Origin: Microbacterium sp. W4I20
GTDB lineage: Bacteria; Actinomycetota; Actinomycetes; Actinomycetales; Microbacteriaceae
Reading direction: 5' to 3'
DNA: 64,000 bases
Assembly: GCF_030816505.1 (NCBI RefSeq)
Contig: NZ_JAUSYB010000001.1
Coordinates: forward strand, 2,604,001 to 2,668,000
Positions 1 through 64,000 of the stretch are shown here, one piece after another. The notes beneath the pieces were generated by a model. The model did not search any database and had not been told where the DNA came from. It saw only the letters and a program-made list of their open reading frames with translations. The position numbers and the translations under genes are program-made. The number at the start of each line of letters is the position of its first letter. Positions within the stretch are counted from its first letter, which is position 1.

Positions 1-228
1 ATGGGTGTTGACGACGAAGTCGACGCTCGCGAGATCGAGATCCTGCGTGTCGAGCGGATACGGCCGCGGCTCGAGGTCGGCTGTGGCGGGATGGGCCTCG
101 GTGAAACCGGTGTCGACGAGGACCCTGCCCTCGGGATGCTCGATGAGGTGTACGTAGACCGGCATCGGTTTCCCGTCGGCGCTCAGGTCGCCGACATGAA
201 TGGGCGTGATTCGGATCGCTGCGGGCAC
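1..228 (-). CDS. Metallo-beta-lactamase-fold hydrolase (N-terminal part only)
   Basis: Only the first 76 codons of this leftward gene are in the window; the rest lies beyond the left edge. From a GTG at 228 the protein begins VPAAIRITPIHVGDLS, continues with EGRVLVDTGF, and reaches the edge in VVNTH. In metallo-beta-lactamase-fold hydrolases of the lactonase-like group a VDTG strand is followed by the HxHxDH zinc motif, and VVNTH is where that motif begins. The metal-binding residues themselves are not visible, so substrate cannot be judged. It is divergent from the CCA-adding enzyme gene, 80 bp away. The GTG start is tentative because no strong ribosome binding site precedes it. Confidence 0.7.
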   Translation of the reverse strand, partial: MPAAIRITPIHVGDLSADGKPMPVYVHLIEHPEGRVLVDTGFTEAHPATADLEPRPYPLDTQDLDLASVDFVVNTH

Positions 229-308
229 AGGATCGAATCTAGGCTCACGTCGGGTCGGGGGGAAGGGGCGAAGACGGCCGCGGCATCCGTCCCGGTACGC
301 TGGAACCC

Positions 309-1736
309 ATGCTCAACATGGCCGACGGCCTCGTCCGTCTCGGTGCGCTCGCCGAGAATCCGGTCGTCCGCACCCTCGCCACTGCCTTCGCCGATGCCGG
401 GTTCGACCTCGCCGTCGTGGGCGGACCGGTGCGCGATGCGCTGCTCGGACGCGAGACGCACGACCTCGACTTCACGACGAATGCCTCGCCCGACGAGATC
501 CTGAAGATCGTCAAGCCGATCGCGACCGCGCACTGGGACATCGGCCGCGCATTCGGCACCATCGGCGCGCGCGTGCAGGGCGAGCAGGTCGAGATCACGA
601 CCTACCGCGCCGACAGCTACGACGGCGTGACCCGCAAGCCGACCGTCGAGTTCGGCGACTCGATCGAGGGCGACCTCGTGCGCCGCGACTTCACCGTGAA
701 CGCGATGGCATTGCAGGTGCCGTCGACGAAGCTCGTCGACCCGACCGGCGGCGTGGAAGACCTCATCGCCGGGGTGCTTCGCACGCCCGCGGATCCCGCC
801 ATCTCCTTCGGCGACGACCCGCTCCGGATGCTGCGGGCCGCCCGCTTCAGCGCCCAGCTCGGCTTCCGCGTCGACGACGACACGTTCGACGCGATCGAGC
901 AATTGCGCGGCACTCTCGGCATCGTCAGCCCGGAGCGCGTGCAGTCCGAGCTCGTGCGCCTCATGCAGACCGACGACCCGGTGCGCGGCATCCGCGTGCT
1001 CGTCGAGTCCAGGCTCATCGACGAGTTCCTCCCGGAGGTCAGTGCGCTGCGCCTCGAGGTCGACGAGCACCACCACCATAAAGACGTTTACGAGCACTCG
1101 CTCACGGTGCTCAGCCAGGCCATCGAGCTCGAGCACTCCCGGCACCCGGGTGCCGCGCCCGACGTGCCGCTGCGCATCGCCGCGCTGCTGCACGACATCG
1201 GCAAACCCCGAACCCGCAAGCTCGAAGACGGCGGAGTGGTCACGTTCCACCACCACGACGTCGTCGGTTCGCGTATGGCGCGCAAGCGTCTGCAGGCGCT
1301 GCGCTTCGACACGGCGACGACGGATGCCGTCGCCACCCTCGTCGAGCTGCACCTGCGGTTCTTCGGCTACGCCGAGGGGACATGGACGGATGCCGCGGTG
1401 CGCCGCTACGTGCGCGATGCCGGCGACCTGCTCGAGCGCCTGCACATCCTCACCCGCGCCGACGTCACGACCCGCAACAAGCGCAAGGCCGGGCGTCTCG
1501 CCGGCGCCTACGACGACATCGAGTCGCGCATCGCGGCCCTCCGCGAGCAGGAGGAGCTCGACTCCATCCGCCCCGAGGTCGACGGCAACCGCATCCAGGA
1601 GGTGCTGGGCATCAAGCCGGGCCGCGAGGTCGGCGAGGCCTACCGCTTCCTGCTGGACCTGCGCCTCGACGAGGGCGTGCTGGGTGCCGAGGCCGCGGAG
1701 CAGCGGCTGCGCGAATGGTGGGCAGCGCGGGGCTGA
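309..1736 (+). CDS. cca: CCA-adding tRNA nucleotidyltransferase
   Basis: Adds or repairs the 3'-terminal CCA of tRNAs in the cytoplasm. The 475-residue protein has the class II nucleotidyltransferase signature near residues 37-56 (GGPVRDALLGR followed by DLDF, whose acidic residues bind metal), the RRDFTVNAM motif, the DPLRMLRAARF segment that recognises the incoming nucleotide, and a C-terminal HD domain (LLHDIGKPRTR). This nucleotidyltransferase plus HD arrangement is typical of actinobacterial CCA enzymes, and the length fits. The convergent toxin gene starts 12 bp after the stop with no clear terminator between them. Identification is firm; whether it adds all three nucleotides is inferred from the family. 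Confidence 0.95.
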   Translation: MLNMADGLVRLGALAENPVVRTLATAFADAGFDLAVVGGPVRDALLGRETHDLDFTTNASPDEILKIVKPIATAHWDIGRAFGTIGARVQGEQVEITTYRADSYDGVTRKPTVEFGDSIEGDLVRRDFTVNAMALQVPSTKLVDPTGGVEDLIAGVLRTPADPAISFGDDPLRMLRAARFSAQLGFRVDDDTFDAIEQLRGTLGIVSPERVQSELVRLMQTDDPVRGIRVLVESRLIDEFLPEVSALRLEVDEHHHHKDVYEHSLTVLSQAIELEHSRHPGAAPDVPLRIAALLHDIGKPRTRKLEDGGVVTFHHHDVVGSRMARKRLQALRFDTATTDAVATLVELHLRFFGYAEGTWTDAAVRRYVRDAGDLLERLHILTRADVTTRNKRKAGRLAGAYDDIESRIAALREQEELDSIRPEVDGNRIQEVLGIKPGREVGEAYRFLLDLRLDEGVLGAEAAEQRLREWWAARG

Positions 1737-1748
1737 CGCGGAGCCCGT

Positions 1749-2141
1749 TCAGCGCCGCTCGGGCACGACGATCTCAACTTCGTCGGCGACGAGCTCGAAG
1801 TCTTTCGCGTTGAACGTGACGAGTTTTGCGCCCAGGGCATTCGCGTGGCCGGCCAGCATGATGTCGGTGCTCCGAGCGTGGGATGCGCGCCGTGTCGCCA
1901 CACGGGCGGCAAGACGAGCGTAAGACTCGGCAGCGTTCTGATCGAAGGACAACCACGGCGTTGGGAACATCGCGTTCACCCGCGCAAGATCTGCCACCCT
2001 CCGGCGTCGCGCCCGGGCGTCGATTGCTCCTTCGACGCCGAAGCGCAACTCCGCGTAGGTGAGTGCGCTCAAGACGACGTCCTCCGACGGCAGGCGCACG
2101 TCCTTGATCTGGATGAGCACGTTCGTGTCAAGCAGAAGCAT
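1749..2141 (-). CDS. vapC: VapC-type PIN-domain ribonuclease toxin
   Basis: A 130-residue PIN-domain protein, the usual size of VapC toxins, which are metal-dependent RNases often acting on tRNA or rRNA. It starts LLLDTNVL, and the acidic residues expected in the active site are present: Asp5, Glu31 (in TYAELRFG), Asp93 (in STDIMLAGHA) and Asp114 (in FNAKDF). The start codon overlaps the end of the upstream antitoxin gene by 14 bp, so the two are translationally coupled in the normal antitoxin-first order. It converges on the CCA-adding enzyme gene. The RNA target cannot be read from the sequence. Confidence 0.9.
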   Translation of the reverse strand: MLLLDTNVLIQIKDVRLPSEDVVLSALTYAELRFGVEGAIDARARRRRVADLARVNAMFPTPWLSFDQNAAESYARLAARVATRRASHARSTDIMLAGHANALGAKLVTFNAKDFELVADEVEIVVPERR

Positions 2142-2478
2142 TTCGCTCCCAGGGGTCCTGGATTCGGTAGTCGAAGATCGGATTCTCGCGCTCCGCGCGC
2201 AGCTCTTCCACCCACTCCGCCGCCGCCTGCTTCTCTTCCTCAGATGCCGGATTGGCGTCGACCCACGCCATGATCTCTTCCGCCGGAACGGACCAGCGCC
2301 TCGGCGGCGGCAGCCGTCGTACGAGGTCGCTCTCGATACCGCTCGCGTCGTTCTCCTGCACCAACTGGATCAGCGCCTCGCGCGCCTCCGCCTCCATGGA
2401 GCGGGAGTTGCGCCGTGCGCGCTCTTTGAGTGCGGCCACCACCTCGTCGCTCAGGTTCCGGATCGTCACCGTCGCCAT
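2128..2478 (-). CDS. vapB: VapB/FitA-like ribbon-helix-helix antitoxin
   Basis: A 116-residue partner of the PIN toxin. The N-terminus (MATVTIRNLSDEVV, then a helix through residue 40) is a ribbon-helix-helix DNA-binding domain of the FitA/Arc type, and the charged C-terminal part would wrap the toxin. The ATG at 2478 was chosen because AGGAGG lies 5-10 bases upstream; an in-frame longer version starting at 2520 lacks such a site. It is longer than most FitA-like antitoxins (about 80 residues); the extra residues follow a PPPRRWSVP stretch. Such antitoxins usually repress their own promoter together with the toxin. Confidence 0.88.
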   Translation of the reverse strand: MATVTIRNLSDEVVAALKERARRNSRSMEAEAREALIQLVQENDASGIESDLVRRLPPPRRWSVPAEEIMAWVDANPASEEEKQAAAEWVEELRAERENPIFDYRIQDPWERNASA

Positions 2479-2534
2479 ACTGCACCTCCTTGACAGCACA
2501 ATGCTAGCAATCCGCATCAACCCGGAACAGAGCT

Positions 2535-3173
2535 TCAGCCGAGCCGCCGGAATCGTATTCCGGCATACCCGAACGCCGTCACCGAACGTCGCGAGGGCCC
2601 GACGAGAACGACATCACGGGCGAGCTCCGCCAGCGGTAGATCACTCGCCGAGTCCGTGTAGAAGCGTCCGATGCGTCCGGTCGGGTGCGCGGCCCGGAAG
2701 GCGAAGGCCTTCCGACGTCCGACGTTATGCGACCGGAACCTCGGCCCGGCCGGCATGAACACGAACTCCGACGCGTGCACCTCCGCTCCGCGCACGCCGA
2801 TCTCCTTCAGGAACCGCTGCGCGAGGAACCTCTCGGTCGCCGTGGTCACCAGGCACGCCCCGGCGACGTTCGCCGCGCGCGCTGCGTTCACGATCTCGGC
2901 GGCCGTGTTGCCACGTCGTGCCGCGAGCCGCCGAGCCGTGCGCTCGGCCAACCGCCGGTACTCGTCCTCCGGCATCCCCCTCAGCGCGATGTGCACGACG
3001 GCGCGATTGCACCGGGGCCGCAGATCCCCCGCAGTGCTGGCGAGCCCTGCGACCGCTGCAAGGATGCCGACCGGCAGCACCAGCCATGGTCGTCGTCGTA
3101 GCCGAGCTAAGACGAGGGTCGCCATCGTGTCGGCGCGACTGAGCACGCCGTCGAGGTCGAACACGGTGATCAC
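2535..3173 (-). CDS. HAD-IB family phosphatase
   Basis: A 212-residue hydrolase of the haloacid dehalogenase superfamily. Motif I is at the start (VFDLDGVL, nucleophile Asp6 and acid/base Asp8), a Thr-rich motif II lies in LVTTATERF, motif III lysine is in GRRKAFAF, and motif IV acids are in TDSASDLPL. A hydrophobic stretch (about residues 25-45) between motif I and the cap suggests membrane association, as in some HAD-IB proteins acting on phospholipid precursors; the substrate is unknown. The GTG start at 3173 overlaps the stop of the GntR gene by 4 bp (GTGA), so it is co-transcribed with that regulator. Confidence 0.85.
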   Translation of the reverse strand: MITVFDLDGVLSRADTMATLVLARLRRRPWLVLPVGILAAVAGLASTAGDLRPRCNRAVVHIALRGMPEDEYRRLAERTARRLAARRGNTAAEIVNAARAANVAGACLVTTATERFLAQRFLKEIGVRGAEVHASEFVFMPAGPRFRSHNVGRRKAFAFRAAHPTGRIGRFYTDSASDLPLAELARDVVLVGPSRRSVTAFGYAGIRFRRLG

Positions 3174-3925
3174 TCGTCGTCCACGGTCCGCTCGATCAGC
3201 AGCGAGACGCGGTCGGAGCGGTAGACGTCGAGGGCGTACTCGACGCACGCGCCCGAGTCGACGAACGTACGCCGCGTCAGCTGAAGGCCGCCTGCCGCCT
3301 GACGGGATCCCAGGTGCGCACTGGTCTCCGCATCGAGTACGACGACCTCGAGTTCCGCCGAGGTGCGAGCGATCCGAAGATCGAACCGCCGGCGGATCTC
3401 GCCCCACAGCGACCCCGTGAGATCCCCTTCGAGGAGCCCCGGCACCAGATCGGCCCGATAGTACGTGGTCTCCAGCGCGAGCGGCTCATCGTCGGACCGC
3501 CGAAGTCGCTGCAGGGCGTAGACCAGATGCCCGGGGGAGACGTCGAGACCCGCGGCGACCTCGGCATCGGCCGGGCGCTCCTCGGCCCAGAAGAGCTCGG
3601 CGCCGGGGTTCCGCCCGGCGCGGGCGACCTCCTGCGAGAAGGAACCGAGCCGCAGCTGCACGCGGGGCGCCGAGACGAAGGTGCCGCGAGTCGCGTCACG
3701 GTGCACGCGCCCGTCCTGCTCCAGCACACCGAGGGCGCGGCGCAGGGTCATGCGGCTCACGCCGAGTTCGACGCACAGGTCACGCTCCGGGGGGAGCGGC
3801 GTCTCGAGCGGGAACTCGCCCGCCTCGATCCGGGTGCGGAGCTCAGCGGCGATCCGGAGATAGGCGGGCTCGGCGGATTTCGACGGTGTTACATCTTCCG
3901 CGGCATCCTTCGTCACTCTTGACAC
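3170..3925 (-). CDS. GntR-family regulator, HutC/UTRA type
   Basis: A regulator of about 251 residues. The N-terminal winged helix is complete (LPPERDLCVELGVSRMTLRRAL, then a wing ending in DATRGTFV), followed by a UTRA-type effector domain ending in EYALDVYRSDR, as in HutC-subfamily members. The start is ambiguous: GTG at 3925 or 3916 both fit, and the upstream open frame crosses the operator region, so a longer start is unlikely. It is divergent from the permease operon and its 3' end overlaps the HAD phosphatase gene. It probably represses the rightward operon and itself; see the two operator-like sites at 3955-3977. The effector is likely a metabolite of that operon. Confidence 0.9.
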   Translation of the reverse strand: MSRVTKDAAEDVTPSKSAEPAYLRIAAELRTRIEAGEFPLETPLPPERDLCVELGVSRMTLRRALGVLEQDGRVHRDATRGTFVSAPRVQLRLGSFSQEVARAGRNPGAELFWAEERPADAEVAAGLDVSPGHLVYALQRLRRSDDEPLALETTYYRADLVPGLLEGDLTGSLWGEIRRRFDLRIARTSAELEVVVLDAETSAHLGSRQAAGGLQLTRRTFVDSGACVEYALDVYRSDRVSLLIERTVDDE

Positions 3926-3954
3926 GCTACCCGGCACCCCCTTAGCGTACCTTG

Positions 3955-3977
3955 GTATACACCACCTTGGTCTATAC
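3955..3977. promoter_or_regulatory. Two tandem GTNTANAC operator sites for the GntR regulator
   Basis: GTATACAC (3955-3962) and GTCTATAC (3970-3977) both match the GT-N-TA-N-AC consensus known for HutC-subfamily GntR regulators, 15 bp apart, in the short divergent region between the GntR gene and the permease gene. The outer bases extend them to an inverted pair TTGGTATA...TATACCAA (3952-3980). Assignment to this regulator is inference from position and consensus. Confidence 0.7.
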
Positions 3978-3999
3978 CAATACGGAACGAAGGTCGCGC

Positions 4000-5495
4000 A
4001 TGGACACACCTGAAGCGGTATCCGCCCCCTCCGTCGGCGAGACCGGCACCCGCATGAAGCGGGAACTCGGCCTCTACGCCTCGTTCGCCGTGGCTTTCGG
4101 CTTCGTCTCGATCGCCACCGGCATCTTCACCACCTACGGCGCCGTGCTCAACAGCAGCGGCCCGCGCGGAATCTGGGCGTGGCCGATCGCCGTCGTCGGC
4201 CAGACGATGGTCGCCCTGATCTTCGGCGCCCTCGCGGCACGCATCCCGATCAGCGGGTACGCCTACCAGTGGGTGTCCCGTCTGGCGAACCCGATCCTCG
4301 GCTGGCTGACCGGCTGGGTGTCGTTCGCGTTCCTCGTCATCGTCGTGGTGGCGGTCGACTACACGATCGCAGCCACGATCCTCCCCGAGCTCCTCGGCTA
4401 CAGCCCCACCCCGGCGAACTGCTGGGTCATCACTGCGATCGTCATGCTGCTGCAGGCCATCCTCGTCGCGCTCAGCACCAAGGCCACCAACCGCGTGAAC
4501 GAGAGGTCGCGGTCACCGTGCAGATCATCGGCATGATCGGCATCACCGTCCTGCTCTTCGCCGTGGGGGCCGCCCTCGGCCGTCTCGACTTCTCCACGCT
4601 CTTCGCCACTGCGCCGGTCGCCGAGGCCGCGTACTGGGACTTCGGTGGACTGACGGATGCCGGACCCTTCCCGCTCGCCTTCCTGCTCGGGGCGTTCACG
4701 ATCGTCGGCTTCGAGTCGGCGGCGAACCTCGCGGAGGAGACGAAGAACCCGGAGCGCGTCATCCCCCGCGCCATGGTGCAGGCGGTCATCGCGCTCGGTG
4801 TTCTCGGGATGCTGTTCCTGATCGCGGTGACCGCGCTCGCCGGAGACACGGCGGAACTCGCGAAGTCCGCGACCCCGGTCGCCACCGTCATCACCTCGGT
4901 GCTCGGACCGGTCGTCGGCAAGGGCATGCTGGTGCTCGTCGTGATCTCGATCTTCTCCTGCGGACTCGTGATCACCCTCAGCGGCACCCGCCTGATCTGG
5001 GCGATGTCGCGCGACGAGCGCTTCCCGGGCTGGCAGCTGCTGCGCCGCGTGCACCGCAGCCGCCACACCCCGGTGGCCGCGACCCTCGGCTACCTCGTGA
5101 TCACCCAGGCGATCCTCGCGGTCTTCAGCGGCACGAGCGATGCGCTCTTCATCCTGTTCTCGGCGGCCACACTGCTGCCGGCGATCATCTACGCGGGCAC
5201 CGTGCTGCTCTACATCGTCAAGCGGAAGTCGCTCCCGGCCAGCACGGGCTTCCGTCTCGGCCGCTGGGAGATCCCGGTACTGATCCTGGCGAGCGTCTGG
5301 CTCGTCTACGAACTGCTGATCTTCCGTGACGACTCGTTCGCGCAGCCGCGCCTCTACGTCGGCATCATGCTCGTGATCGGAATCGCCTACCTCGTCTATC
5401 TCGTCGTCACGCGCGGCCGCAAGGGACTGACCATGCCCGACATGGCCGACGTCGACCGCACGTTCGATGAAGACAGCGCGACCCCGACCGCGTAA
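4000..5495 (+). CDS. APC-superfamily amino acid/amine permease (frame break near 4500)
   Basis: A secondary transporter with about 12 membrane segments. The first frame (from ATG 4000, AAGG ribosome site just upstream) gives residues 1-167 with LYASFAVAFGFVSIATGIF, the glycine-rich first helix of amino acid/polyamine permeases. It runs out of frame after AAC 4498-4500; the second frame resumes at GAG 4503 (EVAVTVQIIGMIG) and continues to 5495 with GAFTIVGFESAANLAEETKNPER, a hallmark of the family. One base missing between 4500 and 4501 (or two extra) explains it; corrected length is 498 residues. I regard the break as a sequence error, see findings. It heads an operon with FAD, FGGY and NTF2-like genes, so it probably imports the nitrogen-containing substrate. 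Confidence 0.85.
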
Positions 5496-5528
5496 GACTG
5501 CTCGTAACCACCGAAGGAAAGAAGCATC

Positions 5529-6680
5529 ATGTCGTCGCCCTCTCCGTCCCGTCCCGTCGCCGTCATCGGCGGGGGCATCGTGGGATCGGCCCTGCTCTAC
5601 ACCCTCGCGCATCGAGGGGTGGATGCCGTGCTCCTCGAGTCCGCGTCCGCACTCGCCCTCGGCGCGAGCGGGACGAACTCCGGAGTCCTGCACACGGGGT
5701 TCGATTCCACTCCGGAGCAGCTCGAGACGGAGCTGATCCTGCGGGCCGCCCGCATCCGTCCGACGATCCTCGAGGCGCTGGGGGTGCCCGTGGTCCACAC
5801 GGGCGCGGAACTCGTGCCGCATTCCGAGGAAGACCGCGAGACCGTGCGCGGCCTCGCCGAGAACGCCGCCGCGAACGGCGTCGCGGTCGAAGTGCGGGAG
5901 TCGGACGGCGCGCTGCTCGTGCCGGGTGAATCGGTCAGCGACCCGGTCGCCTTCGCGCTCGCGCTCGCCACGTCGGCGGTCGCGGCGGGTGCGCGCATCG
6001 AGCTCGACGCGCGGGTATCGGCGATCTCGCCGATCGACGATGGGCTGCTGCTCGAGACGGTGGACGGCCGACGCTTCGAGGTCTCGGCGGCGATCAACGC
6101 CGCGGGCCTCTACGCCGACGAGGTCGCGCGTCTCGTCGGCGACGACTCGTTCGAGATCTATCCGCGCAAGGGCGAGTTCTTCGTGTTCGAGCTGCCCGAC
6201 GGGCAGACGCTCGACCGCATCATCCTGCCCGTGCCGACGAAGCGGACCAAGGGCGTGCTCGTCTTCCCGACTCTCGACGGCAAGGTCATCGCCGGGCCGA
6301 CCGCCGTGGACCTCGACGACAAGGAGGACTGGTCGGTGCGCCCGGAGGCTCGCGACGAGATCCTCGCCAAAGCCGTCGAGCAGTTCCCCGCGCTGGACGG
6401 GCTGGAGCCGATCGCGAGTTATGCGGGGCTGCGCCCGGCCGGCCGCGACAGCAACTACGTGATCGGGCGATCCGACAGGAACGACCGGCTCATCAACGTC
6501 GCCGCGATCCGCTCCACGGGGCTCACGGCCTCGCTCGGCATCGCCGACTTCGTCACCGGCCTGCTTCCCGAGCTCGGCATCGAGGTTGGCGAGCTGCGAC
6601 CCCCGACGGTCGCCGCAGCACCGGCATCCGACGGGCCCTGGTGGCAGCGCACCGCGCGCCACCGGCAGACCACCGCCTGA
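5529..6680 (+). CDS. GlpA/LhgO-like FAD-dependent oxidoreductase
   Basis: A 383-residue flavoprotein of the DAO superfamily. It has an N-terminal dinucleotide-binding motif (VIGGGIVGSALLYTLA), the GASGTNSGVLHTGF segment typical of anaerobic glycerol-3-phosphate dehydrogenase GlpA and L-2-hydroxyglutarate oxidase, a YPRKGEFFVFE strand, and a C-terminal IASYAGLRPAG...STGLTASLGIA flavin-contact region. It lies 33 bp after the permease and 12 bp before an FGGY kinase. Kinase plus GlpA-like oxidase normally converts a polyol to a keto-phosphate, so a phosphorylated 2-hydroxy substrate is likely; the identity of the substrate is not visible. The ATG follows a GAAGGAAAG ribosome site. Confidence 0.85.
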   Translation: MSSPSPSRPVAVIGGGIVGSALLYTLAHRGVDAVLLESASALALGASGTNSGVLHTGFDSTPEQLETELILRAARIRPTILEALGVPVVHTGAELVPHSEEDRETVRGLAENAAANGVAVEVRESDGALLVPGESVSDPVAFALALATSAVAAGARIELDARVSAISPIDDGLLLETVDGRRFEVSAAINAAGLYADEVARLVGDDSFEIYPRKGEFFVFELPDGQTLDRIILPVPTKRTKGVLVFPTLDGKVIAGPTAVDLDDKEDWSVRPEARDEILAKAVEQFPALDGLEPIASYAGLRPAGRDSNYVIGRSDRNDRLINVAAIRSTGLTASLGIADFVTGLLPELGIEVGELRPPTVAAAPASDGPWWQRTARHRQTTA

Positions 6681-6692
6681 GAGAGGAACTCC

Positions 6693-8108
6693 ATGACCAC
6701 CGTTCTCGCCATAGACCAGGGCACCTCCGGCACCAAGGCCGTCGTCGTCGACGAATCCGGTGCGGTGCTGTCGCTCAGCGAGGTGTCTGTGCGTCCGACC
6801 TACCTGCCCGGCGGCGGCGTCGAGCACGACCCGCTGGCGGTGCTCGACTCGGTGCTGCGCGCGGGACGGGTCGCCGCGAACCAGGCGAAGGTCGACATCG
6901 ACATCGTCACTCTCGCGAACCAGGGCGAGACCGTGCTCGCCTGGGATCCCGAAACGGGGGTGCCGCTGTCGAACATGATCGTCTGGCAGGACCGCCGGTC
7001 CGAGTCGATCTGCGCCGAGCTGCGCGACCACGCCGACGACATCGCCACCCGCACCGGCCTTGTGCTCGATCCGTACTTCAGTGCGCCGAAGCAGGCGTGG
7101 CTGCGCCGCAACGTCACGCGGGAAGGGGTGGTCACGACCTCCGACACGTGGCTGCTGCATCAGCTGACCGGGGAGTTCGTGACGGATGCGTCGACCGCCA
7201 GCCGCTCGCTCGTGCTCGACCTCGACACCGCAGCGTGGGATGCCGGACTGCTCGACCTCTTCGGTCTGGGCGATGAGCGGATGCCGACGATCCTCGCCTG
7301 CGATGACATCGCCGGGTCGACCACCGCGTTCGGGTCGAACGCAGCCGTCGGCGGGCTCATCGTCGATCAACAGGCGGCCCTCGTCGCGCAGAACTGCCTG
7401 CAACCGGGCGAGGCGAAGTGCACCTTCGGAACCGGTGCCTTCCTGCTCGCGAACACCGGGAACACGGCGGTGCGGTCGTCGGCGAATCTGTCGTCGTCGG
7501 TCGCCTGGCAGCAGGGCGGAAGCACGACCTACTGCCTCGACGGGCAGGTGTACACCGCGGCATCCGCTGTGCAATGGCTCGAGAGGCTGACGTTCATCGA
7601 TACCGCCGCCGACCTCGACCGGGTGGCCGCCGACGACTCACACGGCGTGCTGTGCGTGCCGGCGCTCGCGGGTCTCGCGGCTCCGTGGTGGCGACCGGAT
7701 GCCACGGCGACGATCACCGGCATGACCCTGTCGACCGGCAGTGAGCACCTCGTGCGCGCGGTGCTCGAGGGCATCGCCGCCCAGGTCGCCGAGCTCGCCC
7801 GGGCGATGGCCACCGACCTCGGGCAGCCGCTGCAGCGTCTGCGCGTCGACGGCGGCCTCACGCAGAGCCGCGTGCTCATGCAGGCCGTCGCCGACCTCAT
7901 GCGCATCCCGGTCGACGTGTATCCCTCCCAGCACGCGACGCCGCTGGGAGCCGCGGCCCTCGCCCGATGCGCGATGAATCCCGGGCTGGCCCTGGCGGAC
8001 GCCGTCATCCCCTGGTCGCCGTCACACACCTTCGAACCGCAGTGGTCGGATGCTCGCGCGGCCGAGTTCTCCGACCGCTGGCGCTCCGTCGCCGACTCCC
8101 TTTCCTGA
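6693..8108 (+). CDS. FGGY-family carbohydrate kinase, glycerol-kinase-like
   Basis: A 471-residue sugar/polyol kinase. The N-terminal ATPase-fold start is VLAIDQGTSGTKAVVVD, followed by VTLANQGETVLAWDPETG, WQDRR, and GLVLDPYFSAPKQAWL, all close to glycerol kinase; the C-terminal half has GTGAFLLANTG and the RVDGGLTQSRVLMQ adenosine-site motif. It is about 30 residues shorter than canonical glycerol kinase and differs at ANQGET, where glycerol kinases have NQRET: the Arg that contacts glycerol is replaced by Gly. That replacement suggests a different or bulkier substrate. It is in one operon with the GlpA-like oxidase and an NTF2-like protein. Confidence 0.88.
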   Translation: MTTVLAIDQGTSGTKAVVVDESGAVLSLSEVSVRPTYLPGGGVEHDPLAVLDSVLRAGRVAANQAKVDIDIVTLANQGETVLAWDPETGVPLSNMIVWQDRRSESICAELRDHADDIATRTGLVLDPYFSAPKQAWLRRNVTREGVVTTSDTWLLHQLTGEFVTDASTASRSLVLDLDTAAWDAGLLDLFGLGDERMPTILACDDIAGSTTAFGSNAAVGGLIVDQQAALVAQNCLQPGEAKCTFGTGAFLLANTGNTAVRSSANLSSSVAWQQGGSTTYCLDGQVYTAASAVQWLERLTFIDTAADLDRVAADDSHGVLCVPALAGLAAPWWRPDATATITGMTLSTGSEHLVRAVLEGIAAQVAELARAMATDLGQPLQRLRVDGGLTQSRVLMQAVADLMRIPVDVYPSQHATPLGAAALARCAMNPGLALADAVIPWSPSHTFEPQWSDARAAEFSDRWRSVADSLS

Positions 8109-8147
8109 CCGCCCACGCCCTTCACCGCAACGAAGCAGGAGCAACAC

Positions 8148-9128
8148 GTGACCCTCGACCCCGTCGCCTACCAGCCGTACGCCGATCCGGACGATTTCAT
8201 CCGCGAGGTGACCGACCTCATCTGGGTCGACCGCTCGATCAGCTTCATCCGCGACAACTACGAACCCGACTCGATCGTGCACGGCGGCTTCGGCACCGCG
8301 ACGACCCGTGACGAGGTGCTCGAGGGCACGCTGATGCGCATCGCCGAGGCACCCGACCGGGTCAGCCAGACCGAGGACATCGTGTGGGAGGCGCGGGGTG
8401 ACGACGCGTTCCTCAGTTCGCACCTCGTCGTCGTCGGCGACCTCTTGTCGCCGCGCGTGAGCCGCACGATCGCGAACTGCCTCTACCGGCGCGGACGCAT
8501 GGTGGAGGAGTGGGTCGTGCGCGATACCCTCGCCGAGGCGTTGCAGGATGGGCTCGACCCCGACGAGGTGGCGCGCGAGTACGCCTTCCGCGGCTACGTC
8601 GCGAGTTGGGCGGATGCTGCGCCAGACGATCCGGTCATCACCGGCGACTCCGGTCCGCGGCCCGACGAGCACAGGGCCGAGGTCGAGACCGTGCTCGAGA
8701 TGATCGAGGCGGTCTGGAACGACCGCGACCTGCACGCGGTCGAGAAGTTCTTCCATCGGGACCTCACCCTGCTCACCGTGGGGAATCGACACATCATCCG
8801 GCCGGAGGGGTACCGCCGTGCGCTGCTCTCGCTGCTCGAATCGTTCCCGGCAGGACGCTTCGAGGTCCGCGACGTGCAGGCCCACCACGACATCCGCTAC
8901 GCCGGCACCCGTGTGGCGGTCACCTGGAAGTTCACCGGCGATTACATCGGTGTACCGAACTACGGTCCCCTCACAGGCGAACCGATCGACCTGCTCGGAA
9001 TCTCGCAGTTCACCCTGCACCAGGGGCTGATCGTGAAGGAGGTGCGCCTGTGGGACGACATCGCGTTGCGCACGCAGATCGCGAGCAGGCGAGGTGCAGA
9101 GCCGGTGGGGCCGACGAACATCTACTGA
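8148..9128 (+). CDS. Two-domain SnoaL/NTF2-like protein
   Basis: A 326-residue protein with two NTF2-like (SnoaL) cone folds: residues 1-150, with WVDRSISFIRDNYEPDSIVHG, and residues 175-310, with VWNDRDLHAVEKFFHRDL and a C-terminal QGLIVKEVRLWDD strand. Single SnoaL domains act as isomerases, cyclases, hydrolases or binding proteins; fused pairs in a catabolic operon are little studied. No function is claimed. The GTG start at 8148 follows a good AGGAG site, 39 bp after the FGGY kinase stop, and this is the last gene of the operon (124 bp gap follows). Its position suggests it handles an intermediate before or after phosphorylation and oxidation. Confidence 0.75.
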   Translation: MTLDPVAYQPYADPDDFIREVTDLIWVDRSISFIRDNYEPDSIVHGGFGTATTRDEVLEGTLMRIAEAPDRVSQTEDIVWEARGDDAFLSSHLVVVGDLLSPRVSRTIANCLYRRGRMVEEWVVRDTLAEALQDGLDPDEVAREYAFRGYVASWADAAPDDPVITGDSGPRPDEHRAEVETVLEMIEAVWNDRDLHAVEKFFHRDLTLLTVGNRHIIRPEGYRRALLSLLESFPAGRFEVRDVQAHHDIRYAGTRVAVTWKFTGDYIGVPNYGPLTGEPIDLLGISQFTLHQGLIVKEVRLWDDIALRTQIASRRGAEPVGPTNIY

Positions 9129-9252
9129 CCCCCTGCGCCGCCCGCGTGAGGTCCCCTGCGAGCGGAATTCGACGTTGTCTCTCACGCCGAGCGATAGGTT
9201 GGAAAGTCCTCGCGCAGTCCCGCGGGGAGGTGCTCGACGAGGGGAATCCGAC

Positions 9253-9846
9253 ATGAAGACACTGGTCATCGGCGCGACCGGCAGCATCGGCGGCGTCGTC
9301 GCGACCGCGCTCGAGCAGCGCGGACACGAGGTCGTCCGTGCCTCGCGAAGCTCCACTCCCTCCGTCGATGTCTACGACCCCGCGTCGATCCGCGAGCTGT
9401 TCTCCACGGTCGGCGAGCTCGACGCCGTCGTGGTCGCCGTCGGTTCGGTCGGGTTCAAGCCGCTGACCGAGCTCGGTCGCGACGACTACGTCGCTGCCTT
9501 CACGAAGAAGACGCTCGCCCAGATCGAGGTGCTCTCCCAGGCGCTCGACCGGGTACGCGACGGTGGCTCGATCACCCTGACCAGCGGTGTGCTCGCCCGC
9601 GAACCCATCGCCACCGGCGCCGCGGCCGCGATGGCCAACGGCGCGCTCGAGTCGTTCGTGATCACGGCCGCGGCCGAGGCGCCGCGCGGCATCCGCATCA
9701 ACGCCGTCTCACCCGACGTGCTCGAGAACTCTCCGGGCTATCACGCGACCTTCCCCGGACACCGTCCGGTGACCGACGACGAGGTCGCGACGGCTTACAT
9801 CCGCGCGGTCGAGGGCGTGATCACCGGGCGCGTGCTGCCCGTCTGA
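9253..9846 (+). CDS. Short-chain dehydrogenase-like protein without the YxxxK pair
   Basis: A 197-residue Rossmann-fold protein. GATGSIGG (residues 7-14) is the nucleotide-binding loop, VVAVGSVGF matches the NAG-type strand and RINAVSPDVL is the usual post-catalytic segment. Where a classical SDR has the catalytic Tyr-x-x-x-Lys it reads AAAMANGALESFV, so the catalytic pair is absent. This short subfamily is common and often annotated only as SDR. The ATG at 9253 was chosen over an upstream open frame because the fold begins there. It is preceded by a 124 bp gap and is probably its own transcript. Confidence 0.8.
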   Translation: MKTLVIGATGSIGGVVATALEQRGHEVVRASRSSTPSVDVYDPASIRELFSTVGELDAVVVAVGSVGFKPLTELGRDDYVAAFTKKTLAQIEVLSQALDRVRDGGSITLTSGVLAREPIATGAAAAMANGALESFVITAAAEAPRGIRINAVSPDVLENSPGYHATFPGHRPVTDDEVATAYIRAVEGVITGRVLPV

Positions 9847-9861
9847 CCGGCGCGGCCGGAC

Positions 9862-10230
9862 TCAGCCGCAGAACGCCGAGACCGAGTCCTTCAGCTGCGT
9901 GATGGCTTCGATGGTCTCCGGCGCCTGGAGGTCGGTCATGGCGCCGAGCTGCTGAGCGCCCGAGCGGATGACATCGCCCACCTGCCCGTCGACGTCGTCG
10001 GCGAGGCCCTCCAGAGTGCCGACCAGTTCGTCGCGCGCGGCGTCGGCCTGCTCCGCGGTCACGTCGCCCTGCGCGAGCAGAGCTTCGTACTGGCCGTATG
10101 CATCGTCGAAGGCCGTGCACGTCTCCTCCACCGGGACGCCGAGGACATCGCCGGCGAACCCGGTCACCTGCGAGCAGCCCGCGAGCAGACCGGCGGCGAG
10201 CACGAGCGGAACAGCGAGGAGTCGACGCAT
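9862..10230 (-). CDS. Small secreted lipoprotein, unknown function
   Basis: A 122-residue protein with a lipoprotein signal peptide (MRRLLAVPLVLAAG, lipobox LLAGC with Cys about residue 19), then a helical, acidic domain with two cysteines (ETCTAF and the final FCG) that could form a disulfide. It resembles the many small actinobacterial lipoproteins of unknown role. It converges on the SDR gene and is downstream of the DHFR-family gene, 44 bp away on the same strand. Confidence 0.75.
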   Translation of the reverse strand: MRRLLAVPLVLAAGLLAGCSQVTGFAGDVLGVPVEETCTAFDDAYGQYEALLAQGDVTAEQADAARDELVGTLEGLADDVDGQVGDVIRSGAQQLGAMTDLQAPETIEAITQLKDSVSAFCG

Positions 10231-10274
10231 CCTCCGAGGGTAGCCGCGCCACCTGACGCGGACCCTGGGAGCGG

Positions 10275-10847
10275 TCACTCCGGACTCGACCGCTTCGGGC
10301 GGTAGGTGCGCCCGAAGCTGCGCTCCGCCCCCTCGTAGATCTCGACGAGCTCCCAGTCGTATCGTCGACCACCGGGAACATCGAAGATGCGGATGCCGTC
10401 GCCGAGGAACACCGGCGCGACGAACACCTGCAGCTCGTCGACGAGGTCGTGCTCGAGAGCCTGCCGCGCGATGTCGGCGCTGATGATCTGTATGTCGCGG
10501 TCGCCGGCGATCTCCTGCGCGCGACGGATCGCCTCGATGATGTCGCAGTCCAGCGCGACGACGCTGTCGTCTTCCGCCAACTCCTCGGGCCGGTGCGTGA
10601 GGATGAACTCGGTTCCCGACCACGCTCCGCCGTAGGCCTCGGAGGTCATCTCGTCGCGCTCGTCGACCTGCGCCTTCGCGGCGTCGTATCCGCGTCGGCC
10701 GGAGATGATCACGGCGACCTCTCCCGCCATCCGCTCGGTCGCCCCCTCGGTCATCGGCTCCGCGGCCGAGAGCCAGCCCATGTCGTGACCCGGCCCAGCG
10801 ATGAAGCCGTCGATCGAACTGGTGAAACCCCACGCGACCTTGCCCAT
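10275..10847 (-). CDS. Dihydrofolate reductase-family (RibD C-terminal) protein
   Basis: A 190-residue protein of the bacterial bifunctional deaminase-reductase C-terminal family. It begins MGKVAWGFTSSIDGFIAG, the usual first strand with the catalytic-site SxDG segment, has VIISGRRGYD, and ends in VFLGDGIRIFDVPGG, the nucleotide/substrate loop. These stand-alone proteins are predicted NADPH-dependent reductases of unknown substrate and are frequent in soil actinobacteria. The metallophosphoesterase gene lies 14 bp upstream on the same strand, suggesting co-transcription. Confidence 0.85.
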   Translation of the reverse strand: MGKVAWGFTSSIDGFIAGPGHDMGWLSAAEPMTEGATERMAGEVAVIISGRRGYDAAKAQVDERDEMTSEAYGGAWSGTEFILTHRPEELAEDDSVVALDCDIIEAIRRAQEIAGDRDIQIISADIARQALEHDLVDELQVFVAPVFLGDGIRIFDVPGGRRYDWELVEIYEGAERSFGRTYRPKRSSPE

Positions 10848-10861
10848 GCGATCGAGGTTAC

Positions 10862-11638
10862 TCAGCCGGTCGCATCTCCGGGAGTCCGTCCATCGCGCGG
10901 CCCGAACGCTGCGAGGGCGTCGAGGTCGGTCGCGGGGGAGCGCAGGAAGTCGTCGACCCAGGCGCGGATGCCGGGGAACGTCGAGTTCGCGATGACCTCG
11001 GCGGCGAGCTCGTCGGGGTCGATCGGCGTGCGCCCCAGCGTCACCGCACCGTTCGACAGCAGCGCCCAGTGAGCCCCGGAACGCCCATAGGGGAGCCCGA
11101 CGCTGCCCGGATTGACGACGAGTCGTCCGTCGACCAGCCGCAGGAACGGCATGTGCGTGTGCCCGCAGACGAGGGTGCGGACGTCATCCGGCAGATCGGC
11201 GAGCGCTTCGACCCAGCGTTCCGCCCGGGTGTCGACGAGGACGACCTCCTCGTCGGACCGCGGCGTGGCGTGGCAGAAGCGCACGGCGCCGAATCCGTCC
11301 ACGTCGATCGTGACCTGCTCCGGCATCCGCTCGAGCAGGTCGCGGTGGGCAGGCAAGAGTCGACCCGCACCCCAGATCGTCAAGTCGTCGGCGTCGGCCG
11401 CGTCGTCAATGCCGAGCGCGAGATGGAGCAGTTCACGATCGGCGTTGCCGCGCACGAGCACCGCACGGTCGCCGAGCGCTGTCAGCCGGTCGAGCACCTC
11501 TGTCGGCTGCGGGCCCCAGGTGTGATCGCCCGTCACGACGAGCAGTTCGGCTTCGGCGACGGCGGGCTCGGCGAGCACACTTTCCAGGGCGGGTAGCACG
11601 CCATGGATGTCGGAGACCACTGCGACGGAGGAGGTCAT
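10862..11638 (-). CDS. Calcineurin-like metallophosphoesterase
   Basis: A 258-residue phosphoesterase of the YfcE/MJ0936-like group. The metal ligands are visible in order: VSDIHG (residues 8-13), VTGDHTWGP, LVRGNADRE (GN-D motif), CHATPRS, and CGHTHMPF. The motif after the second aspartate reads GDH rather than the common GDx, still within family variation. It is likely a cytoplasmic phosphodiesterase or phosphatase; substrate unknown. It lies just downstream of the treZ gene on the same strand (32 bp), so read-through from the trehalose operon is possible. Confidence 0.87.
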   Translation of the reverse strand: MTSSVAVVSDIHGVLPALESVLAEPAVAEAELLVVTGDHTWGPQPTEVLDRLTALGDRAVLVRGNADRELLHLALGIDDAADADDLTIWGAGRLLPAHRDLLERMPEQVTIDVDGFGAVRFCHATPRSDEEVVLVDTRAERWVEALADLPDDVRTLVCGHTHMPFLRLVDGRLVVNPGSVGLPYGRSGAHWALLSNGAVTLGRTPIDPDELAAEVIANSTFPGIRAWVDDFLRSPATDLDALAAFGPRDGRTPGDATG

Positions 11639-11670
11639 CCCGCCATCCTGGTCGCTCTCGCCAGCCAGCG

Positions 11671-13422
11671 CTACGGACGCCGGATGACGACGGCCGCGGA
11701 GTCCGGCGGCAGCACCGGCGAACCCTCGATCACCTCGACGGGCACCGTCGACAGCAACACCTCAGCATCCGTCCCGAGGTCGAACTCCGCCGGATCGGCC
11801 GAGAGGTTGACCAGCACCGAGAGGTCGCCACGGTCGATCCGGTACACCCGATGATCGGGGGTGCCGTCGGACTCCCAGGTCGTGACAGTCGTCGCCGACA
11901 GCAGAGGATCCGTCAGCTCCGGCCGCTCGCGCCGCAGGGCCGCGAGCTCGCGGTACAGATTCAGAAGGCGGGCATGATCGGGGCGCGAGAGCTCGCTCCA
12001 ATCGAGGTGCGAGCGCTCGAAGGTTGCGGGGTCCTGCGGGTCGGGCACGGAATCCGTGTCCCACTCCATCCTCGCGAACTCGGCCTTGCGCCCTTCCGAC
12101 ACCAGACGCCCGAGCTCCGGCTCCGGATGCGAGGTGAAGAACTGCCACGGGGTCGACGCACCCCACTCCTCACCCATGAACAGCATCGGCGTTCCCGGTG
12201 CGGTCAGGGTGAGCACCGCGGCGACGGCGAGCCGATCGACCGAGAGCGACGCCGAGAGGCGGTCGCCGGCGGCCCGGTTCCCGATCTGGTCGTGATCCTG
12301 CGCGAACGTCACCAGGCGCCACGCGGGTACCTCCGACGGAACCGGCGCTCCGTGCGCACGCCCGCGGAACGACGAGAACGTCCCATCGTGGAAGAACCCG
12401 CCCTCCGACACCTTGGCGACAGCATCCTCCGCGGCGAAGTCGGCGTAGTAGCCGACCGTCTCGCCCGTGAGTGCGACATGCATCGCGTGGTGCCAGTCGT
12501 CCGACCACTGGGCCGTGAGGCCGTAGCCCCCGGCATCCCGCGGCAGGATGAGCGTCGGGTCGTTCAGATCGGACTCGGCGATCAGCGTCAGCGGACGGTT
12601 CTCGTGCGCCGAGAGCGCATCGGTGCGTTCGGCGAGCTCGCGCAGGATGTGCACCGCCTGCTCATCGTGCAGCGCGTGCACCGCGTCGAGGCGGAGCCCA
12701 TCGACGTGATGATCGCGCATCCACATCAGGGCGTTCTCGACGATGAACTCGCGCACGGCCGATTCGTCGAGGTTCACCGAGTCGCCCCAGGTGTTGCGGC
12801 TGCCCTCCCGAAGGTACGGGCCGAACTCCGGCAGGTAGTTGCCACTCGGACCCAGGTGGTTGTAGACGACGTCCTGGATCACGGCCAGCCCGTGCGCATG
12901 CGCCGCGTCGACGAAGCGCTGGTAGGCGCTCGGGCCTCCGTACCCTTCGTGAACCGCGTACCAGAGCACGCCGTCGTATCCCCAGTTCCACTGCCCGTTG
13001 AAGGCGTTGACCGGGAGCAGCTCGACATGCGAGACCCCGAGATCGACGAGATGGTCGAGGCGCCCGATGGCCGCGTCGAGCGTGCCCTCCGGCGTGAACG
13101 TGCCGAGGTGCAGCTCGTAGATGAGGCCGCCGGCGAGCTGCCGTCCGGTCCAGGAGTGGTCGGTCCAGGTGAATGCGTCGACGTCGAAGGCGGCCGAGGG
13201 CCCGTGCACACCCTCCGGCTGCCGTCGCGACCGAGGATCGGGACGCAGCTGATCGCTGTCATCGATCAGGAATCCGTAGCGCTCACCGTCAGCGAGCTCG
13301 ACGTCTGCGCGCCACCAGCCGTCGGCGCCGGCATCCAGCTCCCGTTCATCGACCGTCGAGCCGTCGTCGGCGATTCGTCGGAGCCGCATCCGCTGGGCGC
13401 GGGGTCCCCAGACCTCGATCAT
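11671..13422 (-). CDS. treZ: Malto-oligosyltrehalose trehalohydrolase
   Basis: A 583-residue GH13 enzyme that releases trehalose from the end of maltooligosyl-trehalose in the cytoplasm. An N-terminal carbohydrate-binding fold ([15 protein letters not shown]) precedes the barrel, with [24 protein letters not shown] (nucleophile Asp), [10 protein letters not shown] (acid/base Glu) and [12 protein letters not shown]. The length is normal for the family. It is the last gene of the treX-treY-treZ series, starting 13 bp after treY, with a GAGAGG ribosome site. Together the three genes convert glycogen or maltodextrin to trehalose, an osmo- and desiccation protectant. Confidence 0.96.
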
Positions 13423-13435
13423 CGTGGGTCCTCTC

Positions 13436-15780
13436 TCACCGGGCGAGCTCGATCAGCGCCACCGGGTAGGTCTCGAACAGCTCGGCCAGTCGCACCGGGC
13501 CGGGCTCGATGCGCCGTCCGGTGAGCACGTCGGTACCGGGGATGTCGGGCCGCATCATGACGGTGTCGCCCCAGCCGCCGCGGCGGGCGAGACCCACCGG
13601 CAGCCGCGTCGCGACGGCGGTCGCCCCGCCGCGGTGCACCGCGACAGCGTGATCGGCGGCCTCTCCCTCGACGACGGCCGGGCGGTAGAAGCGGAACAGC
13701 TCCGGGTGGTCGCGCCGCAGGCGAAGAGCGCGCGACGTGACGAGCATCTTGGCCCGCCCGGAATCGTCCACCGGAGGGAGGATGCCGCGGGCGACGTCGG
13801 CGTCGAGCTCTCGCAGCATCCGTGCACGCGCGTCGAAGTCGACCGGACGGCGGTTGTCGGGGTCGACCAGGGACAGGTCCCAAAGCTCCGAGCCCTGGTA
13901 CACGTCGGGCACCCCGGGGCCGGTGAGCAGCAGCAGCTTCGCCGACAGGGAGTTGGAGCGCCCGGCATCCACGATCTCGGCGACGAAGCGCTCGATGATC
14001 GGTCGCGCCGCCCCCTCGATCGACTGTGCGATCGCGTCGAGACCCTTCTCGAAATCCGCATCCGGATGCTGCCACGTCGTGGACTCCGATGCTTCGCGCG
14101 CGGCCTTGGTCGCGTAGGCGAGCAGACGGTCGGAGGGGATCGGCCAGGCACCGACCACGGCCTGCCAGAGGAGTGCGTCGAGCGGACCGTGGCCGGTGCT
14201 CGCCACGGCGCGGAGTTCGGTCAGCACCTCGGCCCAGCGGTCCGGCATCTCGGACAGCACGGCGAGTCGCGCCCGCACGTCTTCGGAGCGCTTCGTGTCG
14301 TGCGTCGACAGGGTCGTCATCGCGTACGGCCAGCCGGCGAGACGATCACGCTGCGCATCGTGGAACTCGGCGACCGACAGGGCGGCGATCGACGGATCCG
14401 CGCCGACCTCGGTCAGCGATCCCAGGCGCGAGTAGCGGTAGAACGCGGTGTCTTCGACGCCCTTCGCCATGACCGCGCCGCTGGTCTGCTGGAAACGCTG
14501 AGCGACCTCGAGGCGCGCGTCGGCGAGCAGCGGCTCGAGCTCGGCGAAGGCCGAGGTGAGATCGGGGCGGCGACGCCGCGCGTCGGCGAACGCGTGCCGC
14601 AGGTGCGCGACGCCCTCGGGGAGGTACGAGCGGTACACCGGGAAGCAGGCCAGCAGTTCGGCGAGCGCATCCTCGGCCTGCACGATCCCCTGTGGCAGGG
14701 TGCGCACGAGCCGCCGCACCTCGGAGCCGAGCAGCTCGTCGGCGATCATCCGCTTCGTGTCGTGGATGAGGTCGGGCCAGGCCTGCGCCTCGGGCAGTCC
14801 CGACTCGGTGCGCAGCCGCGCGTCGAGGGCGGTCAGTTCGTCGACCCCGTCTCGGTCGACGAACAGTCGGTCGAGTTCGGCGAGGGCGTCGTAACCGGTG
14901 GTCCCGTCGGTGCGCCAGTAGGCGGGGAGCGCCTCACCCGGCTCGAGGATCTTCTCGACGAGCGTGTAGGCGCGGCCCGTGGCATCCGCCAGTTGCTCCA
15001 GGTATCCGGCCGGGTCGGCGAGTCCGTCGGGATGATCCACGCGGATGCCGTCCACCAGGCCGTCGCGCACCCAGCGGACGATCTCACGGTGGGAGTCGGC
15101 GAACACGTCGGGCAGCTCGACCCGGATGCCAGCCAGCTCCACCACCGCGAAGAACCGGCGGTAGTTCAGCCCGGTGTTCTGGTCCTCCCAGAACCGCAGT
15201 TCGTAGTGCTGCGCCGCGAGCAGCGCTGGGAGGTCGTCCGCGTGCGCGGCGGACCCGGGCGCGAGCGGAAGCACATGGTCGAAGTAGCTCAGCACGCCGT
15301 CGGGGGCGTCGTCGGCGGGCGACGTATCGATGACGAGCTCGCCCTTGGCCAGCGCGTCGTCGGGCAAGGAGCCCAGGATGGGCAGCAGCACCCGGTCGCC
15401 GCCGGCCTTCCAGTCGATGTCGAACGCGACCGCGTGCCGAGACGCCCGGCCGAGCCGCAGCACGTCCCACCACCACGGGTTCTGGCGCGGAACGGCCACG
15501 CCGACGTGATTGGGCACGGTGTCGACGAGGATGCCGAGGCCGGCAGCTCGCGCGGCGGCGGCGAACCGCTCGAGTCCCGCCTCGCCGCCGCGGTCCGGGT
15601 CCACCCGGGAGTGATCCACCACGTCGTAGCCGTGATTCGAGCCGGGCACGGCCGCGAGCAGCGGCGACAGATACGCCCAGCCGGCCCCGAGTTCGCTCAG
15701 ATACTCCGTGACCGCGGCCGCTTCGTCGAGCGGGAACCGGTCGCTGATCTGGAGTCGATACGTCGAGATCGGCCGTCGTG

Positions 15781-15784
<4 letters not shown>
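13436..15784 (-). CDS. treY: Maltooligosyl trehalose synthase
   Basis: A 782-residue GH13 enzyme that isomerises the terminal alpha-1,4 bond of a maltodextrin to alpha,alpha-1,1. It starts with [17 protein letters not shown], has [12 protein letters not shown], the nucleophile region [11 protein letters not shown], the acid/base region [12 protein letters not shown] and, further on, [15 protein letters not shown], all diagnostic of TreY rather than ordinary amylases. Length is typical. It overlaps the end of treX by 4 bp (ATGA), so the two are translationally coupled, and treZ follows 13 bp later. Confidence 0.96.
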
Positions 15785-17987
<2,203 letters not shown>

Positions 17988-17991
<4 letters not shown>

Positions 17992-18281
17992 GGAGCGAGC
18001 TTAGGCCGCCGCGATGACGCGGCCTGCTCGGCTACGATCTGCACTGCCCGCTCGAAGTCGAGAACCTGGGCGATCTCCTCCGCCAGGGCATAGGGATGCC
18101 CGAGGTAGCAGACGAACACGGGGGAGACGACTTCGATGTACCCGACCGGGCCGTCCTGGCTCACGACGTAACGGTCGAAGTCGTGCAGTTCCCAGCTGGC
18201 CTGGGCTGGGGCCGTCGATGCGACCTCGTGCTCTCGGGTGCGCGTCTCGGAGCCAGTGGGGACGGAAGTGCTGACAGACAT
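17988..18281 (-). CDS. Unknown 97-residue protein heading the trehalose operon
   Basis: I do not recognise this protein. It starts at the ATG at 18281, which has a near-perfect AGGAGG site five bases upstream, and its stop overlaps the treX start by 4 bp (ATGA). The first 35 residues are Ser/Thr-rich and look disordered; the rest is a compact alpha/beta stretch (HDFDRYVVSQDGPVGYIEVV, then VCYLGHPYALAEEIAQVLDF). No signal peptide or membrane segment. Being the first gene of the treXYZ operon and divergent from the GAF regulator, it may regulate or bind the enzymes, but that is only inference from position. Confidence 0.65.
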
Positions 18282-18364
18282 GAGACCTCCTGACTCGGTG
18301 ATGGTCTCCACGGTAAGAGGGCAGCGGAATATCGGATACGCCATTGCCAGATGACAGATTTCGC

Positions 18365-18387
18365 GGTATATCTCGAACCGATATACC
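18365..18387. promoter_or_regulatory. Inverted repeat before the GAF regulator gene
   Basis: GGTATATC (18365-18372), a 7-base spacer and GATATACC (18380-18387) form a perfect 8-bp inverted repeat in the divergent region between the trehalose operon and the GAF regulator. A related GATATT/AATATC palindrome is in front of the aldehyde dehydrogenase gene (19838-19854), so both are candidate sites for the same regulator, probably the GAF protein itself. Confidence 0.6.
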
Positions 18388-18454
18388 GGTTACGCCGGCG
18401 GCATCCGACTCCTACACTGAGACCACGCATCATCTTCGACGATCGGAGAACGCT

Positions 18455-19786
18455 GTGTCTGCACCGTGGCAGGTCTCCCGCGACGCGCTTCCCCCGGCGT
18501 CGCGACTGCTCATCGAGCGCGCGCACGAGGAGATGCTGGCGGGGAACCTCGACGATCGCCGGCTCCGCGAGGTGCGACCGCTGGTGCGGGAGTCCTGGGA
18601 GCGGTCCTGGCGGGGGAGGGTCGGGCCGGAGGGCGCGCCGCCGCTCGAACTGATCAGCGACGAGCTCGAGGAGTATCGCCTCGCGCATCCGCTCGCCTCC
18701 GCGATGGACATGATCCGCACCCTGCTGCTTCCGGACACCGGTGAAGACTCCGGCGTGATCATCGCCGTCGGCGATAAGGCCGGCCGCCTGCTGTGGATCG
18801 AGGGCGACCGGCAGCTCCGATCCCTCACCGACGACATGGGCTTCGTCGCCGGGGCGAATTGGTCGGAGGATGCCGTAGGCACGAGCGCCCCGGGCACCGC
18901 CCTCGCCCTCGGGCAGTCGGTGCAGATCCGCGGCGCCGAGCATTACAACCGGCTCGTGCACCCCTGGTCGTGCACGGCCGCTCCTGTGCACGACCCTGAG
19001 ACGAGACGGCTGCTCGGGGTGATCGACATCACCGGCGGTCCCGAGGTCGTGAGCACCCAGGCGCGTCTGCTGGTCGACGCGACAGCCCGAGCCGTCGAGT
19101 CCGAGCTGATGGTGGCCCGGCTGCGCGAACGGAACGAGACCCCGAGTCCGCGCTCGGCTCCGGCGAAGGCCCGGAGCACCAAGACGGCCCGAGCGACCCT
19201 GCACGTGCTCGGCCGCGACCGTGCCCGGCTGGAGACCGAGTCCGCGCACGATGAGTCGATGGTCGAGCTGAGCGCCCGGCACGCCGCCATCCTGCTGATG
19301 CTCGCGGTGCACCGCCAGGGCCTGTCCGCCGAGCGCCTCTGCGAGCTCGTGTACGGCCCCGGGGTCTCGCCCGATACGCTGCGGCCCGAGATGGTGCGGT
19401 TGCGCAAGGTGCTCGAGCGGACCGCCCCCGACCTGGTGCCGGAGTCGCGGCCGTACCGGCTGCCCGTGCCGCTCGAGACCGATGCCCACGACGTGCTCTC
19501 GCTGCTCGACCGCGGCGCGCACCGCGTGGCGCTGACCGCCTACCGGGGGCCGGTGCTGCCCGAGTCGACCTCGCCCGGCGTCGAGGAGTTCCGCGAGTCG
19601 GTGCGCGCGGCGCTCCGCGAGGTGATGCTGTCCGAGGCCAGCCTCGACGTGCTGCTCGCGTATGCCGAGATCCCCGAGGGGCAGGGGGATGCCGAGGTGC
19701 TCCGCCTCGCGCTGGAGATGCTCCCGGCGCGCTCGCCGAAGCGCGCCGCGCTGGTCGCCCGGATCGAGCGCCTCGACCGGGCCTGA
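18455..19786 (+). CDS. GAF-domain regulator of aldehyde dehydrogenase
   Basis: A 443-residue protein of the actinobacterial GAF-regulator type usually found beside aldehyde dehydrogenase and DUF779 genes. Residues 80-210 form the GAF domain ([18 protein letters not shown], then [23 protein letters not shown], ending [14 protein letters not shown]), resembling the sensor part of AcoR-like activators; no AAA+ domain follows. The C-terminal half has [25 protein letters not shown], a helix-turn-helix-like winged region, and [16 protein letters not shown]. The GTG at 18455, preceded by CGGAG, was chosen; the longer frame back to 18344 would cross the palindrome at 18365. It likely senses an aldehyde or alcohol and controls the next gene. 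Confidence 0.82.
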
Positions 19787-19837
19787 CCGCGGGGTCCGAC
19801 CTCGGCTCCGGTCGCGAAACTGCACCCATCTCGAGCC

Positions 19838-19854
19838 GATATTGCTGGAATATC
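19838..19854. promoter_or_regulatory. Palindromes before the aldehyde dehydrogenase gene
   Basis: GATATT-N5-AATATC (19838-19854) is a perfect inverted repeat, itself flanked by CCGGTCGCGA (19809-19818) and TCGCGACCGG (19853-19862). Slightly further on come two TGCAACCT copies (19883 and 19913) around the palindrome CGCAACGTTGCG (19893-19904). This dense set of symmetric sites, 60-170 bp before the ATG, looks like an activator-binding promoter. Binding by the GAF regulator is inferred from the matching half-site upstream of its own gene. Confidence 0.6.
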
Positions 19855-19982
19855 GCGACCGGAACCAGGGACGTTCGACCGCTGCAACCTCTCGCAACGT
19901 TGCGCACTCGGGTGCAACCTCCAGCGACGTACCGTCGGGGAACAGCCCGCGCATCGAAGCGCGGCCCGTCGAAGGAGTCACG

Positions 19983-21548
<1,566 letters not shown>

Positions 21549-21557
21549 TCGATCCGG

Positions 21558-21620
21558 TGGGTCGCTGAGCCTGTCGAAGCGTCGCCGAGCGTTCGGCCCT
21601 TCGACAGGCTCAGGGACCCA
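21558..21620. repeat. Inverted repeat with CCTGAGCCTGTCGAAG core (dispersed REP-like element)
   Basis: Two 22-base arms (21558-21579 and 21599-21620) are reverse complements with one mismatch, separated by 19 bases, and would form a strong hairpin just after the aldehyde dehydrogenase stop. A single-arm copy with one base change is at 50153-50174. This is a repetitive extragenic element, possibly also acting as a terminator or RNA-stability hairpin here. Confidence 0.75.
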
Positions 21621-21651
21621 GAGGTGTGTGAGAAACGGAGAAGGGACGGTC

Positions 21652-22050
21652 ATGGTCAGCATCGGCACGTATCAGCGGGTGGATGTGACGGATGCCGCGG
21701 CATCCCTCGTCCGGGAGCTCACCGAGCAGCACGGTCCGCTGATGTTCCATCAGTCCGGCGGATGCTGCGACGGCTCGTCGCCCATGTGCTACCCCGTCGG
21801 GATGTTCATCACGGGTCCGGGCGACGTGCTCCTCGGCGGGCTCGACGTGGGCCTCGCGGATCCGGTCGAGGTCTTCATGTCGGAGTCGCAGTTCGAGTAC
21901 TGGAAGTACACGCACCTGACGATCGACGTCGTCCCCGGGCGCGGCGCCGGCTTCAGCGTCGAGGGTCCGACCGGCATGCGGTTCCTCATCCGATCGCGGA
22001 TGCTGAACGCCGCGGAACTCGAGTACTTCGGGCTCAGCCGCGCGGAGTAA
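21652..22050 (+). CDS. DUF779 protein
   Basis: A 132-residue protein of the DUF779 family, which is almost always beside aldehyde dehydrogenase genes of this type. The conserved stretch HQSGGCCDGSSPMCYP contains three cysteines and suggests a metal or redox site; WKYTHLTIDVVPGRG and FSVEGPTGMRFLI follow. Function is not established, though a role in maturation or protection of the dehydrogenase has been suggested by context. The ATG at 21652 was chosen over the GTG at 21628 because GAGAAGGGA lies at the right distance. Confidence 0.88.
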   Translation: MVSIGTYQRVDVTDAAASLVRELTEQHGPLMFHQSGGCCDGSSPMCYPVGMFITGPGDVLLGGLDVGLADPVEVFMSESQFEYWKYTHLTIDVVPGRGAGFSVEGPTGMRFLIRSRMLNAAELEYFGLSRAE

Positions 22051-22112
22051 CTCAGGGCGGCGAGCGATCGGTCTCCAGTCATTGCCGGGTCTTCCGGTCA
22101 TTACACCGATCA

Positions 22113-22136
22113 TGTTAGGTTGAAGTGAATCTAACA
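22113..22136. promoter_or_regulatory. Inverted repeat before the AAA ATPase gene
   Basis: TGTTAG (22113-22118) and CTAACA (22131-22136) frame a 24-bp imperfect palindrome, TGTTAGnTTnA...TnAAnCTAACA, ending just before the AGGAG ribosome site of the ATPase gene. It sits where an operator would block transcription or translation initiation. No regulator gene for it is recognised in the vicinity. Confidence 0.55.
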
Positions 22137-22147
22137 GGAGTGCCGTA

Positions 22148-23350
22148 ATGAGTGACTTGCCGAGAAAGAACCCCTACCGACCCGGGGCGGCCACCGCTCC
22201 ATTGCACCTGGCAGGACGCCAACCGCAGATTGCGCGATTCAAGAAGATTCTCGATGGGGCGCCCGAGATTCCCGCCAATCTCCGCCTCACGGGACTGCGG
22301 GGAGTCGGGAAATCCGTGCTGCTCAAAGAACTGGAGCAAGAGGCCCGGTCGAAGGGGTGGGCGGTCGTCCGCAAGCAGCTCGAACCGCGGCACAACACCG
22401 AGACCGAGCTGACCGATCTTCTTGTCGCCCTCGCCGCCGCAGCCAAGCGACGGCTCTCCCTCGCGAGCGCGATTCGAGCGGCGGTTTCAGATGTGTGGGT
22501 GGCCAGCCGCGGGCTTCTGAACGTCACGGTCGAGGACGTCACCTTCAGCCTCGCCGGTTCCAGCGAACGCGAGACGGAACTGGCCGAGGCGCTCTTCGAC
22601 ACCGTGCAGGCCGCCGTCGAGACAGGGCGCGAGGGCTTCGCGATCCTTCTCGACGAGGCGCAGGTGATTCGCGACGACAAAGACCGCGAAGGCGAGCATC
22701 CGCTCTCCATGCTCGTCGCAGCCGTAAACGCCCTCCAGGAGTCCGGTCTGCCGATCGCCCTGGTCATGTGTGGACTGCCAACGCTCCGCGCGAACCTTCA
22801 GCGAGCGCGCACCTACTCCGAGCGGATGTTCAAGGGGGAGAACATCGGAGAACTCGAAGGCAACCCGGGTGCAGCTCGAGATGCTTTCGTCGTGCCGTTG
22901 GATGGCACCGGCATCACTGCTGCAGACGACCTCGTCGCTCGCGTGCTCGAAGAGGTTGAGGGGTATCCGTTCTTCATCCAACTGTGGGGAGCCGAGCTCT
23001 GGGAGGCCGCGTTGGATGCCAAGGTCGATTCACTCACGGTCGAGATGCTCGATCTCATCGAGGAGCAGATCTACGAGCGCCTCGACGAAGAGTTCTACGC
23101 AGGACGCATCGAGACGTTGACCCCGAGTGAGCAGGACGTCCTGATGCTGAGTGCGGCTTGTCCCTATCCGCCGCTCAAGACAGCGGACATCCGCGCACTG
23201 AGTGCGAAGAGCGACGGAAACATCAATGTCTTGATGGGTCGGCTGACCGATCAAGGCGTGTTGTACCGCATCCAGAAGGGGCAGTACGCCTACACGGCTC
23301 CGAAGTTCGCCGAGTACCTGAAGCGGCGCAAGGCGGCTCTCGAGCGCTAG
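22148..23350 (+). CDS. AAA/STAND-like ATPase, unknown role
   Basis: A 400-residue ATPase related to the AAA_16/Orc1-Cdc6-like group. Walker A is GLRGVGKS (residues 49-56), Walker B is ILLDEAQV (about 167-174), and sensor-type residues lie in LVMCGLPTLRANL. The C-terminal third is helical with a winged-helix-like tail (SEQDVLMLSAACPYPPLKTADI and NVLMGRLTDQGVLY), which may bind DNA or a partner. Codon use is slightly less GC-rich than its neighbours. It stands alone between DUF779 and a TetR gene, with its own palindrome upstream. Such orphan ATPases occur in defence and mobile contexts, but nothing here proves that. Confidence 0.75.
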   Translation: MSDLPRKNPYRPGAATAPLHLAGRQPQIARFKKILDGAPEIPANLRLTGLRGVGKSVLLKELEQEARSKGWAVVRKQLEPRHNTETELTDLLVALAAAAKRRLSLASAIRAAVSDVWVASRGLLNVTVEDVTFSLAGSSERETELAEALFDTVQAAVETGREGFAILLDEAQVIRDDKDREGEHPLSMLVAAVNALQESGLPIALVMCGLPTLRANLQRARTYSERMFKGENIGELEGNPGAARDAFVVPLDGTGITAADDLVARVLEEVEGYPFFIQLWGAELWEAALDAKVDSLTVEMLDLIEEQIYERLDEEFYAGRIETLTPSEQDVLMLSAACPYPPLKTADIRALSAKSDGNINVLMGRLTDQGVLYRIQKGQYAYTAPKFAEYLKRRKAALER

Positions 23351-23992
23351 TCAGCCGCGCGGAGTGAGCTCGGCCGCGACCGCGGCGCGCAGCCACGCGT
23401 CGTAGCGCTCGGGGGTCCAGCCGGACTGCGCGACCAGCTGCTGGTAGCTCTCAGGCGAGAGCAGGAACGACAGCGCGTCGGCCACGGCATCCGGCTCATC
23501 GATCGGCGGGGTCAGGCCGCGGCGGACGAGCTCCGAGACGAGCAGGCGGTAGTCGGCGCGGCGGCGTTCCAGGATGCCGCGGAGCGCCTCGTCGACGACG
23601 GGGTCGGAGAGTGCGGCGCCGAGCAGCACCGTCCAGAGCGCGTGGCCGCGGGCGTTCGCGGTCGTGATCTGCGTGAGCACGGCATTCAGGAAGACCTCGT
23701 CCGGCAGATCGATGATCCCGGCCGCGACCTCGGTGTCGGTGAGGGTCTCCGCAGCCTCGGATCCGGAGAATGTCACCTCGAACGCCGCGATGAGGAGCGC
23801 CGCCTTCGAGGCCGTCGTCTTCACGGTCTCTGCGGACACGCCTGCTTCACGTCCGATGGCAGCGATCGTCGTGGCCTGATAGCCCTGGCCGGCGAACAAC
23901 CGGGCGGAAGACGCGATGATCCGGCCCCGCGTCTCCTGGGCCTGGCGTGCCCTCAGCTCGGATCGGTAGGTGCGAGGAGCATCCGAAGTCAT
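23351..23992 (-). CDS. TetR-family regulator
   Basis: A 213-residue TetR-type repressor. The N-terminal domain has RIIASSARLFAGQGYQATTIAAIGREAGVSAETV, a clear TetR helix-turn-helix at residues 23-60, then the helix KAALLIAAFEVTF; the rest is the ligand domain. It is divergent from a glycosyltransferase gene 63 bp away, with symmetric sequences between them, and so probably represses that gene and itself, responding to a toxic or signalling compound that the transferase modifies. Its stop directly abuts the AAA ATPase stop. Confidence 0.9.
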   Translation of the reverse strand: MTSDAPRTYRSELRARQAQETRGRIIASSARLFAGQGYQATTIAAIGREAGVSAETVKTTASKAALLIAAFEVTFSGSEAAETLTDTEVAAGIIDLPDEVFLNAVLTQITTANARGHALWTVLLGAALSDPVVDEALRGILERRRADYRLLVSELVRRGLTPPIDEPDAVADALSFLLSPESYQQLVAQSGWTPERYDAWLRAAVAAELTPRG

Positions 23993-23995
23993 TGA

Positions 23996-24048
23996 CTTTC
24001 CTTAGGGGGTGGTGAATACTACGACGGTACATTCAATCTTACGGAAAG
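23996..24048. promoter_or_regulatory. Divergent promoter region with CTTTCC(T/G)TA arms
   Basis: CTTTCCTTAGG (23996-24006) and CTTACGGAAAG (24038-24048) are inverted arms with two mismatches in the 63 bp between the TetR gene and the glycosyltransferase gene, the expected place for a TetR operator. The right arm overlaps the GGAAAG ribosome site of the glycosyltransferase. Confidence 0.45.
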
Positions 24049-24055
24049 AACAACC

Positions 24056-25351
24056 ATGTCCGAGTACCTCATCACCTGCACACCCGCGCACGGTCACGTC
24101 ATGCCCCTCCTGCAGATCGCGGGCCATCTGCTCGAAGCCGGGCACGGGGTGAGCTTCCTCACCAGCGAGCGCTATGCCGAGCGGGTGATCGCGGTCGGCG
24201 CACGCTTCGTCGCGCTGCCCGCCGATGCCGACGTCGACCTCGACGATGCCGACGGCGCGTTCCCCGAGCGCGTCGGCCTGAAAGGACCGGCAGCGCTGCG
24301 TTTCGACATGAGCAACCTCTTCATCCGCCCTGGCGCCGCGCAACTCGAGGCGGTGCGCCGCGAGCTGGCCGGCCGCCGCATCGACGCCGTGCTCACCGAA
24401 CCGCTGTTCGTCGGGGGCGCGCTGCTGCAGCTGCTGCCGGAGCGCGAGCGCCCGCCCGTCGTCGCGCTCGGGATCTTCCCGCTCGGCGTCCGCAGCAAGG
24501 ATGCCGCGCCCTTCGGTCTCGGTGTGCCGCCGATGCGGGGACCGATCGGCCGGCTGCGCAACGCTGCTCTGCGCCTCGTGGCCGAGCGGATGATCTTCGG
24601 CGGTGTGCAGCGCGAAGCCGACGCGATGGCCGAACGCGCGATCGGCACCGGGCTCGGCGGCTTCGTGCTCGACTGGGCGGGCCGCGCCGACGCCTACGTG
24701 CAGTTCTCGGTGCCGGAGTTCGAGTATCCGCGATCCGATCTCCCCGCGACCGTGCACTTCGCGGGGCCGCTTCCCGCTCCGCGGTCGAACGCCCAGGTCC
24801 CCGAGTGGTGGGGCGACCTCGACGGAACCCGGCCCGTGGTGCACGTCACCCAGGGCACCATCGCGAACTCCGACTTCGGGCAGCTCGTGCAGCCGACCAT
24901 TCACGGGCTCGCGGAGTCCGACGCCCTGGTCGTCGTCTCCACCGGCGGCCGTCCTGTCGAGGCGCTGTCCGGCGACCTGCCCGCCAACGTGCGCGTCGCC
25001 GAGTACCTGCCGTACGACCTGCTGCTGCCCCGGACCGACGTGCTCGTCACCAACGGAGGATTCGGGGGAGTGCAACAGGCGCTCACGCACGGGGTGCCGC
25101 TGGTGGTGGCCGGGCAGACCGAGGACAAGGTCGAGGTCGCCGCGCGCATCGGCTGGTCGGGGGCCGGCGTCAATCTGCGCTCGAACACACCGAGCTCGTT
25201 GCGCGTGCGCCAGGCCGTCGACCTCGTGCTCAGCGACCGGACCTATCGTGCCAACGCCCAGCGGATCGGTTCGGCGATGCGGTCGTCGGATGCCTGGAGT
25301 TCGCTCGACGCGGTACTCGAATCGCTCGCGGCGCGGTGGGTGCGCGCCTGA
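24056..25351 (+). CDS. GT1-family (MGT-like) glycosyltransferase
   Basis: A 431-residue GT-B enzyme of family GT1. It starts YLITCTPAHGHVMPLLQIAGHL, the usual acceptor-domain start with the catalytic His in AHGH, and the C-terminal nucleotide-sugar domain has VHVTQGTIANSDF, VVVSTGGRPV, AEYLPYDLLLPRTDVLVTNGGFGGVQQAL and GQTEDKVEVAARI. Related enzymes glucosylate macrolides, flavonoids or other small lipophilic compounds. Pairing with a divergent TetR regulator suggests inducible detoxification of such a compound; the acceptor is unknown. Confidence 0.9.
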   Translation: MSEYLITCTPAHGHVMPLLQIAGHLLEAGHGVSFLTSERYAERVIAVGARFVALPADADVDLDDADGAFPERVGLKGPAALRFDMSNLFIRPGAAQLEAVRRELAGRRIDAVLTEPLFVGGALLQLLPERERPPVVALGIFPLGVRSKDAAPFGLGVPPMRGPIGRLRNAALRLVAERMIFGGVQREADAMAERAIGTGLGGFVLDWAGRADAYVQFSVPEFEYPRSDLPATVHFAGPLPAPRSNAQVPEWWGDLDGTRPVVHVTQGTIANSDFGQLVQPTIHGLAESDALVVVSTGGRPVEALSGDLPANVRVAEYLPYDLLLPRTDVLVTNGGFGGVQQALTHGVPLVVAGQTEDKVEVAARIGWSGAGVNLRSNTPSSLRVRQAVDLVLSDRTYRANAQRIGSAMRSSDAWSSLDAVLESLAARWVRA

Positions 25352-25591
25352 TCGCCGAGCGCCTCTCCGCGCAAGCGCATTCCGGCGCATGTACGCAACC
25401 GGTTGCAACGTCCTCCGGTATACCATTCACGTATGCGCCGAGCAGCGTCAGTCCCCAGCTGACCGCAGGCGCGGACGGCACTGCCGTCCTGCGGAGGGAG
25501 AGTCGATCTTCTTTCGATCCCGAGGGGGGATGGGGTGGGAAGTTCGGTCCCCAGCCGACACCCACCCCCACACTCTCTCCGCCTCTGACTC

Positions 25592-26719
25592 TCAGTTCAG
25601 CCGGCTCCAGAACCAGAAGATGACGAAGCCGATCACGACCACGATCGGCAGCCAGGTGCCACTCCGCTTGAGGCGTCGCCCCTGCGGCGCGACGCCCGGA
25701 GGAGGAGTGAGCAGACCGACGGGCGGAGCGAACGGCAACTGCGCGTTCATCGATCCAGGCAGAGCGGATGCTGCCGCCACGGCATCCGCGTTCTCTGCGA
25801 GCAGCCGCTCGTCGCGCCACCGCGCCCACTGATCGAACTTCGTCAGCAGCGCGCCCACCGCACCGAACAGCCACGCCCAGGTGGCGGGGTCGAGCGTCGA
25901 CACCTTGCGCTGCGTGTACAGGAACAGCCAGTCGTCGACGATCTCGACGTCGAGCTGAGCCGCGTTGTCGATGAACCGGGCCATGATGTCGGGCGTGAAC
26001 AGGTACAGCGCGTCGCGCTCATAGCCCTCGGGGCAGTACAGGGTGAAGTGCTGGTCGAAGTCACCCTCGAGTGAGAGTCGCTGCTCCTTCTGGAACGCCG
26101 CCGGGAGGTTCGATCCGAAACCGTTGTTGCCGGTCGCGTCGAGCACGATGTTCGGCAGCGGCACGTCGAGCTTCACTGCGACGTAGCCCCAGCGATAGGT
26201 CGTGGAGTTCTTCCCCGACTGCACCGTGTACTGGTAGTTGCCGAACTCGACGAACCGGGGCCGGGTGCCGCGGACGATGTCGGTGGACTGCCGCGAGCGG
26301 CCGAGGCTGAAGATCATGCCGGGGAGCGGAGGGTCGGCGATCTTCGCCTCGTACGTCATGCCGTTGGCCTGGGCGAAGCGGCTCAGCCGGTAGCGCGTGG
26401 CCTGGGCATTGCGCACCCCGAACCAGATCATCACGACGATCCCGACCAGCACCAGCGCGACGAGCACCAGCGGGATGGCGGCCGACACGGGGGAGCCGGT
26501 GCTCGCAGCGAGGCTGAGGATCACCGTGACGAAGATCGGGAGCATCACGACGCCGGCGAAGCAGACCGCCACGATGCCGATGATGGTGGATGCCGAGGCC
26601 CCCACCGTCTGCCGGGAGCGCACCTCCGCGGCGAAGGCGCGGACGGCGGACGCATCGACCGGATCGGTGAGCGGGCGGGCGTCGAAGGTCATCGAGGGCT
26701 GAGGCTGGGGCGCGGTCAT
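25592..26719 (-). CDS. DUF3137-like membrane protein
   Basis: A 375-residue protein with two membrane segments (about 43-72 and 80-102) and a third at the C-terminus (WLPIVVVIGFVIFWFW). The large central region, with FVEFGNYQYTVQSGKNSTTYRWGYVAVKLD, looks like a beta-rich cytoplasmic or periplasmic domain of DUF3137 type; I am not certain of the family. The ATG overlaps the stop of the upstream soluble-protein gene by 4 bp, so the pair is one operon. Function unknown. A 240-bp non-coding stretch after its stop holds only a polypyrimidine run. Confidence 0.7.
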   Translation of the reverse strand: MTAPQPQPSMTFDARPLTDPVDASAVRAFAAEVRSRQTVGASASTIIGIVAVCFAGVVMLPIFVTVILSLAASTGSPVSAAIPLVLVALVLVGIVVMIWFGVRNAQATRYRLSRFAQANGMTYEAKIADPPLPGMIFSLGRSRQSTDIVRGTRPRFVEFGNYQYTVQSGKNSTTYRWGYVAVKLDVPLPNIVLDATGNNGFGSNLPAAFQKEQRLSLEGDFDQHFTLYCPEGYERDALYLFTPDIMARFIDNAAQLDVEIVDDWLFLYTQRKVSTLDPATWAWLFGAVGALLTKFDQWARWRDERLLAENADAVAAASALPGSMNAQLPFAPPVGLLTPPPGVAPQGRRLKRSGTWLPIVVVIGFVIFWFWSRLN

Positions 26720-27684
26720 GTGTTCACCCTGTCCGCATCCCAGGTCAGCATCGCGCCCTCCGGGATCGGCATCGCCTCGAGGCGTTCATCCGCGCACAGC
26801 GCCTGGACGAGCTCGTCGGAGCCCGCCACGATCGTCGAGTCGAAGTCGATCTCGGAGACCATCACCCAGGCGCGGTCCTCCGGCCAGAGCAGGTTCGGGC
26901 TCTGCGCCTGCGGAGCGAAGCCGTGCTCCTCCGCCGGGAGATCGCGCCACGGCACCTGCAGCACCCAGTCCGGGTCGGCGAACGCTCGGGGCGGTGCCGA
27001 GAACACCACGTAGTCGCGGTCGAGGAGTGAGAGTCTCGGCCCCTCGGAGATCTCGCGCGACAGGATCCCCTCCTGCCAGGTCGGCTTGCGGAACACGTTG
27101 TTGAACGGGTCGTGCGTGCTGCGATCCAGCATCGCCTGGTGGTTCGGATCGTCGGAGAACGTCACGAAGACCCGGGACGGCGAGTGGCCGACGAAGCCGA
27201 GCAGCCCGCCGAAACCCTCCCAGACGGCGGCGAAGCCGGCATCCGGAGTGCTCGTGCCGGCCATGAGATGCGCAGCGATCCGGGAGAGCACGTCCGGGTC
27301 GAGAGCGCCCTCCATCGGCGCGGTGAACTCGCGCCCGTCGGGGGCGATGCGGGTGCGCCAGTCGCCGTCGACGGGCGTGCGGACGATGCGCTGCCACTGC
27401 GCCAGCGGATGCATGGTCGTGCCGAACGCTGCCGCGGTCTCGGCCCAGGTGGCCGGCACATCGACGACCTGCTCGATGAGGCGCGCGCGCTCGGCCTCCG
27501 GCATCCGCTCCCACTCCTCCGACGTCGGCACCGGCCGGTCGGGCAGGGAGCGCGCGCTCGCCGGATGGAACACCCGCGCGTAGGCGGGGAAGCCGTGCGG
27601 AACCACCCCGTGCATGGTCGAGTGCTCCGGCTCGAGGCGGTCGCGCAGCCATGCACCGACGCCGGGGTCTGCGATCCACTCCAT
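26716..27684 (-). CDS. Unknown 322-residue soluble protein
   Basis: I do not recognise a family with confidence. The protein starts MEWIADPGVGAWLRDRL, is rich in Trp and Pro, has no signal peptide or membrane segment, and contains WQRIVRTPVDGDWRTRIAPDG and YVVFSAPPRAFADPDWVLQVPWRDL. It resembles actinobacterial hypothetical proteins of the DUF-only type. It is the first gene of a two-gene operon with the DUF3137-like membrane protein (4-bp overlap), so the two may work together. The ATG at 27684 is chosen because the conserved-looking start lies there. Confidence 0.7.
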   Translation of the reverse strand: MEWIADPGVGAWLRDRLEPEHSTMHGVVPHGFPAYARVFHPASARSLPDRPVPTSEEWERMPEAERARLIEQVVDVPATWAETAAAFGTTMHPLAQWQRIVRTPVDGDWRTRIAPDGREFTAPMEGALDPDVLSRIAAHLMAGTSTPDAGFAAVWEGFGGLLGFVGHSPSRVFVTFSDDPNHQAMLDRSTHDPFNNVFRKPTWQEGILSREISEGPRLSLLDRDYVVFSAPPRAFADPDWVLQVPWRDLPAEEHGFAPQAQSPNLLWPEDRAWVMVSEIDFDSTIVAGSDELVQALCADERLEAMPIPEGAMLTWDADRVNT

Positions 27685-27834
27685 GCGACCACGGTACCCG
27701 CCGGGGCGACCGCCGTAGCTCTCGGCGCGACCGCGGCATCCGGGGCAGCTGAAATCGCGCGTGACGCGACCGCGTACCGGCATTACGGTAAGAGGCGGAC
27801 CGCAGCCGGTCCACGGTTTCAGAGGAGCACCGGC

Positions 27835-28848
27835 ATGGTGAATGACGCCCAGATCGCCCCCGCGGAGCGGGTCTTCCGCCGGCATCCGCTTCGTTCCGCC
27901 GTGGGAGCGATCGTGCTCTCCGCGGTCCTGTCGGCGGCGGCGCTGTTCATCCTCCCGCAGTTCCTCCCGCGCCTGATGCCGACGTCGACGCGCGGCATGA
28001 TCGTGCTCGTCGTGGCTGTCGCGCTGACGATCGCGGTGTTCGCCGGGTTCTTCTGGTTCCGTGACATCCGCGTCATCGTCCGCCCGGACACCGTCGAGAT
28101 CGGGCGCGCCGGAAGCCGCGAGACCTTTCCGCGGGCGACGACCGCGTTCCGATCGAAGGTCACCGAGCATCGCACCAACGGCCTGCCCAGCGGGACCACC
28201 CGGGCGCTCGTCGTCTACAGCGGCGACCGCGAGATCACCGTCGAACTGCCCGGGTACACCCGCACCATGTTCAGCGAACTCGTCGCGGAGCTCAACCCGA
28301 TCGCTCAGCCTCCGGCGGCCGATCCGGTCGAGGCGGCCCGGGCGCGTGCGCACCTGCCGTCGTCGTTCCAGGTCGATGCGACGGCGGAACGACGACTGGC
28401 CGCCCGGCTCACCGGCGCGGCAGTCGCGTTCGTCGTCGTGACCCTCGGTGCTGCGGCGCTGGCCGCGATCCCCGGATTCCTCGACAGTGAGCTCTCGGCC
28501 CTGATCCTGGTCGCACCGATGGCCGCGCTCGGCGCCATCGGCTTCACCATCGGCGCGGTGCAACGGCGACGGGTTGTTCGCTCGATCCCGGCGCACGTGA
28601 CCGTGAGCGCGCACAGCATCCGCATCGACGATGCGGATCACCCGTACGCCCAGCTCACCCGCATCTGGATGACGCCGCCGGCCTATCCCGTCAAGCGCAT
28701 CCGCTTCGAGCGCGCCGGAGGCAAGAGGACCACGCATCTGCTGGAGTCGCCGCGCGTCGCGATCACCCCGGAGTACGGCGACCTGCTGCTCGCGGTGCGC
28801 GCTCAGACCTCGCACCTGCCCGGCCTGCTCTCGCTCGACCTCGAGTGA
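27835..28848 (+). CDS. Unknown membrane protein with PH-like layout
   Basis: A 337-residue protein with four membrane segments in two pairs (about 23-43 and 55-75, then 210-230 and 240-262). After each pair comes a beta-rich soluble part: FWFRDIRVIVRPDTVEIG with LVVYSGDREITVELPGY, and VTVSAHSIRIDDADHPYAQLTRIW. That repeated hairpin-plus-beta pattern is like the bacterial PH-domain (YdbS/YdbT-type) membrane proteins, but similarity is weak, so no function is claimed. The ATG follows an AGAGGAG site. Separate transcript from its neighbours. Confidence 0.65.
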   Translation: MVNDAQIAPAERVFRRHPLRSAVGAIVLSAVLSAAALFILPQFLPRLMPTSTRGMIVLVVAVALTIAVFAGFFWFRDIRVIVRPDTVEIGRAGSRETFPRATTAFRSKVTEHRTNGLPSGTTRALVVYSGDREITVELPGYTRTMFSELVAELNPIAQPPAADPVEAARARAHLPSSFQVDATAERRLAARLTGAAVAFVVVTLGAAALAAIPGFLDSELSALILVAPMAALGAIGFTIGAVQRRRVVRSIPAHVTVSAHSIRIDDADHPYAQLTRIWMTPPAYPVKRIRFERAGGKRTTHLLESPRVAITPEYGDLLLAVRAQTSHLPGLLSLDLE

Positions 28849-28911
28849 GGGAGGGGGCTCCGCCGGTCCGGTGAATCGGGCGCGTCCGAGGGCATCCCCC
28901 ATAATCGAGGG

Positions 28912-29271
28912 GTGACTGCCACTGCGACGCTTCCTTCCCTCGACGGCCGCCGATTCCGGATGGTGTCGTCGACGACCTCCGCGGTCGACCCCGGATCCCC
29001 CAGCGTGTTCGAGTACTTCGAGCGCGACGGCGCGATCTGGGGCGGGTACGAGGGCGACACCGTGACCTTCGGAAAGTTCGTGGGTACCCGCACCGGCGAC
29101 ACGATCTGGGTGTCGTTCGTGCACGTGCTGGTTGCAGACGGGTCGGTCGTGACAGGCGACGGCGAGAGCGAACTCGAGCTCACGGATGACGGCCGCATCC
29201 GCCTCGTCGAGCACTACGAGATGCACGGCCTGCCCCAGCTCAGCGTGTGCGAGGAGATCGCCGGCGTCTGA
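28912..29271 (+). CDS. Small beta-barrel-like protein, unknown function
   Basis: A 119-residue protein starting at GTG 28912. It begins LDGRRFRMVSSTTSAV and continues FEYFERDGAIWGGYEGDTVTFGKFVGTR, ending DGRIRLVEHYEMHG, a pattern shared with small proteins often mis-annotated as N-acetylglutamate synthase in databases and probably forming a lipocalin-like barrel. No signal peptide. It converges on the Lrp/AsnC gene. Confidence 0.7.
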   Translation: MTATATLPSLDGRRFRMVSSTTSAVDPGSPSVFEYFERDGAIWGGYEGDTVTFGKFVGTRTGDTIWVSFVHVLVADGSVVTGDGESELELTDDGRIRLVEHYEMHGLPQLSVCEEIAGV

Positions 29272-29280
29272 CGCGACGCG

Positions 29281-29868
29281 TCAGCGGGGCGGGAGCGTGT
29301 CGCGGCCGGGGGAGGCCGGCGTCCAGCGGGTCATTCCGAGCGGCACTTCGAGGCTGCGCTCCGGCAGGTCGCCCGGCAGCAGGTATGGGCGGCGGATGAC
29401 CTCGTCGAGCACCACGACGCTGACGACGGTGCGTACCTCGGGCAATTGAGCGATGACTCCGGTCGAGAACTCGTGCACTCCGCTGACGTCGACCGCGCGG
29501 ATCAGCAGCATCGCATCGTGCTCACCGGTGGTGATCGCGCACCATTCGACGTCGGGCATCTCGAGCACGCGCTCGCGGAAAGAGGCCCACGCCTGCGGCA
29601 GCACGGTCACGAAGACCAGGGCTCCGATGGAGAGTCCGGCCTTGGCCTGATCGACCCTCGCGCTGAACCCGGTGATGACGCCGTCGTGCACGAGCGACTC
29701 GACGCGGGTGTACGCATTCGCCCTCGAAATGCCCACCTTGTCGGCCAGCGCGGCGATCGAGACGCGACCGTTATCACGCAGCACATCGAGGATTCTGTAC
29801 GCCGTCTCGTCCAGAGGAGCAGCACTTCGTCCAGTATGCCGCGACTGTTCCGCATCCTTGCTGGACAT
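29281..29868 (-). CDS. Lrp/AsnC-family regulator
   Basis: A 195-residue regulator, slightly longer than typical (about 150-160). Helix-turn-helix: LDETAYRILDVLRDNGRVSIAALADKVGISRANAYTRVE, then a RAM ligand domain with VFVTVLPQAW and a C-terminal extension of about 30 residues. The ATG at 29868 is preceded by GAGGAG five bases away; a GTG at 29880 is also possible. It is divergent from a five-gene peptide-type importer and probably controls it; three TGGACA copies lie between the two genes. Confidence 0.88.
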   Translation of the reverse strand: MSSKDAEQSRHTGRSAAPLDETAYRILDVLRDNGRVSIAALADKVGISRANAYTRVESLVHDGVITGFSARVDQAKAGLSIGALVFVTVLPQAWASFRERVLEMPDVEWCAITTGEHDAMLLIRAVDVSGVHEFSTGVIAQLPEVRTVVSVVVLDEVIRRPYLLPGDLPERSLEVPLGMTRWTPASPGRDTLPPR

Positions 29869-29930
29869 ATTGCTCCTCACATCGCACCTTCTGGACAGAG
29901 CGTGTCAGTGGGACGCACACTCGCTGGACA
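29862..29930. promoter_or_regulatory. Three phased TGGACA sites between Lrp and the importer operon
   Basis: CTGGACA occurs at 29861, 29891 and 29924 (TGGACA at 29862, 29892 and 29925), spaced 30 and 33 bp, i.e. about three helical turns each. Lrp-family proteins bind such phased arrays. The first copy overlaps the start of the regulator gene itself. Confidence 0.5.
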
Positions 29931-30018
29931 CATCGTCGCATATGATGCGAATCTGATCCCCGGTCGTCCACATCGGTGGCGACTCACCCGAATGTACTCC
30001 TCGCCCTTGGAGGCCCTC

Positions 30019-31605
30019 ATGTCGTCACGCCGCATCACGCCGGTCCTCGCGTTCGGAGCCGTCGCGCTCCTGGCGCTCGCAGGCTGCTCGGGAGGGAACT
30101 CGGCCGGCAACGGCGGGCAGTCCTCCGGCACCGACTCGCTCGTCATCGACACCGCGTTCTCGATCGAGACGGCCGACCCGGGTCACACCTACGACCCGAC
30201 CGGCAACATGATCGCGAAGGCGCTCTACGAGACGCTCGTCGACTTCGAGGGCTCCGACGTCTCGACCCCGGTCCCCGGCCTCGCCTCGTGGGAGCAGAAC
30301 GACGCCGCGACCGAGTTCACGTTCACGCTCGAGGGCGACCGCGTCTTCTCCGACGGCACGCCGATCGAGGCGAAGGACGTCGTCTTCACCCTCCAGCGCA
30401 TCCAGGGCATGACCGAGGCCAAGCCGAACTTCCTCCTCGGCGGCCTCACCATCGCCGAGGTCGACGACAAGACGATCTCGTTCACGTCCGAGACCCCGCT
30501 GCTGCAGCTGCCCGCGATCCTCGCGAACCCGGCACTCGGCATCGTGAACTCCGACGTCGTGATCGAGAACGGCGGCACGACCGACGGCACCGACTCGGCG
30601 CAGAAGTTCCTCGACGGCGAGTCCGCGGGCTCCGGTCCGTTCGTGCTCGACACCCTCGACCTCAGCTCGCAGGTCGTGCTGACGAAGAACGACGAGTACA
30701 ACGGCGACGAGGAGTCCGACTACAAGCGCGTCGTCGTGCGCAACGTCTCGGAGAGCGCCACCCAGCTCGCCAACCTCAAGGGCGGCGACTCGATGGTCGC
30801 GATGGACCTGAACGGCGACCAGGTCGCCGGTCTCGGCGATGACCTCACGGTCGAGTCCGTCCCGTCGGGGCAGACGATCTTCCTGCTGCTGAACCAGGCG
30901 GATGCCGTCGCCGGTGAGCTCGCGAACGTGAAGATCGCCGAGGCGATCCGCTATTCGCTCGACTACGACGCGCTGCTCGAACTCGCGGGTGCCGGCGCCG
31001 TACAGGCGACCGGTGTCATCCCGCCCGGATTCGAGGGCGCACTCGACGGCGGCGTGGAGCAGGACCTCGACAAGGCCAAGGCCGCGCTCGAGGAGGCCGG
31101 CTACACGGGCCAGACGCTGAAGCTGCAGTTCCCGAACGACTACCCGGTCGGCGGCGTGGAGTTCACCCCGCTCGCCGAGCGCATCCAGGCGCAGCTCGAG
31201 GATGCCGGCATCACGGTCGAGCTGGCCCCCGCGCCGTTCGCGACCGAGCTCGACGCCTACGTCAACGGCACCGAGGGCTTCGGCCTGTGGTTCTGGGGTC
31301 CCGACTACGCCGACTCGGCGAACTTCCTGCCGTTCGCGCCCGGCCTGAAGGTCGGCCTCCGCGCCGGCTGGGCTGCCGAGGCCAACCCGGAGATCGCCGG
31401 GATCGCCGCAGGCGCAGCCAGCGCGACGGATGAGGCCACGCGCACCGACGCCTTCACCGCGTTCGCCGAGGCCATGCAGGCCGAAGGCCCCTTCGTGCCG
31501 CTCATCGTTCCCGGGCGCAACATCGCCACGGCGGGTGACGTCGAAGGCGCCGTGTACAACTCCGTCTGGGAGATGGACATCGCCGAGATCGCCCCGGCCG
31601 GCTGA
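30019..31605 (+). CDS. ABC importer substrate-binding lipoprotein (SBP family 5)
   Basis: A 528-residue extracytoplasmic solute-binding protein of the dipeptide/oligopeptide (family 5) type. Signal peptide with lipobox ALAGC, then ETADPGHTYDPTGNMIAKALYETLVDFEG, which is the family signature region, and a long two-lobed domain ending EIAPAG. The ATG at 30019 follows TTGGAGG. It begins a five-gene operon with two permeases and two ATPases. Substrate is a peptide or other small organic molecule; not predictable here. Confidence 0.93.
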   Translation: MSSRRITPVLAFGAVALLALAGCSGGNSAGNGGQSSGTDSLVIDTAFSIETADPGHTYDPTGNMIAKALYETLVDFEGSDVSTPVPGLASWEQNDAATEFTFTLEGDRVFSDGTPIEAKDVVFTLQRIQGMTEAKPNFLLGGLTIAEVDDKTISFTSETPLLQLPAILANPALGIVNSDVVIENGGTTDGTDSAQKFLDGESAGSGPFVLDTLDLSSQVVLTKNDEYNGDEESDYKRVVVRNVSESATQLANLKGGDSMVAMDLNGDQVAGLGDDLTVESVPSGQTIFLLLNQADAVAGELANVKIAEAIRYSLDYDALLELAGAGAVQATGVIPPGFEGALDGGVEQDLDKAKAALEEAGYTGQTLKLQFPNDYPVGGVEFTPLAERIQAQLEDAGITVELAPAPFATELDAYVNGTEGFGLWFWGPDYADSANFLPFAPGLKVGLRAGWAAEANPEIAGIAAGAASATDEATRTDAFTAFAEAMQAEGPFVPLIVPGRNIATAGDVEGAVYNSVWEMDIAEIAPAG

Positions 31606-31616
31606 ACGGAACTCTC

Positions 31617-32678
31617 ATGACGACGGTGGCGGTGCAGAGACAGGCGCAACGGCGCAGGTCTCCTCTGATCGGGTACCTGCTGCGGCGGGCCGGCACCTCC
31701 CTGCTCCTGTTGGTGGGCGTGACGATCGTCACGTTCGCGCTCACCAACCTGGTGCCGGGAGACCCGGTCTCGGCCGCGCTCGGTGAGGGCGCATCGCAGA
31801 ATCCCGCGACCCGCGAAGCCTTCATCAAGGCCAACGGACTCGACCAGCCGCTGTTCGTCCAGTACTTCATCTACATGGGGAACCTGCTCCGCGGGGACCT
31901 CGGCACGTCGCTGGTGACCGGTCGTCCGGTCGCCAGCGATCTCGCCACCGCGGTGCCCGCGACCATCGAGATCGCGATCGGCGCGATCATCCTGAGCCTC
32001 GCGGTCAGCATCGTGCTCGGCACCCTCGCGGCCTACCGCCGCGGTCTCGTCACCGACCAGGTGATCCGGGTCGTGACGCTGGTCGGACTCAGCGTGCCGA
32101 CCTTCTGGCTGGCGCTCGTCAGCTTCTACGTCTTCTTCCTCGAGCTGCGCATCGCGCCCGGCTCGGGACGCATCTCGCCGTCGATCACGCCGCCGCCGCG
32201 GATCACGGGCCTCTACACGGTCGACTACCTGCTGAACGGCGACGGCGTCGGCTTCTTCGACGCTCTCGCGCACCTCGCCCTGCCGGTGCTGGTGCTCTCG
32301 CTCGTGACGATCGGCCTGCTGACCCGGTTCATCCGCACCTCGGTGCTCGAGGTGCTCGGGAGCGACTACGTGCGCGCGGCTCGGTCGAAGGGGCTCCCGG
32401 CCATGCGCGTCATCCTCGACTACGTGCTCCGCGGCGCCTCCCTGCCGATCCTCACGATCGTCGGCGTCGCGTTCGGGTCGCTGCTCTCCGGCACGGTGCT
32501 CGTCGAATCGGTCTTCGCGTGGCCGGGCCTGGGCACCTACGCCTACAACTCGGCCGCGAACCTCGACCTCCCCGGCATCATGGGCGTCGGACTCGTGGTG
32601 GGAGTCATCTACCTCCTCATCAACTTCGTCGTCGATCTGCTCTACGGCGTCCTCGACCCGAGAGTGAGGATCGCATGA
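31617..32678 (+). CDS. ABC importer permease (DppB-like)
   Basis: A 353-residue inner-membrane permease with six predicted membrane segments, beginning YLLRRAGTSLLLLVGVTIVTFALTNLVPGDP as in DppB/OppB proteins; the EAA-type loop is ADYVRAARSKGLP-like (GSDYVRAARSKGLPAMRVI). It lies 11 bp after the binding protein and overlaps the next permease by 4 bp (ATGA). Confidence 0.95.
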   Translation: MTTVAVQRQAQRRRSPLIGYLLRRAGTSLLLLVGVTIVTFALTNLVPGDPVSAALGEGASQNPATREAFIKANGLDQPLFVQYFIYMGNLLRGDLGTSLVTGRPVASDLATAVPATIEIAIGAIILSLAVSIVLGTLAAYRRGLVTDQVIRVVTLVGLSVPTFWLALVSFYVFFLELRIAPGSGRISPSITPPPRITGLYTVDYLLNGDGVGFFDALAHLALPVLVLSLVTIGLLTRFIRTSVLEVLGSDYVRAARSKGLPAMRVILDYVLRGASLPILTIVGVAFGSLLSGTVLVESVFAWPGLGTYAYNSAANLDLPGIMGVGLVVGVIYLLINFVVDLLYGVLDPRVRIA

Positions 32679-33583
32679 GCCGCATCGCCGCCGCCACCCC
32701 GGCCGGCCGCTTCCGCTTCCGCTGGCCGCGCGCCTGGCGCACGCCCCTCGGCATCATCGGCACCGTCATCGCCGGCGCCTGGATCATCGTCGCCTTTACC
32801 GCGCAGTGGTGGGTGCCGTTCGGCCCGAACGCCCAGGTGCTGCCCCGCCTGCAGCCGCCGGGCATCGACACCCTCCTCGGCACCGACGGCAACGGCCGCG
32901 ATATCTTCTCGCGGCTGATGACCGGCGCGACCGTGAGCCTCCCGCTCGCGCTGATGCTCGTGATCGCCGCGATGATCATCGGCACCGTGATCGGCGCGCT
33001 CGCCGGGTACTTCGGCGGATGGCTCGATGAGGCGCTCATGCGCATCACCGACCTCTTCATGGCGTTCCCGACCGTGATCCTCGCCATGGTGGTCGCGGCC
33101 TCCCTCGGCCCGTCCCTCTTCAACGCGGTGATCGCAGCGATCGTGGTGTCGTGGCCGCAGTACTCCCGCGTGACCCGCAGCATCGTGCTCGGCCTGCGCG
33201 GCCAGAACTACGTGATCGCCGGGCGCCTGCTCGGCCACTCGCCGCTGCGCACGCTCTTCGTCGACATCCTCCCGAACATCGCGGGCCCCGTGCTGGTGCT
33301 GGCGACGCTCGACATCGGCGCCGCGATCCTCCTGCTCTCCGGCCTCTCCTTCCTCGGTCTCGGCGCCCAGCCGCCGACCGCGGAGTGGGGCTCGATGATC
33401 TCCGGCGCGATGCAGAACTTCGACGCGTGGTGGCTCGGGGTCTTCCCCGGCCTCGCGATCCTCACAGTGGTGCTGGCGTTCAACTTCCTCGGCGACGCGA
33501 TGCGCGACGTGCTCGACCCGACCGCCGAGGTCGTGCATGAGAAGAAGGACGAGCACCAGGCCTCGGCGGGGGTGCTGGCATGA
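32675..33583 (+). CDS. ABC importer permease (DppC-like)
   Basis: A 302-residue permease paired with the DppB-like protein. After an Arg-rich N-terminus and one membrane segment it has HPFGTD-like LLGTDGNGRDIFSRLMTGA, typical of DppC/OppC, and the loop GQNYVIAGRLLGHSPLRTLF. It starts inside the stop of the first permease and overlaps the first ATPase gene by 4 bp. Confidence 0.95.
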   Translation: MSRIAAATPAGRFRFRWPRAWRTPLGIIGTVIAGAWIIVAFTAQWWVPFGPNAQVLPRLQPPGIDTLLGTDGNGRDIFSRLMTGATVSLPLALMLVIAAMIIGTVIGALAGYFGGWLDEALMRITDLFMAFPTVILAMVVAASLGPSLFNAVIAAIVVSWPQYSRVTRSIVLGLRGQNYVIAGRLLGHSPLRTLFVDILPNIAGPVLVLATLDIGAAILLLSGLSFLGLGAQPPTAEWGSMISGAMQNFDAWWLGVFPGLAILTVVLAFNFLGDAMRDVLDPTAEVVHEKKDEHQASAGVLA

Positions 33584-34401
33584 GCGCCCGCACCGTCGCG
33601 ACGCGAGACGCGACGCTCAGCATCCGCGATCTGACGATCGACATCGGGCGTCCGCTCGTCCGCGGCGTCTCGCTCGAGCTCCTGCCCGGTCGCATCCACG
33701 GCCTCGCCGGGGAGTCGGGGTCGGGCAAGACGCTCACCTCGCTCGCCGTGCTCGGTCTGCTTCCGCGACAGGCCCGCACCGGCGGATCGATCACGCTCGC
33801 GGGGGAGGAACTGATCGGTCTCGGCCGCCGGGCTCTCAACCGCGTGCGCGGCAAGCGGATCGCCATGGTGTTCCAGGACCCGTCGGCGTCGCTGCATCCG
33901 CAGCTGCCGGTCGGCCGCCAGCTCACCGATCACATGCGCGTGCACCTCGGGCTCAAGGGCGCGGCCGCTCGGGCCCGAGCCGTCGAACTGCTCGAGACCG
34001 TGCAGGTGCCGAACCCGGCGGAGGCGTTGAAGCGCTACCCGCACCAGTTCTCCGGAGGACAGCGCCAGCGCATCGCGATCGCCTGCGCCCTGGCGTGCGA
34101 CCCCGAGGTGCTGCTGGCCGACGAGCCGACCACCGCGCTCGACGTGACCGTGCAGGCCGGCATCCTGCAGCTGCTCCGCGACCTCGCGATCGATCGCAAC
34201 CTGGCCGTGCTGCTCGTCACGCATGACCTCGGCGTCATGAGCGCGATCGCCGACGAGGTCGCCGTGATGAAGGACGGTCGCATCGTCGAGCTCGCCGACC
34301 GCGAGACGCTGTTCCGCGACCCGCAGCACGAGTACACGCGCACGCTGCTCGCCGCACTCCCCGGTTCGAAGATCGCAGACGAAGGGGATGCTGATGAGTG
34401 A
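33580..34401 (+). CDS. ABC importer ATPase (DppD-like)
   Basis: A 273-residue ATPase: Walker A GESGSGKT, Q-loop VFQDPSASLHP, signature FSGGQRQRIAIA, Walker B VLLADEPTTALD, and switch His in LVTHDLGVMSAIAD. It energises the two permeases encoded just upstream and ends in the oligopeptide-family tail LLAALPGSK, although shortened. Overlaps both neighbours by a few bases. Confidence 0.95.
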   Translation: MSARTVATRDATLSIRDLTIDIGRPLVRGVSLELLPGRIHGLAGESGSGKTLTSLAVLGLLPRQARTGGSITLAGEELIGLGRRALNRVRGKRIAMVFQDPSASLHPQLPVGRQLTDHMRVHLGLKGAAARARAVELLETVQVPNPAEALKRYPHQFSGGQRQRIAIACALACDPEVLLADEPTTALDVTVQAGILQLLRDLAIDRNLAVLLVTHDLGVMSAIADEVAVMKDGRIVELADRETLFRDPQHEYTRTLLAALPGSKIADEGDADE

Positions 34402-35233
34402 GGTCGCCGTCCTCGACGCGCAGGACGTGGTCGTGCGCTACCCCGGCAATCCGCCCGTGATCGCTGTGGACGGGGTGTCGCTCCGCGTGGCGCCGGGGGA
34501 GACCGTCGCGCTCGTCGGCGAGTCCGGCAGCGGCAAGTCGAGTCTCGCCCGCGCCGTCGTCGGCATCGAGAAGACCGCGGCCGGCACGGTGCTGTTCCGT
34601 GACGCGCCCGTGTCGCCGCTCGGCATCCGTCGCCGTGCGACTGCGCTGACCGGCATCCAGATGGTGTTCCAGGATCCGTCGACCTCGCTGAACCCGCGTC
34701 GCCGGGTCGGGGAGCAGATCGCCGACGGCATCGCGACCGCCCGCGCGCGCGGCGCCGAGGGATCGACCGTCGAGGAGTGGCTCGAGCGCGTCGGCCTGCC
34801 CACGCAGGTCGCATCGCGGTTCCCGCACCAGTTCTCCGGCGGGCAGAAGCAGCGCATCGCCATCGCCCGCGCCCTCGCTGCGCGGCCCTCGCTGCTGGTG
34901 GCCGACGAGCCGATCTCGGCGCTCGATGCCTCGACCCAGACCAGCGTCGCGGCGCTCATGCGCGACCTCGTCGCCGAGTCGGGGGCCGGGATGCTGTTCA
35001 TCTCGCACGACCTCGCCGTGGTCCGGCGCATCGCCGACCGTACCTTCGTGATGTTCGCCGGCCGGGTGCTGGAGTCGGGTCCGACCGATCAGGTGTGGGC
35101 TGCGCCGCAGCATCCGTACACCCGCGCGCTGCTCGCCGCGATCCCGGAGCCCGACGGCGCAGGCCGCATCCCGGTCGCACCCTCGGTCGAGGACCGCGCG
35201 ATCTGGGCTGAGGTTCCGGCCGTCCTGAACTGA
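34394..35233 (+). CDS. ABC importer ATPase (DppF-like)
   Basis: A 279-residue second ATPase of the importer: Walker A GESGSGKS, Q-loop VFQDPSTSLNPRR, signature FSGGQKQRIAIA, Walker B LLVADEPISALD, His in FISHDLAVVRRIAD, and the tail AAPQHPYTRALLAAIPEPD of DppF-type subunits. The second ATG (34394) has the correct distance to GAAGGGG; one at 34388 is immediately adjacent to it. Last gene of the operon. Confidence 0.95.
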   Translation: MSEVAVLDAQDVVVRYPGNPPVIAVDGVSLRVAPGETVALVGESGSGKSSLARAVVGIEKTAAGTVLFRDAPVSPLGIRRRATALTGIQMVFQDPSTSLNPRRRVGEQIADGIATARARGAEGSTVEEWLERVGLPTQVASRFPHQFSGGQKQRIAIARALAARPSLLVADEPISALDASTQTSVAALMRDLVAESGAGMLFISHDLAVVRRIADRTFVMFAGRVLESGPTDQVWAAPQHPYTRALLAAIPEPDGAGRIPVAPSVEDRAIWAEVPAVLN

Positions 35234-35289
35234 CGCGGCGCCCCGTCGGCCTTGAGGACGCCCCGGGGCAGGTGGGGCATCATGAGGCC

Positions 35290-35742
35290 ATGAGTCACAG
35301 CGCTGCCCAGGATGCACTCGACGACACCTGCGTGTTCTGCGAGATCGTCGCCGGGCGGATGCCGTGCGCCAAGGTCGCGGAAGACGAGACGACGCTGGCC
35401 TTCATGGACATCGATCCCGGATCGGACGGGCATCTGCTCGTCATCCCGAAGCAGCACAGCGCCGACCTTCTCAGCGTCCCGGCCGAGGATCTGGTGGCCA
35501 CCACCCTGGCCGCCCAGCGGATTGCGAAGGCCATGTACAGCGGACTCGGGTCGGAGGGCGTGAACCTGCTCAACTGCTGCGGTTCCGTCGGCTGGCAGAC
35601 AGTCTTCCACTTCCACCTGCACGTCATTCCCCGCTATCGGGACAAGAGCAAGGACCGACTGGAGTTGCCCTTCGAGCCGGGCGGGGCGGCTGACGCCGAC
35701 GCCATCGAGGAGTATGCGCGACTCCTCGCGGCGGCGCTGTAG
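35290..35742 (+). CDS. HIT-family nucleotide hydrolase
   Basis: A 150-residue histidine-triad protein, with CVFCEIVAGRMPC at the start, LAFMDIDPGSDGHLLVIPKQHSADL in the middle and the catalytic HFHLH at residues 107-111 (followed by VIPR). The two Cys of the FCE motif may hold zinc. Such proteins hydrolyse nucleoside phosphoramidates or dinucleoside polyphosphates in the cytoplasm. Separate from the importer operon by 56 bp. Confidence 0.93.
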   Translation: MSHSAAQDALDDTCVFCEIVAGRMPCAKVAEDETTLAFMDIDPGSDGHLLVIPKQHSADLLSVPAEDLVATTLAAQRIAKAMYSGLGSEGVNLLNCCGSVGWQTVFHFHLHVIPRYRDKSKDRLELPFEPGGAADADAIEEYARLLAAAL

Positions 35743-35758
35743 TCGAGGGAGTCAGCCA

Positions 35759-36334
35759 TCAGATGCTGGCCAGGGTGTCGCGCCAGACGAGGACGCCTCG
35801 ATCAAGAAATTCCGCAGGGACGTCCGCGGCCGACGGAATCGGATCGGCGGGATCCACTTCCAGGGTCTGAGGTGACGAGAGGCTGCGGTTCGGCGCGAGC
35901 ACCCAAGCGGGTGCAGGCAGTCCTTCTTCGCCGAGTCGGAGGTCGACGAGCGCCGCGAGTGCAGCATCCCAGGCTGAATCCCCCGTCGACTCCGGCTCGG
36001 CGAGGCAGAGGATCCCCCGGACGAGACCGTGTTCGGAGAGAAGGTTGTCACTGAGCTGGATGAGCTCGCGGAGCGCGCTCTGCTTGTCGCCGAGCCGAAG
36101 ATGGGTTCGAATCGCCGAAGCGATCGTCGCGGCATCGTCTCTTCGCGTGGGTGCCGAGTACAGACGATGACCGCTGCCGCCCAGCAGCCGCGCGATCGTT
36201 CCGAACTCGACCTCCGCGCCCGCTTCGTATCGCGATATGCGACCCTGATCGACGTCGACTCGCTCAGCGAGCTGGCGCTGGGTCAGGCCTCGGCTTTTGC
36301 GGGCGGCTCGCACGAGGACAGCGCTGGAATTCAT
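35759..36334 (-). CDS. XRE-family regulator with antitoxin-like C-terminal domain
   Basis: A 191-residue protein: residues 5-60 are an XRE helix-turn-helix (RKSRGLTQRQLAERVDVDQGRISRYEAG), and the C-terminal domain with WDAALAALVDLRLGEEGLPAPAWVLAP resembles C-terminal parts of HTH antitoxins that pair with nucleotidyltransferase-type toxins. No toxin-like gene is next to it: the neighbours are a HIT protein and a lipoprotein. It has GGGAGG before its ATG and a 22-bp palindrome just upstream, so self-repression is likely. Confidence 0.8.
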   Translation of the reverse strand: MNSSAVLVRAARKSRGLTQRQLAERVDVDQGRISRYEAGAEVEFGTIARLLGGSGHRLYSAPTRRDDAATIASAIRTHLRLGDKQSALRELIQLSDNLLSEHGLVRGILCLAEPESTGDSAWDAALAALVDLRLGEEGLPAPAWVLAPNRSLSSPQTLEVDPADPIPSAADVPAEFLDRGVLVWRDTLASI

Positions 36335-36347
36335 GTGACACCTCCCG

Positions 36348-36369
36348 AATATGACGTCTGAGTCATATT
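36348..36369. promoter_or_regulatory. Palindrome before the XRE regulator gene
   Basis: AATATGAC (36348-36355), a 6-base spacer and GTCATATT (36362-36369) make a perfect 8-bp inverted repeat 14 bp before the XRE start codon. Its position over the likely promoter fits an autoregulatory operator for the XRE protein. Confidence 0.65.
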
Positions 36370-36392
36370 ACCCGACCTGCACCGATGCAGTT

Positions 36393-36827
36393 CTACGGGA
36401 CGTCATCTCCGTTTTCGACGGTGAAGTCGACCGCGGATATGGCGCAGGATGCCGTGTCATCCGTGCAGTCGTCGTAGGGGCTTCCGGCGACTACGGCGGA
36501 GGCGTTGCCTCCCGGGAATGATTCGGGAACGGGGAGCTCTGCAGAGAACGATCCGTCTTCGCCCACGGAGACGGAGGCCGGGTCCGACCGTTCCCCCGAA
36601 TCCGCGATGAGGACGATCGAGTAGGCCGCGTCGTTGCCATACGCGAGGTCGCATTTCGCGGGCCCGCTGGCGATCGTCACACTCCCTCCGGGAGCCACCG
36701 ATGCGGGCGATGCGTCCAGCTGAGCCGGCAAACAGCGGTTCGACGCTGGCGCGCAGGCGACCAGACCAGTCGCGACGATCACCGCGACAAGTCCTGCCGC
36801 CGAGAGCCTGCTACAGCGTCGCCGCAT
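36393..36827 (-). CDS. Secreted lipoprotein, unknown function
   Basis: A 144-residue protein with lipoprotein signal (AAGLVAVIVATGLVAC, lipobox LVAC), then a beta-rich domain with VAPGGSVTIASGPAKC and PVPESFPGGNASAVVAGSPYDDC, the pattern of small Ig-like or macroglobulin-type lipoproteins. Four cysteines after the lipid Cys may form disulfides. Its first 17 bp overlap the end of the PPK2 gene, indicating co-transcription. Confidence 0.78.
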   Translation of the reverse strand: MRRRCSRLSAAGLVAVIVATGLVACAPASNRCLPAQLDASPASVAPGGSVTIASGPAKCDLAYGNDAAYSIVLIADSGERSDPASVSVGEDGSFSAELPVPESFPGGNASAVVAGSPYDDCTDDTASCAISAVDFTVENGDDVP

Positions 36828-37629
36828 GGTCGGGAACGAATCGGAGATCGTCGATCGGTGGCCGAGGCTTTTCGGCGGCCGCGGGACGTTCGGGGAAGTG
36901 GACCTTCTCCGGCTCGAGCCGGCGGTACGGGATCTGACTGAGGAGGTGGCTGATCGTGTTGATCCGCGCTGAGCGCTTGTCGTCGCTGTCGATCGACCAC
37001 CAGGGCGTGCGCTCGCGGTCGGTGACCTCGAACATCGCGTCCTTCGCCTGCGAGTAGTCCTCCCAGCGCGTGATGGACTGCAGGTCCATGTCGGAGAGCT
37101 TCCAGCGCCGCATCGGGTCGTTCAGGCGCGAGCGGAACCGCTTCTCCTGCTCGGTGTCAGACACGGAGTACCAGTACTTGACCAGGATGATGCCGTCATC
37201 GACGAGCATCTGCTCGACGACGGGGACCTGCTCGAGGAAACGGTCGTACTCCTCGTCGGTGCAGTAGCCCATCACTCTCTCGACCCCGGCGCGGTTGTAC
37301 CAGGAGCGATCCATCAGCACGATCTCGCCCTGGGTGGGGAGGTGCTCGATGTACCGCTGGAAGTACCACTGCCCCCTCTCCCGTTCGGAGGGTTGGGGCA
37401 GCGCGACCACCCGGGCGTGCCGCGGGTTGAGGTACTGCATCACCCGTTTGATGGCGCCACCCTTGCCCGCGGCATCCCGACCCTCGAACAGGACGAGCAC
37501 GCGCGCGTCGGCTGCGATGACCCACTGCTGCATGGTGACCAGCTCGATCTGGAGGCGCCGCAGCTCCTCCTCATACCGCTGCTTGTCGAGGCGCGATGCC
37601 TTCTGCTTCTTCCGGCTCTTGTGGGCCAT
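36811..37629 (-). CDS. ppk2: Polyphosphate kinase 2
   Basis: A 272-residue PPK2-family enzyme, transferring phosphate between inorganic polyphosphate and nucleoside mono- or diphosphates. Walker A is GRDAAGKGG (residues 49-57), with the following lysine-rich helix AIKRVMQYLNPRHARVVALPQPS, then LMDRSWYNRAGVERVMG (residues 104-120) as Walker B plus lid. Size fits class I/III single-domain enzymes; the class is not decided here. The ATG at 37629 is used. The lipoprotein gene overlaps its 3' end. Confidence 0.95.
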   Translation of the reverse strand: MAHKSRKKQKASRLDKQRYEEELRRLQIELVTMQQWVIAADARVLVLFEGRDAAGKGGAIKRVMQYLNPRHARVVALPQPSERERGQWYFQRYIEHLPTQGEIVLMDRSWYNRAGVERVMGYCTDEEYDRFLEQVPVVEQMLVDDGIILVKYWYSVSDTEQEKRFRSRLNDPMRRWKLSDMDLQSITRWEDYSQAKDAMFEVTDRERTPWWSIDSDDKRSARINTISHLLSQIPYRRLEPEKVHFPERPAAAEKPRPPIDDLRFVPDHAATL

Positions 37630-37658
37630 GGTGTTCCCGTCGGCTGCTGTGAGAGAGA

Positions 37659-38486
37659 TCAGGCTGATGGTACGCGTCGATACCCGTCGCCGTATGCCTC
37701 GACGGCTCCGGCATCCACGAAGGCATCGATCCAGCCGCCCATCGGCCACTCGCCCCAGCGCTCGGCGAAGAGCGCGCCGTTGCGCAGGATGTCGTCCAGA
37801 TGACGCCACGGTGGTGATCCCGCGGGATGCCACTGGTGATAGGCATGCGCGCCGCCCACCCACTGCAGCCGGATGCCGAGCGAACGGGCCCTTCGGCCGA
37901 GATCGGTGTCCTCGGCCCCGTACCCTTCGTACCGCTCGTCGAAACCGCCGAGGCGCGCCCAGGTCGCGGGCGTGACCGCGAACGACAGCGACCAGAACAG
38001 GTCGAACTCGCGGTCGGTGGCCTCGACGACCGTTCCGTCTTGGGGCAGCGGACGCACCGGGTGCGGCCGGGTGAGCGCATCGAGATCGTCGAGCGTCGCG
38101 GGGCGCTGGACGCTCTCGAGGTAGGTCACCGGCCCGCAGAGCAGGTCGTCCGGGTGGTCCCGCGCGGCGTCGAGGTACCTCGCGAGCAGCGCCGACCCGG
38201 ACAGGCAGTCCACGTCGAGGAACACCAGCAGGTCGACATCGTGCTCGACCGCGACCCTGGCGGCGGCGTTCCGGGCCGCGCCGACCCGCATGCCGTGCGG
38301 CCCCGGTGGCACGTGCACCGTCTGCACACCCGGAGGGGCGGGAGGCATCTCCTCGTCCAGCCACGCCTCGATGCGCACGATCTCGAGGCCGGCGGTCTGC
38401 GCCTCGCGGAGGAAGCGACGCTGCCGGTGCAGGTGCGCCAGACGATCGATGGATGCCGGAGTGATGACGGCGACGCGAACGCTCAT
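37659..38486 (-). CDS. GT2-family glycosyltransferase
   Basis: A 275-residue GT-A enzyme. It has LLVFLDVDCLSGSALL (the DxD-type metal site) and a C-terminal LGGFDERYEGYGAEDTDLGRRARSLG, the galactosyltransferase-C-like motif. It is the last of four leftward glycosyltransferase genes, overlapping the preceding MurG-like gene by 4 bp. No membrane segments. Probably transfers a sugar to a growing surface glycan or glycolipid; donor and acceptor unknown. Confidence 0.85.
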   Translation of the reverse strand: MSVRVAVITPASIDRLAHLHRQRRFLREAQTAGLEIVRIEAWLDEEMPPAPPGVQTVHVPPGPHGMRVGAARNAAARVAVEHDVDLLVFLDVDCLSGSALLARYLDAARDHPDDLLCGPVTYLESVQRPATLDDLDALTRPHPVRPLPQDGTVVEATDREFDLFWSLSFAVTPATWARLGGFDERYEGYGAEDTDLGRRARSLGIRLQWVGGAHAYHQWHPAGSPPWRHLDDILRNGALFAERWGEWPMGGWIDAFVDAGAVEAYGDGYRRVPSA

Positions 38487-39502
38487 GCCACCACCTCCTC
38501 GATGACGGCCGCCGCGCGGGCAGCCGCGCCGGCGACGCGCCATCCGTCCCACCGGGGCATCGTCGCGGCGGCACGACGGACCAGATCGAGGAGTTCCTCG
38601 GGTGAGACCTCGGCCGGGGCGGTCAGCGCATACCCCTGCGCGGCCAACACCCGCGCGGTGGCTTCCTGTTCGCCGAACGGGCGCTCTTGCGGGAGGACCA
38701 CCGCGCGGGCGTCGGCGGCGGCGAGGTCGGCGATGCCGTTCTGACCGGCCGCACTCACCACGACCGTGGCGCGACACAGCAGCGGCCAGACATCGTCGAC
38801 GCGATCGTCGACACCTGCCCCGGCGGTCTCGACCACCCAGCCGTCGGCCTCCAGCAGCGCGGTCACCCGTGCGAGGCGTGCGGCATCGAGCGTGCGGCTC
38901 AGGAACAGGACCCGCCGTTCCTCCGAATCGCGAGACGGATCGACGGGCCGCGGACGGCCGTCGTAGCGAGAGATCGCCCCGACGTGGCGCACGCGATCGA
39001 TCCGTTCGACCAGTGCCGACGATTCGATGGTGCCCGTCGCCCAGGGCGCCAGGATGCGGTCGGCGAGGTCGTAGCCGAGCCGGTGCGGGGCATCGGTGCG
39101 CTCTCCCGGCTGCGCGAGGGTGACCGTCGGCACGCCCATCAGGCGCGTGAGGATCGTGACCTCGACGCTCACGTCGACCACGAAGGCCGAGAGGGGCTTC
39201 CGCGTGATCCACTCCGCGATCACGGCCAGACGCTCCTGGTGTCCGGGGTGCCCGATGGGCGCCCAGTGCAGCGCGCCGCCGGCCGTCACGTCGCCGAGTT
39301 CGTGGGCCTCGCGGGTGATCCCGTCCGTCCCGACCACCGGCTCCGCATCCGAGGGCAACTGCACCCAGGTCGTGCCGGCGACGAGTGCCGCGGGCTCCGG
39401 CAGGGTCGAGAACACCGTCACCTCGTCGTCGAGATGCGGGCGGATCGCCTGCATCCGAGTGACGTGTCCCCACCCGTGGTCGTGCACGTACCAGCCGATC
39501 AT
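38483..39502 (-). CDS. GT-B glycosyltransferase, MurG/GT28-like
   Basis: A 339-residue GT-B protein. It starts MIGWYVHDHGWGHVTRMQAI, where the GHVTR motif is the phosphate/acceptor loop as in MurG- and GT1-like enzymes, and ends with VVSAAGQNGIADLAAADARAVVLPQERPFGEQEATARVLA, the nucleotide-sugar site with an AGQNG loop. Overlaps both neighbours by 4 bp (ATGA), so it is firmly in the glycosyltransferase operon. Function inferred only as sugar transfer in cell-surface glycan synthesis. Confidence 0.82.
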   Translation of the reverse strand: MIGWYVHDHGWGHVTRMQAIRPHLDDEVTVFSTLPEPAALVAGTTWVQLPSDAEPVVGTDGITREAHELGDVTAGGALHWAPIGHPGHQERLAVIAEWITRKPLSAFVVDVSVEVTILTRLMGVPTVTLAQPGERTDAPHRLGYDLADRILAPWATGTIESSALVERIDRVRHVGAISRYDGRPRPVDPSRDSEERRVLFLSRTLDAARLARVTALLEADGWVVETAGAGVDDRVDDVWPLLCRATVVVSAAGQNGIADLAAADARAVVLPQERPFGEQEATARVLAAQGYALTAPAEVSPEELLDLVRRAAATMPRWDGWRVAGAAARAAAVIEEVVA

Positions 39503-40638
39503 GCGCGCACCGCCTCGACGACATCGGACGTCGCGAAGACGCTCTGGGCGGAGACGGAGAGGACGCGTTCGACCTCGCGATGCTGACGTTCGAGCGAGTA
39601 CCGCGACGTCGCGGCCGCACGCACCTGCGGCCGGGTGAGACCCGTACGCGAATGGCGGGCGAGAGCCGTCGCGGCATGGGCGAGCGCGTCGACGTCGCCG
39701 GCGGGCACGATCGCGGTGCCCGGCATTCCGGCGAGGACCTCGCTCGTGCCGCCGGAGTCGAAGGCGGCGACCGGCGTACCGGTCATCAGGGCCTCGGCCA
39801 TCACGAGTCCGAAGGGTTCCGACCAGACCGGGGTCACCAGCGCGACCGATGCCGCACCGACGAGGTCGCAGAGTTCGGTGTGATGCAGCGCCCCGACGTA
39901 CTCGATGCCGCCACCGAGCAGCGGCTCGACCTCGCGGGCGAAGTAGGCGGCGTCTCCGATGCGGCCGGCCAGCTTGAGGCGCGCGCCGGCGCGACGGGCG
40001 GCGAGGATGGCGAGGTGGGGCGCCTTCTCGGGGATGATCCGACCGAACCACACCCAGCCCTCGCCGCCCGCGCCCAGGCGCCATTGCTCCGAGTCGACGC
40101 CGTTGGGGAAGACGAACGCGTCCACACCCTCGGCGGACCAGGCGCGCGCGGTGTACTGGCTGACGGCGAGGAAGCGGTGCGGCGACGATCCTTCGAGCGC
40201 GTTCGACGCGATCACGATGTCGGACAGCGGCGGAGTGTGCAGCGTCGTGACCACCGGCACCCCGATGTCGCGGCTCCACAGGATCGGATCGCCGTGCAGG
40301 CTGTGGTTGTCCACGACGTCGACTCGTGTCTCGGGCGCATCCAGCCAGTCGCGCACGCGATCGAAGGCGTCGGTCAGGACCCGGCGATGTCCCTCGGGGA
40401 AGTCGGTGTCGGAGGAGTCGCGCGCACGCTGCCAGCGCGGACGGGGAAGGTGCAGGGTGGTGTCCGCATCGAGGAAATCCGAACCCTCGGCCGCACAGAG
40501 CTGCACGTCATGGCCCTGCCGGCGCAGCCAGCGCACCCGGTTCCAGACCACGGTCTCCAGGCCCCCGGCATGAGGCTGACGCAGGGCATGCCGCTCCGGA
40601 GCGACGACCAGGATGCGCAGCCGCTCGACCGCGCTCAC
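39499..40638 (-). CDS. GT4-family glycosyltransferase
   Basis: A 379-residue GT4 retaining enzyme. HAGGLETVVWNRVRWLRRQGHDV is the N-terminal acceptor helix region, WVWFGRIIPEKAPHLAILAA is the donor-domain start, and ALVTPVWSEPFGLVMAEALMTGTPVAAFDSGG is the EX7E-type donor signature. The GTG at 40638 overlaps the previous gene's stop (GTGA), and the next gene overlaps by 4 bp. It is one of four consecutive glycosyltransferases. Confidence 0.9.
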   Translation of the reverse strand: MSAVERLRILVVAPERHALRQPHAGGLETVVWNRVRWLRRQGHDVQLCAAEGSDFLDADTTLHLPRPRWQRARDSSDTDFPEGHRRVLTDAFDRVRDWLDAPETRVDVVDNHSLHGDPILWSRDIGVPVVTTLHTPPLSDIVIASNALEGSSPHRFLAVSQYTARAWSAEGVDAFVFPNGVDSEQWRLGAGGEGWVWFGRIIPEKAPHLAILAARRAGARLKLAGRIGDAAYFAREVEPLLGGGIEYVGALHHTELCDLVGAASVALVTPVWSEPFGLVMAEALMTGTPVAAFDSGGTSEVLAGMPGTAIVPAGDVDALAHAATALARHSRTGLTRPQVRAAATSRYSLERQHREVERVLSVSAQSVFATSDVVEAVRA

Positions 40639-41777
40639 GCGCGGACCCCGGCGCACGCAGTGGCGTACAGCTCGGCGTGCGCCGCGCGCACCTCGGTCCG
40701 TTCGGCCAGCCGTTCCCGGCGACGTCGTTCGACCAGTGCAGGACGCTGCGTGGTGCGTCGGGCATCCGCGACCTGTCGCACGGCAGCGGCGAGTGTGCGC
40801 GCGTCGGCGGTGTCGATGACGGCGAAGTCCGACGGATGCTGCGCCTTGATGTGTCCGACATCGGTCCCGGCCACCGGCACACCCAGGTCGTAGCAGAGCT
40901 CGACCCAGCCCGAATGCGTCCCGTGGTGGTAGGGCAGGACGAAGAGGTCGAGACCGCCGAGCCACTCCTCGATCTCCGCGTCACTCAGGTGCGGGACGCG
41001 CCGCACCCGCACGGCAGGATGCGCGTCGGCGGCTGCGACCACTCGCGCGGCGGTCTCATCGCTGCGGACCCGCTCGTTCATGAGCACGTCCACCTCGGCC
41101 GCGAGTCCCTCGTCGGCGAGCAGGGCGACCGCGCCGGCGGCGGCGTGGACGGCGCCCTCGGCGTCGATGTTGGGGCGCAGATCGCGCAGGTGGATGCCGA
41201 TGCGGATGCTCCCGTCGCCCGAGCCGGGTGACGCGACGGCGTGCTCGAGCAACGTCGGGTGCGGGAGCACACGGCTGCGGCGGCCCCAGCTGCGCTCGAT
41301 CTCGGCCGCGGTGCCGGCTGTGAGCGTGAGGAGGTGATCCGCGGCGGGCACGATCACATCGAGCAGGGCCCGGTAGGGCGCCTGGTCCACCAGCTGCGGG
41401 TTGTCGAGGTCGTGCACGGTGTACACCACCGGTCGGCCGGCCCGTCGTGCGGCGTCCAGAGCCTCGCGCAGCTCGTCGGGCGAGAACGACTCGAGACCGA
41501 AGTGCACGTGCAGAACGTCGTAGTCCGCCGCGTGTGCGCCGAGCCACTCTGCCGTGAGAGCCACGGGGGGCCACCATTGCGCCGCGGGTGCTCCGGGGAC
41601 GGGCGGGTCGGGCAGCACCCGCACCCGCTGCGAGTCGGTGATGGCGCGCACATAGGGGTGGGCGGCCGGGATGGAGGCGACCCGGATGGGGTCGAGTGTC
41701 GTGAGGATGCGGTTCTCCTGAACGTGACGGAATGCGATGAAAGCGCGTGCCACGATGCTGGAGCCGCTGCGATGCAA
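40635..41777 (-). CDS. GT4-family glycosyltransferase (start uncertain)
   Basis: A GT-B enzyme of up to 380 residues and the first leftward gene of the glycan locus. LHVHFGLESFSPDELREALDAARR and VVYTVHDLDNPQLV are in the acceptor half; GLDLFVLPYHHGTHSGWVELCYDLGVPVAGTDVGHI is the donor-site signature. The family-like sequence begins at PIRVASIPAAHPYVRAI, about 30 residues after the first ATG (41777). A GTG at 41753 is also available; an AGGAG lies six bases before an AUC codon at the natural-looking start, so the true start may be nonstandard. Confidence 0.82.
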   Translation of the reverse strand: MHRSGSSIVARAFIAFRHVQENRILTTLDPIRVASIPAAHPYVRAITDSQRVRVLPDPPVPGAPAAQWWPPVALTAEWLGAHAADYDVLHVHFGLESFSPDELREALDAARRAGRPVVYTVHDLDNPQLVDQAPYRALLDVIVPAADHLLTLTAGTAAEIERSWGRRSRVLPHPTLLEHAVASPGSGDGSIRIGIHLRDLRPNIDAEGAVHAAAGAVALLADEGLAAEVDVLMNERVRSDETAARVVAAADAHPAVRVRRVPHLSDAEIEEWLGGLDLFVLPYHHGTHSGWVELCYDLGVPVAGTDVGHIKAQHPSDFAVIDTADARTLAAAVRQVADARRTTQRPALVERRRRERLAERTEVRAAHAELYATACAGVRA

Positions 41778-41817
41778 GGGGGGAAGAGAAAATTATTCAG
41801 AGGTATACGTTCATACG

Positions 41818-42747
41818 ATGAGCCACAGCCCCGATTCCCGCACGGGCGTTGCGCCGAAGGCCCCGGCGGTGCTAGCGCGTGAGCGGCACTACTCGGAGTT
41901 CTTCGGCCATACGCCTCTTCCCGAACGCTTCGGGGTCATCCTCGGCAACTGCCAGGCGGAGTCGCTGCGTCTGGTCATCGACTCTCCCGAGCACCGTTTC
42001 ATCCGCGTCCCGCCGGTCTTCGAGATGGATGCCGCGGAGACCGCGCGACTGCACGAGGTCGTTCGAGCGGCGCAGATCGTGGTGAGCCAGCCCATCCGCG
42101 ACGACTACCGCGACCTGCCGCTGGGGACCACGCAGATCGCCGCCGCCACCGACGCTCGGATGCTGACCGTCCCGCCCGTGCGCTTCGCCGGACTGCATCC
42201 GTTCCAGGCCGCCATCCGCGTGCCCGGCGTCGAGGGGGACCCGCCGGTCGTGGCGTATCACGACGTGCGCACCCTCGCGGCTGCCGCGGGGATCCCGGTC
42301 GCCGCCGCCCTGAACCCCGAGGCCGTCCGCACAGTCGGGCGCGCCTCGATCGACACCCTCCGCATCCGCGAGCAGAAGGCCGACGTGCCGGTGTCGGACC
42401 TGTTCGACTCGGTCACGGCCGACCATGCGCGCACCGTCAACCATCCCGGCAATGCCGTGTGGCTGCCCCTCGGCGCACGTGTGCTCGAGGCCCTCGACTT
42501 CGGCGGGGAGCCGACCGACCCGGGCCGCCCTCTCCTCGATGCCGTGCAGGCGCCGCTCTCTCCCGAGGTCGTCGAGGCCTGGTCGCTGCCCGACGAGCCG
42601 CGCGCGCACTGGCTCGTCGACGGCGCCGTGATCGATGACGCGGAGGTGCGTGCCGCTCACACGGAGTGGTACGCCGCCCACCCCGAATTCGTCGCCGCCG
42701 CCACCGAGCGTCTCGCTCCTCTCCTGGCTGTCTGGAGCGCGGCATGA
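41818..42747 (+). CDS. WcbI-like capsule/polysaccharide modification protein
   Basis: A 309-residue protein of the WcbI family, which is found in capsule clusters and has been proposed to be an acetyltransferase. The hallmark VILGNCQAESLRLVI is at residues 38-52 (GNCQ nucleotide/CoA loop), with VVSQPIRDDYRDLP and FAGLHPFQAAIRVP following. The ATG at 41818 follows an A/T-rich promoter-like stretch. It heads the rightward half of a divergent glycosyltransferase locus and is overlapped by the next gene (ATGA). Role in decorating a surface glycan is inference from family and context. Confidence 0.83.
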   Translation: MSHSPDSRTGVAPKAPAVLARERHYSEFFGHTPLPERFGVILGNCQAESLRLVIDSPEHRFIRVPPVFEMDAAETARLHEVVRAAQIVVSQPIRDDYRDLPLGTTQIAAATDARMLTVPPVRFAGLHPFQAAIRVPGVEGDPPVVAYHDVRTLAAAAGIPVAAALNPEAVRTVGRASIDTLRIREQKADVPVSDLFDSVTADHARTVNHPGNAVWLPLGARVLEALDFGGEPTDPGRPLLDAVQAPLSPEVVEAWSLPDEPRAHWLVDGAVIDDAEVRAAHTEWYAAHPEFVAAATERLAPLLAVWSAA

Positions 42748-43730
42748 CGGAGGTGCCGCTGCTGCTCGTGCACCCCGGCAGCCACGGGGTGGCGGTGTAT
42801 GCGCGCGAGGTGGCCACCGCGGTGCGTGCGGTGGACCCCTCGATCCGCACGATCGAGCCCGTCGACCTGGATGCGGCGGCCGACGGCGCCGCCGTGCACG
42901 CGCACTTCACGGATCGGCTGTGGGGCGATTCGCCGGAGGAGGCCGCGCGGGTCTTCGTCGCCCTTGCGGCGCGTCGGCCGATCAGCGTGACCCTGCACGA
43001 CCTCCCGCAGGCATCGGACGGCGAGCGGAACCTGCCTCGTCGGCGGGCGGCGTATGCGGCCGTTGCCGCTGCCGCGCGGGGAGTGGTGGTCAACAGCCAG
43101 CACGAACGCGCACTGCTCGTCGAGGAGCGGGTGTGGACGGGTCCGGCCACCCGCATCCCCCTCCCTGTCGCGATCATGTCGGGAGCGATGCCGGATGTGC
43201 AGCCCGTCCGAGGGGATGGTTCCGTCGGCGTGCTGGGCTACTTCTACCCCGGCAAGGGACACGACGAGGCGGCGCAGGCGGCGGCGGCGGCCGGCATCAC
43301 GCGGATGACGGTGCTCGGCCGAGCCTCCGACGGCCATGCAGCCGACCTCGAGGCCTTCGTCCGCCGGGCCGGCGCCCTCGGGGTCGGCGTGGAGGTGACC
43401 GGCTGGCTCGACGACGAAGAGATCGCCCGACGCGGCCAGGCGGTCTCGGTACCCGTCTTCGCGCACCGGCACGTGTCGGCATCCGGCTCTCTGGCCTCGT
43501 GGATCGGCTGGGGCCGCCGACCGGTCGCCGTGCGCAACCGGTACATCGACGAGATGGCGGAGCTGCGCCCCGGCACGCTGCGCACGGTCGACGAGCTCGA
43601 CCTCGCACCCGCACTCCGCGCTGCCCTCGACCGGCCCGAGTCCACCTGGCACGGTCTGACGCAGCTGCCGATGTCGTGGCCCGAGGTCGCCGAGTCGTAC
43701 GTGCGCTGGTGGGAAGGCCTGAACCGGTGA
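42744..43730 (+). CDS. Glycosyltransferase, GT4-like
   Basis: A 328-residue GT-B-like protein with VHPGSHGVAVYAREVATAVRAV at the N-terminus and GVLGYFYPGKGHDEAAQAA at the start of the donor domain; the EX7E-type motif is poorly kept, reading SVPVFAHRHVSASGSLASWIGWGRRPVAV, so activity may differ from classical GT4. It overlaps both the WcbI-like gene and the following GT2 gene by 4 bp. Confidence 0.78.
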   Translation: MTEVPLLLVHPGSHGVAVYAREVATAVRAVDPSIRTIEPVDLDAAADGAAVHAHFTDRLWGDSPEEAARVFVALAARRPISVTLHDLPQASDGERNLPRRRAAYAAVAAAARGVVVNSQHERALLVEERVWTGPATRIPLPVAIMSGAMPDVQPVRGDGSVGVLGYFYPGKGHDEAAQAAAAAGITRMTVLGRASDGHAADLEAFVRRAGALGVGVEVTGWLDDEEIARRGQAVSVPVFAHRHVSASGSLASWIGWGRRPVAVRNRYIDEMAELRPGTLRTVDELDLAPALRAALDRPESTWHGLTQLPMSWPEVAESYVRWWEGLNR

Positions 43731-45026
43731 CGCAGCATCCGCGGGTCGTGGGCAACGGCTGGGACGCGCTCGACGGGATCGAGCCCGACGTCCTCCCGCG
43801 GGTGTCCGTGATCGTCGCGCACTACGACCAGCCCACTGAGCTCGCCCGCACTCTGCACGCGCTGTCCGTGCAGGACTACCCCCAGGAGCTGCTCGAGGTC
43901 GTCGTCGCCGACGACGGCTCGCCGGGGGAGGTCTCCGTACCGGACGGCGTGATCCTGACGCGCCAGGAGGACCGCGGCTTCCGCCTTGCCGCGGTGCGCA
44001 ACCGGGGTGTGCGCGCCAGCAGCGGCGAGATCCTGTGCTTCCTCGATGCCGACACCGCCCCCGAGCCCGGCTACGTGCGTGCGCTCACCCGGCTCCCCGC
44101 GCTCCATCCCGACTGCCTCACGGTGGGTCGCCGGCGGCACGCTGATCTCGCGGGCATCGACCCGGAGGTGCCGGTGGTCGACGCGGTGGCGGGCCGCGAA
44201 CTGCCGGAGCCGGGCTGGCTCGCTGACGAGTATGCGCGCAGCCGCAATTTGCGCGACGCCGACGACCGGTCCTACCGGTTCGTCATCGGCGCAGTGATGG
44301 CGTGCTCGCGGAGCCTCTTCCAAGAGACCGGAGGCTTCGACGAATCGTTCACGACCTACGGCGGCGAGGACTGGGAGTGGGCGCATCGCCTGTGGCAGGT
44401 GGGTGCGGTGCTCGCCCATGTCCCGAGCGCGGTGGCGTGGCACGACGGACCCGAGTGGGCCGAGCGTGACGGCTCGGGTCTCGACCGCGCGAATGCCCAG
44501 GACCCTGCGGCTCGTCTCCTCGATCCCCGTCGCCGGATCGGCGCCGAGGGGCATCCTGTCGGCCGAGCCCGACCTCGTCATACGGTTGCGCGGCTCGCAC
44601 CCACCGGCAGCCCTGTTCGTCGCGGTCGATTCGCTGCTCGCGGCCTTCCCCCGGGCCAGGATCGTCCTCGATGCGGGCGAGACCGGGCCGGCCGACGACC
44701 CCCGCATCGCCTATGGGGCCGAACCCGACGCCCGCGTGATCTGGGAACTCGAGCATCCGATCGTCGTGCTCGCGACACCGTGGATCACGGACTGCGTCGC
44801 AGGTCTCGGCGCGGGCGATGTCGGCATCGTGCACCTTCGGGATGCCGACGGCGCCTCGCTGGGGATGCTGCGGTCGCGCCGTGCCGTGCGCCGGGCCGAA
44901 CGATGGGGGTCGGACGAGGGCTTCGAGACAGCGCACGTCGAGGCCACCGGCATCCATCTCCTCCGCTCCGATCCCCGCGTCGAGGCGTGGGTCGGCGGAT
45001 GGGGCGGGTCCGCCGAGTTCTGCTGA
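43727..45026 (+). CDS. GT2-family glycosyltransferase (frame break near 44500)
   Basis: A GT-A enzyme with VSVIVAHYDQPTELARTL at its start, LCFLDADTAPEPGYV as the DxD site and GGFDESFTTYGGEDWEWAHRLW as the galactosyltransferase-C motif, all in the frame from GTG 43727. After codon CAG 44498-44500 that frame turns to junk, and the following frame (TLRLVSSIPVAGSAPRGILS onward) continues to a stop at 45026. One extra G at 44500/44501 explains it; corrected length is 432 residues. The second half, about 160 residues, carries LAAFPRARIVLDAGETG and looks like a separate small domain. I regard the break as a sequence error. Confidence 0.8.
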
Positions 45027-45041
45027 GCGGACGAGAAAGCA

Positions 45042-45073
45042 CTGCGGGCCGAGGCATCAGCCCCGGCCCGCAG
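45042..45073. terminator. Bidirectional terminator-like hairpin
   Basis: CTGCGGGCCG (45042-45051) pairs with CGGCCCGCAG (45064-45073) across a 12-base loop, between the converging GT2 and lipoprotein genes. Confidence 0.75.
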
Positions 45074-45090
45074 CATCCCTCAGCTCTGGA

Positions 45091-45795
45091 TCAGAGCGGA
45101 GCGACGATCTCCTGCTTGACGTCCCACTCGGTGATCTCCATCGTGACCTCGACCGACTGGCCCTCGACCGAGGCGGTGCTGGACGACGCCAGGCTGACGT
45201 AGTCCGGGGTGACCTCGAAGATCACGTCGACCGAGGTGCCCGACTGCTCGACCGAGCCGGAGACGAGGAAGACCTTCTGGCCGAGACGCTCACCGGTGCC
45301 GGTGACGGTGAACTCGCCGTCGAGCGCTGCCGCGGCGGCCGCGGGGTCGAGCGTCGCGACGTCGGCGGCCGTGGAGCTGAGGCCCGCGATGATCGGGTCG
45401 CTCGACGACGGGTCGGCGACCTGCCACTCGCCGGCGCCGGACTTCACCCAGGCGTCGTCGCCGATGGCGATCAGCGATCCGGCGGGGGAGATCGACTCGA
45501 TGGCCTTCTCCGACGGGTTGAACTTCGCGGTGGACTCCATGCCCATCACGCTGGTCTTGGCGGCGTAGCCGGCCACACCCTCCATGGCGTCGGCGATGCA
45601 GGTGCCGAGGGCTGCGCCGTCGACGGTCGCGCCCTCCTTGAGCTCAGGGCAGTCGGAGGTCGGAGCTTCGGCCTCCTGCGACGCCGCGCCACTGGGCTTC
45701 GCGTCGGCCGGCTTGTCCGAGCCGCCTCCGGCACACCCGGTGAGCAGAACTGAGGCGGCGAGAATCACGCCGACCCCCCATTTGTTGACGCGCAT
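45091..45795 (-). CDS. Secreted lipoprotein, LppX/LprG-like layout
   Basis: A 234-residue lipoprotein: signal peptide VGVILAASVLLTGC (lipobox LLTGC), a disordered Lys/Ala/Glu-rich linker, then a beta/alpha domain with IADAMEGVAGYAAKTSVMG and VDVIFEVTPDYVSLASS, ending MEITEWDVKQEIVAPL. The layout (lipid anchor plus a half-barrel-like antiparallel sheet) is reminiscent of mycobacterial LprG/LppX lipid-binding lipoproteins, but similarity is weak. It is transcribed alone, facing away from the iron-uptake operon. Confidence 0.7.
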   Translation of the reverse strand: MRVNKWGVGVILAASVLLTGCAGGGSDKPADAKPSGAASQEAEAPTSDCPELKEGATVDGAALGTCIADAMEGVAGYAAKTSVMGMESTAKFNPSEKAIESISPAGSLIAIGDDAWVKSGAGEWQVADPSSSDPIIAGLSSTAADVATLDPAAAAAALDGEFTVTGTGERLGQKVFLVSGSVEQSGTSVDVIFEVTPDYVSLASSSTASVEGQSVEVTMEITEWDVKQEIVAPL

Positions 45796-45939
45796 GGCGT
45801 CCCCCCTTCGGTCGTGCGCCCGATGAGGATCACCGGGCACTCCTCCAGCATGCCAAACGCGGGACCACGTGCCCGACACCGAACGGGGGTAGCACTCCCC
45901 ATCGTGATGGAACAGATGCGGGGAGCCACGGCAACTCGG

Positions 45940-45958
45940 TAAGCTAAGCCAACCCTTA
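45940..45958. promoter_or_regulatory. DtxR/IdeR-like iron box
   Basis: TAAGCTAAGCCAACCCTTA matches the DtxR/IdeR consensus at 12 of 19 positions and lies 22 bp before the siderophore-binding protein start. It fits iron-dependent repression of the importer; with several mismatches this is a moderate match. Confidence 0.6.
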
Positions 45959-45979
45959 CCTCGAAGAACAGGTTTCTCC

Positions 45980-47023
45980 ATGCCCTTCACCCGATCGAAG
46001 GCGCTCACGGCCTTCCTCGCCCTGACCGTCGCCGCCGCGGCCCTCACCGCGTGCGCGCCCGCCGACGAGAACGCCGGTCACGACGCGCCCGCCGTCGACG
46101 CGGGTGCCTTCCCCGTCACGATCGAGCACGCCTACGGAGAGACGAAGATCGCCGAGCAGCCGCAGCGCGTCGTGTCGGTCGGCTACACGGAGCAGGACAC
46201 GCTCTGGGCGCTGGGCGTGAAGCCCGTCGGCGTGACCGAGTGGTACGGCGAGCACGACTTCGCGTCCTGGCCCTGGGCCGACGAGGCGCGCGGCGACTCC
46301 GAGCCGGAGGTGCTCACCACGAGCGACGGTCTGGACTTCGAGGCGATCGCCCTGCTCGACCCCGACCTCATCATCGGCACCAACGCCGGGATGACGGAGG
46401 AGGACTACGACCGCCTGGCTGAGATCGCGCCGACGGTCGCGCACTCCGGCGACTACACGATGTACTTCGAGCCGTGGGACGTGCAGACGCTGCAGATCGG
46501 CGAGGCCGTCGGAGTCAAGGACGAGGCGCAGAAGCTCGTCGACGACATCGACGACAAGTTCGCCGCGGCTGCGAAGGACCACCCCGAGTTCGCCGACACG
46601 TCGATCGTCTTCCTGCAGAACGCGATCTATGACGGCTCGGCGATCGCCTACCAGGACGGCCTGAGCACCGACTTCCTCACCGATCTCGGCTTCTCGATCC
46701 CCGCCGACATCGACGCCTACGCGCCGGAGGACGGATCGGGCGGACAGGCGTACATCCCGGTCGAGAACCTCGACGTGCTGAACGCGGCCGATGTGCTCAT
46801 CTGGGGCACCGAGGGCGACGACGACATCACCGCCCTCGAGGCCGAGCCGTTCGTGACCGCGATCGAGGCGATGAAGAACGACTCGGTCGTCTACACCGAC
46901 GGCGTCACCGCCGGGGCGATCTACTTCACGTCTCCGCTGAGCCTGCCGTACGTGCTCGACTCGCTGGTGCCGGCCCTGGCCGACGCCCTCGGCGGGAACG
47001 GGCCCGCTCGCACCGCGGAGTGA
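45980..47023 (+). CDS. Iron-siderophore substrate-binding lipoprotein
   Basis: A 347-residue extracytoplasmic binding protein of the FepB/FhuD-like class (clamshell with a single helix hinge). Lipobox ALTAC, then PQRVVSVGYTEQDTLWALGVKPVGV, which is the family start, and LDPDLIIGTNAGMTEEDYDRLAEIAPTV. Two FecCD permeases follow with 4-bp overlaps, and a DtxR-like box precedes the gene, so it imports ferric siderophore under iron limitation. No ATPase gene follows in this window. Confidence 0.92.
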   Translation: MPFTRSKALTAFLALTVAAAALTACAPADENAGHDAPAVDAGAFPVTIEHAYGETKIAEQPQRVVSVGYTEQDTLWALGVKPVGVTEWYGEHDFASWPWADEARGDSEPEVLTTSDGLDFEAIALLDPDLIIGTNAGMTEEDYDRLAEIAPTVAHSGDYTMYFEPWDVQTLQIGEAVGVKDEAQKLVDDIDDKFAAAAKDHPEFADTSIVFLQNAIYDGSAIAYQDGLSTDFLTDLGFSIPADIDAYAPEDGSGGQAYIPVENLDVLNAADVLIWGTEGDDDITALEAEPFVTAIEAMKNDSVVYTDGVTAGAIYFTSPLSLPYVLDSLVPALADALGGNGPARTAE

Positions 47024-48051
47024 CCTCCGCCGCACGTACACGACGCGATCCGTCCCGGTACTCCACCGGGCGGATCGCGCTCGTCATCGTGCTCTCCCTC
47101 GTCGCCCTCGTCGCGGCCGCCGGGATCGGGCTGACCGTGGGAACGAAGCTCGTCGGCCTCGACACGGTCTTCGCCGCGATCACCGACTTCGACGGGAGCG
47201 ACCTGCAGCTCGTGGTGCGGGAGTCCCGTATCCCGCGCACCGTGTTCGGACTAGTCGTCGGCCTCGCGCTCGGTGCCGCGGGGGCCGTGATGCAGGGCCT
47301 CACCCGCAACGCACTGGCCGACCCCGGCATGCTCGGCGTCAACGCGGGAGCCTCGGTCGCCGTGGCCGTCGCGGTCGCGGCGCTCGGCATCCGCGACTTC
47401 CCGCACCTCATGCTGTTCGCGCTCGCCGGAGCGCTCGTCGCGACGATCGGCGTGGTGCTGCTGGGCGCGGCGGGCGGTGGGAGCCCGGTCACCCTCGTGC
47501 TCGCCGGGGTCGCGCTCGCCGCCGTGCTGGGCGGCATCACCACCGCGCTCGTGCTGCTGAACCCCCACGCGTTCCTGCAGATGCGCAGCTGGGAGTCGGG
47601 GGCACTCGCCGGGCGGGACCTGTCGATCCTGACGATCGCCGGTCCGGTGATCGCGGTCGGGCTCGTGCTCGCGCTCCTGATCACCCGCGGCCTCGACGTG
47701 CTCGCCCTGGGCGACGACACGGCAGCCGCCCTCGGCGTGCGCATCGGGCCGCTGCGCGCCGGCGCGGTGGCCTCGGTCACGCTGTTGGCCGGGACGGCGA
47801 CCGCGGTGGCCGGACCCGTCGCTTTCCTGGGGCTCGCCGCCCCGCACATCGCCCGCGGGGTCGTGGGGTCGTCGCAGAAGGCGATCGTGCCGCTGGCCGC
47901 CGTGATCGGGGCGATCGTCGTGGTGCTCGGGGACGTCGTGGGCCGCGTGATCATCGCCCCGCAGGAGGTGCCGGTGGGGATCGTGATGGCGTTCGTCGCG
48001 GCACCGTTCCTGATCTGGATCGGCCGCCGCAAGAATCCGGTGCAGCTGTGA
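47020..48051 (+). CDS. FecCD-family permease (first subunit)
   Basis: A 343-residue ferric-siderophore permease with nine or ten membrane segments; GAVMQGLTRNALADPGMLGVNAGASVAVAV and FLGLAAPHIARGVVGSSQK are the ATPase-coupling and pore signatures. The GTG start at 47020 overlaps the binding-protein stop, and the second permease overlaps this gene's stop by 4 bp. Confidence 0.93.
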   Translation: MTSAARTRRDPSRYSTGRIALVIVLSLVALVAAAGIGLTVGTKLVGLDTVFAAITDFDGSDLQLVVRESRIPRTVFGLVVGLALGAAGAVMQGLTRNALADPGMLGVNAGASVAVAVAVAALGIRDFPHLMLFALAGALVATIGVVLLGAAGGGSPVTLVLAGVALAAVLGGITTALVLLNPHAFLQMRSWESGALAGRDLSILTIAGPVIAVGLVLALLITRGLDVLALGDDTAAALGVRIGPLRAGAVASVTLLAGTATAVAGPVAFLGLAAPHIARGVVGSSQKAIVPLAAVIGAIVVVLGDVVGRVIIAPQEVPVGIVMAFVAAPFLIWIGRRKNPVQL

Positions 48052-49076
48052 ACGTCTCGTCGCGCACCGAGCTGCGCCGCGCGAGGCGCACCCTCGATCG
48101 GCGCGGGCGCTGGGCGATGGGCATCCTCGTCGTCGCGGTCCTGGCGTCGTTCCTCGCCAGCCTGTCGATCGGCGACACCGTGATCTCACCGGTGCGCGTG
48201 GTGCAGGCGCTGTTCGAGACCGAGGGCGGTGTGCGCATGGTCGTCATCGATTGGCGGATGCCGAGGGCGCTCGCTGCGGTGTTCTTCGGGGCGGCTCTCG
48301 CGCTCTCGGGAACCGTCTTCCAGACGATCACCCGGAACCCGCTCGGCAGCCCCGATGTGATCGGCCTCACCACCGGCGCGTACACCGGCGCGCTGATCGT
48401 GTTGACGACCGGCGGCTCGTCGGGGGTCGTGGTCGCGATCGCCGCTGTGCTCGGCGGGTTCGCGACGGCCGCACTGGTCGCGGCGCTGGTCGCCGGTCGC
48501 GGAGCGCTCGGGTACCGCATCGTGATCGTCGGCATCGGGGTGAGCGCGGTCCTCGCGGCCTTCAACGCCTGGATGCTGCTGCGAGCGCGCCTGGAGGTGG
48601 CGATCTCCGCCGCGATCTGGGGCGCCGGATCGCTGAACGGCGTGGGATGGGCGCAGGCCCTCCTGCCGATCGTGGTCGTCTCCGCGCTGATCGTCGTCCT
48701 GGTGCTCGCGCGCCGCGGCCTGTGGCTCATCGAGCTCGGCGACGACATCGGCACGAGCCTCGGCGGACGCATGAACCTCACCAAGGCGGGACTCGTCGCG
48801 ATCGCCGTGGGCCTCTGCGGCGTGGTCACGGCCGCGATCGGTCCCATCGCCTTCGTCGCCCTCGCCGCACCGCACCTCGCGCGACTCGTCGTCAAGAACG
48901 GTCCGGCGCACCTCGTCGCGACCGCGCTGACGGGAGCTGTCCTGCTGTCCCTCGCCGACATCCTCGGCCAGAACGGCATCCCGGGGCACGCGCTTCCCGT
49001 CGGCGTCGTGACGCTCGTCCTCGGCGGGGTGTACCTGATCTTCCTGGTCGTGCGTTCGGCGCCGCAGCGGTTCTAG
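48048..49076 (+). CDS. FecCD-family permease (second subunit)
   Basis: A 342-residue permease similar to the first, with GTVFQTITRNPLGSPDVIGLTTGAYTGAL and FVALAAPHLARLVVKNGPAHLV. Together with the first it forms the heterodimeric channel. The usual third component, a FepC-like ATPase, is absent: the next gene, 144 bp on, is rpsF. The ATPase must be encoded elsewhere. Confidence 0.93.
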   Translation: MNVSSRTELRRARRTLDRRGRWAMGILVVAVLASFLASLSIGDTVISPVRVVQALFETEGGVRMVVIDWRMPRALAAVFFGAALALSGTVFQTITRNPLGSPDVIGLTTGAYTGALIVLTTGGSSGVVVAIAAVLGGFATAALVAALVAGRGALGYRIVIVGIGVSAVLAAFNAWMLLRARLEVAISAAIWGAGSLNGVGWAQALLPIVVVSALIVVLVLARRGLWLIELGDDIGTSLGGRMNLTKAGLVAIAVGLCGVVTAAIGPIAFVALAAPHLARLVVKNGPAHLVATALTGAVLLSLADILGQNGIPGHALPVGVVTLVLGGVYLIFLVVRSAPQRF

Positions 49077-49096
49077 GCAGCGGTTCTGAGTCCGCG

Positions 49097-49126
49097 TTGG
49101 CGCCCGTCCGGAGCATCCGCTAGACT
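49097..49126 (+). promoter_or_regulatory. Sigma-70-like promoter of rpsF
   Basis: TTGGCG (49097-49102), an 18-base spacer and TAGACT (49121-49126) match the housekeeping consensus and lie about 95 bp before the rpsF start, leaving a leader that contains the hairpin at 49172. Confidence 0.6.
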
Positions 49127-49171
49127 GTCCAGGTTGTCTGCCTTCTGGCGGGCACGTTCACACACCCTCCT

Positions 49172-49194
49172 GTTTCCGCGAGATACGCGGAAAC
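49172..49194 (+). promoter_or_regulatory. Hairpin in the rpsF leader
   Basis: GTTTCCGCG (49172-49180), AGATA loop, CGCGGAAAC (49186-49194): a perfect 9-bp stem in the 5' leader, 10 bases before CCGAAGGAGG. In several bacteria the rpsF leader is bound by S6:S18 for autoregulation; this hairpin is a candidate for such an element, but I cannot confirm the known motif. Confidence 0.5.
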
Positions 49195-49220
49195 CGTTCT
49201 AGTCCGAAGGAGGTGGGTAA

Positions 49221-49590
49221 GTGACGCACCAGTACGAACTCATGGTCATTCTGACCCCCGAGATCGACGAGCGCCAGGTAGCCCCTACGCTCGACAAGTT
49301 CCTGAAGGTCATCACCAACGATGGTGGCTCGATTGACAAGGTCGACATCTGGGGCAAGCGCCGTCTTGCATACGAGATCCAGAAGAAGAACGAGGGCATC
49401 TACGCCGTCGTCAACTTCACCGCCACCAGCGAGGCCACGCAGGAGCTCGACCGTCAGCTGAAGCTGAACGAGCAGATCATGCGCACCAAGGTCCTCCGCT
49501 CCGGAAGAGGCTCAGGCGATGGTCGCATTCGAGGCCAAGCGCACCGAAGAGAAGGCTGCCCGCAAGGCCGCCAAGGCTGCGAAGGCGTAA
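49221..49590 (+). CDS. rpsF: Ribosomal protein S6 (frame break at 49500)
   Basis: S6 of the small ribosomal subunit, 122 residues after correction. From GTG 49221 (with an AAGGAGGTGGG ribosome site) it reads [20 protein letters not shown] and ends in [13 protein letters not shown]. After codon CGC 49497-49499 the frame is off; removing the T at 49500 restores [15 protein letters not shown] and a stop at 49588-49590, the normal S6 tail. Left uncorrected, the reading runs through in frame into ssb and would give a false S6-SSB fusion. Being essential, rpsF is almost certainly intact in the organism; the extra base is probably an error. Confidence 0.95.
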
Positions 49591-49595
49591 GCGCC

Positions 49596-50120
49596 ATGGC
49601 CGGCGAAACCGTCATCACCGTTGTGGGCAACCTCACGGCCGACCCCGAGCTGCGCTACACGCAGAACGGGCTGCCGGTGGCGAACTTCACCATCGCATCG
49701 ACGCCTCGGAACTTCGACCGCGCCGCGAATGAGTGGAAGGACGGCGACGCGCTGTTCCTCCGTGCATCCGTGTGGCGCGAGTTCGCCGAGCACGTGGCGG
49801 GTTCACTGACGAAGGGCATGCGCGTCATGGCGCAGGGCCGTCTGCGTCAGCGCTCCTACCAGGACCGCGAGGGCAACCAGCGCACCGCGATCGAGCTGGA
49901 GGTCGACGAGATCGGCCCCTCGCTCCGGTACGCGACCGCGCAGGTCACCCGTGCGGCGTCGACCGGCGGTGCCGGTGGCGGCCAGGGCGGTGGCGGTGGC
50001 GGACAGTCCCGTCCCGCACAGCAGCAGGTGTCGGAAGAGCCGTGGTCCACGCCCGGTTCCTCGACCAGCGCCGATGCCTGGAGCACTCCGGGCAGCTTCG
50101 GCGACGACACCCCCTTCTAA
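49596..50120 (+). CDS. ssb: Single-stranded DNA-binding protein
   Basis: A 174-residue SSB with an OB-fold N-terminus ([31 protein letters not shown]) and a Gly/Gln-rich linker leading to the acidic tip DDTPF, the interaction peptide for replication and repair partners. ATG 49596 follows the rpsF stop by 5 bp. Typical rpsF-ssb-rpsR-rplI operon; the tail [11 protein letters not shown] is encoded by a short G-rich repeat. Confidence 0.97.
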
Positions 50121-50152
50121 ACTCACTCTCGCGGTCTGAGCCCCGGGGACCT

Positions 50153-50176
50153 TGGGTCCCTGAGCTTGTCGAAGGG
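50153..50176. repeat. Second copy of the REP-like element
   Basis: Bases 50153-50174 match one arm of the inverted repeat at 21558-21620 with one base change (CTTGTCGAAG for CCTGTCGAAG), in the ssb-rpsR gap. Only one arm is present here. Confidence 0.7.
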
Positions 50177-50199
50177 CCGCTCATCATTAAGGAAAACCA

Positions 50200-50454
50200 A
50201 TGGCTGGAAAGTCGAGCGGCGACCGCCGCAAGCCGCGGAAGGGTGGCAAGCCCACCGCTCCCGCGAAGTCCATCCGGGTCGGTGTCATCGATTACAAGGA
50301 TGTCGCCACCCTCCGCAAGTTCGTCTCGGAGCGCGGCAAGATCCGCGCCCGTCGTATCACCGGTGTCTCGGTGCAGGAGCAGCGTCTGATCGCCACGGCG
50401 ATCAAGAACGCGCGCGAAATGGCGCTCCTGCCCTACGCTGGCGCCGGCCGGTAA
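50200..50454 (+). CDS. rpsR: Ribosomal protein S18
   Basis: S18 of the small subunit, 84 residues: a basic N-terminus ([19 protein letters not shown]), [22 protein letters not shown] and the [29 protein letters not shown] segment. No CxxC zinc motif is present, as in the zinc-free (C-) paralogue; a zinc-containing paralogue may exist elsewhere. It follows ssb by 79 bp and precedes rplI by 11 bp. Confidence 0.97.
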
Positions 50455-50465
50455 GGGGTATCGAG

Positions 50466-50918
50466 ATGGCAAAGCTGATTCTCACGAACGAGGTCGCCGG
50501 ACTGGGTAGTGCCGGTGACGTCGTCGAGGTCAAGAACGGGTACGCCCGCAACTTCCTCATCCCGCAGGGTTTCGCCACGGCGTGGACCCGCGGTGGCGAA
50601 AAGCAGGTCGCTTCGATCCAGGCCGCGCGTCAGGCACGCGCGATCCACGATCGTGACGACGCTGTCGCACTGAAGAACGCGCTCGAGGGCACGAAGGTCC
50701 GTCTCGCCGTCAAGGCAGGCGCCGCCGGTCGTCTCTTCGGTTCGGTCAAGACCGACCACGTCGCGGATGCTGTCGCAGCCGCCGGGCTCGGCTCGATCGA
50801 CAAGCGCAAGGTGCAGATCACCTCGCCGATCAAGTCGACCGGTGACCACGAGGCCACCGTTCGTCTGCACGACGACGTGACCGCGGTCATCACGCTGCAG
50901 GTCGTCGCGGCCAAGTAG
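50466..50918 (+). CDS. rplI: Ribosomal protein L9
   Basis: L9 of the large subunit, 150 residues: [33 protein letters not shown] is the N-terminal rRNA-binding domain, followed by the long connecting helix and a C-terminal domain ending [17 protein letters not shown]. It is the last gene of the operon and is followed by a strong terminator. Confidence 0.97.
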
Positions 50919-50930
50919 TTCGGTAGCACG

Positions 50931-50962
50931 AACGCCCCCTGTCCTTCGGGACAGGGGGCGTT
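50931..50962 (+). terminator. Strong intrinsic terminator of the rpsF operon
   Basis: AACGCCCCCTGTCC (50931-50944), TTCG loop, GGACAGGGGGCGTT (50949-50962): a perfect 14-bp stem with a stable UUCG tetraloop, 12 bp after the rplI stop. Confidence 0.92.
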
Positions 50963-51286
50963 CTGCGTGTCCGCCGCCGGCACGTTTTTCGGGCCCTTCC
51001 ATCTCTTGCGGCCGGTTCCGCGCGGATTCTCCGCAGAACGTGGGATCGGCCGAAAAACCTGGGCAGGCAGGAAGGGCGGATGCCGGTCACGCCCCGGCTG
51101 CCCGCGCGAAACACTCGGACAGCTGGCGGCAGGAGGGCAGGACGGATGCCCCGTGGGCGCGAGCCCACGGGGCACCCCCTTGCGTCCGTACGCGCACGAC
51201 CGGATCGAGATCCGTCCGTGCGCGACGCGGACGCACCGGCGGTGCGGGTCTCCTCCCCGAGGACGGCCGCACCGCCGGCGTCTGCG
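50963..51286. other. Non-coding gap with stacked hairpins
   Basis: No gene is seen between rplI and the chaplin-like gene. The gap holds an AT-rich inverted pair, GTTTTTCGGGCC (50984-50995) and GGCCGAAAAAC (51048-51058); TGCCCCGTGGGC-GCGA-GCCCACGGGGCA (51147-51174), a perfect 12-bp stem; an imperfect long stem at 51181-51235 (TGCGTCCG with CGGACGCA ends); and CCGGCGGTGCGG/CCGCACCGCCGG (51236-51278). The last of these lies just after the stop of the leftward gene and is its probable terminator. Confidence 0.7.
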
Positions 51287-53017
51287 CTACGCCATCGAGT
51301 GACGACGGCGGAGCAGCCCCGCGCCTCCGAGGAGGAGCAGGAGGGCCAGCCCGACCAGGCCGATGACCGAGGTGCCACCGGTCATCGCGAGACCGTCTGC
51401 AGCGTCGGCCGCAGCGGCCCCGGATGCCGGCTCAGCACCGGTACCGGTTCCCGGGTCCGTTCCCGGGTCAGTCCCGGGGTCGGTGCCAGGGTCTGTTCCC
51501 GGGTCGGTACCCGGGTCCGTGCCGGGGTCGGTTCCCGGGTCGGTGCCGGGGTCGGTTCCCGGGTCGGTGCCAGGGCCCGTACCCGGGTTGGTGACCGTGC
51601 TCTCGCCGACCACCGCGATGGCGTTGCCGCCGATGGTGATCGGGAGGTTCACCGGAAGCGCGATCTGGCTGCCGCCGAGGATCGAGTCCAGGCCGGAGGT
51701 GTCGATCCCGCCGATGCCCGGAAGCATCGGGGCCGGGGCCGCACCTGCTCCGCCGCCGGTCACCGCGCTGGTGCCGAGGACCGAGACGGCGTTGCCGAGG
51801 ACGGATACCGGTGCGGTGACGGGCGCGAGCACCTGGGTGCCGCCGGCGAGCGAGTCATCCCCGCCCGTCGTCACGTCGCCGCCGGTGCCCGCTGCCGGGG
51901 CCGCACCTGCTCCGCCGCCGGTCACCGCGCTGGTGCCGAGGACCGAGATGGCGTTGCCGAGGACCGCCACGGGGGCGGTGACCGGAGCGACGACCTGCGT
52001 GCCGCCGGCGATGCCGTCGGTGCCGGACGTGCCGGCATCCGACGGTGTGCCCGTGGAGCCGCCGGATGCGGGAGCTCCCGGTGCGCCGGTGACCGAGCCG
52101 GTGCCGAGCACGGAGATCGCGTTGCCGACCGCCGAGATCGGTGCGGTGACGGGTGCCACGACCTGCGTGCCGCCGAGGATCGAATCGTCTCCCGACGTCG
52201 TCCCCTCCGTCGCGGGCGCCGATCCCGTCGCCGCTGCGCCGGCCGTCGAGCCGGTGGCCGAACTGGTGCCGAGCACCGAGATGGCGTTGCCGCCGACGGT
52301 GATCGGCGCGGTGACCGGTGCGACGACCTGGGTGCCGCTGCCCACGGCATCCGTCCCGTCGGTCTCCGCCGCGACCGGCGAGGTGGTCGCGGGCGCCGGT
52401 GCTGCGGCTCCCTGCCCTGCCACGCCGCTGGTGCCGATCACCGAGACGGCGTTGCCCGACACGGTGATCGGAGCGTCGACCCGCAGCAGCGCCTGCGTGC
52501 CCGAGAGCACGCCGTCGATGCCGCTGGTCGTCACGGACGGCACTCCAGCCGCGGGAGCCGGGGCCTGGGGAGCCCCGCTCTGGGAACCCGCGGCCGGAGT
52601 GCTGGTCGAGGAGGTGCCGAGCACGCTCACGGAGTTGTTCGTGACCGTCACCGGCACTGTCACCGTGACCACGGCTTGGCTGCCGGATGCCGCGCCGGAC
52701 TCACCGCTCGTGTCAGCGACGGGAGCCGCGGGGGTAGCGGGGGCTACCGGCGCCGCGGGGGCAGCGGGCGGGGGTGGCGGCGGTGTCGGTGCCGGCGGCG
52801 TAGCGGCGGCAGGTGCCGTCGCGGCGGAGGTGCCGAGCAGGGAGATCGCGTTGTTCACGACCGTGATCGGCGCGGTGATCGGTGCCACCGCCTGCGTGCC
52901 GGAGAGCAGACCGTCGTCTCCGGATGTCTCGGCGGCGTTCGCGGCCGTCGCGCCGAACAGGGTGATCCCGCCGGCGATGAGCGTGCCCCAGAGGGCCCGC
53001 TTGAGGGAAGTACGCAT
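51287..53017 (-). CDS. Cell-wall surface protein with eight chaplin-like repeats and LAxTG anchor
   Basis: A 576-residue secreted protein: signal peptide (residues 1-29, ending ATAANAAE), then eight repeats of about 24 residues (for example SGTQVVAPVTAPITVGGNAI and the following SVLG; the last is GGSQIALPVNLPITIGGNAI), separated by Ala/Pro/Gly/Thr-rich linkers, then about ten PGTD tetrapeptides and an LAMTGG anchor followed by a membrane segment and RRRH tail. The repeat pattern SGxxxxxPVxxPVxVxGNxVSVIG matches the Streptomyces chaplin domain but lacks its two cysteines. LAxTG suits sortase class E. The ATG at 53017 follows AGGAG. Probable coat-forming, amyloid-like surface protein; not tested. 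Confidence 0.8.
   Translation of the reverse strand: MRTSLKRALWGTLIAGGITLFGATAANAAETSGDDGLLSGTQAVAPITAPITVVNNAISLLGTSAATAPAAATPPAPTPPPPPPAAPAAPVAPATPAAPVADTSGESGAASGSQAVVTVTVPVTVTNNSVSVLGTSSTSTPAAGSQSGAPQAPAPAAGVPSVTTSGIDGVLSGTQALLRVDAPITVSGNAVSVIGTSGVAGQGAAAPAPATTSPVAAETDGTDAVGSGTQVVAPVTAPITVGGNAISVLGTSSATGSTAGAAATGSAPATEGTTSGDDSILGGTQVVAPVTAPISAVGNAISVLGTGSVTGAPGAPASGGSTGTPSDAGTSGTDGIAGGTQVVAPVTAPVAVLGNAISVLGTSAVTGGGAGAAPAAGTGGDVTTGGDDSLAGGTQVLAPVTAPVSVLGNAVSVLGTSAVTGGGAGAAPAPMLPGIGGIDTSGLDSILGGSQIALPVNLPITIGGNAIAVVGESTVTNPGTGPGTDPGTDPGTDPGTDPGTDPGTDPGTDPGTDPGTDPGTDPGTGTGAEPASGAAAADAADGLAMTGGTSVIGLVGLALLLLLGGAGLLRRRHSMA
51448..51591. repeat. 12-bp minisatellite encoding PGTD repeats
   Basis: About twelve imperfect 12-bp units (variants of GGTCGGTTCCCG on the plus strand) encode the PGTD stalk of the chaplin-like protein between its last repeat and the LAMTGG motif. 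Third-position changes differ between units, so it is not a recent duplication, but copy number may vary between strains. Confidence 0.85.
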
Positions 53018-53128
53018 GATGTTTCTCCTGACTGGAGCTGGGGATATCTGGATGGGTTGCGTGCGATGTGGAGTGCGCGCGCAGCACAGCATCTGCCGTC
53101 CACTGGGGAAGGACGGCGCGACAGCCAG

Positions 53129-54148
53129 TCAGTCAGGAGAGACGTCGGTGTCGGCGACCGGCGACGTCGGCAAGGCGTCGTCGGATGCACCGGAGACCCG
53201 CTCCCAGGCACGGAGCGGGGGCGCGCCGACGTCGCTGATGCGAGCGAGGGCGCTGGAGGATGCTCCGCCGGAACCGGCGGAGGAAGACGGGGAGACCGGA
53301 GATCCGGGCGGTGATCCCGAGGGCACGTCAGAAGGTGCTCCCGGAACCCCGAACCCGTCGGCGGAGTCCGTGGATGATGCAGTGGGGGCTGCGGGCTGGA
53401 CGCCGGCGAGCTCGGGGGTGAAACCGTGGACGGAGAGGCCCGCGGACAGGCTCGCGACGAGGACCTGCGTGGCCGGGCCGCCGCTCGAGATACCGGGACC
53501 ACCGGGGCCGTCCGTACCGTCGGGGCCGTCGATGTCGCCGGGATCCGTCGGATCGATGACCTCGAGGACGGGGGGAACCGTCTCCTCGACGACTCCGCCG
53601 ATCACACCGGCCGTGTCGTCGACGACTCCGATGACTCCGTCGATCAGGTCGACGGCGCCGAGATCGTTCACGAGCTCGCCGACGACAGGAAGGCCGCCGA
53701 CGGCATCCACGATGGGGTCGGTGATCTGCGCGACGGGAGAATCCGAGAGTACGTCGGTCACGGGTGTGGCGACCTTCGCCGCGGTGTCGGTGACCGCCTT
53801 GACGACGGGCTTGACCACGGGTGCGACGACCGGGCCTGCGACCGGAGCCTTCGCGACGGTCTGGGTCACGGTGTTGACGACCGCGGGTGCCACCTGCTGC
53901 ACGGGAGCGACGACGGTCTTCACGACCGGAGCCACCACCTGGGTCACGACGGGGGTGACGGGTGCGGTGGCCGCGGAGACCGTCTCCTTCACGATGGAGG
54001 TGATGCCGTCGAGCGGGCCGTCCGACTGTTCGTCGGCGTGGGCCGTGCCGCCGCCGGCGAAGAGCGTGAGGGTCGCCCAGATGAGCGCGCCGAGGCCACC
54101 CCAGATGACGACGGCGGGAACGCCGCGTCGGGTGGCCCGAGCGTCCAC
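53129..54148 (-). CDS. Secreted Pro/Val-rich protein beside the chaplin-like gene
   Basis: A 339-residue protein of unknown family. The GTG at 54148 has GGGGGAGG five bases before it. Signal: TRRGVPAVVIWGGLGALIWATL then AGGGTAHADE. The mature part is mostly valine/alanine/proline repeats such as VVAPVVKTVVAPVQQVAPAV and PVVAPVVKPVVKAV, then DGPDGTDGPGGPG and a Ser/Gly/Pro-rich C-terminus with no anchor motif. It lies 111 bp upstream of the chaplin-like gene on the same strand, so the two may be one transcript and a shared surface structure. Gene of unknown function; low complexity makes homology hard to judge. Confidence 0.65.
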   Translation of the reverse strand: MDARATRRGVPAVVIWGGLGALIWATLTLFAGGGTAHADEQSDGPLDGITSIVKETVSAATAPVTPVVTQVVAPVVKTVVAPVQQVAPAVVNTVTQTVAKAPVAGPVVAPVVKPVVKAVTDTAAKVATPVTDVLSDSPVAQITDPIVDAVGGLPVVGELVNDLGAVDLIDGVIGVVDDTAGVIGGVVEETVPPVLEVIDPTDPGDIDGPDGTDGPGGPGISSGGPATQVLVASLSAGLSVHGFTPELAGVQPAAPTASSTDSADGFGVPGAPSDVPSGSPPGSPVSPSSSAGSGGASSSALARISDVGAPPLRAWERVSGASDDALPTSPVADTDVSPD

Positions 54149-54368
54149 GTCAACCTCCCCCTCTGAAGGCAACGCATCACCGACGCGAAAGTGCGTCGAT
54201 GCGCTGACGATACTCCCGGCGGAGGCTCTTGTCCAGAGCCATTCCGCTCAGTTCTGGAGCGTCGGATCACGAAGACGCGCCCGGCGAAAACCCGGCTTGA
54301 CTTTCAACAAGTTCTACACATGTCGTCACAGGACGGGGCAACCTTCAATCACGCATTGAGGTCGATTC

Positions 54369-54511
54369 TCATCCACAGGCTGGGGAATCGGAAAACCCCT
54401 GTTCACAGCGATTAAGAAAACCGACATGCGATGCAGTCCACCGGGTTATCCACACCCGTTCTTCACAGACACTCCGGCTTTGTCCGCACGCTCTCCACAG
54501 AGTTATCCACA
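54369..54511. promoter_or_regulatory. DnaA-box cluster upstream of dnaB
   Basis: In the 520-bp gap before dnaB there are two perfect DnaA boxes, TTATCCACA at 54446-54454 and 54503-54511, and one with a single mismatch (TCATCCACA, 54369-54377), in a relatively A/T-rich stretch (54300-54520). No gene is seen in 54173-54669. It may allow DnaA control of dnaB; the distance to the chromosomal origin is unknown. Confidence 0.7.
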
Positions 54512-54669
54512 GGCCGTGTTGCACCCGATTCAGACCGCTCGTACCGTGGTCGAGCGACCGAATGTCGGGGGCTCCTGGTTCGCTGTGTGCACGCGGCCGG
54601 AACGGCCGGAAGGCCGCGGCACCGCCCCATGAGGGCACATTCGTGAAACGTCGCATCGAAGGGAACCGC

Positions 54670-56043
<1,374 letters not shown>

Positions 56044-56139
56044 GTGCAGGGTCCACAGCGGGATGGCATCCCCGGGCGAGCTGGCAGCTGCTCGGCACCC
56101 AGCCACCCGGTGAATCGCCGACAGCAGCGCTGTGGACGA

Positions 56140-56184
56140 TCAACCCCTGGTTGGCATCGTCGCCACCCGTCGCGTCAATAGCGT
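56140..56184 (+). promoter_or_regulatory. Shared operator/promoter element, first copy
   Basis: TCAACCCCTGGTTGGCATC (56140-56158) contains the inverted repeat CAACC-CCT-GGTTG and TTGGCA that could be a -35 box; TAGCGT follows at 56179-56184. An identical 19-mer and TAGCGT with the same 39-bp spacing precede the other ABC operon at 58301. The ATG of the downstream gene is at 56191, seven bases after this block, with no evident ribosome site. Confidence 0.65.
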
Positions 56185-56190
56185 CGAACC

Positions 56191-56925
56191 ATGAGCTGCG
56201 ACACGCTTTCGTCGACCGCACCAGACGGGCCCGACCAGAAGGAACCCCGACTGTGCGCCCGAGGTGTTCGTGTCCGCTACGGCGGGACGGTGGCCTTGGA
56301 GGGCGTCGATCTGATCGTCCGCGACGGCGAATCGGTGGCGATCATGGGGCCGTCGGGATCGGGCAAGAGCACCCTTCTCCACTCCATGGCGGGAATCATC
56401 AGCCCCGACGAGGGAACGGTGACACTGCGCACACGCGAGGGTGTCAGAGAGCTCGGCGGGTTGTCGGACGCAGCGCGGTCGGCAGTGCGCCTCCGGGAAT
56501 ACGGCTTCGTCTTCCAGCAGGGCATGCTCATCCCCGAGCTCACCGCGGCGGAGAACGTCGCAATGCCTCTGCTCTTGGCGGGCGGGCGGAAGAGCGTAGC
56601 GATAGCGCGCGCAGACCTGCTCCTGAGGGAACTGGGTCTGGCGGGTCTCGAGGGCCGCAGGATCGGACAGCTCTCGGGCGGTCAGGCGCAGCGCGTGGCA
56701 ATCGCGCGCGCCCGTGCCACGGACGCTCACGTCGTCTTCGCCGACGAGCCGACCGGCGCGCTGGACTCCAGGACGGCATCGGAAGTACTCGACGTGCTGC
56801 TCGCGGGGACCACCGCGCAGGGGCGGGCGCTGGTCATGGTGACGCACGATGAGGACGTGGCGAGCCGGTGCTCTCGGGTCGTGCGTCTGAAGGACGGTCG
56901 CATCGTCGATAGCCCTACGCGATGA
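56191..56925 (+). CDS. ABC efflux ATPase (MacB/LolD type)
   Basis: A 244-residue ATPase: Walker A GPSGSGKS, Q-loop FVFQQGMLIPELTA, signature LSGGQAQRVAIARA, Walker B VVFADEPTGALD, switch His in MVTHDEDVASRC. This is the class that works with FtsX-like permeases in antibiotic-peptide resistance or export. It overlaps the permease gene by 4 bp. The ATG lies very close to the presumed transcription start, so the mRNA may be leaderless. Confidence 0.93.
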   Translation: MSCDTLSSTAPDGPDQKEPRLCARGVRVRYGGTVALEGVDLIVRDGESVAIMGPSGSGKSTLLHSMAGIISPDEGTVTLRTREGVRELGGLSDAARSAVRLREYGFVFQQGMLIPELTAAENVAMPLLLAGGRKSVAIARADLLLRELGLAGLEGRRIGQLSGGQAQRVAIARARATDAHVVFADEPTGALDSRTASEVLDVLLAGTTAQGRALVMVTHDEDVASRCSRVVRLKDGRIVDSPTR

Positions 56926-58289
56926 GCACGCGAGCCCCGGCGCACAGCCGAATGCCGGCGCTGTGGACGCTGGTGAGACCGACTCGGAGCGATCTCTCGA
57001 GCACCGCATTGCCGATCATCGCGTTCGCTGTGATCTCCACCGTCGCGCTGGGCGCCGTCGCGCTCGCCCGAGCGTACTGGAACGCTCCGGACCCCGAGGG
57101 CTTCGGGCAGTACCGGATCCTGGCGGCGGGGATGCTGGCGGTGCTGGTGGTGCCCGTCGGAACCCTCGGCGGCGCCGCGGCTCGTCTCTCCGCGCGTCGT
57201 CGCGAGGACCGCCTCGCGACACTGCGGCTGATGGGTGCCTCCTCTTCCTGGGTACGGAGAGTCGCGCTCATCGAAGCCGGACTCATCGCGGCCGGGGGTG
57301 CACTCGTCGGGCTGCTGCTCTCGATGCCGCTCACGCCCCTCCTCTCGCTCGTCGAGGTTGCGGGCACTCCGCTGGGCTCGGAGGGCGCACGGCTGCCGAC
57401 GCCGCTGGCGGCGGCGCTCCTCCTCGGCGTCGTGGTGGTTGCGGTGGTGAGCGCTGGCGCGAGTCTGAGACTCGTCCTGATCTCACCGCTCGGTGTTCGT
57501 ATGCGCCAGAACGCGCCGCGGATGCACTGGCTGCGCGTCGTCATCGCAGTGCTCGTGGTGGGCGGTGCGGTGATCGTGTTGCAGCTGACGTCGGTGAGCT
57601 GGGGAGCAGTGGGTATCACGGCGGCACTGGTCGTGGTGCTCGTCGCGGTGATGGCCGTGCTGAACCTTCTCGGACCCTATGTCGCGAGTCGTCTGGCCCG
57701 GCGCAGGCTGATGCGATCAGGGGATGCCGCGACGTTGATCGCCATGCGCGGGGCGCTCGAGTCGCCGCAGGCGGCCTGGCGCCTGGTGTCCGGGGTGGCC
57801 TTGGCGAGTTTCGTCGCTGTACCCGCCGGCTCCTTGCTCGGCTTCCTCGACACCGTGCAGCGACTCTCGGACGCGGTCTCGCCCCGACAGACCCTCTTCT
57901 TCGGTGACATCCGGCTTGTCGTCGTTGCGGCTGTCGCGGTCTCCTATCTGCTGGTCGCCTGCTCGGTGGGCGTCACCCAGGCTGCGGCGGTGCTGGAACG
58001 GCGAGCCCTGTACGTGAGTCTCGACCGGCTGGGCATGCCGTTCTCGGTGATGACCCGCTCGCGGCGGCTGTCCGTGAGCACCCCACTGCTCGTGGCCGCG
58101 GTGGTGCCGACCCTCATCGCCGCCCTGCTCGTGATCCCTGTCGTGGGGATCTCGGTCGTCACCGCTCCTCTCTTCATCGTCACGGTGGCCGGCTGCATCG
58201 CCGCCGGCGTCGTGCTCGTCCAGCTCGGCGTCGTCGCGACCACACCCGTGCTGCGGCGCGTGCTGTCGCAGCCGGATCGCGGACTGTGA
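56922..58289 (+). CDS. FtsX-like ABC permease
   Basis: A 455-residue membrane protein with eight predicted membrane segments, partner of the preceding ATPase. LARRREDRLATLRLMGASS-like ARLSARRREDRLATLRLMGA marks the FtsX-type loop, repeated in the second half by LERRALYVSLDRLGMPFSV. Duplicated four-helix layout is typical of such bacterial efflux permeases (BceAB/DUF214-like). Substrate unknown. Confidence 0.88.
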   Translation: MSTRAPAHSRMPALWTLVRPTRSDLSSTALPIIAFAVISTVALGAVALARAYWNAPDPEGFGQYRILAAGMLAVLVVPVGTLGGAAARLSARRREDRLATLRLMGASSSWVRRVALIEAGLIAAGGALVGLLLSMPLTPLLSLVEVAGTPLGSEGARLPTPLAAALLLGVVVVAVVSAGASLRLVLISPLGVRMRQNAPRMHWLRVVIAVLVVGGAVIVLQLTSVSWGAVGITAALVVVLVAVMAVLNLLGPYVASRLARRRLMRSGDAATLIAMRGALESPQAAWRLVSGVALASFVAVPAGSLLGFLDTVQRLSDAVSPRQTLFFGDIRLVVVAAVAVSYLLVACSVGVTQAAAVLERRALYVSLDRLGMPFSVMTRSRRLSVSTPLLVAAVVPTLIAALLVIPVVGISVVTAPLFIVTVAGCIAAGVVLVQLGVVATTPVLRRVLSQPDRGL

Positions 58290-58300
58290 CCGGCAGCAGT

Positions 58301-58345
58301 TCAACCCCTGGTTGGCATCCGTCCTCCTCCCCACGTCCGTAGCGT
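58301..58345 (+). promoter_or_regulatory. Shared operator/promoter element, second copy
   Basis: TCAACCCCTGGTTGGCATC (58301-58319) and TAGCGT (58340-58345) repeat the block at 56140, with the same 39-bp offset between element and TAGCGT, 69 bp before the next ABC operon. The exact reuse suggests one regulator controls both ABC systems. Confidence 0.65.
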
Positions 58346-58387
58346 GCGAGAGCACGAGGTAACCGCTATGAGAAGGAGCAGGACGCC

Positions 58388-59291
58388 ATGACGATCGAAG
58401 TCGAGGCTCTGACCAAGACCTATGGGGACAAGCATGCGGTGCGGGATGTGAGCTTCACGGTCCAGCCGGGCAAGGTCACGGGATTCCTGGGGCCGAACGG
58501 AGGCGGGCAAATCCACGACGATGCGCTCGATCGTCGGGCTCGACCGCCCCACCTCCGGCCGCGCGCTCATCGACGGCTCTGAATACCGAGCGTTCGCGGC
58601 GCCGCTGCGCGAGGTGGGTGCTCTGCTCGACGCGAAGGCGGCGCACAAGTCCCGCACGGCGATGAACTACCTCGCCTCGATCGCGGCGACGCACCGGATA
58701 CCGCGAACACGCGTCGAGGAGGTTCTCGATGCGACGGGCCTCAGCGCGGTCGCCCGGAAGAAGGTCGGCGGGTTCTCCCTCGGGATGGGTCAGCGCCTGG
58801 GCATCGCCGCCGCGCTGCTGGGCGACCCGGGCACGCTCATCCTCGACGAGCCGGTCAACGGCCTGGACCCCGAGGGCGTGACCTGGGTCCGCGAGCTGCT
58901 GGCCCGGCTGGCGGCCGAGGGCAGGACGGTGTTCCTCTCCTCGCACCTGCTGAGCGAGCTCGCGCTCATCGCAGACCACGTGATCATCATCGGCCGCGGC
59001 GAGATCATCGCGGACTCGCCCATCAGATCGCTCACCGAGCAGGGGAACACCCGTGTGCGGGTGCGCACGACGGATGCGCCTGCCCTCACTCGCCGGATTG
59101 CGGCCTCGGGAGTGAGTATCGCCTCGAGCGAGCAGGGCCTGTTGGAGGTGGAAGGACTCACCGCCGAGCACATCGCCCGCACCGCTCACGAGGCCGGAGT
59201 GCTTCTCACTGAGCTGACGCCTCTGCGCCAGACCCTCGAAGAGGCCTACACCCAGCTCACGCGCGACTCCGTCGAGTACGCCTCGGCCTGA
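58388..59291 (+). CDS. ABC efflux ATPase (bacitracin/lantibiotic type, frame break near 58500)
   Basis: An ATPase of 300 residues once corrected. From ATG 58388 it reads VEALTKTYGDKHAVRDVSF and TGFLGPNG, then breaks. Four bases (58499-58502, GGAG) stand where three are expected; removing one gives GPNGAGKSTTM, an intact Walker A. The rest, VGGFSLGMGQRLGIAAALLGDP (signature), LILDEPVNGLDPEG (Walker B) and FLSSHLLSELALIAD, is normal for the BcrA/DrrA type. It belongs with the permease at 59322. I treat the break as an error. Confidence 0.9.
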
Positions 59292-59321
59292 TCGCGCTTC
59301 TCTCCCGAAAGGACCATCCAC

Positions 59322-60149
59322 ATGAGCACCAGCACCGGTTCCGGCACCGCCCCGGGGACCATCGTGCGCCGCTTCGCCGTGCACGATGTCGGGCTCGGCG
59401 GCGCGATCGTGGCCGAATGGATCAAATTCCGCGGGCTCGCATCGAACCACGCCCTCGCGGGATTCACTCTCTTTCTCTTGCTCGCCAACGGGGTCGCCAT
59501 GCCCTGGGCTTACGTCTTCCGCGACCGCAGCTCACCGCGGGCGGACTACGATGCGTACCCCGAGATGATCGTCGATAAGACCGGGTACGTCGGGATCATC
59601 CTCGCGGTGCTCGCGGTGCTGATGGTCACGAACGAGTACCGCTCCGGGCAGATCAGCACGACGCTGCTCTCGGTTCCCCGCCGCACCTCGGTACTGGTCG
59701 CGAAGGCCGCGATCATCGCGGGGATCGCCTTCGTCATCGGCATCGCCAGCTCGGCTATCGGGTTCGCCGTCGCGCCGACGATCCTCGCCGGCGGCGGGTA
59801 CGGCTACATCCTGGAAACACCCGTCCTGCTCCGGCTGGTCGTCGGCGCCGGGCTGTATCTCGCCGCCATCAGCGTCATCGGCGTCGCACTCGGCGCCATC
59901 ATCCGCAACGTCGTCGCCGCGGTGCTCGCGACGATCGTGTTCCTGCTCATCGTGCCCGTGATCCCGGAGATGTTCTCGGAGTACGGCACCGAGATCACCC
60001 GCTTCTTCCCGATCCAGGCCGGCTCCCTGCTGCTGGCGCCCGCCGGCACCGACCCGATGGGCCCGTGGGTCGGCTATGCCGTTCTGCTGATCTGGACGCT
60101 GGCGCTGTTCGTCGTCGCAGTGATCACGCTCAAGCGCCGCGACGCCTGA
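59322..60149 (+). CDS. ABC-2 type permease
   Basis: A 275-residue membrane protein with six predicted segments: VAEWIKFRGLASNHALAGFTLFLLL at the start, GIILAVLAVLMVTNEYRSGQISTTLLSVPRR (the ABC-2 motif MxxEYRxGT-like) and a last segment ending LKRRDA. It is the partner of the preceding ATPase; together they resemble antibiotic or lantibiotic efflux pumps. RBS GAAAGGA. Confidence 0.9.
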   Translation: MSTSTGSGTAPGTIVRRFAVHDVGLGGAIVAEWIKFRGLASNHALAGFTLFLLLANGVAMPWAYVFRDRSSPRADYDAYPEMIVDKTGYVGIILAVLAVLMVTNEYRSGQISTTLLSVPRRTSVLVAKAAIIAGIAFVIGIASSAIGFAVAPTILAGGGYGYILETPVLLRLVVGAGLYLAAISVIGVALGAIIRNVVAAVLATIVFLLIVPVIPEMFSEYGTEITRFFPIQAGSLLLAPAGTDPMGPWVGYAVLLIWTLALFVVAVITLKRRDA

Positions 60150-60212
60150 ACCGGGTCCCGAGCGGGCGCGAGGGAGAATGAAGACACAGCTCGGGATGGA
60201 GGCCGTGAGGGT

Positions 60213-61433
60213 ATGAGTGCTGCTGCAGCCCATCCGGTAGTGGATGCCGCGGAGGTCGACCGTGTCCTCGGCACACGGCTGCTGCGCTGGCTCGACGCTC
60301 ATCAGCGTGCGGTCGACGCCCTCGTCGCCGCGATGTGCCTCGTCGTTCAGACGCTCGTTCTCGTGCTGCCGCGGGCGCAACCGCTCTGGCCGGGGCTGTT
60401 CCTCGTGCTCTTCTCGGTCGTACCACTGCTGTGGCGGCGTCGGTATCCGCGGGCGATCCTCGTCGCACTGGCGCTGACCAGCACGGCGGGCATGCTCCTG
60501 CCCACCCCGGTCGCACTGCTGGCGCTGCCCGCCGCCGTGGCGCTCTACACGGTGGCTTCCCTGCTGCCCATCGGGACCGCACTGCTGGGCTACGCGGTCC
60601 TCGTGGGTCTGCCGGCTCTGGGGACTCTTCTCCTCCTGCTGACGACGGGATCGGCCCATGCGCCGGCGCTGCTGGACCCCCTGGCACTTGTCGCCCTCGC
60701 TGCCGGGATCGCCGTCCGCGGTGCGGCGCAGCGCCGAGAGGCCCTCACTCAACTGGTGAATCAACGGCTCGCCACGGCGCGGGTCGTCGAGCGGCAGCGG
60801 ATCGCCGCGGAGATGCACGACATCATCGCCCACTCGTTGTCGACGATGATCTCCCTCGCGGACGGGGCGTCGAGCGGCTGGCGAGAGCATCCCGAGCGGT
60901 CGGCCCTGGCGCTCGACAAGCTGGGTGACGTCGGGCGCAGCGCGCTGAGCGACATGAACCGAATCCTGCGGGTGCTCCGACAGGGAGACGCGGTGCTGGA
61001 CCAGAGTCTGCATCGTTCCGGACACAACGTGCCCGACGTGGAGGAGATCGTCGAGGTCTTCCGCGGCACCGGTATGCCCGTCCGGCTCATTCGCTCCGGC
61101 GGCGCGATACCCGGAGATGATCCCGCGCTCTCGACGACGGTGTACAGGATCGTCCAGGAGTCTCTCACCAACGTGCTCCGCTATGCCGTGGAAGCCACAC
61201 GGGTGGAGGTCGGCATCGACGTCGCCGGCGGCGCCGTCGCGGTGCAGGTCACCGACGACGGCCGCATCGACGTCCACCGCAGCCGACCCCCGAGCCAGGG
61301 GAGCGGGCAGGGGCTGCTCGGGATCGCCGAACGTGCCGCCACGTACGGCGGCACGATTGCAGCGGGTCCACGCCAGGGCGGGGGCTGGTCGACGAGGGCG
61401 ACTCTGCTCATCGGCGACGGAGCACGGACATGA
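60213..61433 (+). CDS. Sensor histidine kinase (NarL-type partner, HisKA_3)
   Basis: A 406-residue kinase. Five or six membrane segments occupy residues 30-160 (for example LVVQTLVLVLPRAQPLWPGLFLVLF), with very little extracytoplasmic sequence, so it senses within the membrane, like DesK- or LiaS-type kinases. Phospho-acceptor His is in RQRIAAEMHDIIAHSLSTM (HisKA_3). HATPase motifs: VQESLTNVLRYA (N box), VQVTDDGRID, and GQGLLGIAERAATYGG. It lies next to the ABC permease (63 bp) and overlaps the response regulator by 4 bp, so the three are likely linked in function. Confidence 0.92.
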   Translation: MSAAAAHPVVDAAEVDRVLGTRLLRWLDAHQRAVDALVAAMCLVVQTLVLVLPRAQPLWPGLFLVLFSVVPLLWRRRYPRAILVALALTSTAGMLLPTPVALLALPAAVALYTVASLLPIGTALLGYAVLVGLPALGTLLLLLTTGSAHAPALLDPLALVALAAGIAVRGAAQRREALTQLVNQRLATARVVERQRIAAEMHDIIAHSLSTMISLADGASSGWREHPERSALALDKLGDVGRSALSDMNRILRVLRQGDAVLDQSLHRSGHNVPDVEEIVEVFRGTGMPVRLIRSGGAIPGDDPALSTTVYRIVQESLTNVLRYAVEATRVEVGIDVAGGAVAVQVTDDGRIDVHRSRPPSQGSGQGLLGIAERAATYGGTIAAGPRQGGGWSTRATLLIGDGART

Positions 61434-62122
61434 CGGCAACCAGCCTCGCGACGATCAGAGTGCTCGTGGTGGACGACCAGGAACTCGTTCGCATGGGCAG
61501 CGCGCTGACCCTGGACTCCGCGGCCGACATCGAGGTCGTCGGCGAGGCAGCCACGGGAGAGGAGGCGATCCGACGCACGCGGGACCTCAAACCCGACGTC
61601 GTTCTGATGGACGTGCGGATGCCCGGCATGGGCGGCATCGAGGCGACCAGGATCATCACCACCGTGCACCCGACCACCCGCGTACTCGTGCTGACCACTT
61701 TCGACATCGACGAGTACGCGTTCGGTGGGCTCGATGCCGGCGCGAGCGCGTTCCTGCTCAAGAGCACTCCACCAGAGCGGTTGCAGGAGGCGGTCCGAAC
61801 CATCCATGCCGGCGAGGCGGTCGTCGAACCGAGGATCACGAGGCAGCTCATCGAGCACTACGCCTCCCGCGGCCAGCTGCAGGGGAGCGGGGGAGCAGGT
61901 GAGCGAGCCGACCCGCTGGCCCCTCTCAGCCCGCGCGAGCGAGACGTCTTCGGCTGCATCGTCGCCGGGCTGTCGAACAGTGAGATCGGTGAGACCCTCC
62001 ACCTTTCGCCGGCGACCGTCAAGACGCACGTCAACCGCATCTTCGCCAAGCTGCACCTGCGCGACAGGGTGCATGCGGTGATCCTGGGACACGAACTTCG
62101 GGGTCGGCGGCAAGAGGGGTGA
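61430..62122 (+). CDS. Response regulator, NarL/LuxR type
   Basis: A 230-residue response regulator. The receiver has VLVVDDQELVRMG, the phospho-accepting Asp in KPDVVLMDVRMPGMGG and the switch Lys in FLLKSTPPERLQEAV. The C-terminal LuxR helix-turn-helix reads LSPRERDVFGCIVAGLSNSEIGETL, then HLSPATVKTHVNRIFAKLHLRDRVHAV. A likely target is the palindrome CAACC-N3-GGTTG in front of both ABC operons upstream. It converges on the D-lactate dehydrogenase-like gene. Confidence 0.93.
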   Translation: MTATSLATIRVLVVDDQELVRMGSALTLDSAADIEVVGEAATGEEAIRRTRDLKPDVVLMDVRMPGMGGIEATRIITTVHPTTRVLVLTTFDIDEYAFGGLDAGASAFLLKSTPPERLQEAVRTIHAGEAVVEPRITRQLIEHYASRGQLQGSGGAGERADPLAPLSPRERDVFGCIVAGLSNSEIGETLHLSPATVKTHVNRIFAKLHLRDRVHAVILGHELRGRRQEG

Positions 62123-62187
62123 CAAAAGAAGACGCACGAGTCGGGTCTGCACCCGCGGAACGCGCGTCCTCGCCGCGACTGCTCAGC

Positions 62188-64000
62188 TCAGGGCCGGGTG
62201 AGCTCTTCGAGCACCTCGATGATGTGGCGGTAGGGGCGACCGGTCGCGCGTGTCATCCCGATCTCGCAGGTGCGGTTGGCGGAGACGAAGGCGTCGAATC
62301 CGCCCCGTGCGGTGTCTGCCGCGGTGATCGCGGCTGATTCCTGTGCGGTCGCGCTGGCGGTGAGTTCGGGGTGCAGCATGCCGCGGTCTCCGGCGAACGC
62401 GCAGCATCCCCACTCTTCGGGGATGAAGACCTCGTCGGCGACCGCGCTGGCGATGAGGGTCAGCGCGGCCGTCGCCCCCAGTGCTGTCGTGGAACAGGTG
62501 GGGTGGACGGCGATCGTGCCGATCTTCGTGGTGACGGTGAGTCTGGGCAGGACCTCGCGGGCGACGAAGGTGGTCGCGTCCTCGATGCGCAGCGCGCGGT
62601 AGACGGGGTGCTGCGCGACGGCTTGGGCGAGCATGACGTCCAGCCCTTCGGTGCAGGATGCCGCGTCGCACACGACGGGCAGCTCGCCCTCTCGGCTGGC
62701 CTCCCAGAGGGAGGCGAGGACGCGGTCTGACATCCGGCGGTAGCCGTCGAGGTGACCCTTCGATTTCCAGGGTGTGCCGCAGCAGAGGCCGCCGTTCTCC
62801 TCGGGGATCGCCATGGCGATGCCGGCGCGGTCGAGCAGTCGGTGCAGTGCGTCTCGCGAGCCGTGGCCCTCGCCTTCGGCGCCGAACATGGTGCCGATGC
62901 ACGCGCCGAAGAAGACCACTTGAGCGTCGGCCGGAGCATCAGGGCGTGGCGGCTTCGACCCGCCGCGGGGGAGTCCACCGTCGTAGAGCGGAACGGTGTC
63001 CGCGCCGAGCATGGCACGGCCGAGTTTCGTCACGCCGCGAACCAGGGGAGCGGGGAGGGCTTCCGCGACGGTGAGTGCGACGCCGCCTGCCCGTGTGACC
63101 GTTGCCCAGTGTTGCGCGGCCGTGTCCCAGACGGCGCCTTCGATGCTGCCGGCTTGCTCCGCGCGAAGGCGGCGCACGAGGTCGCCGGTGTTGATGTCGA
63201 CTGGGCAGGCGACACCGCACATGCCGTCGACCGCGCAGGTCTGCACGCCGTCGTAGTCGTAGTCGGCGCGCAGGTCCTCGAGGAGGGCGGTGTCGCCCTG
63301 CTCTTCGGCCCAGGCCATGTCGCGACGGATGACGATGCGCTGGCGTGGGGTCAGTGTGATGCTCTTGCTCGGACAGGTGGGTTCGCAGTATCCGCACTCC
63401 ACGCAGCGATCGACCTCGCTCTCGACCGTCGGCACGCGCTTGAGGTTCTGCAGATACGAGTCGGGGTCGTCGGAGAGCACGACGCCGGGGTTGAGGATGA
63501 GATCCGGATCGAGCAGCCGCTTGATCTCCCACATCATGTCGGTCAGCTCGTCGCCGTACTGTCGCCGGACGAACGGCGCCATGATGCGGCCCGTGCCGTG
63601 CTCGGCTTTGAGGGACCCCTGCTGCGACAGCACCAGCGTGACGAGGTCATCGGTGAAGCGGCGGTAGCGGGTGACGCTCTCGGGGTCGTCGAAGCGCTCA
63701 TTGAGGAGGAAGTGGACGTTGCCGTCCTTCGCGTGTCCGAAGATCACCGACCCCTCGTACCCGTGCTCTGCGAAGAGTTCGATGAGCCGTTCGCAGGTGG
63801 CGAGCAGACGCGGCACGGGGACCACGATGTCCTCCAGCAGCGCAGTGGTGCCTGACGGGCGCGCACCGGCGACCGCCGTGTAGAGGCCCTTCCTGACATG
63901 CCACAGGGCGGCGCGCTCGGCGGTATCCGTCGTCAGCCGCGGCGAGATGGCGAGCGGTAGGGATTCGAAATGAGCCTGTGCCGTGGCACTCGCTGCGACG
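62188..64000 (-). CDS. D-lactate-dehydrogenase-like FAD/Fe-S enzyme (C-terminal part)
   Basis: The rightward end of this leftward gene is outside the window: the frame is open to base 64000 (604 codons seen). The visible part starts in the FAD-linked oxidase domain (LLEDIVVPVPRLL, FGHAKDGNVHFL, KAEHGTGRIMAPFV), then two Fe-S clusters, CVECGYCEPTCPS and CAVDGMCGVACPV, and the cysteine-rich CCG domain with CCGTPWKSKG, HPTCSTTALG and WGCCAFAGDRG. That is the actinobacterial D-lactate/glycolate dehydrogenase type, which passes electrons to the quinone pool. Full length would be about 950 residues; substrate not proven. Confidence 0.9.
   Translation of the reverse strand, partial: VAASATAQAHFESLPLAISPRLTTDTAERAALWHVRKGLYTAVAGARPSGTTALLEDIVVPVPRLLATCERLIELFAEHGYEGSVIFGHAKDGNVHFLLNERFDDPESVTRYRRFTDDLVTLVLSQQGSLKAEHGTGRIMAPFVRRQYGDELTDMMWEIKRLLDPDLILNPGVVLSDDPDSYLQNLKRVPTVESEVDRCVECGYCEPTCPSKSITLTPRQRIVIRRDMAWAEEQGDTALLEDLRADYDYDGVQTCAVDGMCGVACPVDINTGDLVRRLRAEQAGSIEGAVWDTAAQHWATVTRAGGVALTVAEALPAPLVRGVTKLGRAMLGADTVPLYDGGLPRGGSKPPRPDAPADAQVVFFGACIGTMFGAEGEGHGSRDALHRLLDRAGIAMAIPEENGGLCCGTPWKSKGHLDGYRRMSDRVLASLWEASREGELPVVCDAASCTEGLDVMLAQAVAQHPVYRALRIEDATTFVAREVLPRLTVTTKIGTIAVHPTCSTTALGATAALTLIASAVADEVFIPEEWGCCAFAGDRGMLHPELTASATAQESAAITAADTARGGFDAFVSANRTCEIGMTRATGRPYRHIIEVLEELTRP

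Follow-up and report, generated by a model that had tools for sequence, protein, structure and literature searches.

A predicted RNA helix between an upstream partner gene and a multi-chaplin surface protein gene in Microbacterium

We found that the gene for a chaplin-type surface protein in a Microbacterium genome lies directly downstream of a gene for an exported-looking partner protein, and that the final codons of the partner gene, together with its stop, are predicted to pair with the ribosome-binding site of the chaplin gene. We judge it likely that partner and chaplin form one expression unit, translationally coupled by RNA unfolding. The repeats, the anchor motif, the linkage of the two genes and a helix marked by codon constraint and covariation are established by computation, and from them we infer coupling in cells. 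By a small margin we also favour a broader proposition, namely that a two-gene chaplin system has gone unrecognised in Microbacteriaceae and in members of two or more other families of the order. In it, a dedicated exported partner would accompany a multi-chaplin wall protein, and an RNA helix in the partner's last codons would keep the two in step, the chaplin never being made without the partner. The partner gene and the RNA helix are the elements added here to a first-pass annotation of the same DNA. Positions refer to the window, the whole 64,000-nucleotide stretch of DNA that was analysed (Table 1).

Chaplins are known for coating aerial hyphae. Microbacterium is not known to be filamentous, and a chaplin with a partner gene in this genus bears on chaplin function before aerial growth. 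Surface attachment may have preceded aerial growth as the role of chaplins, according to the available part of a review (PMC4255298).

Table 1. Features of the partner and chaplin genes, in window positions.
Feature	Position	Strand	Basis
Sigma-70-like promoter match upstream of partner gene	54207..54235	-	one in 50850-54700; shuffles mean 0.1
Partner gene, 339 aa, exported-looking, Val/Thr-rich, ends DVSPD	53129..54148	-	GTG start at 54148 after GGGGGAGG; signal-peptide-like start
Helix left arm, UCUCCUGACUG, partner's last codons and stop	53130..53140	-	fold, codon and window controls
Inner hairpin between arms, compensatory changes	53095..53117	-	alignment: 5/6 pairs changed on both sides
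Helix right arm, chaplin ribosome-binding site CAGUCAGGAGA	53024..53034	-	fold; predicted tail pairing 0.99
Multi-chaplin surface protein gene, 576 aa	51287..53017	-	ORF; PF03777 70.2 bits, eight stretches
Signal-peptide-like N-terminus, residues 1-28	52934..53017	-	read from sequence; kept in relatives
Chaplin repeat 1	52820..52936	-	repeat alignment; own-genome profile match
Chaplin repeat 2	52604..52720	-	repeat alignment; own-genome profile match
Chaplin repeat 3	52421..52537	-	repeat alignment; own-genome profile match
Chaplin repeat 4	52256..52372	-	repeat alignment; own-genome profile match
Chaplin repeat 5	52091..52207	-	repeat alignment; own-genome profile match
Chaplin repeat 6	51923..52039	-	repeat alignment; own-genome profile match
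Chaplin repeat 7	51761..51877	-	repeat alignment; own-genome profile match
Chaplin repeat 8	51593..51709	-	repeat alignment; own-genome profile match
PGTD stalk	51425..51592	-	12-bp tandem repeat at 51445-51592; sequence
LAMTG sorting signal, hydrophobic segment, RRR tail	51290..51391	-	sequence; NF058582 below cut-off

The chaplin-type repeat protein and its relatives

The 576-residue protein matches the Pfam chaplin profile PF03777 (ChpA-C) at E 1.4e-19 (70.2 bits, cut-off 21), and its repeat region without the rest of the protein scores 74.9 bits. Neither a shuffled version of this region (one shuffle) nor its reversal matched any Pfam family. The chaplin pattern that the first-pass annotation had read from the letters is confirmed by profile. 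The eight stretches were counted at a lax threshold of 10; in the PF03777 search, no repeat reaches E 0.001 alone (0 stretches). Repeats start at residues 28, 100, 161, 216, 271, 327, 381 and 437. Eight repeats of 24 residues had been proposed: the number stands, but the conserved unit spans ~36-39 residues, the 24 corresponding to its GTQ...VLG core, with 54-72 residues from one start to the next. Aligned, the repeats share a unit of 39 columns, seven of which are invariant. They were also correctly described as free of cysteine, of which there is none after the signal peptide. The accessible text of PMC13251363 defines a chaplin domain by three GN motifs, 12-13 residues apart; the repeats here have a GTQ/GNQ and a GNA position and no third GN. 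Profile matching found only one chaplin gene in this genome.

The C-terminal part agrees with the LAxTG-type anchor on a PGTD stalk reported earlier. Tandem PGTD repeats are followed by LAMTG at residues 543-547, a hydrophobic stretch and RRR; the score against the NCBIfam model NF058582, 24.7 bits, falls slightly short of the cut-off of 27. A search for a sortase E gene, suggested at the same time, returned one: the single PF04203 match in the genome is of class E (NF033747 228.5 bits, cut-off 160), and PDB SrtE1 is among its matches. Elsewhere in the genome, at G000:C1:2076537-2077109 and outside the window, a 1148-codon open frame is matched mainly in the stalk and is perhaps another surface protein.

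Chaplin-protein matches occur in 33 of 58 whole genomes. Since 26 of the 35 same-genus genomes match, some in the stalk or signal peptide only, the protein is common but not universal in Microbacterium; among 31 genomes of another family of the same order, only six matched. A scan of named genomes by signal-peptide patterns found 109 loci, of which 80 were kept. By record title, Microbacterium accounts for 77 of these, with DnaB up to 97% identical, in keeping with the Microbacterium-like host assumed at first. All but one of the kept loci were parsed (79/80; the exception, L105, was parsed in a second set), and 69 of the 79 parsed chaplin proteins are complete. Complete named relatives carry 4-11 repeats (L092 left out, its start being mis-parsed), and 66 of the 69 have LxxTG near the end, the others being L045, L062 and L065. 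No repeat contains a cysteine among 80 proteins (79 scan loci and the window). Separately, 10 cysteines follow the signal peptide in L045, perhaps a frameshifted relative, and in the second set L125, L128 and L022 have cysteines in some repeats (4, 1 and 1, respectively).

To call the structure novel, as the first-pass annotation did, overstates the case for the protein itself. Besides its frequency within the genus, several relatives already bear the NCBI names 'chaplin family protein' or DUF320, and a chaplin-like gene has already been published for Arthrobacter chlorophenolicus, which does not sporulate (PMC4255298, in the part available). Chaplin domains without cysteine have precedents in ChpE (PMC3079736) and in the C-terminal domain of ChpB (PMC13251363), and reduced chaplins still build fibrils (PMC3079736), as stated in the accessible parts of these papers. 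The 576-residue protein is ordinary: it belongs to a known family and exceeds the classic number of two repeats.

A putative role of the repeat protein in a coat, adhesion or biofilm is plausible. Instead of a chaplin-like amyloid former, the protein may be a stalked adhesin that folds much like a beta-solenoid, and its profile match would then reflect short shared beta-hairpin units. The structure model, of modest confidence (pTM 0.61), has short stacked strands, and many of its loose structural matches are beta-solenoids. Absence of cysteines and of the third GN motif, by the definition in the available text of PMC13251363, also suits an adhesin. However, Foldseek returned zero matches at E<=0.001, structure models of this kind may be artefacts of repeats, and PF03777 matches 42 of 43 chosen relatives. 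Chaplin alignment A5 has 43 hand-chosen rows. We consider an adhesin of this kind possible but doubtful, and keep to the chaplin-type assignment below.

The partner gene upstream

The partner protein matched no family in a Pfam search, and those of its relatives that bear a name, among the matches listed, are called 'hypothetical' or 'uncharacterized' only. Its structure model, of low confidence, is helical and then disordered. We regard the partner as a concrete candidate factor for chaplin export or assembly. A promoter search over 50850-54700 found no match between the partner and chaplin genes.

An upstream open frame ending in DVSPD or a close variant is present at 78 of the 79 parsed scan loci by a wider ending pattern (75/79 by the narrower first one). 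The tail is missing from L109 owing to a different end of the upstream frame; there the frame (L109:5076-5930) keeps a partner-like start and has its end in another frame, possibly through a frameshift or an assembly error. Within the fetched stretches, dnaB is present at 74 and rplI at 60 of the 80 scan loci, and a single partner sequence finds matches at 64 of the 80. The same kind of one-sequence search matched six of eight listed same-genus genomes and none of six listed same-family genomes of other genera, so the partner diverges fast. With Microbacterium as the host, this family is Microbacteriaceae by taxonomy.

A second set, mostly of other genera, comprised 33 loci, of which 27 were parsed and 26 are distinct (L105 and L137 gave identical results); it includes one same-genus locus, L022. 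Where several upstream frames were present, a frame ending in P[DGE] was preferred, and an upstream frame ending in PD or PG was found at all 27 parsed loci. A partner profile matches 25 of these 27 frames at E<1e-4, E being that of this small set. The exceptions are L143, without a match (0.55), and L023, with a weak one (0.007); a longer piece of L023 scores 1.8e-9. In the fetched stretches, neither dnaB nor rplI was present at any of 20 loci from other genera, including one from another family, so the linkage of chaplin and partner outlives their location.

The partner proteins also share a feature ahead of the end. In a hand-chosen alignment of 33 rows (A3), a DDxLPxSP stretch ~10-17 residues before the end is kept and its codons are not unusual; since this conservation is at the protein level, the tail could have a function in the protein as well.

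The helix at the chaplin ribosome-binding site

In the window, the UCUCCUGACUG tail and the CAGUCAGGAGA site form 11 uninterrupted predicted pairs. The predicted fold of the region reaches -56.4 kcal/mol (z -3.0), which 2 of 200 shuffles equalled. The genes are spaced 111 nt apart here, 75-134 nt in the scan and 67-164 nt in the second set.

We tested the helix on 78 sequences, the window and 77 scan loci (L092 left out because of its mis-parsed chaplin start). The predicted probability that the site pairs with the tail exceeds 0.5 in 74 of 78 (median 0.98) and lies below 0.5 in L051, L063, L083 and L103. With the tail masked, as it would be by a ribosome, the site was freed in 70 of 78, the median free fraction rising from 0.02 to 0.38 and the mean only to 0.39. 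Arms fit their own partners: own arms, flank included, pair at -21.0 kcal/mol and arms swapped between species at -18.4 (0/10000 permutations as good), and the 15 coding bases alone give -16.7 against -15.6 (0/10000). With the tail recoded synonymously, pairing falls to -11.5 kcal/mol, a loss of ~5 (0/300 as good). When 289 windows of the own gene were slid against the site, none beat the tail in 53 of 78 sequences, and the tail was in the best 5% in 74 of 78.

Codon choice is constrained at the very end of the partner gene. Proline is encoded by CCG in 48 of 74 cases at codon -13 and 29 of 62 at codon -10, and in 0 of 78 at codon -2; serine is encoded by TCG in 30 of 46 at codon -11 and 0 of 75 at codon -3. 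The stop is TGA in 78 of 78. Alignment A4, made of 44 of the 78 sequences with the divergent rest left out, has 93.9% of cells paired, compared with 27-49% when slid. In it, 43 cells are changed on both sides against 14.9 in shuffles, most of them in the inner hairpin; four outer pairs never vary, and two outer-stem pairs have 8 and 10 unpaired cells. For two other counts the excess is not clear, with 6 pairs that change on both sides (shuffles 4.5, reached by 56/500) and 13 additional pair types (shuffles 12.7, reached by 312/500). In a wider set, the Ser/Thr codon varies at its first base together with the base after the site's GGAG/GGGG: A goes with T in 12 of 13 and T with A in 62 of 82 (7/104 unclassified). 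The second set by itself gives a Fisher p of 0.005, uncorrected for kinship; permutation and Fisher tests overstate significance because the species are related.

As read from the sequences, the helix is found again in other genera, with compensatory changes and with the two genes at a distance from rplI and dnaB. The tail is in the best 5% of windows at 24 of 27 second-set loci, and L125, L127 and L129 do not stand out in these sliding controls. We examined seven further loci, of which L175 was unparsed and L172 and L180 repeat L019 and L023. The four new ones, from another family of the order, end in FDPGSSPD with TAG stops and show the same pairing, their tails ranking within the top 2.4% of windows. 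L177 alone gives a clear match to the partner profile (5.6e-7), with 0.074 in L176, 0.67 in L173 and none in L174.

The helix could be real and serve another end, being opened by temperature, a small RNA or an RNA-binding protein, or setting mRNA processing or stability, with no coupling involved. The covarying inner hairpin between the arms is more structure than simple coupling requires, and the spacing is long for coupling. Yet the left arm contains the stop codon, and its constant part, the last codons and TGA, places the terminating ribosome there. Moreover, an Rfam search of 52900-54600 found no known element, its sole match lying on the other strand (20.8 bits; gathering score 79). We consider such a role of the helix improbable. 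Far less credible still is that the -DVSPD end is only a protein motif, for a protease or export factor, and its complementarity to the site a by-product: D, P and D are conserved, as is LPxSP further upstream without unusual codons, but CCG and TCG vanish at the last positions only, pairing is lost on synonymous recoding, the Ser/Thr exchange tracks the base at the site and swapped arms pair worse. RNA pairing at least partly explains the nearly invariant C-terminal peptide of the partner.

Proposed coupling and known systems

Under translational coupling, both genes would share one transcript, with the partner, an exported protein, encoded first. In this mRNA, the end of the partner gene, from its last codons through the stop, would hide the chaplin ribosome-binding site by pairing. 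A ribosome ending on the stop codon, which is part of the left arm, would open the helix, and chaplin would be made only where partner had just been made. The chaplin protein would then be exported and anchored at LAMTG, presumably by the class E sortase, and the PGTD stalk would hold the repeats off the wall, where the beta-rich units could build a hydrophobic or adhesive layer, possibly amyloid. The partner probably aids export or assembly of the aggregation-prone chaplin chain, and the purpose of coupling may be that such a surface chain is not made without it. The predicted helix allows a sharp reporter test of coupling.

Downstream sites held in a structure that upstream translation opens are described for E. 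coli rpmI-rplT (+52 nt) and phage f1 genes VII-IX in the available part of PMC12548453, according to which coupling is most efficient at short spacing. The present case differs in that it concerns a surface-protein pair, has its left arm in the upstream gene's last codons and stop, and is predicted from sequence; its spacing is longer, the 75-134 nt of the scan exceeding the +52 nt cited there for rpmI-rplT.

The long chaplins ChpA-C of Streptomyces are likewise exported, with chaplin repeats and a C-terminal sorting signal (PMC3079736, accessible part), and a class E sortase is also present in this genome. They have two repeats where the present protein has eight without the cysteine pair, and here a single chaplin gene is joined by an upstream partner gene and an RNA helix. 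ChpE also has a chaplin domain without cysteines and still forms fibrils (same source, in the part available), but it is a single short domain without a sorting signal. Proteins named 'chaplin family protein' or DUF320 in Microbacterium, Nonomuraea, Microbispora and others are homologous through PF03777; these were compared by database name. CwpA and CwpB of Actinoplanes missouriensis are likewise hydrophobic wall proteins dependent on a class E sortase, although their authors conclude, in the accessible text, that they have no chaplin domains (PMC13251363).

Both genes of the window are also overlain on the plus strand by an antisense open frame of 998 codons (51363-54359), which is probably a by-product of G+C-rich codon use and not a gene.
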